Virus record (IMG/VR): IMGVR_UViG_3300028920_001181
Coordinates: 1-34,062 of that record
Length of the DNA: 34,062 nt
Strand: one strand, 5' to 3'
Source of the DNA: a virus
Shown here: positions 1 through 34,062 of the stretch, in pieces
Layout of the letters: the number at the start of each line of letters is the position of its first letter
How positions within the stretch are numbered: the stretch's first letter is position 1
Translations under genes and position numbers: made by a program
The notes under the pieces: model-generated
Database searches by the model: none
What the model was told of the DNA's origin: nothing
The model's input: the letters and a program-made list of their open reading frames with translations, nothing else

Positions 1-1308
1 GACACCGGATTCGCTAATGTAAAGACACGTCCACAAGAGCTTTGAGTACCAACTCTTGCTGAAGTCTGAGCTTTTATCCGATTGGGGGAAATCTTGTTGT
101 ATGGCGTATTCTAATTGCTCAACCAGCTTCAAGGTTGCTACGGTATCCAACACGTTATAAGACATAAAATCAGGGTTTAAGATTGAGGGGTAACGATAAT
201 GTTTTAAGGATTGGGATTCGTCGTAACAAGCCACTCCAAAAAGATTGGCAAGAGCCTTCAGGGATCGTTCGGGACGTTGCTCCGAATGCAAATAGTTGAG
301 CACCATCAAGTCTACTAAGAGCACAGGAGGACGGAGAAGTTGAGCCAATCGACCCTCTAAGTTTCGGAGATACATCAGGTCGAAAAGAAGATTGGTGCCC
401 AAAATATCAGCACCACAGTTGACACCGTGTCTCAGATGGCGAATCAAAAGATTTCGAGCATCGGGTTTATCCAAGGGAAAAAAAGTAGACCGAATCATTC
501 CTTGGGGATCTCGCCAGGACAAAGCAACCGAACAAACCAACAGTTCAGGTTTATCAAAATACCTTGATTTGAAAGGATGGAAACAAGTTTGGGGAGGATA
601 AGTTTCTATTGCTCCATAAGTTTCGATGTCCAACGAAAGTCGTGAGACGGGGTAAGAGGGTACGGGGGAGAGAATTTCATAAGATGGTTTATCCACTTTC
701 CTGGATGGTTTTTCTTTCAGGTCCGAGACCAACCGAATAAGATGATCCCGAACAACACTCAAAAGATTGGGTTGTTGGCCGGGAAACAAAATAGAAGGAT
801 GATACGAAGCGTAAACAGCGACGGCACACCCTTCTCCGGGATGGTACACGATTCCCTGGTGACTAAAGTGTACCTTCAAGGATGTCCCCATAATTCCTTT
901 GATCGCTTGGCCACCCAGAGCTAACACAACGACACGACCATAGTGTTCTTGCAGATGTTGGATGTCTAAATCCAAATAGACTCGACATCGCTTTAACTGT
1001 CCTTTCGTGGGGTGTCCCCCCGGAGCAGTCCGGCAACGACAGATATTCGTCACGTAAAGATCGGCACACTCAGCCAACTCGAAAGCTTGAAGGTACAATT
1101 TCTCTAGGAAAGGTCGTAAGTTTCCACCGAAGGGAATCTTAGTCAGATCTTCGGATTGAAAAGTCGCTCCCCCAACAATCAGTAATGCTTGGTCCTTTTG
1201 TGGCTTCGCAGGACTGTAGCCGGAAAAAGCAGGTCGAGTTGCAATTCCAGGGTTTTGGGAATTGACATGTAAAGGACATTGGGTACAAGCCGGATACTCA
1301 GGGAACAT
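1..1308 (-). CDS. UDG-exonuclease-DNA polymerase fusion, 5' part (3' end beyond window)
   Basis: This reading frame is open for 436 codons and runs off the left edge, so only the N-terminal part is present. Residues about 1-195 look like a family 4-type (Fe-S) uracil-DNA glycosylase: CTQC (Cys8, Cys11), NICRC (Cys90/92) and Cys108 fit the four cluster cysteines, and YHPS (170-172) fits the late His motif. Residues about 222-405 look like a 3'-5' proofreading exonuclease: DIET (Asp227, Glu229), NLLFD (Asp310) and YNVLD (Tyr384, Asp388) match Exo I, II and III. The last residues (LLWTCLYISESGV) resemble the start of a family A polymerase domain, which would lie outside the window. The start at 1306-1308 follows GGTGGAG at a good distance. 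It is the only gene seen on this strand. Fusion of a UDG-like domain to a phage polymerase is inferred from the motifs; the polymerase domain itself is not seen. Confidence 0.85.
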   Translation of the reverse strand, partial: MFPEYPACTQCPLHVNSQNPGIATRPAFSGYSPAKPQKDQALLIVGGATFQSEDLTKIPFGGNLRPFLEKLYLQAFELAECADLYVTNICRCRTAPGGHPTKGQLKRCRVYLDLDIQHLQEHYGRVVVLALGGQAIKGIMGTSLKVHFSHQGIVYHPGEGCAVAVYASYHPSILFPGQQPNLLSVVRDHLIRLVSDLKEKPSRKVDKPSYEILSPVPSYPVSRLSLDIETYGAIETYPPQTCFHPFKSRYFDKPELLVCSVALSWRDPQGMIRSTFFPLDKPDARNLLIRHLRHGVNCGADILGTNLLFDLMYLRNLEGRLAQLLRPPVLLVDLMVLNYLHSEQRPERSLKALANLFGVACYDESQSLKHYRYPSILNPDFMSYNVLDTVATLKLVEQLEYAIQQDFPQSDKSSDFSKSWYSKLLWTCLYISESGV

Positions 1309-1371
1309 TGAAAGTCTCCACCAAAGACCCTCCAAGAATATCACAGGATCGGGACCCTGTCTATTTAGATG

Positions 1372-1400
1372 TTGAATTTTGGGTCCAAGCAGGATAAATT
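1372..1400 (+). promoter_or_regulatory. Weak sigma70-like promoter candidate
   Basis: TTGAAT (1372-1377) and TAAATT (1395-1400) are separated by 17 bases in the divergent gap between the polymerase gene and the glycine-rich gene. Each hexamer matches consensus at only four of six positions. It would start transcription just upstream of the 14-bp repeat at 1410. Confidence 0.25.
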
Positions 1401-1409
1401 GCAATGGTT

Positions 1410-1423
1410 CATTCCAACCTCGT
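1410..1423 (+). repeat. 14-bp boundary motif, copy 1 (+)
   Basis: Exact CATTCCAACCTCGT, ending 34 bases before the start codon of the glycine-rich gene. With the inverted copy at 2529-2542 it brackets that gene. Confidence 0.9.
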
Positions 1424-1457
1424 AGCCTCTAGCTTTACGTTACGATAGGAGTTTCGA

Positions 1458-2525
1458 ATGACAAAGCAACATCTCAGAATCGAAGACCTTTTCCTCCAAG
1501 GTCGATTCGGCGACGGATCAGACGGAAATCTTTCTTTCGATGGTACTGACTGGCTCGATAACGATGGCAATATCATTTCGACGGTCGGTGGCAAGTGGAC
1601 TCTCAGTGGGGACACTCTTATTCTGGAACGAGATTTCCAGTTCCATAATATCACCATCGAATCTCCCGGAATCTTGGTGTCGGGGCCGGACACTACGAGA
1701 GAGAATTACGGGATCAAGGCAAATGGAAAAGTCTGGGTGAAATCAGGTGGTTACATTCGAGGGGGCCTCAATCCCGCCATTGCATCAATCCCTTATTACG
1801 CTTCGGGGGGTGAAGGAGCTACGGATATCGATACTGTGGGGTCTGCAGGCGTCGCTCCCACAAGTGGGCTCAGTTTGTCCCAGGGAGGAGGAGGTGGACC
1901 AGGGGGAGGCACTGCTGGCTACGCTGGCGGGGGTTCCCAATACGATTTGTACATACAAGTGTCGGAGGGAAGTCCTTTTACACCCCGAGTATTCACCGCG
2001 AACAACGGGGTAACGGGTCCGGGAGTTGCATGCGATCCCCCCATCGCTCACGGCTATCATGCGGGGTATGATTCCGTTCTTCCTCTCCCCGGAGGAGCCG
2101 GATCTGGTGGCGGTGGTGGTGCCCGACAGGGTTCTCCTATGGGTCCCGGTGGAGATGGGGGACGAGGAGGACGAGGCGGCGGCGTTTTATTCCTGGATGC
2201 CTTCGAGCTTGTAATTGAAGCTTCGGGGGGCATCACAACAAGTGGTGAAGCCGGGGAAGATGGTGCCGATGGGCAAGCTATGGCTGCTCCGTCCACTTAC
2301 TGGGGTGGAGGCGGAGGCGGGGGAGGAGGTGGTGGCGGCACTCTTCGAGTTGGGTACCATTTGGGTACCGGAATCTCATATTGCACTTCAGCAGGAGGAG
2401 TGGGAGGTACTGCGGGAGGCGGAAAACAATCAGATGGCTCAAGTAACATCTCGGACTACGCTAACGGCAATGGAGCCAACGGACAAAATGGGGCTAATGG
2501 AATCGTGATTACTCAGGAATTCTAA
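1458..2525 (+). CDS. Glycine-rich fibre/adhesin-like protein
   Basis: 355 residues. The first ~130 residues are beta-rich (for example TLSGDTLILERDFQFHNI), as in beta-helix or beta-solenoid proteins. The rest is dominated by glycine tracts: about 143-159, 212-242, a run of 12 glycines at 283-294, and 313-348 with Asn-Gly repeats. Such tracts occur in phage receptor-binding adhesins that form packed polyglycine helices (the gp38 type of some T4-like phages) and in other surface proteins. The start ATG follows GATAGGA. I infer a tail-fibre tip or adhesin role from composition only; no known family was recognised. The gene is bracketed by exact 14-bp inverted repeats (1410-1423 and 2529-2542), which is unusual. 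Confidence 0.75.
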   Translation: MTKQHLRIEDLFLQGRFGDGSDGNLSFDGTDWLDNDGNIISTVGGKWTLSGDTLILERDFQFHNITIESPGILVSGPDTTRENYGIKANGKVWVKSGGYIRGGLNPAIASIPYYASGGEGATDIDTVGSAGVAPTSGLSLSQGGGGGPGGGTAGYAGGGSQYDLYIQVSEGSPFTPRVFTANNGVTGPGVACDPPIAHGYHAGYDSVLPLPGGAGSGGGGGARQGSPMGPGGDGGRGGRGGGVLFLDAFELVIEASGGITTSGEAGEDGADGQAMAAPSTYWGGGGGGGGGGGGTLRVGYHLGTGISYCTSAGGVGGTAGGGKQSDGSSNISDYANGNGANGQNGANGIVITQEF

Positions 2526-2528
2526 ACA

Positions 2529-2542
2529 ACGAGGTTGGAATG
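2529..2542 (-). repeat. 14-bp boundary motif, copy 2 (inverted)
   Basis: Reads ACGAGGTTGGAATG on the + strand, the exact reverse complement of the motif. Its GAGG lies at Shine-Dalgarno distance from the next gene's start codons, and its last three bases are the ATG at 2540. Confidence 0.9.
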
Positions 2543-2887
2543 ATGGGAACCTTTGAACAACTCGACACATCGAAAACGTCCCTGAGGGCTCAAAGTTGGA
2601 TTGTCCAAATCCAGGACAAGTTGGCTGCATGTGGGAAAACACAAACCGAATGGGTACCCTCTTGTAAAACGTGGGACCGGGCACAAAAAGAAATTGTTGA
2701 CTGGGCCAAGAAACAAGGTTTGAAGGTTATAACCCGAGGGGATCGGATTTGTGTGGGTAGGCAGGAACTCTCTGAACAAGCTCCGACCTTGAAGCCCTCA
2801 AACAAACTTCCATTGTTCCAATCTCAAACCAAAGAAACACTCGGAAATCTCATACGTCAGATGGGATTTCGATTTGCCGACGACTAA
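2540..2887 (+). CDS. Hypothetical protein, 115 aa
   Basis: No family recognised. The start is ATG at 2540 or the adjacent in-frame ATG at 2543; GAGG at 2531-2534 is better placed for the second. The N-terminal half is predicted helical with a basic, amphipathic stretch (EIVDWAKKQGLKVI), followed by a short strand-like RICVG segment. The C-terminus is polar. It sits between the glycine-rich protein and the next small protein, so a fibre-associated or assembly role is possible but unsupported. Confidence 0.65.
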   Translation: MMGTFEQLDTSKTSLRAQSWIVQIQDKLAACGKTQTEWVPSCKTWDRAQKEIVDWAKKQGLKVITRGDRICVGRQELSEQAPTLKPSNKLPLFQSQTKETLGNLIRQMGFRFADD

Positions 2888-2901
2888 AGGAGCCGGATAA
2901 A

Positions 2902-3312
2902 ATGGAACATCACTATATGAACTTTCACGGGTCTGCGGCTATCGCATCCGCTGATACCTGGACCGACATTCTCACTCTCGAAGGTTATCGCCACCTGTCC
3001 GGAACGGTGAATTTGGAGATTGAGAACGACCATGCCTCCCAGGCTACGACGGGTATTCGGATTCTGCTTCGGGACCATGTGAATGGGGAATGGTACGAAT
3101 ATTTGGCAGATGCGGATTTCGGAAATTCCTCTTTGACCAATCTTTTGTTTGCGTCCTACACGACCGGCTCAGCCGCTTTTCACACTTTGACTGCTGGACA
3201 TTTCGCTCACTGCCATGTTCTTCTGAATGCTTGCCAAGGTCTGAAAGTACAAGCGAAAGCTGCGGCTGCTGGTTCTGTGACAGTGAGAGGGGGCCTCGTC
3301 AACACCTTGTAG
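2902..3312 (+). CDS. Hypothetical protein, 136 aa, probably virion-associated
   Basis: The start follows AAAGGAG. The sequence alternates beta-strand-like segments (YRHLSGTVNLEIEN, TGIRILLRDH, GSVTVRGGLVNTL) with small and polar residues, the pattern of an all-beta phage decoration or fibre-accessory domain. There is no signal peptide or membrane segment. It lies 14 bases after the preceding stop, so the two are probably co-transcribed. The beta-sandwich inference rests on pattern only. Confidence 0.7.
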   Translation: MEHHYMNFHGSAAIASADTWTDILTLEGYRHLSGTVNLEIENDHASQATTGIRILLRDHVNGEWYEYLADADFGNSSLTNLLFASYTTGSAAFHTLTAGHFAHCHVLLNACQGLKVQAKAAAAGSVTVRGGLVNTL

Positions 3313-3334
3313 AAGCGGAGAATCTCCCATGCCC

Positions 3335-3348
3335 CATTCCAACCTCGT
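3335..3348 (+). repeat. 14-bp boundary motif, copy 3 (+)
   Basis: Exact CATTCCAACCTCGT, 22 bases after the preceding gene and 15 bases before the structured leader of the Ubl operon. Confidence 0.9.
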
Positions 3349-3363
3349 CTCCTCAATTTTTTC

Positions 3364-3535
3364 ATTTCCGTTGCTAATACCAATTTCCGTAAAGGGGTCC
3401 CTTTCCCGTGCGAGCGGGCACGGGACGCCTGCGGGCGTCGCCCGCGAGGCCGCCGCTTGACGAGTCGGGTAGGCTGGGAACCGTGGATCGTGAGTTCTTA
3501 TTATTAGTTTTTTGTTACAAAAGGAGGTGTATTGT
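3364..3535 (+). promoter_or_regulatory. Structured leader of the Ubl operon (copy A)
   Basis: This gene-free, locally G+C-rich segment has two blocks shared with 10507-10685. One is a 26-base block (3364-3389), itself two ATTTCCG direct repeats flanking TTGCTAATACCA. The other is a 21-base block (3455-3475) that is identical in both copies. The ~65 bases between differ in sequence but not in length. Here they can form a 7-bp hairpin (3405-3411 with 3418-3424) and two mutually exclusive 6-bp hairpins (3424-3429/3434-3439 versus 3431-3436/3440-3445). It ends in AAAGGAGGT before the GTG at 3536. Promoter plus structured 5' UTR is the simplest reading. Confidence 0.6.
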
Positions 3536-3772
3536 GTGAGGTATGGGAATCGTTACGTGGTGATTCGTTTTTTGGAAGGGCGAGGAGCAAGAACGCGGCA
3601 CTTGAGGACAGATGGGATTATTTTGTGGTCCTATCGGGATGCAATTGCCAAGAGACTTGGTACTGACAAAGTTCTTATTTTGAGCAAAGGGTGCTCAAAA
3701 ACAAGCCGATACCATTTCCGATTGGTTCAGGCGGTAGCAACGGAAATGGGTTTTGAGATCATACCGTCATAG
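3536..3772 (+). CDS. Small protein at head of Ubl operon, 78 aa
   Basis: I chose the GTG at 3536 because AAAGGAGGT lies 7 bases upstream; an in-frame TTG at 3512 would read through that ribosome binding site. The protein is basic and mixed alpha/beta. Its central part (ILWSYRDAIAKR ... SKGCSKTSRYHF) resembles small phage and virus proteins with an 'L-x-SY-x-T-x-IA ... S-x-TTS-x-H' pattern and no known function. It is 9 bases upstream of the Ubl gene, so it is first in the operon. Whether it takes part in conjugation or is an unrelated early gene is unknown. Confidence 0.75.
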   Translation: MRYGNRYVVIRFLEGRGARTRHLRTDGIILWSYRDAIAKRLGTDKVLILSKGCSKTSRYHFRLVQAVATEMGFEIIPS

Positions 3773-3781
3773 GAGAAAGAC

Positions 3782-4018
3782 ATGGAGAGTCAGAATCGCA
3801 GAATTTTGGTGTCGGACCACGAGGCAGGTACTTTGGACGAGACCCTGGTGTCGAAATCGAAAACGGCCCAACAGTATCTCCTCGAATTGAAAGGATCGGG
3901 GTGGAGCGAGCGGATGTCAGCTCGTTTGAACGGCCAACTTCTTTCCGAGACGGGAAATCAGGCTTTCTCGGACGGGGATGAGCTGACGCTCAGTCCTCGA
4001 AAGGTGGGTGGAGCCTAA
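3782..4018 (+). CDS. Ubiquitin-like (beta-grasp) modifier ending in Gly-Gly-Ala
   Basis: 78 residues, near the 76 of ubiquitin. The C-terminal half has the ThiS/MoaD/ubiquitin layout: ARLNGQLL, then SDGDELTLSP, then a basic stretch ending KVGGA. The 'DGDELTL.P...GG' pattern is typical of beta-grasp proteins activated by ThiF/E1 enzymes. Gly76-Gly77 are followed by one Ala, so a mature di-glycine terminus would need removal of a single residue. The start follows AGGAG. The next genes encode E2, E2, JAB and E1 proteins, which makes the assignment strong despite low identity to ubiquitin. A terminator-like hairpin directly downstream (4026-4068) could make this the most abundant product of the operon. 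Confidence 0.85.
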   Translation: MESQNRRILVSDHEAGTLDETLVSKSKTAQQYLLELKGSGWSERMSARLNGQLLSETGNQAFSDGDELTLSPRKVGGA

Positions 4019-4025
4019 TCGGAGA

Positions 4026-4068
4026 AGGGGGAGTTGTCCTATGCGGGGCAATTCCCCCTCTTTTTCTT
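4026..4068 (+). terminator. Rho-independent terminator/attenuator after the Ubl gene
   Basis: AGGGGGAGTTG (4026-4036) pairs with CAATTCCCCCT (4049-4059) over 11 bp with one G-T wobble, followed by CTTTTTCTT. It lies inside the operon, so partial read-through would lower expression of the E2, JAB and E1 genes relative to the Ubl. Confidence 0.7.
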
Positions 4069-4097
4069 ATTGTCATTCCTTTATAGGAGAATCGGTC

Positions 4098-5051
4098 ATG
4101 ACAAAAGAAAGAAGAAGGGTCATTCAATTATATTGTCGATTGGTCCAAAGGGTGCAACAGCATCGAATGGCTCAAAAGCGAAGTTCGATAACACGAGCAA
4201 ATTTTTGTGCTCTCGGTTCTTGCGAGAAGTTACGAACCCAGACCAATCTGACTTTGAATTTGATTCATCGCAAATCATGGGGAGAAGCACAAAGATCGTT
4301 GGCTGAAATAAGGGGGATTATCGCTTCGTCGAAATCTCAATATGAGGAATTCCTCCAAGAACTTAAGGTATGGTGCAAGCCCCTACCCAATGTTAAATAT
4401 CGAGTACGCTGGTTACCCTCGGAATTCGACGTGACACAAACGGAAACCCTAGGGATAGCTTGGGTATGGACAACTCCGAAGATTTATCTTAAGAGGAAAC
4501 TCATAGGGCCATACAAAGTATTTGTACCTTGGTCTGCTTTCCTCTACCCCACAACAATTGACATTAGAATCCGGAATTTGAACCCAAAAAGTCCTCACGA
4601 AGGTTATCCGCATCCCCATGCAGATCGAGATGGCCGATTTTGTTTGGGTGCAAACAGAAACGCGATGGAAAATTGTTTCTGGGCATTGGACCTCAGAACA
4701 ATTAAAGACACCATAGAATCTCTTCTGTCCCTTTACAATCCAGACTCGCCTTTTATCAAATGGACGAGATGGAGCCGAAGTGTGAGAAGCTGCTCATGGT
4801 GTGGAGAACCCGTCACAGAGGAGAACGGGGCAGCCCGTACTACAGACGGCGAACTTCTTTGCTCCTCATGTGCGATAATTTGTCCAGTATGCTCACGGTA
4901 TGTGAGGCTGGGTTCCTCACTCGGGTGTCTCATATGTGGCGTTTCACACTGTAATAATTGCCTAAGCAAGTGTTCAATATGCGGTCGTTGGATATGTCCG
5001 AAATGTGTTTCGACCACAAATCCTATCACTTGTTGTGAGTGCCGACACTAA
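4098..5051 (+). CDS. E2-like Ubl-conjugating enzyme with C-terminal Cys-rich zinc domain (E2-a)
   Basis: 317 residues from the ATG at 4098, which follows TAGGAGA; the longer frame from 4008 would overlap the Ubl gene and terminator. Residues about 1-90 are a helical extension. Residues about 95-225 carry the E2 (UBC) core: GYPHPHADRDGRFCLG places His172-Pro173-His174 exactly 8 residues before Cys182, the spacing of the HPN...C motif in eukaryotic E2s. Cys182 is the predicted thioester cysteine. Residues 232-315 contain 16 cysteines, mostly in C-x2-C pairs, including two exact units C-x2-C-x4-C-x2-C starting at Cys277 and Cys292. This domain may act as a built-in E3-like or binding module. It is followed 10 bases later by a paralogue. 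Confidence 0.88.
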   Translation: MTKERRRVIQLYCRLVQRVQQHRMAQKRSSITRANFCALGSCEKLRTQTNLTLNLIHRKSWGEAQRSLAEIRGIIASSKSQYEEFLQELKVWCKPLPNVKYRVRWLPSEFDVTQTETLGIAWVWTTPKIYLKRKLIGPYKVFVPWSAFLYPTTIDIRIRNLNPKSPHEGYPHPHADRDGRFCLGANRNAMENCFWALDLRTIKDTIESLLSLYNPDSPFIKWTRWSRSVRSCSWCGEPVTEENGAARTTDGELLCSSCAIICPVCSRYVRLGSSLGCLICGVSHCNNCLSKCSICGRWICPKCVSTTNPITCCECRH

Positions 5052-5061
5052 GGAGGTCCCC

Positions 5062-6177
5062 ATGAGTCGCTCAGTACGAGAAATAAAATTGCATAATCGA
5101 TTTCTCCATCGGACTCTGAAAGCTCGAACCCGAAATCAGATATTATGGGCCATGTCTATGGCCCGTAGTAACCTCTCGGACCTTCGGAGATTCATGAAAG
5201 GCTTGGAGAAATCCCAAGTGGATCATGCGATGCTTTACCGAATGCAGAGAAGGTTGGGAGAAAGAGTGCCTGAGGTGATCCCATCCTTACTGGGGGAATC
5301 GGAGTGTATCGCACTCCGGTTGAAGCAAGAACTGCCGATGGAACATGGAAGATGGTTTAACTCTTCAAATTCCTTGAATGTTTGGACTTGGGTAACGCCG
5401 ACTCTGCATCTTAGGGGAATAGAATGCGGACCTTTTCTAGTTCGGATTCCATGGCATTACTTCGAGTTTCCCGAAAGGGAGATTCGAATTCACATTACTA
5501 ACCTAAATCCCCTTGAGAGCCATGGGGGATACCCTCATCCTCATGTGGGCAACGACGGTTTTATCTGTCTGGGTAGCAATACTCAGCTAATTCGTAACAT
5601 GGCAAAACTGTTGGATTTGAGGGGTATCCGACAGGCAGTCGAGGATATTTTAGAGGAATATAACGAAGATTCTCCCTACATTAAGTTGGAAGTCTGGAAC
5701 GGGGAAGTTCAAACTTGTGATCGGTGTGAGGACCCCTGTGATCCGGAGGATTTAATATCCTGTACGGCATGTGAATCCCTGGTATGCCCAAGTTGCCGAA
5801 ACAACTGTGCTCTGTGCATGGAATCATTCTGCTCTGAGCATCTGAGCCGCTGTCCCTTGTGCGGCCACTTGGTATGTGAATCATGCTTCGAATTTTGTGA
5901 TATGTGTGGTGATTATGTTTGTTCCCACTGCATGACCTCATGTGAGCATTGCGACATACCCCTATGCTCTGCTTGTGTGCATTCAGATAATCTCTGCTCC
6001 GATTGTCACGACAAGAGCCTAAAACAATGCAGCGAGTGCGGAGTGATCGGTCTCGACGTTGAAGTAAGGGGGTGCTCTTATTGTGGGGAATGGGTTTGTC
6101 AGCAGTGCGGAACATTGAAAGATGGTTCGTTGTACCATCCTGAGTGCTTAACAAAATTAGAAGAAGAGGAGGATTAA
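5062..6177 (+). CDS. Second E2-like enzyme with five exact 15-residue Cys4 repeats (E2-b)
   Basis: 371 residues from the ATG at 5062, behind AAGGAGG. It is a paralogue of the preceding gene: helical N-terminus (1-95), E2 core (about 100-212) with GYPHPHVGNDGFICLGSN, predicted catalytic Cys169 and HPH at 159-161, again with 8-residue spacing. Residues 219-362 hold about 30 cysteines plus histidines. Units of C-x2-C-x4-C-x2-[C/H] begin at Cys234, 249, 264, 279 and 294, an exact 15-residue period, and another begins at Cys338. Interleaved zinc-binding knuckles or treble clefs are likely. The C-terminus is acidic (EEEED). Two E2s could differ in substrate or act as a pair. No known RING domain was assigned with certainty. 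Confidence 0.88.
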   Translation: MSRSVREIKLHNRFLHRTLKARTRNQILWAMSMARSNLSDLRRFMKGLEKSQVDHAMLYRMQRRLGERVPEVIPSLLGESECIALRLKQELPMEHGRWFNSSNSLNVWTWVTPTLHLRGIECGPFLVRIPWHYFEFPEREIRIHITNLNPLESHGGYPHPHVGNDGFICLGSNTQLIRNMAKLLDLRGIRQAVEDILEEYNEDSPYIKLEVWNGEVQTCDRCEDPCDPEDLISCTACESLVCPSCRNNCALCMESFCSEHLSRCPLCGHLVCESCFEFCDMCGDYVCSHCMTSCEHCDIPLCSACVHSDNLCSDCHDKSLKQCSECGVIGLDVEVRGCSYCGEWVCQQCGTLKDGSLYHPECLTKLEEEED

Positions 6178-6178
6178 A

Positions 6179-7132
6179 TTGAGTCGGTGGCGAAATAAAA
6201 GAAAACGTAAATCTCGTTCCAAGGAAAAATCAATGGTAACAACGCCAAAACTCAAGGTGGTAGATCCGAAACCCGTAGCTCCATCACCCTACAAAAGTCC
6301 GATATTACATTTTACGTCGGAGGCATGGAATCATCTTCTGTGGCTTCGAGATCGGGGAGATACCGAAGTTTCAGCCTTCGGGTATCTCGAAGATCAAAAG
6401 GATAATTTGGTGGTCGAGTCCTTAATCATCCCGAAACAGGAATGTTCTTCGGCCACAACAGAAATGGATGATGAGTCCCTCTCTGAATTAGGGGAGGCAA
6501 TGACCAAAAAGCGTGTAGTACCTTGGAGATACACCAGGGTTTGGATTCACACCCATCCTGGAGAAAGTCCAACCCCTTCCTCGAAGGACTGGGAAACATT
6601 CAGGGAGATCTTCGGAAGATCGAATTGGGCCATCATGTTCGTTTTAGCGAAGGGTGGGCAGACTCATTGTCAAATGGTCCTAAGATCGGACCGATGGGAA
6701 TTGTATCAAACGATTCCCTGTAAAGTCTTGACTCCTGTTGGTCGGGAATGGGAGGAAGAGTATCGAGCTAAAATTGAGACAAAAACATACGGCATTCCGA
6801 TGGGATATGGTTCTTACCAACTTCCTGCCCACTACCAAGACAAGGATTCGGATATCGACGATCCCGAATCCTTTCCCGATTGGTCGGAAAGCCAGAATCC
6901 AGAAACATCGGATGTGATCGAGGATGAGACAGGATATCCCTCGAACGCAGACGGACAAAGAGCCCTTGAAGAAGATTTGGCCTTCGAGCTACAAGCTGGC
7001 GGATCTCCCCCAAATGTTGGGTCGGAGTCCGATTGGAAATGGAGTGACCATTCTCAGAGGTGGTACTACTTTGGAAATTGTATTCGGATTCAAGCAGCAG
7101 TCGTAAACGTCGTGACCGAATACGCAATGTAA
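6179..7132 (+). CDS. JAMM/JAB metallopeptidase (predicted Ubl protease/deconjugase)
   Basis: 317 residues from a TTG one base after the E2-b stop, with GAGGAGG upstream; an ATG at 6233, preceded by AAGGA, is an alternative start. Residues about 40-175 form the JAB fold with a complete catalytic set: Glu63 (DTEVSAFG) and HTHPGESPTPSSKD, which is H124-x-H126-x7-S134-x2-D137. All zinc ligands and the acid/base are present, so it should be active. Likely roles are trimming the terminal Ala of the Ubl precursor and removing Ubl from targets. The N-terminus is strongly basic (RKRKSRSKEK). Residues about 185-317 are acidic and polar with no recognised domain, ending in a tryptophan/tyrosine-rich segment. 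Confidence 0.88.
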   Translation: MSRWRNKRKRKSRSKEKSMVTTPKLKVVDPKPVAPSPYKSPILHFTSEAWNHLLWLRDRGDTEVSAFGYLEDQKDNLVVESLIIPKQECSSATTEMDDESLSELGEAMTKKRVVPWRYTRVWIHTHPGESPTPSSKDWETFREIFGRSNWAIMFVLAKGGQTHCQMVLRSDRWELYQTIPCKVLTPVGREWEEEYRAKIETKTYGIPMGYGSYQLPAHYQDKDSDIDDPESFPDWSESQNPETSDVIEDETGYPSNADGQRALEEDLAFELQAGGSPPNVGSESDWKWSDHSQRWYYFGNCIRIQAAVVNVVTEYAM

Positions 7133-7142
7133 AGGAGAAACC

Positions 7143-7823
7143 ATGCTTCCGATGCAAGTTGATAGAACCCTTCGGTTTTCAACATTATTCGATGTTGAAA
7201 AGCTAATTCAAACTCCAGTCCGAATCATCGGATGTGGAGCTGTCGGGAGGCAGGTTGCTTTGCAACTTGCTGCAATGGGGGTGAGCGAGTTGTATATTTG
7301 TGATTTTGACACAATCACGAGTCACAATGTCGGGAGTCAGGGTTGGCATCCCCGCGAAGTTGGGAAACTCAAGATCGAAATGTTGAGGGAAACACTTCAA
7401 CATTGGAATGGGACCATTTGGACCCAGGAAGGAAAGTGGGAAGAGGGGGATGAAGAAGGAGATTTTCCCACTTTCCTATGCGTGGATTCCCTTTCCGCAA
7501 GACGTAAATGTCTTCGGAAATTGCGAACATTGGGAGTCCCCATCATCATCGACGGAAGAATGGGAGCAGAATATTTCCAAGTGTTCACAGTTCCACGAGG
7601 GCAAGAAGCAGATTTTCTCGACAAGATTCCGAAACAATCGGAACAACATCAGGCCCCATGCACAGCACGGAGTACCCTGTATTGTGCCAATATCGTGGCG
7701 GGGTACATGGTAGCTTCGTACACTGCTTGGATTCGGAAAGCTCCCTCCTTTCCGCTGATCGAAGGGAATATTCTAAGCCGGGAACTCCTTCGCTATCGGA
7801 AATGGGAGGATATCGAACTATGA
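7143..7823 (+). CDS. ThiF/E1-like Ubl-activating enzyme
   Basis: 226 residues, the size of a minimal single-domain E1/ThiF adenylyltransferase. RIIGCGAVGRQVA (27-39) is the Rossmann nucleotide-binding loop; YICDFDTITSHNVGSQ (51-66) supplies Asp54, Asp56 and Asn62; Lys75 or Lys77 follows. DGRMGAEYFQVFTV (137-150) is typical of ThiF proteins linked to E2/JAB genes. Cys173 (QAPCTAR) is the best candidate for a thioester cysteine, with Cys181 nearby. The Arg usually found in the N-x-x-R-Q motif is Ser65 here. Expected reaction: adenylation of the Ubl C-terminal Gly, then transfer to an E2. It starts behind AAAGGAG and overlaps the next gene in ATGA. Confidence 0.88.
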   Translation: MLPMQVDRTLRFSTLFDVEKLIQTPVRIIGCGAVGRQVALQLAAMGVSELYICDFDTITSHNVGSQGWHPREVGKLKIEMLRETLQHWNGTIWTQEGKWEEGDEEGDFPTFLCVDSLSARRKCLRKLRTLGVPIIIDGRMGAEYFQVFTVPRGQEADFLDKIPKQSEQHQAPCTARSTLYCANIVAGYMVASYTAWIRKAPSFPLIEGNILSRELLRYRKWEDIEL

Positions 7824-8740
7824 CAACAATTTTCGACTTCGCATGTCGGGAATGTGGCAGAATCCCGGAATGCCGATTCCATTTGGAAATGTTGGATCGA
7901 GCTCATCTGTTTGATCTACCCGTTATTCCCCATGAGATGCTACCGAAACGATGGTCCCAGGACCAATTGGACTGGTTTCAGGACAATTTCATGCTGCCTT
8001 TCCCTATCATCGGGATTGAAGATCGAGCATCTTTAATCCTGCTGATGGCCCAGAATGAGGGTACCGTAGGCACCCAACAACCTTGGAGATTCATCGAATT
8101 TCTGAGGGAGAAGAGTGATCCTCGGGCATTTCGGGAAGGGGTGGAAGATCTTAATCCCAATAGCCCCACATCGAATAACGTGGGGGGTCTACTGATCCAA
8201 TGGGGGACTTTGCAACAAGAATCCGTTTCCGAAACGGGATATCAGTTGACGGGATCTCTCGCCGGAATTTATATGATCCCTGATCAAACAGGGGATCTTC
8301 TGAACTTGAACCAATGGAGAAGTTCAGAAGATATCGTGACAGCAGCAATACGGAATGCCAACGTGGCCTTAGAGGAGGCTATGGTTTTGGCGAATCGGGA
8401 AACATTCATACTCGAAACTACGCCCTTGGCAGGGCTAAAAAAGCTGGCAAAAAGACCGGAACAAGCTAAAAAAGCTAACTTTCGGTTAAGACCTCTCCGA
8501 AGCCACGAGAGGTCCATTTACACTGTTCTCAGGCCCCACGAAATTCGCAAAGTAATGCGATTGGACGAGGATACTCATCGGTCTGTCCGAGTTCATGAGC
8601 GTCGGGGCCACCAAAGAGTGCTTCGAAGTGACAAATTCACCAAAGCACGGGGGAAAAAGATTTGGATCAATGCCACTTGGGTAGGGGTGTCTGAACAAAC
8701 AATAGGCCGAAAACGATATCGTGTAATTCTTGATGCTTAG
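7820..8740 (+). CDS. Unknown protein translationally coupled to the E1 gene, 306 aa
   Basis: The ATG at 7820 overlaps the E1 stop (ATGA), so translation is probably coupled; the frame is open further upstream but only as an overlap with E1. CRECGRIPEC near the N-terminus (9-18) could bind metal. The middle is helical. The C-terminal ~75 residues are basic, with VHERRGHQRVLRS and KKIWINATWVG (258-289). A similar 'H-x-RRGH ... W-V-x-x-x-W-V-G' pattern occurs in phage and plasmid proteins of unknown function. It may bind nucleic acid or be a target or adaptor of the Ubl pathway; neither is shown. Confidence 0.8.
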   Translation: MTTIFDFACRECGRIPECRFHLEMLDRAHLFDLPVIPHEMLPKRWSQDQLDWFQDNFMLPFPIIGIEDRASLILLMAQNEGTVGTQQPWRFIEFLREKSDPRAFREGVEDLNPNSPTSNNVGGLLIQWGTLQQESVSETGYQLTGSLAGIYMIPDQTGDLLNLNQWRSSEDIVTAAIRNANVALEEAMVLANRETFILETTPLAGLKKLAKRPEQAKKANFRLRPLRSHERSIYTVLRPHEIRKVMRLDEDTHRSVRVHERRGHQRVLRSDKFTKARGKKIWINATWVGVSEQTIGRKRYRVILDA

Positions 8741-8750
8741 GAGGTGTCCC

Positions 8751-9029
8751 ATGCTACCGTTATTTATTGGGGAAGGGGGAAATGTCTCGGTCCAAGATAT
8801 GGGCCGATTAACCTTGGCTCTGGATCTTTTCCGGAAAATCGATTTTCTGGGGTTAAATCCAAAACAAGCAGCGAATTTCCTAAGGGAGCACGCTCTCGAA
8901 GCTCGCCAGAATTATGGATTTCAACTGCTGAGTTCCGCCCAACGGAAAACAGCAGAAAAGTTGAAAGATGAGATCCCGGACACGATCTACCGACTTCGGA
9001 ATTATCTGGGGGCTGTATGCGACGAATAA
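8751..9029 (+). CDS. Hypothetical helical protein, 92 aa
   Basis: The start ATG follows TAGGAGGT, 10 bases after the previous stop. The product is mostly predicted alpha-helix (for example LTLALDLFRKIDFLGLNPKQ) with a basic middle and no cysteine motif, signal or membrane segment. It is a continuation of the Ubl operon and overlaps the next gene by 13 bases, suggesting coupled translation. No family recognised. Confidence 0.75.
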   Translation: MLPLFIGEGGNVSVQDMGRLTLALDLFRKIDFLGLNPKQAANFLREHALEARQNYGFQLLSSAQRKTAEKLKDEIPDTIYRLRNYLGAVCDE

Positions 9030-9262
9030 GCATCGACTTAAGTGAGGGGGATCAGGAAACTTTGAGGGATCATGTTTCCCTCTCCGTAAAATTCAAAACA
9101 CCTGATCCCCTTTTGACAAGTTTCATCGTGGTAATCATGGCCTGTTTGGATCAGGACAAACCGATACCCTGGGGAGCAAAAAGTCTCATCTGTCCCGTCA
9201 TGTCTGAAGAGGACGAAGAAATGGAGAAATGGTTAGATGAGAATATACAACAAGGAGAATAA
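9017..9262 (+). CDS. Hypothetical acidic protein, 81 aa
   Basis: The start ATG lies inside the end of the preceding gene (13-base overlap), with only a weak GGGGG upstream, so it likely depends on coupling. The N-terminal part looks like alternating strand and helix (RRISIDLSEGDQETLRDHV) and the C-terminus is strongly acidic (SEEDEEMEKWLDENIQ). No family recognised. It lies in the same transcription unit as the conjugation genes. Confidence 0.7.
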   Translation: MRRISIDLSEGDQETLRDHVSLSVKFKTPDPLLTSFIVVIMACLDQDKPIPWGAKSLICPVMSEEDEEMEKWLDENIQQGE

Positions 9263-9264
9263 CA

Positions 9265-9816
9265 ATGAGTTGCAGACTAAAAAGGCCCCTATGGCATACG
9301 GAAAATCAGGTGATTCTGGTCCCAAGAAAAAAGGGCCAATGGAACCCTAAAGAGACCAAGAAACGAGCGTTGAGTCCTCGTATTCTGCTGGGTAAATATT
9401 TTCCGGCTTATGTAACTCCTTCCCGATATCTCCGAGAGCTCATTGACCTATTGGAGACCTTCTGGTGGACGAGGAACTACCAGAACAAAACAGATTGGCA
9501 TCAGCTCCGTTGTTTCTTGGAACAAGTGCAGGACCCCAGAATTCGAGAATTCAAAAAGGGAATAATTTGGGCGGAAAAACAATTGACCCGACTCGCTCCC
9601 CCTTTCTGCTTTTGGGGCCATAGAAATCATCAGACTCATGGTTCCATCGGATTTTGGGTAGATCAACGAAAGATGGACCAAACGACAGGAATTGTCACAA
9701 TTCGGCCTGATGAGCCGTGGCCCTCGGGAGCTGATTATGTGCATATTCCGGATAATCCCCAAGGAGCTTGTTTGTACCGGGGGGACACAAGAGAGCTACT
9801 TTGGTGCGACGATTAA
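9265..9816 (+). CDS. Hypothetical protein, 183 aa, last gene of the Ubl operon
   Basis: The ATG follows CAAGGAG and is 2 bases after the previous stop. The first ~45 residues are very basic (PRKKGQWNPKETKKRALSPR). A helical middle follows, then a tryptophan- and histidine-containing C-terminal half (FWGHRNHQTHGSIGFW; YVHIPDNPQGACLYRG) that looks beta-rich. No known family. A 51-base gap holding an inverted copy of the 14-bp motif follows, so the operon probably ends here. Confidence 0.75.
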   Translation: MSCRLKRPLWHTENQVILVPRKKGQWNPKETKKRALSPRILLGKYFPAYVTPSRYLRELIDLLETFWWTRNYQNKTDWHQLRCFLEQVQDPRIREFKKGIIWAEKQLTRLAPPFCFWGHRNHQTHGSIGFWVDQRKMDQTTGIVTIRPDEPWPSGADYVHIPDNPQGACLYRGDTRELLWCDD

Positions 9817-9833
9817 CATCCTCGTAAGGCGAA

Positions 9834-9847
9834 ACGAGGTTGGAATG
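9834..9847 (-). repeat. 14-bp boundary motif, copy 4 (inverted)
   Basis: ACGAGGTTGGAATG on the + strand. Its ACGAGG can pair with CCTCGT at 9820-9825 (6-bp stem). It opens a possible 8-codon ORF (9845-9871) that overlaps the next start. Confidence 0.9.
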
Positions 9848-9867
9848 AGACATGGAAAATCGGGAGA

Positions 9868-10281
9868 ATGATTATGGCAGAATGCGAAAAGAAGGTCCGA
9901 AAGATTGCTGAGGTAATCCTGGATCAGGGGAAAGTCGAATACAGCATAAAATCCGGTCCTGTGCATCCCCCGTTGTCTAGGGACCGGAGCCTCGATAGCT
10001 TTTATGTGGGGTCCCTCAGCTTCACGTTGATGGGGCACAATGGGTGTACCGAACGTGTTCTCGATATTTGGGGTGTGTGCTTCCAGCATCCGGATATCGT
10101 GGAGTATTACATTGTGAGTGGACCTGAATTGCACCATGCCCGATCCGTAGGCACCCTGAGCAATCTACTGTGGACGATGGGAAGGGTCCCTTTTCCGGAT
10201 GTGAGCGATTTGCCCTATGTGTTCCGGTACCTGATTGATCGGGGGACTTTAACTTTCAAGATGGATGTGTACCCCACTTGA
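9868..10281 (+). CDS. Hypothetical protein, 137 aa
   Basis: The start is ATG at 9868, or ATG at 9874 with a better-spaced GGGAG. Mixed alpha/beta, with a helical N-terminus (KKVRKIAEVILDQ) and a later strand-rich part (SFYVGSLSFTLMG, PDIVEYYIVSG). No motif recognised. It stands alone between an inverted copy (9834) and a direct copy (10311) of the 14-bp motif, so it may be a separate cassette. Confidence 0.7.
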   Translation: MIMAECEKKVRKIAEVILDQGKVEYSIKSGPVHPPLSRDRSLDSFYVGSLSFTLMGHNGCTERVLDIWGVCFQHPDIVEYYIVSGPELHHARSVGTLSNLLWTMGRVPFPDVSDLPYVFRYLIDRGTLTFKMDVYPT

Positions 10282-10310
10282 ATCCTTTGAACCCTTTGGA
10301 CTTTTGGTAA

Positions 10311-10324
10311 CATTCCAACCTCGT
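10311..10324 (+). repeat. 14-bp boundary motif, copy 5 (+), left arm of a hairpin
   Basis: Exact CATTCCAACCTCGT. In this copy ATTCCAACCTC can fold against GAGGATGGAAT (10327-10337) over ten pairs with one A-A mismatch. Confidence 0.9.
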
Positions 10325-10487
10325 ATTGAGGATGGAATAATTTGAGAGGGGGTGTATCATGAAGGCAAAATAGGGATACTTCTTACTCCTGGAATGTGAG
10401 GTAAGGAGTAACTCTGCGACAATCACAGAGCTCCGTACAGATACCCTTGGGAGACCGACCCAGGGGTATCTTATTTTTTTCTTTTTT
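10325..10487 (+). ncRNA. Candidate small structured RNA
   Basis: Between the 14-bp motif and a strong terminator lie about 160 bases without a real gene. They contain hairpins TTACTCC/GGAGTAA (10383-10389 with 10405-10411) and CTCTG/CAGAG (10412-10416 with 10426-10430), then the terminator. If the motif promotes transcription, this is a free-standing small RNA; it may instead be the 3' end of the upstream mRNA. No RNA family recognised. Confidence 0.35.
10439..10487 (+). terminator. Strong rho-independent terminator
   Basis: AGATACCCTTGGG (10439-10451) pairs with CCCAGGGGTATCT (10459-10471) over 13 bp with one wobble and a 7-base loop, followed by TATTTTTTT and further T-rich sequence. Confidence 0.92.
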
Positions 10488-10506
10488 GGCCATTTTGCTA
10501 AGAAGA

Positions 10507-10685
10507 ATTTCCATTGCTAATACCAATTTCCGCCACCTGGTAGAATTCACGTGCGTGCCCGCGTGCGATGTGCCTGTGTGCGAAGGGGCGACCGGGTCTG
10601 CTTGACGAGTCGGGTAGGCTTGGGGCGTCGGTGCGGCAGGCCGCGTGGTCTGGTGCTGACAGGGTTTTATAAGCGGAGGTGTGCT
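10507..10685 (+). promoter_or_regulatory. Structured leader, copy B
   Basis: Shares 25 of 26 bases (10507-10532) and an identical 21-base block (10600-10620) with the leader at 3364-3535. The spacing between blocks is the same within 2 bases (67 versus 65), and so is the distance to the start codon (65 versus 60). The middle is G+C-rich with repeated GTGCG but otherwise unlike copy A. It ends GGAGGTGTGCT before ATG 10686. Confidence 0.6.
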
Positions 10686-11201
10686 ATGTCTGAAACTCGA
10701 TTGTCCGACTTGACGAGGGAAGGTTCTCTTGCGGAGCAATGTCTCAATTGCTCCACTGACAAGGATAGGAAATCTTTTGTCGGGAAGGTGCAAACCCTTG
10801 CTGCAAAAGCAGTTGCAACTGCCAAAGGCAAGGCTTGGGCCAAAGCTCTGGTAGCCCATTGTTGCGCTCAGTTGTGGATTGCACAAGCAGAGGGCGGCAC
10901 CGCTTGGCGGTCCAGAGACGGGAAGAAATCTGGCATAAAATGGAACTATGCCGTTCTGCCGGGTAGGCTCAGAGCAATCCTGCCAGAGTGTACGTATTAC
11001 GATAAAGACACAAAGACGCCCGGCATTGATTCGGAGTGGATCAAAGCATTGAAGGAGGCGGGCGTTGTGTCTACCCCTTGGTTGGCTTACGGGTTCCGTG
11101 GCCGAAGGTGTCAGCATGTGAGCTTGGATGGGATCGGGGAGGGCAAGGCAGCGGAGCAAGCCCCACAATCCAGAGAATTGTTAAAGGCTTTGGGACTGTG
11201 A
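10686..11201 (+). CDS. Hypothetical protein, 171 aa
   Basis: The ATG at 10686 follows GGAGGTG. The frame is open upstream through the leader, but that part is not supported. The protein is alanine- and lysine-rich in its first half (VQTLAAKAVATAKGKAWAKA), helical, then more globular (KKSGIKWNYAVLPGRL; WLAYGFRGRRCQHVSLDG). It seems to use more G+C-rich codons than its neighbours. No family recognised. It is flanked by leader copy B and a perfect terminator, so it is a single-gene transcription unit. Confidence 0.75.
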   Translation: MSETRLSDLTREGSLAEQCLNCSTDKDRKSFVGKVQTLAAKAVATAKGKAWAKALVAHCCAQLWIAQAEGGTAWRSRDGKKSGIKWNYAVLPGRLRAILPECTYYDKDTKTPGIDSEWIKALKEAGVVSTPWLAYGFRGRRCQHVSLDGIGEGKAAEQAPQSRELLKALGL

Positions 11202-11209
11202 ACCGACAG

Positions 11210-11253
11210 AACCCTAGGCTACTTTCAACGTGGAGGTAGCCTAGGGTTTTTTT
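11210..11253 (+). terminator. Strong rho-independent terminator
   Basis: AACCCTAGGCTAC (11210-11222) and GTAGCCTAGGGTT (11236-11248) are perfect complements over 13 bp with a 13-base loop, followed by a T run to 11253. Confidence 0.95.
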
Positions 11254-11288
11254 AATGTTGTGGCGAAATAGTATAAGGAAATCTTATA

Positions 11289-11459
11289 ATGGATGATCAG
11301 AATGCGAGGTTCGTATTGCTGGAAGATTTTCTGGCCTTGTGGGCATTGGACCGCGATATTGCGACACGTAATGTCGCAACACTTCTCCGGTTCATTGCAG
11401 GGTATCGTCCTGCCTTGTTAATGAAGCTCATCGAACAGGAGCAGGAAGAGGAGCATTAG
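11289..11459 (+). CDS. Small hypothetical protein, 56 aa
   Basis: The ATG at 11289 has AAGGA 8 bases upstream and the frame stays open for 56 codons to TAG. The product is helical and leucine-rich in the middle (FVLLEDFLALWALDRD; LLRFIAGYRPALLMKLI) with an acidic end (EQEQEEEH). It lies between two strong terminators, so it is its own unit. An 8-bp perfect inverted repeat (TTGCGACA at 11359-11366, TGTCGCAA at 11372-11379) sits inside the gene. No family recognised. Confidence 0.6.
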   Translation: MDDQNARFVLLEDFLALWALDRDIATRNVATLLRFIAGYRPALLMKLIEQEQEEEH

Positions 11460-11506
11460 TACGTCGATTACCCTGCTCGTTAATCCGCACAAGTGACATC
11501 GTTCAG

Positions 11507-11545
11507 GACATCCAGCAGCCTAAGGGCTGGTGGGTGTCTTTTTTT
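11507..11545 (+). terminator. Rho-independent terminator
   Basis: GACATCCAGC (11507-11516) pairs with GCTGGTGGGTGTC (11526-11538) through a small bulge, followed by seven T residues. Confidence 0.88.
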
Positions 11546-11756
11546 ATTTCGATATTTCCAGAGGTAATTGGAGGGAGAGGAGGCGAGCCTGGGGGGGAGG
11601 GTGCCCGGCCCCGACCGCGTGCCGCCATATATAGGGGAAACACCCCATCGGCTCTGGTTTCCCTCCACCCCAATACCTCTAACACCCTCTACAATCATAA
11701 AGTACACTATGTACGGTGGAAATCCAAAATGTCCTCAAAACCAAAAGGAGAAACAA
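11546..11756. other. Gene-free promoter-type region upstream of the 143-aa gene
   Basis: A purine-rich then G+C-rich stretch (11570-11630) is followed by a C/T-rich tract and an A+T-rich end. The frame is open through it, but no start here has a ribosome binding site. I see no clear -35/-10 pair. Confidence 0.4.
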
Positions 11757-12188
11757 ATGATGGCGACCCCCCATCCTATGTATTTTGGGATCGAATTTGG
11801 TCCTGGATTGTGTAACGACCCTTTTCTCGTCGAGCACCTGGAGCAGAGACTTTACCGCCCCCCGACCCAGAGAGTCATCCGCTATCTCAATAAACTGAAG
11901 GAATACAACGTTACTCCCGTCTTTTTCACCAAGCTTCTGGCTCAGCCGCTCCCGAAACACGCCTACGAATTACGTCGGCGGAACATTCTCCAATGGATAA
12001 AACAATATTTCCCGAAAGATAGCTACCCCAGCTTCTACGAACCCCAAAACAAATTGCATCTTCGGTACAAGCGACCTGAGTACCCTATCCCTGTCCTGTA
12101 CGAGGATGCCAATAATTTTCACTGCCTCGATGAGGTCGAAAGGCTGTGCCGAACGCTTTCGGAATCAACGACAGGGTCCCGAACGTGA
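11757..12188 (+). CDS. Hypothetical protein, 143 aa
   Basis: The ATG at 11757 follows AAAAGGAG; an in-frame ATG at 11709 has no ribosome binding site. The protein is tyrosine-, proline- and arginine-rich and basic, with helical segments such as QRVIRYLNKLKEYNVTP and LRRRNILQWIKQYF. No motif or membrane segment. It is the first gene after a terminator, so it begins a new transcription unit that ends near the 14-bp motif at 12218. Confidence 0.7.
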   Translation: MMATPHPMYFGIEFGPGLCNDPFLVEHLEQRLYRPPTQRVIRYLNKLKEYNVTPVFFTKLLAQPLPKHAYELRRRNILQWIKQYFPKDSYPSFYEPQNKLHLRYKRPEYPIPVLYEDANNFHCLDEVERLCRTLSESTTGSRT

Positions 12189-12217
12189 CAGCAGGTTAAA
12201 CCAACTAAAACAGACTT

Positions 12218-12231
12218 CATTCCAACCTCGT
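12218..12231 (+). repeat. 14-bp boundary motif, copy 6 (+)
   Basis: Exact CATTCCAACCTCGT, ending 22 bases before the start codon of the membrane protein gene. Confidence 0.9.
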
Positions 12232-12253
12232 TTGGTTAAAGGAGAATTTTATT

Positions 12254-12715
12254 ATGCATTTTCACTTGGTCTACAACTCATTTTGGTTTCATGTTGGTTG
12301 TTTAGTGTTGTGTGTGATTCTCGTTTGCAGCTTGTTCCCGAAAAATCAAGTTGCTGCGGTGGAAGTGACTGAGTGGGTCCAGATTCGGAATTTGATCCAG
12401 AAAACGGTCGAAAATCTTGAAACACGCTGTGACCAGTTGGAGCAGCGGATGACCTACCTGGAGCAGAATTCGTTTCTCAATTTTATGACAGATCCGGTTC
12501 CAGTAACCTATGTTGAGTTCAATGAGCGTTTTGATCTGGTATGGCACAGTATTGGCTCCTTGCTGTCCGCCTTCGAAGAACTTAAAGTGTTGGTTCTCCA
12601 GAACCCGATGGATACCCTCCTGGGTGACAAACTTGATGACGTGTTGCGAAGTTTGACGGAATTGACTGAAGCCGTGAAAACATATTGTGATGTCCCAACG
12701 GAGATGCTCCCATGA
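12254..12715 (+). CDS. Membrane-anchored coiled-coil protein, 153 aa
   Basis: One N-terminal hydrophobic segment (about residues 10-28, HVGCLVLCVILVCSLF) is followed by a long heptad-like helical region (IRNLIQKTVENLETRCDQLE; LLSAFEELKVLVLQ; VLRSLTELTEAVK). This is a signal-anchor plus coiled coil, as in some spanin-like or superinfection-exclusion proteins, but no such family was recognised. The start follows AAAGGAG and the end overlaps the next start in ATGA. Confidence 0.75.
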   Translation: MHFHLVYNSFWFHVGCLVLCVILVCSLFPKNQVAAVEVTEWVQIRNLIQKTVENLETRCDQLEQRMTYLEQNSFLNFMTDPVPVTYVEFNERFDLVWHSIGSLLSAFEELKVLVLQNPMDTLLGDKLDDVLRSLTELTEAVKTYCDVPTEMLP

Positions 12716-13134
12716 ATTCATGTACCATGATCCACGGTCCTAAAGATGGAGAAACATTCAATATCGAAACAAGAGGAAACGTTCCACCTGCCCTCGTCCA
12801 ATTCCAGACAGGTCCAAATCGGCGAGCAGTTTACAAGATCATTGATTCCTTCCGATTGATTTATCAGTTTACAAATTATATTTCCACGACCTGGGACGAA
12901 GATCCCGCCGAAGAGATAGAGGGGGATAATCCGGTTGCTCTCCTTTCAGATCGACCTGAGGACATTGAAGCTACACTGTGCCAAATGGAAGATGACGAAG
13001 CTGCTGAATTGAGAGGTGAGCCGCTGGAAAGTCAGGGTCCCGACATAGATTCGTCTTTCCCGTCTCAAATTGATTTTGAACCCAGAGATGTTGAATCTCC
13101 GGATATGGACGATAACGATCCCCTTCCCCCTTGA
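12712..13134 (+). CDS. Hypothetical acidic protein, 140 aa
   Basis: Its ATG overlaps the preceding stop (ATGA), so it is probably translationally coupled to the membrane coiled-coil protein. The first ~65 residues look globular (FNIETRGNVPPALVQFQTG; YKIIDSFRLIYQFTNYI). The remaining half is acidic and proline-rich, likely disordered, ending DMDDNDPLPP. No family recognised. Confidence 0.7.
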   Translation: MNSCTMIHGPKDGETFNIETRGNVPPALVQFQTGPNRRAVYKIIDSFRLIYQFTNYISTTWDEDPAEEIEGDNPVALLSDRPEDIEATLCQMEDDEAAELRGEPLESQGPDIDSSFPSQIDFEPRDVESPDMDDNDPLPP

Positions 13135-13226
13135 GATGTGCTCGGATAATCTTTGGTGGAGGCCTGGAATAGATTACGGGACCCTGGTGTTTTTCCTGTA
13201 ATTTTATTTCTTGCGGAGATTCCCTT

Positions 13227-14453
13227 GTGGACCAATTAAAGCTTTACAGTAACGCCTTTTCTCTCATAGCTGATTTTCACCCCGAAAAGCCCGATTTAAG
13301 CTTTGAAGAAGTTGATGAACTTGCTTCCAAGTTGGAAAAAACGGGCCTGAACAGTAAATGGCAATGGGAGTTGCTCAGAACCCGCCTTCAAAGGGGTAAA
13401 AACAGCTATAATTCAGCAGAGCTTCAAAAATTAAAGAACAAAGCTATTCTGGCAGCTATAGAAAGAGAGGGGGACTGTTTAGTAAATGGTAATAGGTGGA
13501 AACCAGTTCCTTTCCATGAAGCTGGTTCCACCGAACAAGTCGAATGGGTTTGGGATGGCTTTCTAGCTAAATCCCAAATATCCCTGTTGTCCGGATACCC
13601 TAAAGCCGGAAAAACTACTTTGATGACTCACATGATTAAATTGGCTGCCCAAGGAGGCACCCTGGGGACGTCTGTGAGGCCCGGAAAGATTTTGGTCGTG
13701 TCTGAGGAGTCCGGGAACCTTTGGAGGCGTAGAAGTGCCCGATTTGGTCTTGTGGGGGACGTTCTAGCCCAACCCTTCGCTGGTAGACCCACAAAAGAAC
13801 AATGGAAGCAATTTATCGGGTATCTGACCAAAGAAATTCGGAACGATACTTACGATGTGGTCATATTCGACACATTGGCCTCTCTGGCCCCAATTGCCGA
13901 CGAAAACGACTCAGCACACATGTTGGATGCGATAACGCCTCTAAACAGCCTTTCTGGGGCTGGAGCAGCCGTTCTGTTGATTCACCACATTCGAAAATCA
14001 GATGCAACTCAAGGAATGGCCGTCCGAGGCAGTTCGGCCTTGCCCGGTTTCGTAGATATCATCCTGGAACTACGAGCTTATGATCCTTCTCGCCGAATGG
14101 ACACCCGACGACGACTGACGACCTTTTCACGATTTGAGGAGACCCCGAGGGAGGTTATCCTGGAATGGACTCCAACCGGATACAACACTCTCGGGGAAGC
14201 TGAAGATTTGTCGATGGCCGAACGATGGGACACCATCAGCGATATCTTGTCCCTCCAAGAGGACCGGACAGCCTCATACGAAGAAATTCTGGAACACTGG
14301 CCCGGACCTTCGGGATGTCGTCCCTCGCTTCGGACCATCCGAGGTGATTGTACAAAAGGAGCAGAGCAGGACATCTTTGTTCGAGTAGGTTCGGGGAGGC
14401 GTAGCTCTCCCTTTCGGGTAGCTCTACCCGAAAGAGAGACTCCACCATCATAG
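13227..14453 (+). CDS. RecA-fold replication ATPase (DnaB/RepA-like helicase type)
   Basis: 408 residues from a GTG preceded by CGGAGA. Residues about 1-100 are a helical N-terminal region. The RecA-like core has Walker A GYPKAGKTT (123-131), a glutamate-containing strand ILVVSEESGN (155-164), Walker B VVIFDTLASL (211-220, Asp215) and the sensor strand AVLLIHHIRKSD (248-259). This arrangement matches hexameric RepA/DnaB-type helicases and the related AAA_25 group. The last ~70 residues could be a winged helix. Expected to unwind or remodel DNA at the fork, working with the polymerase at the left edge. Helicase versus loader cannot be settled here. Confidence 0.85.
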   Translation: MDQLKLYSNAFSLIADFHPEKPDLSFEEVDELASKLEKTGLNSKWQWELLRTRLQRGKNSYNSAELQKLKNKAILAAIEREGDCLVNGNRWKPVPFHEAGSTEQVEWVWDGFLAKSQISLLSGYPKAGKTTLMTHMIKLAAQGGTLGTSVRPGKILVVSEESGNLWRRRSARFGLVGDVLAQPFAGRPTKEQWKQFIGYLTKEIRNDTYDVVIFDTLASLAPIADENDSAHMLDAITPLNSLSGAGAAVLLIHHIRKSDATQGMAVRGSSALPGFVDIILELRAYDPSRRMDTRRRLTTFSRFEETPREVILEWTPTGYNTLGEAEDLSMAERWDTISDILSLQEDRTASYEEILEHWPGPSGCRPSLRTIRGDCTKGAEQDIFVRVGSGRRSSPFRVALPERETPPS

Positions 14454-14658
14454 AAGTCTTATGTTCCAGATAACATTTACTGAACAAGGTTACATATTCT
14501 TTATAGGTGCCAGAATAGCTTTGTTCTTCAATTTTCACAGTGGGAGTTTACAAAAACCGCGTTTCCAGGCCAGAATCGCCATTTCACGCAAATTAGAAGT
14601 TACTGGCACGGCTTTTTTGGCTGTCCTGAAACGTCACTTTAATTTCGAGAACAGAATT

Positions 14659-15225
14659 ATGCCCGACGAGAAGTCCGAAAAACTGCCCTACGAGCAAGGA
14701 ATCAACGATTTTAACAAGTCGAACGAAAGTGAGACTGTATTTTCGGAGAACTTCGAAAGCATCTTGCCAAAAGAAGATAAAACAGGTGACAACAAACTGG
14801 CACCCAACACTTCGGGCTTTGTTCCCATCGGTTGGGGTGTTCGGCTCGTTACAGTGGCATCACTAGGAAGTGAATTAGGAATGGAATCCGAAGATGTTCT
14901 GCGGTTTCTCCAGAAACTCCAAGTTCCTGTTCTTCGCCCACCGAACAATCCCAATCAATATTTTAATTTGCCGACTTTAGAATTGGCGTTATATGCTTGT
15001 CTTAGATGGCAGCAGCCAGATTGGGATGAGAGCCAACCCCACCCCCTGGTCAAAGAACTACAAAAAGTTGATTTTCTTACCGAACTCAGAGAAGTTAGTG
15101 AGCGGTATGCAACCCTTTCGGCTCGGAATATTCGAAAAAGAGTGTATAGTATTGCTCAGGCCGTTCGAATTGGGACACAAAAGAGAACAGCAAAATGGTC
15201 TCGACACAAAAAACGAGGAAGGTGA
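14659..15225 (+). CDS. Hypothetical DNA-binding-type protein, 188 aa (start uncertain)
   Basis: The frame is open from an ATG at 14461, but 14461-14658 uses ATA, AGA and CGT/CGC codons more than neighbouring genes do and encodes an odd hydrophobic stretch, so I prefer the ATG at 14659. Neither start has a strong ribosome binding site. The N-terminal ~55 residues are acidic and polar. Residues about 65-115 (VRLVTVASLGSELGMESEDV; LQVPVLRPPNNP) look like a helix-turn-helix-type domain. The C-terminus is very basic (RTAKWSRHKKRGR). It lies upstream of the terminase genes, so a regulatory or small-terminase role is possible. Confidence 0.65.
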   Translation: MPDEKSEKLPYEQGINDFNKSNESETVFSENFESILPKEDKTGDNKLAPNTSGFVPIGWGVRLVTVASLGSELGMESEDVLRFLQKLQVPVLRPPNNPNQYFNLPTLELALYACLRWQQPDWDESQPHPLVKELQKVDFLTELREVSERYATLSARNIRKRVYSIAQAVRIGTQKRTAKWSRHKKRGR

Positions 15226-15231
15226 TCCACA

Positions 15232-16236
15232 ATGGCCCCACAACGTGATGCGGCTCCAGTGTTGGAGGAAGCAACCGAGAGAGCCACACCCCTGGTCCGA
15301 ATTCCCCAACAAGTAGGAGATCTACAGGCCCAAGTGACCGACATAGAGGAACAAGGTCCCCAATCGGTCTTGAGCTTCTTTACTCCGAAAGGATTGGGTG
15401 CTGGACTTTGTTATTCAAATTATACAGTAGAGGAAGAAGTACAACTTTTGGCCAGTATTGCCCGAGATGAGGATGAACTCACCTCAGTTCGTATGGCGGC
15501 TATCGACATGATTCGGCGTAATGCTAAAGAGGCTCTTCTTCTCTCCGGGCAGTTGCATCAGGCGACTGCAACACAAACAGCCCCGACACGAGAAGGAGGC
15601 CATATTACTGCCGAATTAAAAACTGTCCGATTAAGTGGTACTGCAAATCAGACAGAACAAATGTTATTGGAAGCGGCTCAGACATCCCAGGTTTTAACGA
15701 TGGAGAACAATCATGGCAAAAAAGAGAAAGAAGATTTCGAAGCGGACCCCGAGGAAATTATCGACTCAATCCACAGCGACACGGAATCAGCAGCAACCCG
15801 ATCCAGAGATCGAAATGTCGATTCCCCGGGGTCCAGAGGAAATAACGACTCCCCTGGAAGCACCCATCGACTTCCCAATGAAGATCCCGAAAACGCTCCC
15901 GCCGACTCCCAAAAATCCTGCGGGGATTCTGGATTTGGACGAGGTGGAACCCGACCAGAACCAAATATTGGCGGATCAAACTCAAATTCTGAGGCAGCAG
16001 GCCCAAGCGATGAAAATGGAAGCTTCTTCGGAGCCTGCCCCGACACCGAACCCGGAACCGAATTTCGTCCCGGAGGCATCGACACTGAACAAATCCTCCG
16101 AGATTGTGGACCAGATCGGGATCTCGGAGGGGGAGGACTCTGTTCTTCCGCCAGAGAAGAAGCTCAAACTGCACGAAGAAATGCCTACGCCAATGTACCG
16201 GCCGAGTCAGATTCAGAAGATGAGGATGGAGTTTGA
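15232..16236 (+). CDS. Candidate small terminase or packaging accessory; C-terminal half overlaps another gene
   Basis: 334 codons. Residues 1-160 are a plausible folded region with helical repeats (VEEEVQLLASIARDEDELTS; RMAAIDMIRRNAKEALLLSG) resembling small terminase or other DNA-packaging accessory proteins; this is inference from position. Residues 161-334 are low-complexity Ser/Asp/Gly/Asn/Arg and are encoded over bases 15713-16236, which also encode the next gene in another frame. A functional protein might need only the first part. The start ATG follows GAAGG. Confidence 0.65.
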   Translation: MAPQRDAAPVLEEATERATPLVRIPQQVGDLQAQVTDIEEQGPQSVLSFFTPKGLGAGLCYSNYTVEEEVQLLASIARDEDELTSVRMAAIDMIRRNAKEALLLSGQLHQATATQTAPTREGGHITAELKTVRLSGTANQTEQMLLEAAQTSQVLTMENNHGKKEKEDFEADPEEIIDSIHSDTESAATRSRDRNVDSPGSRGNNDSPGSTHRLPNEDPENAPADSQKSCGDSGFGRGGTRPEPNIGGSNSNSEAAGPSDENGSFFGACPDTEPGTEFRPGGIDTEQILRDCGPDRDLGGGGLCSSAREEAQTARRNAYANVPAESDSEDEDGV

Positions 16237-16531
16237 TCGTTGTCTGGCTTTAGTCGGACTTCCGGCGTACCACCAATGGTCCAACGAACTTCGGAAGGAA
16301 TACGTTTCTCGTCTTTTGCCCCGATTAACGTGTCCGGAATACATGCGGGTACAGGAGGAAGGTTTGAAAACCCAATGGCCTCATGTCACACCTTTGAAAC
16401 GGTGGCGATGGTTGGGGATTATGATGGGGTTCGAGACGCTCAACGAAATCCTGATCGAAAAAGTTTTTACGGACGAGGAAGAAAAGGAGAAACTGAAATT
16501 CCATGTCGTTAAGGATATCGCAGGAAAATAA
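15713..16531 (+). CDS. Hypothetical protein upstream of terminase, 272 aa, overlapping two genes
   Basis: The ATG at 15713 has TGGAG upstream and the protein opens with a basic patch (KKRKKISKRTPRKL). Residues about 20-165 are proline/glutamine-rich and likely disordered. Residues about 168-272 look folded, with tryptophan-containing helices (FDRCLALVGLPAYHQW; HVTPLKRWRWLGIMMGFETL). The first 524 bases overlap the preceding gene in the +1 frame and the last 29 bases overlap the terminase gene. Because only this frame continues to 16531, I believe it is expressed. A +1 shift near the six-A run at 15718-15723 from the upstream frame is an alternative to independent initiation. Confidence 0.7.
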   Translation: MAKKRKKISKRTPRKLSTQSTATRNQQQPDPEIEMSIPRGPEEITTPLEAPIDFPMKIPKTLPPTPKNPAGILDLDEVEPDQNQILADQTQILRQQAQAMKMEASSEPAPTPNPEPNFVPEASTLNKSSEIVDQIGISEGEDSVLPPEKKLKLHEEMPTPMYRPSQIQKMRMEFDRCLALVGLPAYHQWSNELRKEYVSRLLPRLTCPEYMRVQEEGLKTQWPHVTPLKRWRWLGIMMGFETLNEILIEKVFTDEEEKEKLKFHVVKDIAGK

Positions 16532-18398
16532 CGAGTGGTACCCTTTACCTCGGGACTACCCGGAGTTGACAATAGAAGGTCAACGGCTTGCAAGACTTAA
16601 TGCCGTCTGCCTCCAGGAAACCCCCCGGGATTTGGTTCATGCTTGGGCTTTCTTTCGTGAGTATTACCTTAAGCCTCCCGAATCTCGTTGGTATAAACGG
16701 TGGATGAAGTCCCCTCCCATGCACTACAACATGATATGGGATATGGGTCAGTGGTCCCGGAATATCTACGCGGCTCCCCGCGAATTTTCAAAGACCACCG
16801 TGGTTCGAGAAGCCATTATGTTGATGGCTTTGACTCGGCCGAATTTTTCGGTCAGCTTGATCCAAGCCACAATCAAGAAGTACCGAAAATCCATCGAGCT
16901 TATCAAGCAACAGTTAGAACATAATCAGCGAATCCATAGGGACTTTGAACCCTATTTCGGCGAGCCCCTCAAACCTAAACGGGGGGCTCGTCCGTGGGGT
17001 TCGGAAATCCTTTGGCTCCCCTTCGCTTCCGTTATTGAGGGGGGTTCCGTTCAGGGAGCCATCCGAGGAGATCGACCTGATTTCATGGTTATTGATGATC
17101 CCGAATATGACGATGATGATCGGGCCAAGGAACCTGTCCTACTGTTGGAAGAATTTGACCGAGTCGTGTTCAAAACGCTACTTCCGGCTCTAGCTCAGGG
17201 ATGCGGAATGTTCTGGATCGGGACCCTGATCTCTCGGCAGGCCTTTATTTACAAGGCTCTAAGGGGCGATGATGCCCGATTTCGTTATTTTAATCGTCGT
17301 TTGATCCCCATCGAAGATCGGGACGGAGTTCCAACTTGGAGCGAAAAATGGAATAAGCAAACTATCGCAGATTTGAAGTTGGAACGGGGAGAGTCGGCGT
17401 TCAACAGCGAGTATATGAATAATCCCGGATCTGCAACCAGTCGTATTTTGCGGTTGCATGACGAATTCGGAGTCTACCGAACGGAGGGTACTCCCTACCG
17501 CTTACCGAATCCCCTGGAAAGCGACGATGAGATTATTTACAAGAAGAAGATAACTCGGGGAGACGAAATTACAGTTGTGGAGGAGCGTAAGAGATTTGGG
17601 GAGTGGGTGCGTCAACTCTACCGAATGATTACAGTTGACTATATCCGAAAACCGTCTCAGCATTCAGATTTTGCTTGCATCGGTGTTTGGGGCTTCGATC
17701 ACGAAGATGTCCTCTGGGTTCTGGATCTCTACCTGAAGAAAAAGACAGGTGCCCCGTTCCTCCAAGAAATCTTCAAAATGGCCTATAAGTGGCAAGTACG
17801 GATTATCGGGACAGAGGCAGTCTCAATTCAGGAATCTGTAGCTCGTGAGACAGAGGAGTTCATCAAACAACTTGCCATTTCCTCTGGATTTCGGCCCCGG
17901 GTACTCCCCATCAAGTATGCCAAAAGGCGATTAAGAAACACGGACGCCCCTAATGTTATCTCCAAAGCAGAACGAATTGCGGCGATGGAACCTCGGTTTT
18001 GCCGGAACCAAATCAGAATTCCGATTGATCGGAATCGTGAATTCGGGATAGGAACCCTGATAACTCAGATTGCCAATTTTACTTTGGATCTTTCCCTTTT
18101 GCCCCACGATGACGCCATTGACACACTGGCAATGCATCAATATGTTCCCCGCCGAAAAGGGTTAAATCGCCCAGATCAAGTCCCCACTCGGGACATAAAT
18201 GAACTTCTGAAGCAAGGAGATTTGGTTGACCCTGACTTAGGAATTCCGTATGCTCTCGGGGTGAACCTGTCGAATATCACATGTGATGCATTGAATCAGG
18301 TTCGACGAGAATCTGCCAAAGAAGCAGAGGATCAGCAAAAGGACATAGGAGATTACCAATGGCCGACTGGCCCGATTCGATTTCAAGATGTATGTTGA
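16503..18398 (+). CDS. terL: Terminase large subunit
   Basis: 631 residues, within the usual range. The ATPase domain has a deviant Walker A APREFSKTT (91-99) and Walker B FMVIDDPE (194-201) followed by an acidic run. NMNN-type sequence near 305 (AFNSEYMNNP) is typical of phage large terminases. The C-terminal RNase H-like nuclease shows Asp379 (ITVDYI), Glu438 (GTEAV) and Asp536/537 with Asp540 (LPHDDAIDTLAM). The enzyme pumps DNA into the prohead through the portal and cuts the concatemer. It starts inside the preceding gene's end and its own 3' end overlaps the next gene by 40 bases. Confidence 0.93.
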   Translation: MSLRISQENNEWYPLPRDYPELTIEGQRLARLNAVCLQETPRDLVHAWAFFREYYLKPPESRWYKRWMKSPPMHYNMIWDMGQWSRNIYAAPREFSKTTVVREAIMLMALTRPNFSVSLIQATIKKYRKSIELIKQQLEHNQRIHRDFEPYFGEPLKPKRGARPWGSEILWLPFASVIEGGSVQGAIRGDRPDFMVIDDPEYDDDDRAKEPVLLLEEFDRVVFKTLLPALAQGCGMFWIGTLISRQAFIYKALRGDDARFRYFNRRLIPIEDRDGVPTWSEKWNKQTIADLKLERGESAFNSEYMNNPGSATSRILRLHDEFGVYRTEGTPYRLPNPLESDDEIIYKKKITRGDEITVVEERKRFGEWVRQLYRMITVDYIRKPSQHSDFACIGVWGFDHEDVLWVLDLYLKKKTGAPFLQEIFKMAYKWQVRIIGTEAVSIQESVARETEEFIKQLAISSGFRPRVLPIKYAKRRLRNTDAPNVISKAERIAAMEPRFCRNQIRIPIDRNREFGIGTLITQIANFTLDLSLLPHDDAIDTLAMHQYVPRRKGLNRPDQVPTRDINELLKQGDLVDPDLGIPYALGVNLSNITCDALNQVRRESAKEAEDQQKDIGDYQWPTGPIRFQDVC

Positions 18399-18700
18399 TT
18401 GGGGGGCTTATCAGTTGTTGTCTCCTGACACTTCAAACAGTTGTGATCGGCCTTCTTCTGGCTCTTTTGTATCGAATGCATTTAATTCTTGCGGAGCGGG
18501 ACAGAGAAGAAGCACTTTTGGACGAAGTGCGAAGTTGCGAGCCCCGTGATCGAATGATTACACTGCGGGAGCTTGCGAGATCCGGCTACAATCTGTCGGG
18601 TCGCAAGCGAGAAGATTCGAAAACTGAGGATTCCGAAGAAAGTTCGGAAGAAAATTTTGAGGGTCCCTCAGAGCGTATCAAGGTTACGACATCCCTGTAG
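18359..18700 (+). CDS. Small membrane protein, 113 aa
   Basis: The ATG follows ATAGGAG and overlaps the terminase end by 40 bases. Residues about 11-38 form one long hydrophobic segment (CMLIGGLISCCLLTLQTVV and on), then a charged cytoplasmic-type helix (RDREEALLDEVRS) and an acidic/serine-rich tail. One membrane pass with a charged C-terminus would suit an inner-membrane spanin, holin or anti-holin, but the position between terminase and portal and lack of sequence match make this only a guess. Confidence 0.7.
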   Translation: MADWPDSISRCMLIGGLISCCLLTLQTVVIGLLLALLYRMHLILAERDREEALLDEVRSCEPRDRMITLRELARSGYNLSGRKREDSKTEDSEESSEENFEGPSERIKVTTSL

Positions 18701-18716
18701 ATGACGAGGTTTTGTC

Positions 18717-20723
18717 GTGTTATATCTGCCAGATGATAAACAAGCTCTTCTTCATGTTTTGGAACAATTCAGATCGGAGGGAGAGCAAGCCATTATTCCC
18801 AACAAAGTCCAATGGATGATTAACTATCATTGGCTTTGCGGAAGTCGAAATTTGGAGCCTCGGTACAAAACAGGGCAAGTTACAGCTTCCTATTTCAGTG
18901 TTGACGAAGGGGGTAAACCGTCCTTTCGTTACGAGGAGCTTGTGCCCCGAATCAATGCCGAAGTAGGTCGATTTGGCCGAATGGACGTAGCTCCCGCAGT
19001 TTCTCGGCGTGGCCACGGGTTGGATGCTCTACGGCGATCTGCGACAGGGCAGATTATTCTGGATCATCTGACATCCCCCATTGACCTCAACAAATTGAAA
19101 CAAGAGATGGCTCTTCTTTTGGCTCTGTATGGAACGGTCGGAATTACTACCTGGGTCCAGAAAGAGAACCAACCTCAACTTGAGCAAGACGAAGATTTCT
19201 TGGCGGAGGCGGAATCAAGTCCTCTTGGGGTTCCTCAAATCGCTTTTTCCATTATCCCACCTTGGGAATTATATCCTCTCCCGACCATGCCAACAGTGTT
19301 TTCCGAGGTGGAAGGGATACGCCGTGCCCGTTGGGTGACGCTGGATTGGCTTAAAGTTCGCCCGAATTTGAAGCTTCCCCAAGACAAGAGTAAGTTGAAA
19401 TTAGTCGAAAAAGCCATTGGCCATTCCCCCTACAAAGGGTTTGGTCACGATTGGGGTGTTGCCGGACACACCGAGACAGGAATTAAACCCGATACGAAAA
19501 ATTCCAGATCGGCCAAAAATCAAGTAGCTCAACATGGTTTGCTGGAAGAGTTCTTCATTTTCGAGGAGAACCCCCAATTTTTGCATCGTTGGATTGTGAA
19601 AATGGGGGACCAGATTCTTCGGGATGAGACGTATGAAGCTCGCTCCATGTATGTACCTATTGCAGTTGCTCGTCGATTTTTGACGGGCGGATTCTACGGC
19701 CGATCTCTCGCCGAATTGCTGCAACCCTTGAATCAGCAACAAGAAATCATGGCAGCATCCCTGTTCCAAAACATCGCAGATCTTGACTCCTATGGCATGC
19801 TGCTTCTTCCAGCAACTTGGGGATTGTCCAAGAAAGCGATCACAAACAGGACCAAACGGAACAAAGTGGAATTCTATGATCCCGATGCTGCCTCAGAGCA
19901 TGTGAGACCTCATCAGATCGAACCAGTCAATACGGGAGATTTCCCCGGGAAAGTATTGGCGACTGCCGGAGAGATGATGGAATCTCTCAGTCAGCAGTCA
20001 CCCCTCTTTTCTGGGCAAGCACCTGGGCGGGTAGATAGTGCTTCGGGTCTTTCTTTCCTTCACGAGACAGGTTCGATTCCTTTAGCTGTTCCAGCCAGTT
20101 CCATTGCAGATTCGTTTGTTCAGATGTATCGAGTCGTCCTTGCTGCTGCTCCCGATCTTCTGAAGGAACAAAGTGCCTTACCTCTCTTGGGCTTCGACGA
20201 TAATCTTATGGGATTGCAGATTGATTCCCAATCCGGAAAGGTCACCCTACGGACATCTAATTTCCCGGCACCGACACAAGTGAAATTAAAAATTCGGGAT
20301 GAGATGCCCCTACCCCGAGGACTTCGGGAACAAAAGCTCAAAGAATCTCTGCAAATGCAGATCATTACGCCCACCATGTTCCGATTTATTGTCTGGAAGG
20401 AGAATTTGGATCTCCCGGTGGGAAATTGGACGGAGCTCGAAAATTTCCGAAAAGCAACTCTCAATTGCCTCTTCTTGTTCGGAGATGGCGAAGAACCCGC
20501 CATAATCCCCTCTTCCTCGATGGCTGATAACCCGGAAATTCATTTGATGGTCCTGGATGCTTTTATGGCAAAAGCAGAATTCCAATACGCGAGCGAGCGT
20601 GTACGAACTGCTTTTGAGGAGTTGAAGAATCTACTTCAAGACCGATTGGGCACTTATCCCGAAGGGATGCCTGCCCCAGAAATGCTTCCAGAATTGAACC
20701 AGGAGCAAATTCCGACCCCATAA
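18717..20723 (+). CDS. Portal protein
   Basis: 668 residues from a GTG that follows ACGAGG. The position right after the large terminase, the length, and the segments RRFLTGGFYGRSLAELLQ and GRVDSASGLSFLHETGSI (a pattern common in podovirus-type portal proteins) support a portal ring subunit: it forms the dodecameric channel for DNA entry and docks terminase. The middle is helical and long, and the C-terminus is Pro/Glu-rich. A small hairpin (ACCCC/GGGGT near 20717-20730) follows the stop. Confidence 0.88.
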   Translation: MLYLPDDKQALLHVLEQFRSEGEQAIIPNKVQWMINYHWLCGSRNLEPRYKTGQVTASYFSVDEGGKPSFRYEELVPRINAEVGRFGRMDVAPAVSRRGHGLDALRRSATGQIILDHLTSPIDLNKLKQEMALLLALYGTVGITTWVQKENQPQLEQDEDFLAEAESSPLGVPQIAFSIIPPWELYPLPTMPTVFSEVEGIRRARWVTLDWLKVRPNLKLPQDKSKLKLVEKAIGHSPYKGFGHDWGVAGHTETGIKPDTKNSRSAKNQVAQHGLLEEFFIFEENPQFLHRWIVKMGDQILRDETYEARSMYVPIAVARRFLTGGFYGRSLAELLQPLNQQQEIMAASLFQNIADLDSYGMLLLPATWGLSKKAITNRTKRNKVEFYDPDAASEHVRPHQIEPVNTGDFPGKVLATAGEMMESLSQQSPLFSGQAPGRVDSASGLSFLHETGSIPLAVPASSIADSFVQMYRVVLAAAPDLLKEQSALPLLGFDDNLMGLQIDSQSGKVTLRTSNFPAPTQVKLKIRDEMPLPRGLREQKLKESLQMQIITPTMFRFIVWKENLDLPVGNWTELENFRKATLNCLFLFGDGEEPAIIPSSSMADNPEIHLMVLDAFMAKAEFQYASERVRTAFEELKNLLQDRLGTYPEGMPAPEMLPELNQEQIPTP

Positions 20724-20733
20724 CCGGGGTTAC

Positions 20734-20747
20734 CATTCCAACCTCGT
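20734..20747 (+). repeat. 14-bp boundary motif, copy 7 (+)
   Basis: Exact CATTCCAACCTCGT, 43 bases before the scaffold gene start, between portal and the scaffold/capsid unit. Confidence 0.9.
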
Positions 20748-20790
20748 TTCGCTGAGACAACTTTAATTATTTGTGGATCGGAGGAACATA

Positions 20791-21702
20791 ATGGATGGTG
20801 AATTGGAACAAAAACAAGAAGAAACGAATGGTCCGAGTTCTGTTGTCCGAAAGACGGAAGATGGCCGTTATCTGCTGAAAGACGGGGAGGAACAAACTCC
20901 TATCTCTGAAGCGGAAATGTTTCGGTTGGCTCAGTTGAGTCATGGAGCCCATCGAAAATTCGAAGAAGCTCACGAAAAACTACTTCGAGCCGAGGAATTG
21001 TCAGAAACCGCGAAAAACAGGTTGACTCAAACCAAAGAAGCTCTGCGTCAGATGGACCAAGGGAGTGTCGAAGGGTATAAGCAAATCTTGGATTTTATGG
21101 AAATTCCAGCGGATCAGCAGACCCCTTTGTTGGAGAATTGGCGTAATTCGTGGGCTGAGGACGTTGAGAATACATCGGAGGGAGAGCCGACTGTGAGCGA
21201 TCAGAATAAGTTACGGGTTGAACAGTTGCCTGAAGAGCTTCAGGAGTTATTGCAATTCTGGAGCCAGGATAATGTTATTCGGACGGTTCAAAAAGCTCAG
21301 CAGGGGCAACGGAAGGCCCGAGAGCAAGAAATCTTGGATGATGCCTGGAAAGAGGTTGAACAAGATTCTACTTTGGGTAAGATATTAAAGAATGGTAGTC
21401 CCACGAGAGTGAAAGCTCTTCGGACTTTGACAGACAAATTGGTAGAGGGTCGGATTCGAGCAGGTGAATCATGGGGCTCCGATTTGAGAAAGGGTGTCCG
21501 TCAAGAAGTGGCAAACCTTCTCAACGAAATTGGAGTTGGTTCCGCAACAACACCCATCGCTGGACTTGGTGCTGGACCTGCCTATAGCCAAAGCGAATCC
21601 CAAACCGAAACACCGCCGGAGCGTGTCTCTATTACTGATCCCCAGTATCTCAAGGTACTCGGGCAGCGAATGCACTCTTCGCTATTCAAAAAGCGTAGGT
21701 GA
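20791..21702 (+). CDS. Scaffolding protein (capsid assembly)
   Basis: 303 residues from the ATG at 20791, behind CGGAGG; an upstream in-frame GTG at 20773 lacks a ribosome binding site. The protein is highly charged and helical with a coiled-coil region (about 47-95, HRKFEEAHEKLLRAEELSET) and a basic C-terminus (LFKKRR). Those traits and the position between portal and major capsid genes are standard for phage scaffolds, which are removed during maturation. Sequence families of scaffolds diverge fast, so the call rests on position and composition. Confidence 0.82.
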   Translation: MDGELEQKQEETNGPSSVVRKTEDGRYLLKDGEEQTPISEAEMFRLAQLSHGAHRKFEEAHEKLLRAEELSETAKNRLTQTKEALRQMDQGSVEGYKQILDFMEIPADQQTPLLENWRNSWAEDVENTSEGEPTVSDQNKLRVEQLPEELQELLQFWSQDNVIRTVQKAQQGQRKAREQEILDDAWKEVEQDSTLGKILKNGSPTRVKALRTLTDKLVEGRIRAGESWGSDLRKGVRQEVANLLNEIGVGSATTPIAGLGAGPAYSQSESQTETPPERVSITDPQYLKVLGQRMHSSLFKKRR

Positions 21703-21765
21703 CAGGCCGGAACCTGAATTCCCAAGCCTTGCATAATCAGAGCATCACGTACACCGATTGTCTTT

Positions 21766-21782
21766 GAGAGATTTGATCTCTC
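21766..21782 (+). other. Short hairpin in capsid gene leader
   Basis: GAGAGAT and ATCTCTC form a 7-bp stem with a 3-base loop in the 146-base gap before the capsid gene. Confidence 0.6.
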
Positions 21783-21808
21783 TGGGATGTTGTTGTCGTT
21801 TTGCAATC

Positions 21809-21834
21809 AAACCTGCTGTTTTCTTAGCAGGTTT
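21809..21834 (+). other. Hairpin directly before capsid ribosome binding site
   Basis: AAACCTGCT (21809-21817) pairs perfectly with AGCAGGTTT (21826-21834), followed at once by TGGAGG. Without a long T run it is more likely an mRNA stabiliser or processing site than a terminator. Confidence 0.65.
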
Positions 21835-21848
21835 TGGAGGATTATGTC

Positions 21849-23297
21849 ATGGCTAATATTGCCGATTCTATTGAGGATATTTTGAGGGAGGAGCTTTCTC
21901 CGGCATCGGACGAAGCATTGTTCGAGGCCGATCCTCTTTTCGAAGAAATCTTGAAAACCTCGGTTGGGGTTGTCCGAGATGACGTTGGTCGAGATTGGTC
22001 AAAGAAGCAAACTTTTGTGACTTCTTTGGCAGGTGCAATCAAGGCTGAAGCTGCAACAGGGATGGAAGGTGACACGTTGACGTTTGGTGGCTCAGACACC
22101 GAACCGTCTACGATTTACTCTCCTGTCGCTGGGTGGCCGTCTGTCGGTCAAACTCCGTCACCGGGTTACGCTCAAAAAACCATTTCGCTGAAACGTTGGC
22201 GAGGTAATCTGTTTTTGCCCTTGGACTTGTTCCGAGCGGATCAACTGAATGCTTCGATCATTTCGGCGGTGGGTACCACTCTCAAGCAGACTTGTCGAAA
22301 TGTGGCGATGCAGCGAGCCAACAACTTCACGGCGTCCGATGGTGTTAAGTTATTGGGTCTCGTAGGGGCAAGTCCGAAAAATGACGCTGGCGATGCCGTC
22401 GATGACGAGGATCGTGAATGTGTCGTCACTCTGGAGGCCACGACCCAGATTCGCCGGTTTGCTCCCGGTATGATGGTCGAGATCCGTAACGACGCCGATG
22501 GGACTCTCCGCAACGATGGGACATATCCAAATGTCATCATCACGAAGGTGGACCCCATCGGTGGAACGATTCGTGTTACGCACGTCAGTTCGTCGGGTAC
22601 GTGGGCCACGGCTCCTGCTGCGGATGACTACATCGTGCTGGCAAATTCGTTCACGGCGGCTGCAACGGGGCATGGTCCTACTGGTCTGTTGCAGTGGATC
22701 ACAAATTCCGGAACGCCCTACGGCATCAGTCTGACCAATTTCCCCCAGTTCAAGAGCAAGATTACAGCGATCAGTGCGACGCTGACCGATCAACTGTTGA
22801 AGGCTCATCTGGGGGCATTCCAGGACACACATAATCGAGATCAGTGGCCGGAGACGTTAATCGTGACTCCGGGTGTGTTGTCCGACTATAACCAGGAAGT
22901 GGTAACTTATCGGAATTACGAGAGTCAAAATCAGCCGATTCGTCGGCATGGCGGCTTCGATTCCGGTGCTCGTTTCAGCTTCGATGGTTGGGAATACCGA
23001 TTCGCAACTTCAAACATCATCCCGAAGGGGTATGTTATCGCATGCAAGATGCGGAACGGGAATATCCAGCGGTTGGTTCCGCCGAATCTTCCGGGTTCTG
23101 GAAGTCAGGAGGAGTTCCCTCAGGATGTCGAGTTCATCGCCCCGGCGTTGGGTTTCCCGCGTCCTTGGATGCATACGACTTCCTCGGATCAACTGACTCC
23201 GTATGTCCAGGCACCTTTCGAGATTATCGAAGAGTATGTGCCTGAGGTCATTCCGGGTGTCATTCTGACTGGAGCCACGGAGTATTCGACTTCGTAA
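21849..23297 (+). CDS. Major capsid protein
   Basis: 482 residues. The ATG at 21849 has TTGGAGG 8 bases upstream; the out-of-frame ATG at 21844 and in-frame TTG at 21834 are not used. N-terminal helices (SIEDILREELSP; LFEEILKTSVGVV) are followed by a mixed alpha/beta body (WRGNLFLPLDLF; EYRFATSNIIPKGYVIACKM) and a beta-rich end (YVPEVIPGVILTGATEYS), consistent with an HK97-type shell protein. Its position after the scaffold is decisive. Stretches of this gene appear richer in CGT and GTC-type codons than its neighbours, as expected for a highly expressed gene. Long hairpins flank it on both sides. Confidence 0.87.
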   Translation: MANIADSIEDILREELSPASDEALFEADPLFEEILKTSVGVVRDDVGRDWSKKQTFVTSLAGAIKAEAATGMEGDTLTFGGSDTEPSTIYSPVAGWPSVGQTPSPGYAQKTISLKRWRGNLFLPLDLFRADQLNASIISAVGTTLKQTCRNVAMQRANNFTASDGVKLLGLVGASPKNDAGDAVDDEDRECVVTLEATTQIRRFAPGMMVEIRNDADGTLRNDGTYPNVIITKVDPIGGTIRVTHVSSSGTWATAPAADDYIVLANSFTAAATGHGPTGLLQWITNSGTPYGISLTNFPQFKSKITAISATLTDQLLKAHLGAFQDTHNRDQWPETLIVTPGVLSDYNQEVVTYRNYESQNQPIRRHGGFDSGARFSFDGWEYRFATSNIIPKGYVIACKMRNGNIQRLVPPNLPGSGSQEEFPQDVEFIAPALGFPRPWMHTTSSDQLTPYVQAPFEIIEEYVPEVIPGVILTGATEYSTS

Positions 23298-23318
23298 GTT
23301 CATGCTGTTTCTCCGATT

Positions 23319-23359
23319 GATGAGTTCCCCGGTTTTGTCATGGGGGCCGGGGACTCATC
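23319..23359 (+). other. Long hairpin after the capsid gene
   Basis: GATGAGTTCCCCGG (23319-23332) pairs with CCGGGGACTCATC (23347-23359) over 13 bp with one bulged T. No T run follows, so it is probably a 3' stability or processing structure rather than a terminator. Confidence 0.7.
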
Positions 23360-23387
23360 GCGGAGATTCATTTGCACGGAGAACATC

Positions 23388-23804
23388 ATGTTGACAGTAC
23401 CCTACCATCCCGGAAAACACATGATCTGGGATCACGAGGTTGGAAGATTTCTAAGACGTCATCTGCAACGAGATGACTTGTTTGTGTATTTTCACCGAAT
23501 TGCCCGGACTTGGATTGTTGCCTATTGGGTGGAAAAAGGTCGTCGGTTCGTCGAGGTTTGGAATGGGACGGACATTCGAGAGTTCAATCGGCAAGATGTG
23601 GATCAATTGGAACGATGGCATCATCGGTATGGTGAGACAGCTCGGGAATTCCGTAACAGGATTAAGTCCGAGGAAGCTGCTTATTATGCTCGGCAAGACG
23701 ATCAAAAAATGGAAGCTACCGATGCCAAGAAGTGGTTGAAGAAGAAAGTCGGGGGTGAGGGGCCATTGTGGGATACCGAAGGAACCTTTGCATTCGGAGC
23801 GTAG
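23388..23804 (+). CDS. Hypothetical protein after capsid, 138 aa
   Basis: The ATG at 23388 follows CGGAGA. The frame is open farther upstream, but that would lie in the hairpin. The N-terminal ~70 residues are strand-rich with many aromatic residues (DDLFVYFHRIARTWIVAYWV), and the rest is a charged helix (ETAREFRNRIKSEEAAYYAR). A match of 12 bases to the 14-bp motif (inverted, 23434-23445) lies inside the coding region and is probably chance. It may be a head accessory protein; no family recognised. Confidence 0.75.
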   Translation: MLTVPYHPGKHMIWDHEVGRFLRRHLQRDDLFVYFHRIARTWIVAYWVEKGRRFVEVWNGTDIREFNRQDVDQLERWHHRYGETAREFRNRIKSEEAAYYARQDDQKMEATDAKKWLKKKVGGEGPLWDTEGTFAFGA

Positions 23805-23807
23805 AAC

Positions 23808-24698
23808 ATGGCAGCAGAAGCACAATTAACGCGGTTGATTGCCTGGGTGAGAGCGAATACGGATGAGTCTGATGTCCGAGCTAAGTATTCAGATTCCGAT
23901 TTGATTGACCGATTGGAAGGTTCTTTCGCCGAAGTTTTAACGGAATTGGGAGGAGCCCAAGACGATCCGCTTTTGGTTCGTCATAACATCTCGATTTCAG
24001 AAGGTTCAACAGTTTTTCTGTTGCCGCCCTGTGTGGGGGAGCTTCTCCGGATCGCAAAACGTTCCGGTACCACGGAGGATTATATCGAATGGCAGCTTCT
24101 TCCCCGCCCGATGACTCGATTTCAGGGGAAAGGATTATACCTGGAAGGACGAATGCTGCGATTTGAACCCCCCTGGGCAGGGACGGATTACACGTTGGAA
24201 TTGTTGTATATCCCGACCGGGGATTTCCGATTCCACTACGGGACCTCAACCACCTTTACGACGAACACGATCACCTTGGCGGCTTCACCGACCCTCGGGA
24301 CCCTGGATACCCGCGACAATGCTTATACTGGGGCAATTCTACGCGTTCTCGGCAATAATGGGGACTCTGTTATTCAGGAACGATTCATTTCGTCCTATGA
24401 CCGATCCACGAGAATTGCAACAGTCGAGCCAGCGTTTTCCCCTGCGTTGGATACTACCTGTGTGTACGAAGTCATCCCGAGTTATTTTCGACAGTTGGAA
24501 CGTTTAGCTGCCTGGAATGTGGCTTTAGACCTGTTGTCCATCAGAGGAAATGCGAAAAAGTATGGCCTAATGGCGTCCAGGTTCCAAGCTAAAATGCGGA
24601 CTACGCGTATTGCTATTCGGCGAAGAGAGTCCATGTTGGGGACTCACTTCACTCAGACACCCGGGGATTCTCTGTGTCCTCGGATAGGAAACTTGTAA
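23808..24698 (+). CDS. Putative head-tail adaptor protein
   Basis: 296 residues, 3 bases after the preceding stop. The N-terminal helices (LTRLIAWVRANTDESDV; LIDRLEGSFAEVLTEL), a beta-rich middle (YTLELLYIPTGDFRFHY; TTFTTNTITLAASP) and a final helical segment (FRQLERLAAWNVALDLLSIR) fit the helix-beta-helix design of phage connector or adaptor proteins. Position after the capsid genes agrees. The exact family is not recognised, so this is inference. Confidence 0.7.
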   Translation: MAAEAQLTRLIAWVRANTDESDVRAKYSDSDLIDRLEGSFAEVLTELGGAQDDPLLVRHNISISEGSTVFLLPPCVGELLRIAKRSGTTEDYIEWQLLPRPMTRFQGKGLYLEGRMLRFEPPWAGTDYTLELLYIPTGDFRFHYGTSTTFTTNTITLAASPTLGTLDTRDNAYTGAILRVLGNNGDSVIQERFISSYDRSTRIATVEPAFSPALDTTCVYEVIPSYFRQLERLAAWNVALDLLSIRGNAKKYGLMASRFQAKMRTTRIAIRRRESMLGTHFTQTPGDSLCPRIGNL

Positions 24699-25270
24699 TG
24701 ACGGATCAACTTCATACAACGGAGCAGCTACTCCGGTTGATTCCGGATAATGATAATGGGCAAATCACAGCTCAGGATTTCCGCGATATTGTTACGTCTT
24801 ATCGTCGATGTTGCGGGCAACTTAAGCAAGGAGCCATTACGACTCATGCCGACTTGAATCAAATGGAAACTCGCCAAGTTGCATTTTCGTCTCCCTTTCT
24901 CCCCTATCCAACCGGAGTGTGCAATTCGGGGAATAATGCTTTGGTTGTTCCGGTAGCCGGATTGTATTTAATCGGAGCCGGGATCAGTCTGGATGTCACG
25001 GTTCCATCTCCTCTCCCGGCATCCGCAGAGTACCATTGGTTCGTTCGCACAAATGAACGTCCTATTCCTGGTTTAGTCGTAGGCGGAATAATGGGAGTGG
25101 CTAAACCCGAGTTGAGTATCCACCAAGTGCAAGGGATTTGTAGTGTTGCTTCCTTGAGGAAACAGGCTGTCGTAGATGTCGCAGTGCAAATAGATCCTGG
25201 GAGTCTTATCACGGCACCGTACACTTACCGTAGTCGGGGATGGTTTTTAACCTTGGTGAGGCTGGGGTAA
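24698..25270 (+). CDS. Tandem virion protein paralogue 1, 190 aa
   Basis: The ATG at 24698 overlaps the preceding gene's stop by one base, with ATAGGA upstream. Residues 1-40 carry a signature shared with the next two genes: LL-x-x-x-PD ... I-x-x-Q-D-x-RD-x-x-x-S. The remainder is an all-beta, jelly-roll-like domain with VVPVAGLYLIGAGISL, similar in pattern to C1q/TNF-type beta-sandwiches of phage fibres and decoration proteins. Likely a fibre or head/tail decoration subunit; no family confirmed. Confidence 0.75.
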   Translation: MTDQLHTTEQLLRLIPDNDNGQITAQDFRDIVTSYRRCCGQLKQGAITTHADLNQMETRQVAFSSPFLPYPTGVCNSGNNALVVPVAGLYLIGAGISLDVTVPSPLPASAEYHWFVRTNERPIPGLVVGGIMGVAKPELSIHQVQGICSVASLRKQAVVDVAVQIDPGSLITAPYTYRSRGWFLTLVRLG

Positions 25271-25884
25271 TGGCGGACACAGAACGAACTATCGCTGAAT
25301 TGTTGAGCACCTATTTCCCAGACAACGTAGCTGGTGACATAAGCCCCCAAGATTGTCGGGATCTCCTGGTGTCTTTGCGAGGGGGTTATTGTTCCGCTTA
25401 TCATCCGGGAGCTTCACCCTCCGTTAGCAACAATGGAACAACAACGGGTTTGGAGTTTAATGCAGGATCAGCTATCGGACCTTATCCGACAGCGAATTCT
25501 CCTTTCCCATACAATAATGCCTCAGGAAATCCCGGAGTCTCGATCACCAATGATCCCACCCGTATAGCTGTTGAGGTATCCGGAGTTTACCTAGTAATTT
25601 TCACGGGTATCGCCCAGGTGTCCTACACGGGATATGCCACGGGACACTACAGCGAGATTGCAATTCAAGTACAACCAGGAGGTGCCGGAGCTTGGGTGAC
25701 CCAACTGCAAACCAAAATTCGATGTCGTTCAATCTCAAGTGCTAATGAGTCAGTTCCTTTCTGTTCCGTAGGTTTGATTGTTGCGGAGGCGGGGGATGTG
25801 TGGCGATTCACAGAATCGGCAGATCATGCAAATACCTCATGGTCCAGCCGTTACGGATCTCTGACCATTCTGAAGGTGGGGTAA
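25270..25884 (+). CDS. Tandem virion protein paralogue 2, 204 aa
   Basis: The start overlaps the previous stop (TAATG). N-terminus ERTIAELLSTYFPD ... ISPQDCRDLLVSLRGG matches its neighbours. The C-terminal beta domain has VEVSGVYLVIFTGIAQVS and ends YGSLTILKVG. It is most like paralogue 3 in its first 35 residues. Same inferred role as paralogue 1. Confidence 0.77.
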   Translation: MADTERTIAELLSTYFPDNVAGDISPQDCRDLLVSLRGGYCSAYHPGASPSVSNNGTTTGLEFNAGSAIGPYPTANSPFPYNNASGNPGVSITNDPTRIAVEVSGVYLVIFTGIAQVSYTGYATGHYSEIAIQVQPGGAGAWVTQLQTKIRCRSISSANESVPFCSVGLIVAEAGDVWRFTESADHANTSWSSRYGSLTILKVG

Positions 25885-25885
25885 T

Positions 25886-26467
25886 ATGTCTGTTGCTGAG
25901 AGAACTTTGGCTGATTTGCTTGCGAATATTTTTCCGGACTCTCCCGATCCGAAAATTTCATCGCAGAATCTCCGTGACGCCATTGTGTCAACTTTCGGAG
26001 GGCATATCGCACTCTACGGAAATGGGGAAGAATTTTCGAAAGCCGCATCGTATACAGGGTGCTTTCCCGACGTTTCCTGGTGTACGAGAGGTCCCGTTAC
26101 GCCGTATAAGGATTCGGGAGGTTCTGAAATTTTCACTCTGGATTCGAGTAATACCACGATCCGAGTTAATGTTGCTGGGACCTACTTAATCGGACTGTTT
26201 AATCTCTATTGTCTGACAGGAGCCGCAGGAAACACGGCACTAATCAGTTTGGCGATGAACACTGGCGGCGGTTGGGGTGTGCATCTCGATTCTTACCACA
26301 TACTCCATGCTTGGACAGGGACGGGTGTTCCGTATCAAAGTTATCCGATCATCGTTGAAAAAACTTTGGCGGCAAACACGTTCCTGGCTCCTTATTGTGC
26401 TATAACCGTGCCGGGATCAACTTTATGGGCGTGTCCGAATGTTTTCTTTGTCAAGAGGTTAAGTTAG
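25886..26467 (+). CDS. Tandem virion protein paralogue 3, 193 aa
   Basis: Starts one base after the previous stop. N-terminus ERTLADLLANIFPD ... ISSQNLRDAIVSTFGG, then a beta-rich body with VNVAGTYLIGLFNLYCL, aligned with the other two. The three beta domains have diverged much more than the short N-termini, as expected if the N-terminus docks to a shared partner and the C-terminus binds something variable. Confidence 0.77.
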   Translation: MSVAERTLADLLANIFPDSPDPKISSQNLRDAIVSTFGGHIALYGNGEEFSKAASYTGCFPDVSWCTRGPVTPYKDSGGSEIFTLDSSNTTIRVNVAGTYLIGLFNLYCLTGAAGNTALISLAMNTGGGWGVHLDSYHILHAWTGTGVPYQSYPIIVEKTLAANTFLAPYCAITVPGSTLWACPNVFFVKRLS

Positions 26468-26608
26468 GAATGCATGTCAGCCCCCAAGGATCAAATGTCT
26501 CGATTGGACAGCATGTAAGCCGAAGCTGCCAAACAGTAGGTTGGACGCCTCAAGTTGCGAACAGTCTGCAAATAAGCTCCTTGTTCGCGGGGGACGGATT
26601 TGCTTGGT

Positions 26609-26622
26609 CATTCCAACCTCGT
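26609..26622 (+). repeat. 14-bp boundary motif, copy 8 (+)
   Basis: Exact CATTCCAACCTCGT in the 233-base gap (26468-26700) before the large tail gene. Nothing else distinct is seen in that gap. Confidence 0.9.
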
Positions 26623-26700
26623 ATGACTTTATGGGGTGAGTCATCTTTGCGTCCGGTGGAGGATTTGAAAATGCAAATTCTTGGGATCAGGAGCTAGCTT

Positions 26701-29106
26701 GTGGCTGAGAAATCCTGGCACTATAACTTTCCGATGGCTATTGCGGATCTCCGCACTGAACCTTCCATGTTGCAACCTGGATTTTCGCAGGACATTGTGG
26801 GGGTGGATGGGCGTCTGACGGGGGGTCTGACTCGGTTTGCAGGACTTCGGCCACTGGTCCGATTAACCGGCATTGATGCAAGCACCACGGAGGCAAGTTG
26901 TGATTCCAGTAAGTTTTCCACGGCTTATTCCCGATCCAAGACTATTAACTTTTTCAAGTATGCTGAAGTTCGGAAAGGGGCTGACAGCAACGTCCTGTAC
27001 CGAGGTTTCGTAGTCCGAATCGGATACACGGTCACATTTCAATATTATGATCCGGAAGCAGCTTCTTGGGCTTCCACGGTGATCGATTCCTATTCCGGGG
27101 GTGACATCGATGTCACCTACGGTGATCGGTTCCTTTGGTACATTAACAACAAGTCAGCGGGGAAAACGTTATTCTGGGAGAACGATGATTGGACACTCCG
27201 AACTTTGGGTCATCTCGGCAATTTGTTTCCGTTCTCCGATGTGCAAACCAATGAGGGGACAGGTTTAACCATTGGGACTCGGACTGTCTCATTTGGTCTT
27301 TTGGATGCCAGTGCCATCACGACAGATCGAATCCACTATCGGATCGGTATCAGATTCGTAGATTCGCAACGAAACATGGCTTCACCTTTGCGAATCTACG
27401 AACTACGAGAGGATACGCCGACTTCGGACTTCGTAATTCAAGGGAAATTCCGAATTCAGGCGGAAGAAACAACCCAATATGACACCATCGAAATTTATCG
27501 GACAATCAACAATGGCAGCTACCTATATCGGGAAATTTATCACCATGTTCCGACTGCGATTCAACGAGAAGGGGCACGATTATCAGATTTAGTCGGAGAC
27601 GGGGCGGCACATGGCACACATTCGGTGGGTCTAAATTTCAAGGCATTTGGGACTTCGGGGGATTGGATTTACTTCATCCTGGGTGTGAATTCCGATTTTT
27701 CGCATTACGAAATGGGAAATCTCTTTAGTGGGGAATTCTATATCCGAGGAACTATGGATGACGAAGAGTTAGTCCTTCAGGAGTCCTACGATGTTGCCGT
27801 CGAATCGGCAGGTTCGGAGCCCCGGGGAGACCGAATTTACTATATGGATGGCCGCATGTTTCTAGCCCGAGCGAGTCTCTTGGGTCTCAATACACGAGGT
27901 GATGTGTACTTCAGCCCCGGGGATTCGGTTAAGCCTGAGACATTTCAAGACCTCAGCATGTTTCCGATTCCTCGCCCCTCAGATCGGATTGAATGTTTTG
28001 TTCGGGCAGGGGATTATTTATACGGTATCGCCAACACCCGAATGTTCAGATTTGCGGTAAATGGGACAAGTGTGGCAACCGAACGAATTGCTCACGGTTG
28101 GGGCCTTTTGAATCGGAATTGTGTTGTCGAAGCATCTGGGAATCTGTTTGTCTTGGGCCAAAATGCTCTTTTCCAAGTTAACGGAGCTACCGGAAATGGC
28201 GAAACAATTGGAGTTGTGGAACGTCTCTTGGCTGATTCAAGGACGTGGGCCGACGATCTGGCCTCTTTATTTCTGGTTTACGATAGCGTTTCTTCGTGTC
28301 TGTACATCGTGAATCCTGTTCAGGAGGAGGCCATTGCACTTTGGGGCACCACCCGGACCGTGACTCGTCTCAAGGATATGAATTTTGTCGCGGCAACTTC
28401 AGGTCCTCATCCGGTTGATGGGGGTATCGACCGAGCTTATTTCATCACTGCTAATGGTCTAATTGTGACGCCCGCCGATCTAGGATCTGATATTAGTTCC
28501 GATCCCCAAACTCAATTAGGAGTGACGGGGACCGTGAATGGTTCAATTACCGGGTCCAGCGGAATTACCAATATTCAAGATTCAGCAGCTTCTTTTGATT
28601 CGGATTTGCAAGATTGCTATGTGTATATCTTGTCCGGATCGGAAGCCGGGAACAAATATCTCATCTCATCCAACACGGGGACAGCTTTAACCATCGTCAA
28701 TACGGGGACATTGAATGTGGCAGCAGGGGATCGGTACGCCGTCAGTCCGATTCCGATGGAATGGACCGGATGGCCCCTAGCTGGAATGGAAGAAGCGGCC
28801 CCTCAGCCGATAGATCAATTTTACCAACGAATTGCGATTGCGATGGGGCTTCATGTGGGCCGTCTGACAGGGGAAACGGATTCAAACAACGCTCAGGCCA
28901 CAGTGGGACTAACAACAGATCCTTACGGGACCCTGGATGTCTCGGATACCATATATCTCACGTTGTATCCCCGGTCTTGTTACGGTAAAACACCTTTAGG
29001 GGAACCTATTATGTTCCCCGTGTTTCGTTGTTACGCTTCGAATCTTGGAATCACACTACGAGGTGTTCACGTCCTCGGTGAACTGACTTCGACTGTGGAG
29101 GATTGA
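26701..29106 (+). CDS. Large tail protein, probable nozzle/tube component
   Basis: 801 residues from a GTG behind AGGAG. The protein is beta-rich throughout, with repeated strand pairs (GYTVTFQYYDPEAASW; GDYLYGIANTRMFRFAV; GNLFVLGQNALFQVNG; VYDSVSSCLYIVNP) like a beta-propeller. That, the ~800-residue size and the position match the tail tubular protein B (gp12) of T7-like phages, which forms the tail nozzle. The C-terminal ~250 residues add Gly/Ser/Thr-rich beta segments. No direct sequence identity to T7 gp12 is claimed. Confidence 0.75.
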   Translation: MAEKSWHYNFPMAIADLRTEPSMLQPGFSQDIVGVDGRLTGGLTRFAGLRPLVRLTGIDASTTEASCDSSKFSTAYSRSKTINFFKYAEVRKGADSNVLYRGFVVRIGYTVTFQYYDPEAASWASTVIDSYSGGDIDVTYGDRFLWYINNKSAGKTLFWENDDWTLRTLGHLGNLFPFSDVQTNEGTGLTIGTRTVSFGLLDASAITTDRIHYRIGIRFVDSQRNMASPLRIYELREDTPTSDFVIQGKFRIQAEETTQYDTIEIYRTINNGSYLYREIYHHVPTAIQREGARLSDLVGDGAAHGTHSVGLNFKAFGTSGDWIYFILGVNSDFSHYEMGNLFSGEFYIRGTMDDEELVLQESYDVAVESAGSEPRGDRIYYMDGRMFLARASLLGLNTRGDVYFSPGDSVKPETFQDLSMFPIPRPSDRIECFVRAGDYLYGIANTRMFRFAVNGTSVATERIAHGWGLLNRNCVVEASGNLFVLGQNALFQVNGATGNGETIGVVERLLADSRTWADDLASLFLVYDSVSSCLYIVNPVQEEAIALWGTTRTVTRLKDMNFVAATSGPHPVDGGIDRAYFITANGLIVTPADLGSDISSDPQTQLGVTGTVNGSITGSSGITNIQDSAASFDSDLQDCYVYILSGSEAGNKYLISSNTGTALTIVNTGTLNVAAGDRYAVSPIPMEWTGWPLAGMEEAAPQPIDQFYQRIAIAMGLHVGRLTGETDSNNAQATVGLTTDPYGTLDVSDTIYLTLYPRSCYGKTPLGEPIMFPVFRCYASNLGITLRGVHVLGELTSTVED

Positions 29107-29107
29107 A

Positions 29108-30793
29108 ATGGCTACGACACCTCAAAATACGACGCGAGTTCCTCTTCCAGAACATCGAGTCGAGCGATTGGAGGGAACATCTCGAACCACAGAACGAGAC
29201 GTTTTCCTGGATGAGCAGCAGAATATTGCTAAAAATTTGTTTGCTGATCCAAATTCCCCTTTTGGCCAAGATCTTGATCCCAAATTGATGCCGATGGCTC
29301 AGGCAATGGGATCGGATTATATGTTGGGGGAAAAATCTCGGGCTGAGAACGAGCAAAGAGTCCACGATTATTCCAATAAGCTCCAGGAACGAAATGCCAC
29401 AGATGCCGAACAGCGTCGAGCGGATCTGGAAGGTGCGTTCGGTGGCGGTATCGCTGAACGGATCAACAAGATTAACGCGGATTCCAGAAATGCGACTTCC
29501 ACGGCGAACACCGATTACCAGATGTCCGTGGCTGCTGCCGAAGGGCTGTTGGAGGATAAGAATCAAGCCATCCGGGATACGGATGTCGCTTTCAGAAATA
29601 TTCAAGGAGAGGCAGCTAAGTTCGGTGACACTGAGAAAGTACTTCACGGTTTCGCAGAAGATGCTTATCAAGGAGAAATGGCGGCTATCGCTAAGATCAA
29701 TGAAGATCGGGATGCAGCCATTGCGAAAGTGGATACTCTGGTTTCCGATGTGAATGACAAGTATCAGCAGTTGCAGGATCTTCAACGGCAAGGACGCCAA
29801 GGTTTAAGCAGTCAGAAATCGGAAACGTTAAATGGGCTTCGAAATCAAACCGCTCAGGTTACTGAGCAAGCTCGGGGAGCCATCCTCTCCAAAGCCAAAG
29901 TGCAAAAACAATCTGCAATGGCCCAATTGCAGCAGATGGGGTACCCGAGTGATTCCCCCCAGGTTATGTTTGCGGGTCTTTCTGTGGATCAGCAGGCGGC
30001 TCAGGAGTTGGGTTCTATCCACAATGAGGCATCTCTTGCCTATATCGAGGGGGTTCGCAGCACTCAAGTAGAATATGCCAAAATGTTTCAAGCTTTGGAG
30101 ACTGGTTACGGACAAGCTTCCGCAATGGGACTTCAAGCGGTCGGGGACACGACTTCTCAAGGGGTTCGGTCCGCAACAGATGCCTATCTGACCTCCTCAG
30201 AACAAAAAGTAAAAGCAACCGAGCAAGCGGAATCCAATCTTGCCACCCGTAAATCTGACGCATCAACTTGGAAAACGGAACAGGAAACGGGTATGCTTGC
30301 GGAAGGAAGTAAATGGGCAACCGATGCCAAGAATGAGGCTCGGACAAATCTGGGGGGTCTTGCGGCTCAAACGTTGACCGCAGCCGGAAATACTCACACC
30401 AATGCAATTTCCGACATCAACAAGTGGAAAAACGATCAAACAACTTTGGCAACCCAGGTATTTACCAATGCTCAAATGGAATCCGACAAACTTCGACTCC
30501 TCGGAAATGAACAAGAGGCGAATCTTGTCCAGTTGGAAACTGAATGGGCTACTCATATTCCTATGGCTCCTTTTGTAGGGGCTTTGACGGAAAGTCAGAT
30601 CGGGTTGGAAAACCGAACTTGGGATCGGTTTATGGGTATCGTGGGCACTGTGTTGAGTGCTATTCCTGTGATTTTCCCGGGACGATATCAGCCCAAACAA
30701 CCAAGTTCCAGCGGTATGTTAGGTGCCGCAGGTATTTCGGGTGGTTCATCTGTTGCCAGTGCTGCAACATTTGGTTTGTTTAGTCAAGACTAA
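29108..30793 (+). CDS. Helical internal virion (ejection-type) protein, 561 aa
   Basis: Starts one base after the previous stop. Long Ala/Gln/Glu-rich helices dominate (AEQRRADLEGAFGGGIAERI; QLQDLQRQGRQGLSSQKS; ATEQAESNLATRKSDASTW), followed by a short hydrophobic segment (FMGIVGTVLSAIPVIFPG, about 515-532) and a Gly/Ser/Ala-rich tail. Such proteins downstream of the nozzle gene in podoviruses are carried in the head and enter the cell envelope with DNA. The call rests on composition and order. Confidence 0.7.
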   Translation: MATTPQNTTRVPLPEHRVERLEGTSRTTERDVFLDEQQNIAKNLFADPNSPFGQDLDPKLMPMAQAMGSDYMLGEKSRAENEQRVHDYSNKLQERNATDAEQRRADLEGAFGGGIAERINKINADSRNATSTANTDYQMSVAAAEGLLEDKNQAIRDTDVAFRNIQGEAAKFGDTEKVLHGFAEDAYQGEMAAIAKINEDRDAAIAKVDTLVSDVNDKYQQLQDLQRQGRQGLSSQKSETLNGLRNQTAQVTEQARGAILSKAKVQKQSAMAQLQQMGYPSDSPQVMFAGLSVDQQAAQELGSIHNEASLAYIEGVRSTQVEYAKMFQALETGYGQASAMGLQAVGDTTSQGVRSATDAYLTSSEQKVKATEQAESNLATRKSDASTWKTEQETGMLAEGSKWATDAKNEARTNLGGLAAQTLTAAGNTHTNAISDINKWKNDQTTLATQVFTNAQMESDKLRLLGNEQEANLVQLETEWATHIPMAPFVGALTESQIGLENRTWDRFMGIVGTVLSAIPVIFPGRYQPKQPSSSGMLGAAGISGGSSVASAATFGLFSQD

Positions 30794-30811
30794 ATTTTCG
30801 TGAGGTGTGCA

Positions 30812-32452
30812 ATGGCCGCAAATCCTTTCACCAACGACCCTTTGGCGACATCCCAAAGAAGCGTGGTTGATCCACGGTCGGCTCGAAATAACATTGAGTC
30901 CACCCAACAAGTCCAAAGTGCGTTGCAGCATCAAGGGGATCTCCTAGCCCGAAAGGGGGAGGCCGAAGCAAAGATGCAGCATGAGGCCAACTTGGAACAG
31001 GCCCGGATGATTGACAATAGTTTGAATCGCCTGGGGGATCGGTGGCATCAGATGGGTCGGGACAAACGTCTTATGGCTTGGAAAGATGCAAGGGCGGAGC
31101 AAGAACGAAAATGGCGAGAACAGGATCAGGATATTGCAGCTTCCGAGGAACTTCTCCGAGCTACGCTGGATAACTACACAGATACCAAGTACGGGGACGT
31201 GATGGAGGCTCAGCGAGCCGCCGACGAAGAACGAGCCCTCAATTACGTCATCCATCAGTTTGCGGCCAACAAGATCAACCAGATTGCAGGACCCGAGCTT
31301 CAGGCAGCAGAAAAGGAATTACGAGCAGCCCAAAAGGGTGTTGGGATTCCTCAAACGGAAATTGATAAAACCGGGGGTGCCTTCGGGGGAACCCATAGCG
31401 GATCGGATAATCCTTTCCAACAGGCAAAGGCAGCAGAAAAAGCCCGTCTGCAACAGCAAGGGTTCGATCCACGAGGCGATGATGACGAGGAGTCTGATGC
31501 CGGTATTGGATTACGTCGAGTCTTTGGCAGGATCAACGGGGCCGTGGAGAGCTTCCAATCTCTTAAACCTCTGAACTTGGAGCAGATTCAAGATCCGGCA
31601 TCTGTGGTTCAAAGTATGGACTTCTCTAAGGGTCTCGGAGGATTTACTGATGCTATTGGTCGAACGACGACCGGGGATGGAAATGCTCTCGTCCATAACA
31701 CGCTTTCCGATTTCCTGACGACTTACGGAAGTGACGAACTTCCGAAGTCGCCTCAGGAAGGTGGAAAACATCTTCCTATTCCCCATTCGTTGGGAGCAGT
31801 GAATTATCTCGAAAAGATGGATGCTGCATTGGACGATCAACTGAATCCTGATCCTGAAGAGGAAGGGGCTAACTTCTTAAATCCCGTTCAGCGAAAGGGA
31901 GCCGAAACAATTCAAAATCGGATTCGTCAATCCATTATGAATTGGCATAAGACACAAGGAAAGGCGGTTAACACCTATCGGACTTTTCAATCTCTCCGGG
32001 GTTCTTCGGGGGAAAATGAAAATTCCCCTGTCCAAGATGATACTTTGCTGGCCCTAATGAAAGGGGATGAGGATGCTTGCAACCGGATCATCCAAAAACG
32101 AAATCAGCTTCAAGAGAGGCGGAAAAATATCGACTTCAATGCTTGGGAACAACGGAGATATAACACTCGGGGTAAGGCTCTTCGTCAGTATAATCAATCG
32201 TTGCAACAAATTCGGGCATCGATTCGGAACGGGGATCATGCTGGAGCCCAGATCGCATATAACGAGTATGCCAAGAACTTCGATAATGAAGTTGCCAAAC
32301 GATTCGAGATCACGGATTCTACAACGTTCCCGGTGCAAAATTCGCAAACAGTACCTCTCTTGCAAAGTTCAGGTCCCTCGATGCCGAAACAACCTCAGCA
32401 GCCTCAGCAACCGATCCAAGGATTTGGCCAGGAAGGGGATTTGACCTCGTAA
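30812..32452 (+). CDS. Helical internal virion (ejection-type) protein, 546 aa
   Basis: ATG at 30812 behind GAGG; the upstream in-frame GTG at 30800 has no better site. The first ~180 residues are a highly charged helical region (RKGEAEAKMQHEANLEQARM; KDARAEQERKWREQDQDIAA). A central part contains acidic loops (DDDEESDAG), and the C-terminus is Gln/Pro-rich (QPQQPQQPIQGFG). No enzyme motif seen. It is predicted to work with the neighbours as part of the ejected complex. Confidence 0.7.
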   Translation: MAANPFTNDPLATSQRSVVDPRSARNNIESTQQVQSALQHQGDLLARKGEAEAKMQHEANLEQARMIDNSLNRLGDRWHQMGRDKRLMAWKDARAEQERKWREQDQDIAASEELLRATLDNYTDTKYGDVMEAQRAADEERALNYVIHQFAANKINQIAGPELQAAEKELRAAQKGVGIPQTEIDKTGGAFGGTHSGSDNPFQQAKAAEKARLQQQGFDPRGDDDEESDAGIGLRRVFGRINGAVESFQSLKPLNLEQIQDPASVVQSMDFSKGLGGFTDAIGRTTTGDGNALVHNTLSDFLTTYGSDELPKSPQEGGKHLPIPHSLGAVNYLEKMDAALDDQLNPDPEEEGANFLNPVQRKGAETIQNRIRQSIMNWHKTQGKAVNTYRTFQSLRGSSGENENSPVQDDTLLALMKGDEDACNRIIQKRNQLQERRKNIDFNAWEQRRYNTRGKALRQYNQSLQQIRASIRNGDHAGAQIAYNEYAKNFDNEVAKRFEITDSTTFPVQNSQTVPLLQSSGPSMPKQPQQPQQPIQGFGQEGDLTS

Positions 32453-32462
32453 TTGACGGTTT

Positions 32463-32476
32463 CATTCCAACCTCGT
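32463..32476 (+). repeat. 14-bp boundary motif, copy 9 (+)
   Basis: Exact CATTCCAACCTCGT, ending 26 bases before the next gene start. Confidence 0.9.
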
Positions 32477-32502
32477 CATCTTTTGTCTAGGGAGTTAGTG
32501 TT

Positions 32503-33762
32503 ATGGCGAAACGAACGCAAAACTTCAAAGGGTTTACGTTGGGGGCTTCCTCGAAAAATCCCCATCGTCAGACTTTATTTACGGCCCGGGATACTCAATT
32601 GGGGGCCGGTCACGCTTTTCGGAATCTCGAAACGGGTGAACTCCTTGATCCTGATGTGGCCTTTACGGGTTATGATCCCGCTATTGATTATGTTCCTGGG
32701 CAAGAATACAAACCGGGAACGGAATTTGGGTATCGGGCTCCGGGAGTTGTGGATAGCCAGGATGAGATGTCGGAATTCCAACATCTGGTGGAGGAGGATA
32801 TCGCAAATACATATCCCCAAGCAAAACGAAAATTCGCTGCGGGATTGTTGGCTGCTGGTATGGCTCCTTTGGCAGCAGGTGCTACAGTTGCGGCACCCGG
32901 GATGGTCGGGGGGCTTGTGGGTTCCGAGGTTGCTACGTCTGCGGCGGAAACTTTAGCGGAAAAACACTATGCCGAAGAAGCAGATAAGGTAATTCGGCAG
33001 CATCGTAATGATCCGGAACAGTTGGATCAGAAATTGGCGGGATTGCAGCGAGAGGCTTCTATGGTGGGAGCCGGTGTCGCAGTTGCCGGATTGTTGGCTG
33101 CGGTTCGAAGAAATCCGATCAAAGCTGCCAAAGGTTTGGCGAAACGATTACGAGGTTGGAAAAGAGGTGTTGTTTCCTTGGCTGATGAAGCAGCCGCCGG
33201 TGGTGCCACAGCTTCGGCGGGGACTCGGCTTAACCGAATTCGTAATTGGTTCGGGTCCTCCGCTACGAGAAAGTTGGGACAAGAACTCACAGAAGAGGGT
33301 CTTGAGAAAACTTCGAAGAGGAGCGTGTTGGGAAAACTTGGTTGGGGTTTAACTGGCGTCGCCGGTGGGGGCTACGTTGCGAGTCGAGTCCCGACTTGGA
33401 CGCATGACCTTAAGGCAGGTTGGCGTCCTGATTTCACCACGAATGCACAAGGTGAAATTGTTGCCCACCCCGAAAACATGAGAACGGAGGATCAGGCAGC
33501 TTTTTATCGGGAACAGCAAGAACGGAAAGCGGAACAAGAGGTCCGGAATCATGAACAAAGTTTAGCGGAAGCAGAGGCAAAACGTTTGATGATGGCCCAA
33601 CGGGAAGTTCGGCTACAGCAAGCTACGGATGATTATAATGCTGTTCTTCAAAATCAATTCAGAGCCCAACAACAAGCATTGAGAGATGCGAACGCGATGT
33701 TGATGAATTCACGAATTGGGGAACTGGATCGTTTCACGGAACGCATGAAACGATGGGAGTAA
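32503..33762 (+). CDS. Internal virion protein with Gly/Ala-rich membrane-active segments, 419 aa
   Basis: The ATG follows TAGGGAG. Residues about 108-150 (AAGLLAAGMAPLAAGATVAA and on) and 187-202 (MVGAGVAVAGLLAAV) are glycine/alanine-rich hydrophobic helices, as in proteins that insert into host membranes during DNA ejection. A basic region follows (KGLAKRLRGWKRG), then a long charged coiled coil at about 330-415 (REQQERKAEQEVRNHEQSLA). The sequence suggests a pore-forming ejection protein; not verified by family match. Confidence 0.72.
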   Translation: MAKRTQNFKGFTLGASSKNPHRQTLFTARDTQLGAGHAFRNLETGELLDPDVAFTGYDPAIDYVPGQEYKPGTEFGYRAPGVVDSQDEMSEFQHLVEEDIANTYPQAKRKFAAGLLAAGMAPLAAGATVAAPGMVGGLVGSEVATSAAETLAEKHYAEEADKVIRQHRNDPEQLDQKLAGLQREASMVGAGVAVAGLLAAVRRNPIKAAKGLAKRLRGWKRGVVSLADEAAAGGATASAGTRLNRIRNWFGSSATRKLGQELTEEGLEKTSKRSVLGKLGWGLTGVAGGGYVASRVPTWTHDLKAGWRPDFTTNAQGEIVAHPENMRTEDQAAFYREQQERKAEQEVRNHEQSLAEAEAKRLMMAQREVRLQQATDDYNAVLQNQFRAQQQALRDANAMLMNSRIGELDRFTERMKRWE

Positions 33763-33765
33763 GGT

Positions 33766-34059
33766 ATGAGTACACCAAAATTCATTAAAGCTGCTACAGA
33801 TGCTTATTTTCGTGCTGTATCTCCTTCCGATTTTTTTACCCTGATCGCTTCCCAAAATCGTGATCCGTTGGAGGCTGTGGCACAGCATGCTTGGACTTTT
33901 CTTTCCGAGTATTTAGACCGGAAGGCGTCGCCTTCCGACGTCCAGAAAATTATTCGGAGGATCAGATCCAAAGTTGAGATGCATGCTTTGGGTGCGAACT
34001 TGGATCTCGATTTGGAGGGTGCCGAAACCTTGTTTCGGAAAGTATCCTCTCCCCAGTAA
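33766..34059 (+). CDS. Hypothetical helical protein, 97 aa
   Basis: Complete gene ending 3 bases before the window edge, with GGGAG upstream of the ATG. Helical, with a basic middle (SDVQKIIRRIRSKVEMHAL). An 8-bp hairpin (CGGAAGGC/GCCTTCCG) lies within it. It is 3 bases after the preceding ejection-type gene, so it is likely part of the same unit; function unknown. Confidence 0.7.
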   Translation: MSTPKFIKAATDAYFRAVSPSDFFTLIASQNRDPLEAVAQHAWTFLSEYLDRKASPSDVQKIIRRIRSKVEMHALGANLDLDLEGAETLFRKVSSPQ

Positions 34060-34062
34060 CTT

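Follow-up and report, generated by a model that had tools for sequence, protein, structure and literature searches.

What is a full set of genes for ubiquitin-like protein conjugation doing in the genome of a bacterial virus? The window analyzed here, the whole of a 34,062-base IMG/VR virus record, contains a terminase gene (phrog_38, 6.6e-53) and a weak major head match. Between positions 3782 and 7823, the window carries five genes in the order ubiquitin-like protein (Ubl), E2a, E2b, JAMM, and E1, each with a good ribosome-binding site and most of them separated by short gaps. The features of the locus are listed below.

3512..3772, + strand: small ORF of 86 aa, no Pfam match, separated from the Ubl gene by 9 bp
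3782..4018, + strand: Ubl of 78 aa with the C terminus VGGA (AF2, Foldseek, family profile)
4026..4059, + strand: intrinsic-terminator-like hairpin between Ubl and E2a, 15 pairs and then CTTTTTCTT (z -4.35)
4098..5051, + strand: E2a of 317 aa, active-site Cys182 (4641-4643), zinc-binding C-terminal tail from residue 231 with 17 Cys
5062..6177, + strand: E2b of 371 aa, active-site Cys169 (5566-5568), zinc-binding tail from residue 218 with 31 Cys and 7 His
6233..7132, + strand: JAMM/JAB metalloprotease with E45, H106xH108, and S116xxD119 (Prok-JAB 8e-4)
7143..7823, + strand: ThiF-type E1 of 226 aa, candidate catalytic Cys173 (7659-7661) (ThiF 6.7e-17)
7820..8740, + strand: protein of 306 aa, its start in an ATGA overlap with the E1 stop, no relatives found
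8751..9029, + strand: protein in the same gene run, not core, no family match
9017..9262, + strand: protein in the same gene run, not core, no convincing match
9265..9816, + strand: protein in the same gene run, not core, no family match
10439..10471, + strand: terminator-like hairpin (hairpin prediction)

The small ORF may be the first gene of the transcript, and the hairpin at 10439-10471 is probably the end of the operon. Two gene starts are corrected here: the JAMM gene most likely begins at 6233, and the gene after E1, which is probably cotranscribed, begins at 7820. The earlier note had described a complete conjugation set with four extra unknown proteins, lying next to structural genes. 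While the set itself stands, the extra genes do not hold up as parts of it. Single-protein searches of phages and IMG/VR with the product of the 7820 gene returned no relatives, and none of the four genes after E1 recurs in three or more other loci of the system; because of this lack of recurrence and of a relative for the first of them, they are placed outside the conserved core, and nothing links them to the conjugation system. The proximity to structural genes was also loosely put, in that head genes do lie downstream on the same strand, but a DnaB/primase-type ATPase gene at 13227-14453 separates the operon from the terminase and head genes.

In Pfam, the E1 matched ThiF (6.7e-17) and the JAMM matched Prok-JAB below threshold (8e-4). 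The adenylation site of the E1 is composed of GxGxxG, D54/D56, N62, and K77, accompanied by Cys173, and the JAMM carries the E ... HxH ... SxxD arrangement at the residues listed above. Neither the Ubl nor the E2s had an above-threshold Pfam match, so family context was needed, and PHROGs gave nothing useful for the E2s. As single-protein searches had yielded no relatives (E2b, E1, and terminase in IMG/VR; E2b in phages), we used a DNA pattern of the E2 active site, P-H-P-H-x4-G-x2-C-(L)-G, and ran it on IMG/VR and on cellular (GTDB) genomes. Ten of the 11 stretches found in IMG/VR were real family loci; a relative of the window E1 was present in 10/10 of those records and a relative of the JAMM in 8/8 IMG/VR records tested. 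Among the GTDB genomes (257 Gb, 84,980 species), 53 stretches were found, but an E1 accompanied only six of them, which came from a member of the Zixiibacteriota, a planctomycete, a deltaproteobacterium, two CPR bacteria, and one further bacterium. The remaining 47 show what the pattern picks up by chance and were used as a negative control. Since an E1 lay beside 10/11 viral stretches versus 6/53 cellular ones, the pattern matches in viruses are not due to chance.

A second pattern, less constrained at its start, added 33 loci, and an E1 was found in 28 of 29 records in a later check. When E2, JAMM, E1, and Ubl profiles were applied to all loci, 38 nonredundant E2 + E1 loci were obtained besides the window, mostly from phages; JAMM is present in 35 of them, Ubl in 36, and the genes lie on the same strand in all. 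The commonest order is Ubl-E2-JAMM-E1, with variants in which Ubl comes last or the enzymes are reversed. The conjugation genes thus form a phage-dominated family, and the gene set looks like a widespread viral tool in dozens of unrelated phages rather than a one-off. This survey of gene order in related phages, which the earlier note had proposed, supports its claim of a complete conjugation and deconjugation set in a phage, as the five ORFs are in place with their residues intact and the set recurs in the other loci. The spread through many phages is a point that the note had missed. Conversely, the combination with two E2s is not new as the note supposed, because E2-E2-JAMM-E1 also occurs in L018, L093, and L094. 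Several phages, such as the one with L092, hold two complete or partial systems, and two E1s are present in G016, G017, G027, and G033. A plasmid search gave nothing beyond partial ThiF matches.

Within the family, the nucleotide-site residues and Cys173 are 100% conserved among 46 E1s at a median identity of 26%, and the E, H, H, S, and D of the metalloprotease are 100% conserved among 40 JAMMs at a median identity of 19%. The full JAMM site and the ThiF/E1 with nucleotide loop and candidate cysteine read from the window by the earlier note were confirmed, and by sequence both families look like active enzymes under selection.

The Gly-Gly Ubl proposed in the same note is also borne out. Its AF2 model (pLDDT 79) shows a beta-grasp fold, and the best Foldseek matches are ubiquitin-like proteins, including SUMO, ubiquitin, and ISG15 (E 1e-4 to 1e-3). 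The window Ubl by itself reached 0.086 to ThiS in Pfam, below threshold, whereas the Ubl family profile matched SAMP2 at 1.3e-9 as well as archaeal ubiquitins and ThiS. One residue follows Gly-Gly in the window (VGGA), and 14 of 15 aligned sequences have Gly at that place. As 0/15 aligned Ubls end exactly at Gly-Gly, JAMM maturation is expected, and the JAMM is predicted to trim the Ubl precursor. One gene in L101 contains three Ubl repeats, each terminating in KQIKGN, and tandem Ubls are also present in L092 (three) and L094 (two); these genes are like polyubiquitin.

Both E2 active sites fit PHPHxxxxGxxCLG, with Cys182 in E2a and Cys169 in E2b, exactly the residues that had been assigned to HPx...C motifs. 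The PH..G..C..G residues belonged to the search patterns, so the invariance of the E2s there is partly selected. A profile built from 37 family E2 cores and searched against PDB chains retrieved E2 enzymes throughout the 60 matches listed, with a best value of 8.4e-5; eukaryotic UBC E2s were matched with the active-site Cys in register, and HPH..C aligned over HPN..C. Where the classical HPN has Asn, the E2s of this family have His, and GPH replaces HPH in one clade. The AF2 model of full-length E2b was poor (pTM 0.35) and had no PDB match below 1e-3 by Foldseek. The UBC fold foreseen in the earlier note is supported by the family profile, the E2b model being too weak to bear on it. None of the 37 cores matched the Prok-E2 Pfam families, including Prok-E2_C, and three matched the eukaryotic UQ_con family.

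Tails with at least three CxxC pairs follow the core in 14 of the 37 family E2s, including both window E2s, and the fusion of an E2 with a zinc domain is a recurring design. The putatively RING/treble-clef-like E2b tail showed a weak match to the TRIM32/MAT1 RING (TRIM32 E 0.012), and Foldseek listed zinc folds of the LIM, PHD, FYVE, and RBR kinds, with no E value under 1e-3 and all from the poor full-length model. Plausibly, the zinc tail is a built-in target-recognition or E3 part. The earlier note made no mention of these tails.

The hairpin at 4026-4059 lies directly 3' of the Ubl stop, with its T run after the stem. Similar hairpins stand behind the Ubl gene at 11/21 loci versus 4/140 other gene ends of the same loci (Fisher p 1e-8), a p-value that is overstated because the loci are related in groups and the counts are not fully independent; about six distinct lineages carry the hairpin. 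Its effect is likely to be Ubl in excess of the enzymes. The terminator behind the Ubl gene had likewise been overlooked.

Operons encoding Ubl, E1, E2, and JAB are also known in bacteria from work on Bil, Bub, and CBASS. Like the phage system, Bil (BilABCD, "ISG15-like") combines Ubl, E2, JAB, and E1 in one operon with catalytic residues intact. However, the phage system resides in phage genomes, its HPH..C E2 is closer to UQ_con than to Prok-E2_C, and it has zinc-finger tails, a single Ubl or tandem Ubls of the same type, and a post-Ubl terminator. Prok-E2_C is the family listed for ISG15-like (Bil) systems (PMC10952713), so the Bil-like comparison of the earlier note fails at the level of sequence; the Ubls match ThiS and SAMP2 rather than a Bil type, and on the features examined the phage system does not appear to be a Bil member. 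Ubl-E1-E2-JAB operons were already described in bacteria (PMC1779556), among them type 6d of Iyer et al. 2006, which comprises Ub, JAB, E1, E2, and a helical protein. Type 6d shares the separate Ubl, JAB, E1, and E2 genes with the phage system, but its E2 has no His before the Cys and one His after it, its JAB has an additional N-terminal domain, and the helical protein is conserved. The lambdoid TAPI/TAPK pair is a phage-encoded Ubl and JAB of tail assembly (PMC1779556) that has neither E1 nor E2. CBASS type II Cap2/Cap3 has E1, E2, and JAB activities in common with the phage system, whereas its E1 and E2 are fused, there is no Ubl, and the CD-NTase itself is conjugated; in the window E1 and E2 are separate. 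The phage Ubl is nearest to archaeal SAMP2 by profile and near archaeal ubiquitin, and JAMM is shared with the SAMP and Caldiarchaeum systems. SAMP systems are not known to have an E2, and the Caldiarchaeum ubiquitin system is cellular and uses small RING proteins from separate genes, unlike the phage system.

The family extends to named phages. Xanthomonas phages PhiXhv-12/15/16 and Erwinia phage Ep032 (about 228 kb) encode, next to the E1, a protein of 892 residues that contains an E2 domain (E2 profile about 1e-8) and has a tail rich in zinc ligands. JAMM and E1 also join Flavobacterium FpV and crAss-like phages (cr111_1, Bacteroides DAC17) to the family; their upstream genes resemble E2 (HSH..CLG motif) and Ubl, with a profile link to the family that is not significant. 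Several loci have DnaB, family A polymerase, SNF2 and DEAD helicases, an SMC/SbcC-like ATPase, and a calcineurin-like (SbcD-like) phosphoesterase as neighbors, and the crAss-like phages a primase and a uracil-DNA glycosylase. In G002 and in the Flavobacterium and crAss-like phages, the glycosylase gene adjoins the system. A link between the system and this enzyme was considered and rejected, as it is present in 15/32 records and mostly distant from the operon.

Taken together, the window likely holds a ubiquitin-like conjugation system that is the phage's own, is self-contained, and can be reversed. The computed support consists of a fold or profile for each of Ubl, E2, JAMM, and E1, the intact and invariant active sites, the conserved linkage of the four genes, and the hairpin enrichment; we infer every step of catalysis, the function of the zinc tail, and the stoichiometry. 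The JAMM would cut off the residue or residues that follow the final Gly in the Ubl precursor, and the ThiF-type E1 would then adenylate the C-terminal Gly and probably take the Ubl on Cys173. An E2 would accept the Ubl on Cys182 or Cys169 and hand it to a target, which the zinc tail, serving as an E3 within the same protein, probably recruits. The JAMM that matures the Ubl would also detach the tag, and leaky termination after the Ubl gene probably yields a surplus of modifier over enzymes. Judged by homology, this biochemistry appears well founded.

Neighboring genes do not prove a target, and the target class is a guess. Because replication and recombination genes neighbor many loci, we favor proteins inside the infected cell, of the host or of the phage, at about even confidence, over virion proteins, to which we give roughly half that weight. 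Tentatively, reversible Ubl signaling might serve many unrelated phages, among them the cultured jumbo phages of Xanthomonas/Erwinia and perhaps also crAss-like ones, as a weapon to reprogram or disarm host proteins in the course of infection; a dedicated, sometimes polyubiquitin-like Ubl would work with E2-zinc-finger fusions that unite the E2 and E3 roles. A pathway that, as in Bil, modifies virion proteins, either decorating the phage's own particles or spoiling those of competitors (superinfection exclusion), seems unlikely: Bil sets a precedent and the operon shares its strand with the downstream head genes, but the replication gene lies between operon and terminase, crAss-like and several other phages carry the system amid replication genes, and the E2s have no similarity to Prok-E2_C.

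It is very unlikely that the Ubl instead serves as a sulfur carrier of the ThiS/MoaD/CysO type, whose thiocarboxylate supports cofactor, amino-acid, or nucleic-acid modification. The Ubl family does resemble ThiS and SAMP2, the E1 resembles ThiF/MoeB, and JAMM, Ubl, and E1 are combined in CysO-type pathways too; sulfur-carrier pathways, however, are not known to have an E2, whereas an E2 with intact Cys stands beside the E1 in 38 loci, and poly-Ubl precursors and zinc-tailed E2s suit a protein modifier better. Least probable, and largely refuted, is the one-off capture of a bacterial defense operon (Bil, Bub, or CBASS-like) as cargo by one phage, since E1 and JAB match the CBASS-type E1-E2 and Cap3 models of PADLOC and NCBIfam only weakly and in part, the E2s match no Prok-E2 family, no CD-NTase match was found in the operon, and the family is mostly in viral contigs, with six true loci among 84,980 cellular species by the first pattern.

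In the open-access literature searched, we found no report of a phage Ubl conjugation family; within that scope, the zinc-finger E2 tails, tandem poly-Ubl genes, post-Ubl terminator, and phage-resident E2 type also appear to be new. In bacteria, Ubl conjugation has been recognized mainly as an antiphage defense, and a complete pathway in dozens of phages suggests the reverse, namely that bacterial viruses exploit ubiquitin-like tagging for themselves. The cultured carrier phages make this question testable now, and the canonical-like E2 sites, fused zinc fingers, and polyubiquitin-like genes bear on the origin of the ubiquitin system of eukaryotes.

In three of the loci recovered by the family searches, the ubiquitin-like modifier (Ubl) is encoded as tandem repeats in a polyubiquitin-like gene beside E2-JAMM-E1:
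L101, 10546-11196, tandem Ubl gene
L092, 6090-6770, tandem Ubl gene
L094, 3589-4074, tandem Ubl gene

Every repeat of these tandem Ubls ends in KGN, QGA, or similar. The E1 gene is present in two copies on phage contigs L092, G016, G017, G027, and G033, and in L092 the E2-JAMM-E1 set is repeated whole. The two-E1 contigs look as if they carried two separate modifier systems.

Two crAss-like phages contain a block of Ubl-like, E2-like (HSH..CLG), JAB, and ThiF genes, which existing annotation describes as hypothetical, metalloprotease, and thiamine biosynthesis:
L022, 3824-7699, gene block
L023, 3591-7711, gene block

No JAMM was detectable in the E2-E1-Ubl sets of L026, L031, and L043, which come from bacteria, including Uhrbacteria and Paceibacterota.

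Three further features were located in the window itself:
1-1404 (-), UDG-polymerase fusion ORF, in which a uracil-DNA glycosylase (UDG) domain (PF03167, 1.7e-12) precedes a region resembling DNA polymerase (phrog_17)
1458-2525, Gly-rich, low-complexity protein of 355 aa
11208-11250, terminator-like hairpin 3' of ORF 10551-11201, very strong, with a stem of 20 pairs

UDG domains likewise lie inside ORFs of >1,000 aa in G016, G017, and G018, records searched for relatives of the window proteins. The 355-aa protein, for which no family match was found, is possibly a tail-fibre-like structural protein.

Near the Ubl operon, an AAA+ ATPase (PF00004) is encoded at four loci representing at least two lineages, including:
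L016, 13726-15300, AAA+ ATPase
L018, 12694-14460, AAA+ ATPase

This neighboring ATPase is a possible candidate for an unfoldase partner.

Follow-up and report, generated by a model that had tools for sequence, protein, structure and literature searches.

A phage Ubl-E2-JAB-E1 gene cassette with two adjacent E2-like genes that differ in their Cys-rich tails

Described conjugation operons and the phage cassette

Host defence is the setting in which prokaryotic Ubl conjugation is mainly known. Prokaryotic Ubl-conjugation operons were described by Iyer et al. 2006 (PMC1779556), and those of their group 6d contain Ubl, JAB, E1-like and E2-like genes together with an alpha-helical protein (PMC1779556). 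The group 6d E2 is without the conserved His of classical E2s and instead possesses a His after the Cys (PMC1779556). In the BilABCD antiphage system, which consists of Ubl, E2, JAB and E1, the JAB trims the Ubl before use; BilA contains two Ubl domains, BilD two adenylation domains, and BilB a CEHH motif (PMC11354881). In phages, the lambda-type tail genes TAPI and TAPK belong to neighbourhoods of tail-assembly genes for which no E1 or E2 is listed (PMC1779556).

The whole stretch of DNA analysed here (34,062 bases, called the window) is an IMG/VR virus record that includes terminase, portal and capsid genes. Its plus strand carries, at 3782-7823, five tightly spaced genes in the order Ubl precursor, E2-a, E2-b, JAB and E1, and all four functions (Ubl, E1, E2 and JAB) are thereby adjacent in one apparent operon (Table 1). 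E2-a and E2-b are each preceded by an AGGAG-type ribosome site, and the spacing between them is 10 bp.

Table 1. Positions of the cassette genes and their characteristic segments in the window
Feature	Position	Strand	Description
Small ORF	3512..3772	+	directly 5' of Ubl
Ubl precursor	3782..4018	+	78 aa; ends ...SPRKVGGA, one residue beyond Gly-Gly
E2-a	4098-5051	+	ATG, 317 aa; helical N-terminus, UBC core, short Cys-rich tail; diverged copy
E2-a UBC core	4449..4784	+	about residues 118-229
E2-a active-site block	4611..4648	+	HPHADRDGRFCLG; catalytic-type Cys182 at 4641-4643
E2-a tail	4788..5048	+	17 Cys in 87 aa; two exact 15-residue CxxCx4CxxC units, starts 4926 and 4971
E2-b	5062-6177	+	ATG, 371 aa; helical N-terminus, UBC core, long Cys-rich tail; more conserved copy
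E2-b UBC core	5374..5700	+	about residues 105-213
E2-b active-site block	5536..5573	+	HPHVGNDGFICLG; catalytic-type Cys169 at 5566-5568
E2-b tail	5713..6174	+	31 Cys in 154 aa; five exact units and one ending in His
JAB/MPN isopeptidase	6179..7132	+	intact HTHPGESPTPSSKD metal site, 6548-6589
E1-like adenylating enzyme	7143..7823	+	226 residues; GCGAVG loop; acceptor Cys candidate C173 at 7659-7661

The cassette resembles group 6d in placing the same four functions on separate genes of one operon, but its E2s keep the His (HPH) and consist of a UBC core followed by a Cys-rich array. The set of Ubl, E2, JAB and E1 is also that of BilABCD, whereas the window's Ubl is single-domain (78 aa), its E1 is a short ThiF-type enzyme of 226 residues, its E2s combine HPH...C with a zinc-type tail, and the whole set is carried by a phage. 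TAPI and TAPK resemble the cassette in that a Ubl domain adjoins a JAB protease in a phage. The eukaryotic E2s Ubc13, Rad6, Ubc1 and UBE2S have the UBC fold and the H-P-x...G..C-L position in common with the phage E2s; however, sequence similarity is very low, the Asn of HPN is a His in the phage proteins, and these possess a fused helical N-terminus and a Cys-rich array. The differences from these systems are the HPH active site, the fused array of predicted zinc units, the phage carrier, the wide viral spread and the recurrent tandem amplification of E2. Complete Ubl-E2-JAB-E1 cassettes are here carried by phages themselves, with E2s that are invisible to standard family libraries. No report of a phage-encoded Ubl-E2-JAB-E1 set was found in the open-access literature, which does not show that none exists.

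The partners of the E2s are assigned from several kinds of matches. The window's Ubl is matched at E=7.5e-7 by a phage-Ubl model built without it, and weakly by ThiS. In about 80 loci a Ubl homologue with a Gly-rich end precedes E2. For most Ubls the ending is Gly-Gly or x-Gly-x plus zero to few further residues (GGA, GGM, GGN, GGK, EGA); since the extension is short at most, these ends fit the expectation for JAB-matured precursors. The JAB matches Prok-JAB (E=8e-4) and the PADLOC JAB model (3e-7), and the H, P, S and D of its metal site are invariant in three aligned JABs. E1 is a clear ThiF-family protein (6.7e-17) whose candidate acceptor Cys is within a conserved CTA[RK] motif, with C-T-A-x-x-T retained. 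The PRTRC ThiF model TIGR03736 gives the window's E1 35.7 bits, below its cut-off of 144.75; the PRTRC set is what we take group 6d to be.

Shared build and diverged tails of E2-a and E2-b

An earlier note on this DNA had described the two E2s as sharing a helical N-terminus, an E2 core and a Cys-rich tail, and this description is borne out by AlphaFold2 helices, by profile and structure matches in the PDB and by counts of tail units. The pairwise alignment that the note asked for covers 304 aa at 30% identity (BLASTP, E=2e-45), with 43-44% identity in the UBC cores, and each protein is the best match of the other by a margin of about 100 bits. Long N-terminal helices are predicted at residues 3-92 of E2-a and at residues 3-46 and 54-90 of E2-b. 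The 50 matches listed from the PDB for the E2-a model (mean pLDDT 81) are without exception E2s of the UBC fold (Z 5.8-6.8, with rmsd 3.4-4.6 A over 96-138 residues), and every PDB match of a profile of the E2 core is an E2, the best at E=0.003. The E2-b model has a weak Foldseek match to human Cdc34. Its structure search carries little information on the core, because the listed matches are filled by the N-terminal helices, and the missing E2s are for this reason not evidence against a UBC fold. Neither protein has an E2 family match in Pfam, PHROGs, NCBIfam or PADLOC, and among 23 aligned family members no Pfam prokaryotic-E2 model was matched, the only hit being a single weak one to UQ_con.

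The HPHxxxDGxxCLG block, the counterpart of H-P-N...C in eukaryotic E2s, is intact in both copies, and the corresponding DNA pattern occurs exactly 2 times in the window, with 0.00 expected. Active-site H-P, C and G are invariant across the aligned family and are retained by both E2-a and E2-b along with the catalytic Cys, which supports the suggestion that neither is an obvious inactive variant. The Asn of canonical HPN is absent: HPH is found in both window copies and in nearly all relatives, an exception being the third of three E2s in locus L169, which has canonical HPN and a long Cys-rich tail. Because His is the family's own state, the two proteins are called UBC-fold E2-like rather than canonical E2s, and their transfer chemistry may differ from that of eukaryotic E2s, with His replacing Asn.

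The tails are built of a 15-residue unit, C-x2-C-x4-C-x2-C-x3. E2-a contains the pattern C..C....C..C 2 times, where composition shuffles predict 0.08 (P=0.005); E2-b contains it 5 times (6 with His as the last ligand), where they predict 0.21 (P<0.0002), so the earlier count of two units versus five or six holds. E2-a has, besides its exact units, two more with missing ligands. Its tail corresponds to roughly the first four E2-b units, with ligands lost in two, and ends just before the ribosome site of E2-b. In the structural models a large part of the E2-a tail exceeds pLDDT 90, and the E2-b tail forms a regular array of short hairpins with pLDDT about 95 in the central units. A tail profile gives weak matches to RING, FYVE and LIM-type zinc domains; the units are regular CxxCx4CxxC. 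Prokaryotic RING fingers are reportedly the subject of Burroughs et al. 2011. Long Cys tails are usual in the window's clade, with up to 45 Cys and 20 CxxC. Since these same-clade tails often exceed either window tail, the short tail of E2-a is read as a reduction and is probably the derived state. Some related E2s possess no Cys tail, and the tail is therefore not essential to the pathway everywhere.

Related cassettes and the history of the duplication

The order Ubl-E2-JAB-E1 recurs in about 100 IMG/VR loci and in two deltaproteobacterial MAGs. Relatives were gathered by the active-site DNA pattern, by an E1 search, which found relatives in 357 viral contigs (the best 80 of 357 were used), and by a JAB search (26 loci). 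JAB and E2 are present in the same gene order in 95 loci of the first sets, and this order is also that of the 26 loci from the JAB search, whose contigs are partly shared with the first sets. Among the 95 first-set loci only the window and L035 possess two E2s, nearly all loci having a single one. The JAB search added L169, whose cassette contains two Ubls and a run of three neighbouring E2s, and L168, where two additional ORFs are weakly E2-like. With E2-b alone as protein query, no matches were obtained in viral contigs or phage records, and the whole-family alignment is too diverse for a pattern-based scan. Several matches of the active-site DNA pattern (the VPEHPHTFIDGAACLGQ group, L052, L057 and L059) were dropped as chance matches without cassette neighbours, as was L061.

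The relatives vary in architecture. In a large branch (L013, L017, L018, L022, L023, L026, L027, L043, L055, L056 and L060) the HPH E2 core continues into about 330-380 residues that lack zinc motifs; JAB and E1 are still adjacent, and in most loci of the branch the Ubl ends in KVTSG. The two adjacent Ubls of L169 (1736-6095, together with its three E2s) end in ...ARLD, without Gly-Gly, and ...KLEGAFAA. In L154, L158, L159 and L172 the complete cassette is preceded by another E1-like and another Ubl-like ORF, which suggests two modules in parallel. Opposite-strand ORFs resembling Cys-rich homing endonucleases of the HNH type, by motif reading, are located inside the cassettes of L070 (418-1176 and 2430-3125) and L077 (5266-5985). 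Both deltaproteobacterial MAGs (L063, a 122 kb contig of RBG_13_61_14, and L062) carry single-E2 cassettes whose Ubls end in EGGN and EGGM, and which could be prophage or cellular.

Cultured phages contain more distant versions. All of the crAss-like, Flavobacterium and Xanthomonas/Erwinia phages have an E1 homologue in common with the window, though at only 23-33% identity. In the crAss-like and Flavobacterium phages JAB lies upstream of E1, and an E2 is represented, if at all, by a very diverged HSH...C[LI]G protein that is not significantly detected; in the Xanthomonas/Erwinia jumbo phages E1 is accompanied by a large protein that combines an E2 domain with a Cys-rich end. The annotated E1s of these phages are mostly labelled 'thiamine biosynthesis'. 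The 'thiamine' gene adjoins JAB in crAss-like cr111_1 (L144) and Flavobacterium phage FpV4 (L145); in Xanthomonas phage PhiXhv-12 (L146) it adjoins the E2 domain with Cys-rich end, which is upstream of E1, and no JAB match was found. Small upstream proteins resemble Ubl precursors. The annotation of these loci, which belong to sequenced and in part cultured phages, is probably wrong, and they are likely to be conjugation cassettes; those of the crAss-like and Flavobacterium phages open the way to genetic work.

The earlier note had proposed tandem duplication and asked for a tree, naming independent origin as the outcome against it. Three trees place E2-a next to E2-b as its sister (support 99/90, 98/96 and 99/97), two do the same for the L035 pair (99/90 and 96/94), and the three L169 copies cluster (95/66; two of the three at 97/81), all in trees of short cores (124-257 columns used) with long branches. 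An older duplication, inherited and followed by loss of one copy in relatives such as L030, with no duplication in the window's own lineage, is unlikely. The long-branched L030 E2 can be grouped with either window copy without rejection by the AU test (p-AU 0.32-0.45), but the window pair has 98-99% support as sisters, the grouping of E2-a with L041 is rejected (p=0.001), and so is that of E2-b with the second L035 copy (p=0.0002). The latter result speaks against a pair inherited from an ancestor shared with L035, although joining E2-a to the first copy of L035 falls short of rejection and is only disfavoured (p=0.09). Tandem duplication thus stands on the three trees, on the mutual best match and on the single E2 of nearly all relatives, with the L030 placements not rejected. 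It also recurs, as L035 (two copies) and L169 (three) amplified separately; tandem amplification of E2 most likely took place independently in at least three lineages (window, L035 and L169).

Within the window pair E2-a is the derived copy, as it is changed at 10 sites from the consensus of nine relatives and E2-b at 2; branch lengths are 1.00 for E2-a and 0.45 for E2-b. A general rule by which the upstream copy degenerates is not proposed, the branch asymmetry in L035 not being confirmed by site counts.

Possible roles of the pair, and the flanking genes

The observed gene order, duplication, fold, motif retention, tail repeats and conservation across phages are best read as a phage Ubl-conjugation cassette in which E2 has been duplicated, E2-b being the ancestral copy and E2-a a derived one that would act on another target or modulate E2-b; we give this reading a probability of about 0.6. 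Chemistry, zinc binding, an E3-like role of the tails and separate targets form its inferred layer. One E1 and one Ubl would be common to two E2s. In line with what is established for E1-E2-JAB systems, the JAB would trim the last residue of the Ubl precursor and expose Gly-Gly, as is reported for BilA and BilC (PMC11354881). The trimmed Ubl would then be adenylated by E1 and handed to the active-site Cys of either E2, which would pass it on to a lysine. The predicted zinc array on each E2 is the most likely stand-in for a separate E3 and might hold the substrate or stimulate transfer; JAB might also take the tag off. E2-b, with its long ancestral array and slow evolution, would retain the ancestral job. 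E2-a, with a truncated array, some lost zinc ligands and faster core evolution, would most likely send the same Ubl to a different protein, or modulate E2-b. The cassette would thus be a natural two-branch version of the simplest pathway, with one E1, one Ubl and two E2s that differ most visibly in the zinc array.

The evidence leans towards specialisation of the two E2s over an obligate pair, because a single E2 is the rule and tandem amplification appears to have been separate in at least three lineages. E2-a and E2-b might instead act as a heterodimer, obligately or by preference, joined through the N-terminal helices in the manner of Ubc13-Mms2, with one subunit positioning the substrate or another Ubl. 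This would accord with the adjacency of the paralogues in one apparent operon, with the long helices predicted for both and with a shorter, faster-evolving E2-a, as a regulatory partner might be. It is nevertheless improbable, as one E2 suffices in nearly all relatives and both copies, unlike Mms2-type variants, possess the active-site Cys.

E2-a could also be drifting towards loss of function, and its shorter tail, lost zinc ligands and longer branch would suit a decaying or dosage copy with no role of its own. This is somewhat less probable still: the frame is intact, the ribosome site is good, multi-E2 cassettes arose repeatedly, and every family-invariant active-site residue is kept despite only 43% core identity to E2-b, which argues for long maintenance of E2-a. 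A sulfur-carrier or small-molecule/peptide adenylation cassette of the ThiS/ThiF kind, with the E2-like proteins as accessories and no protein tagging, is very improbable, for although ThiF models give E1 its best scores and homologues in cultured phages are annotated as thiamine biosynthesis, no thiamine genes were seen in the vicinity, a fixed order of genes for a JAB and for UBC-fold proteins whose Cys is invariant is typical of conjugation operons, and in many Ubl precursors the Gly is followed by additional residues.

Beyond the preferred reading of a conjugation cassette with specialised E2s, a broader proposal is put forward tentatively, at odds well short of even: that phage Ubl systems build E3 function into the E2 as an expandable array of zinc units, and diversify their targets by tandem amplification of E2 (and sometimes Ubl) followed by shortening or lengthening of the array. 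If true, the amplification of arrays and E2s in phages would be a viral counterpart to the expansion of the eukaryotic E2/E3 repertoire.

Some flanking features may also be mentioned. The small ORF directly 5' of Ubl has an alignable small counterpart, likewise upstream of Ubl, in L030 and possibly in L098, and its membership of the cassette is uncertain. The predicted folding of a GC-rich stretch (3385-3500) is no stronger than that of shuffled sequences (z -1.0), and neither Rfam families nor tRNAs were found in the window. Downstream, a 306-aa ORF with an N-terminal CxxC (7820-8740) overlaps the E1 stop codon and may belong to the operon; it has no family match and no counterpart in the other loci. 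A short way 5' of the cassette lies a very Gly-rich, tail-fibre-like protein of 355 aa (1458-2525) with long Gly runs and no Pfam match. Finally, an open-ended ORF on the minus strand (1-1404) contains, by motif reading, a uracil-DNA-glycosylase-type domain and an exonuclease/polymerase-like domain.
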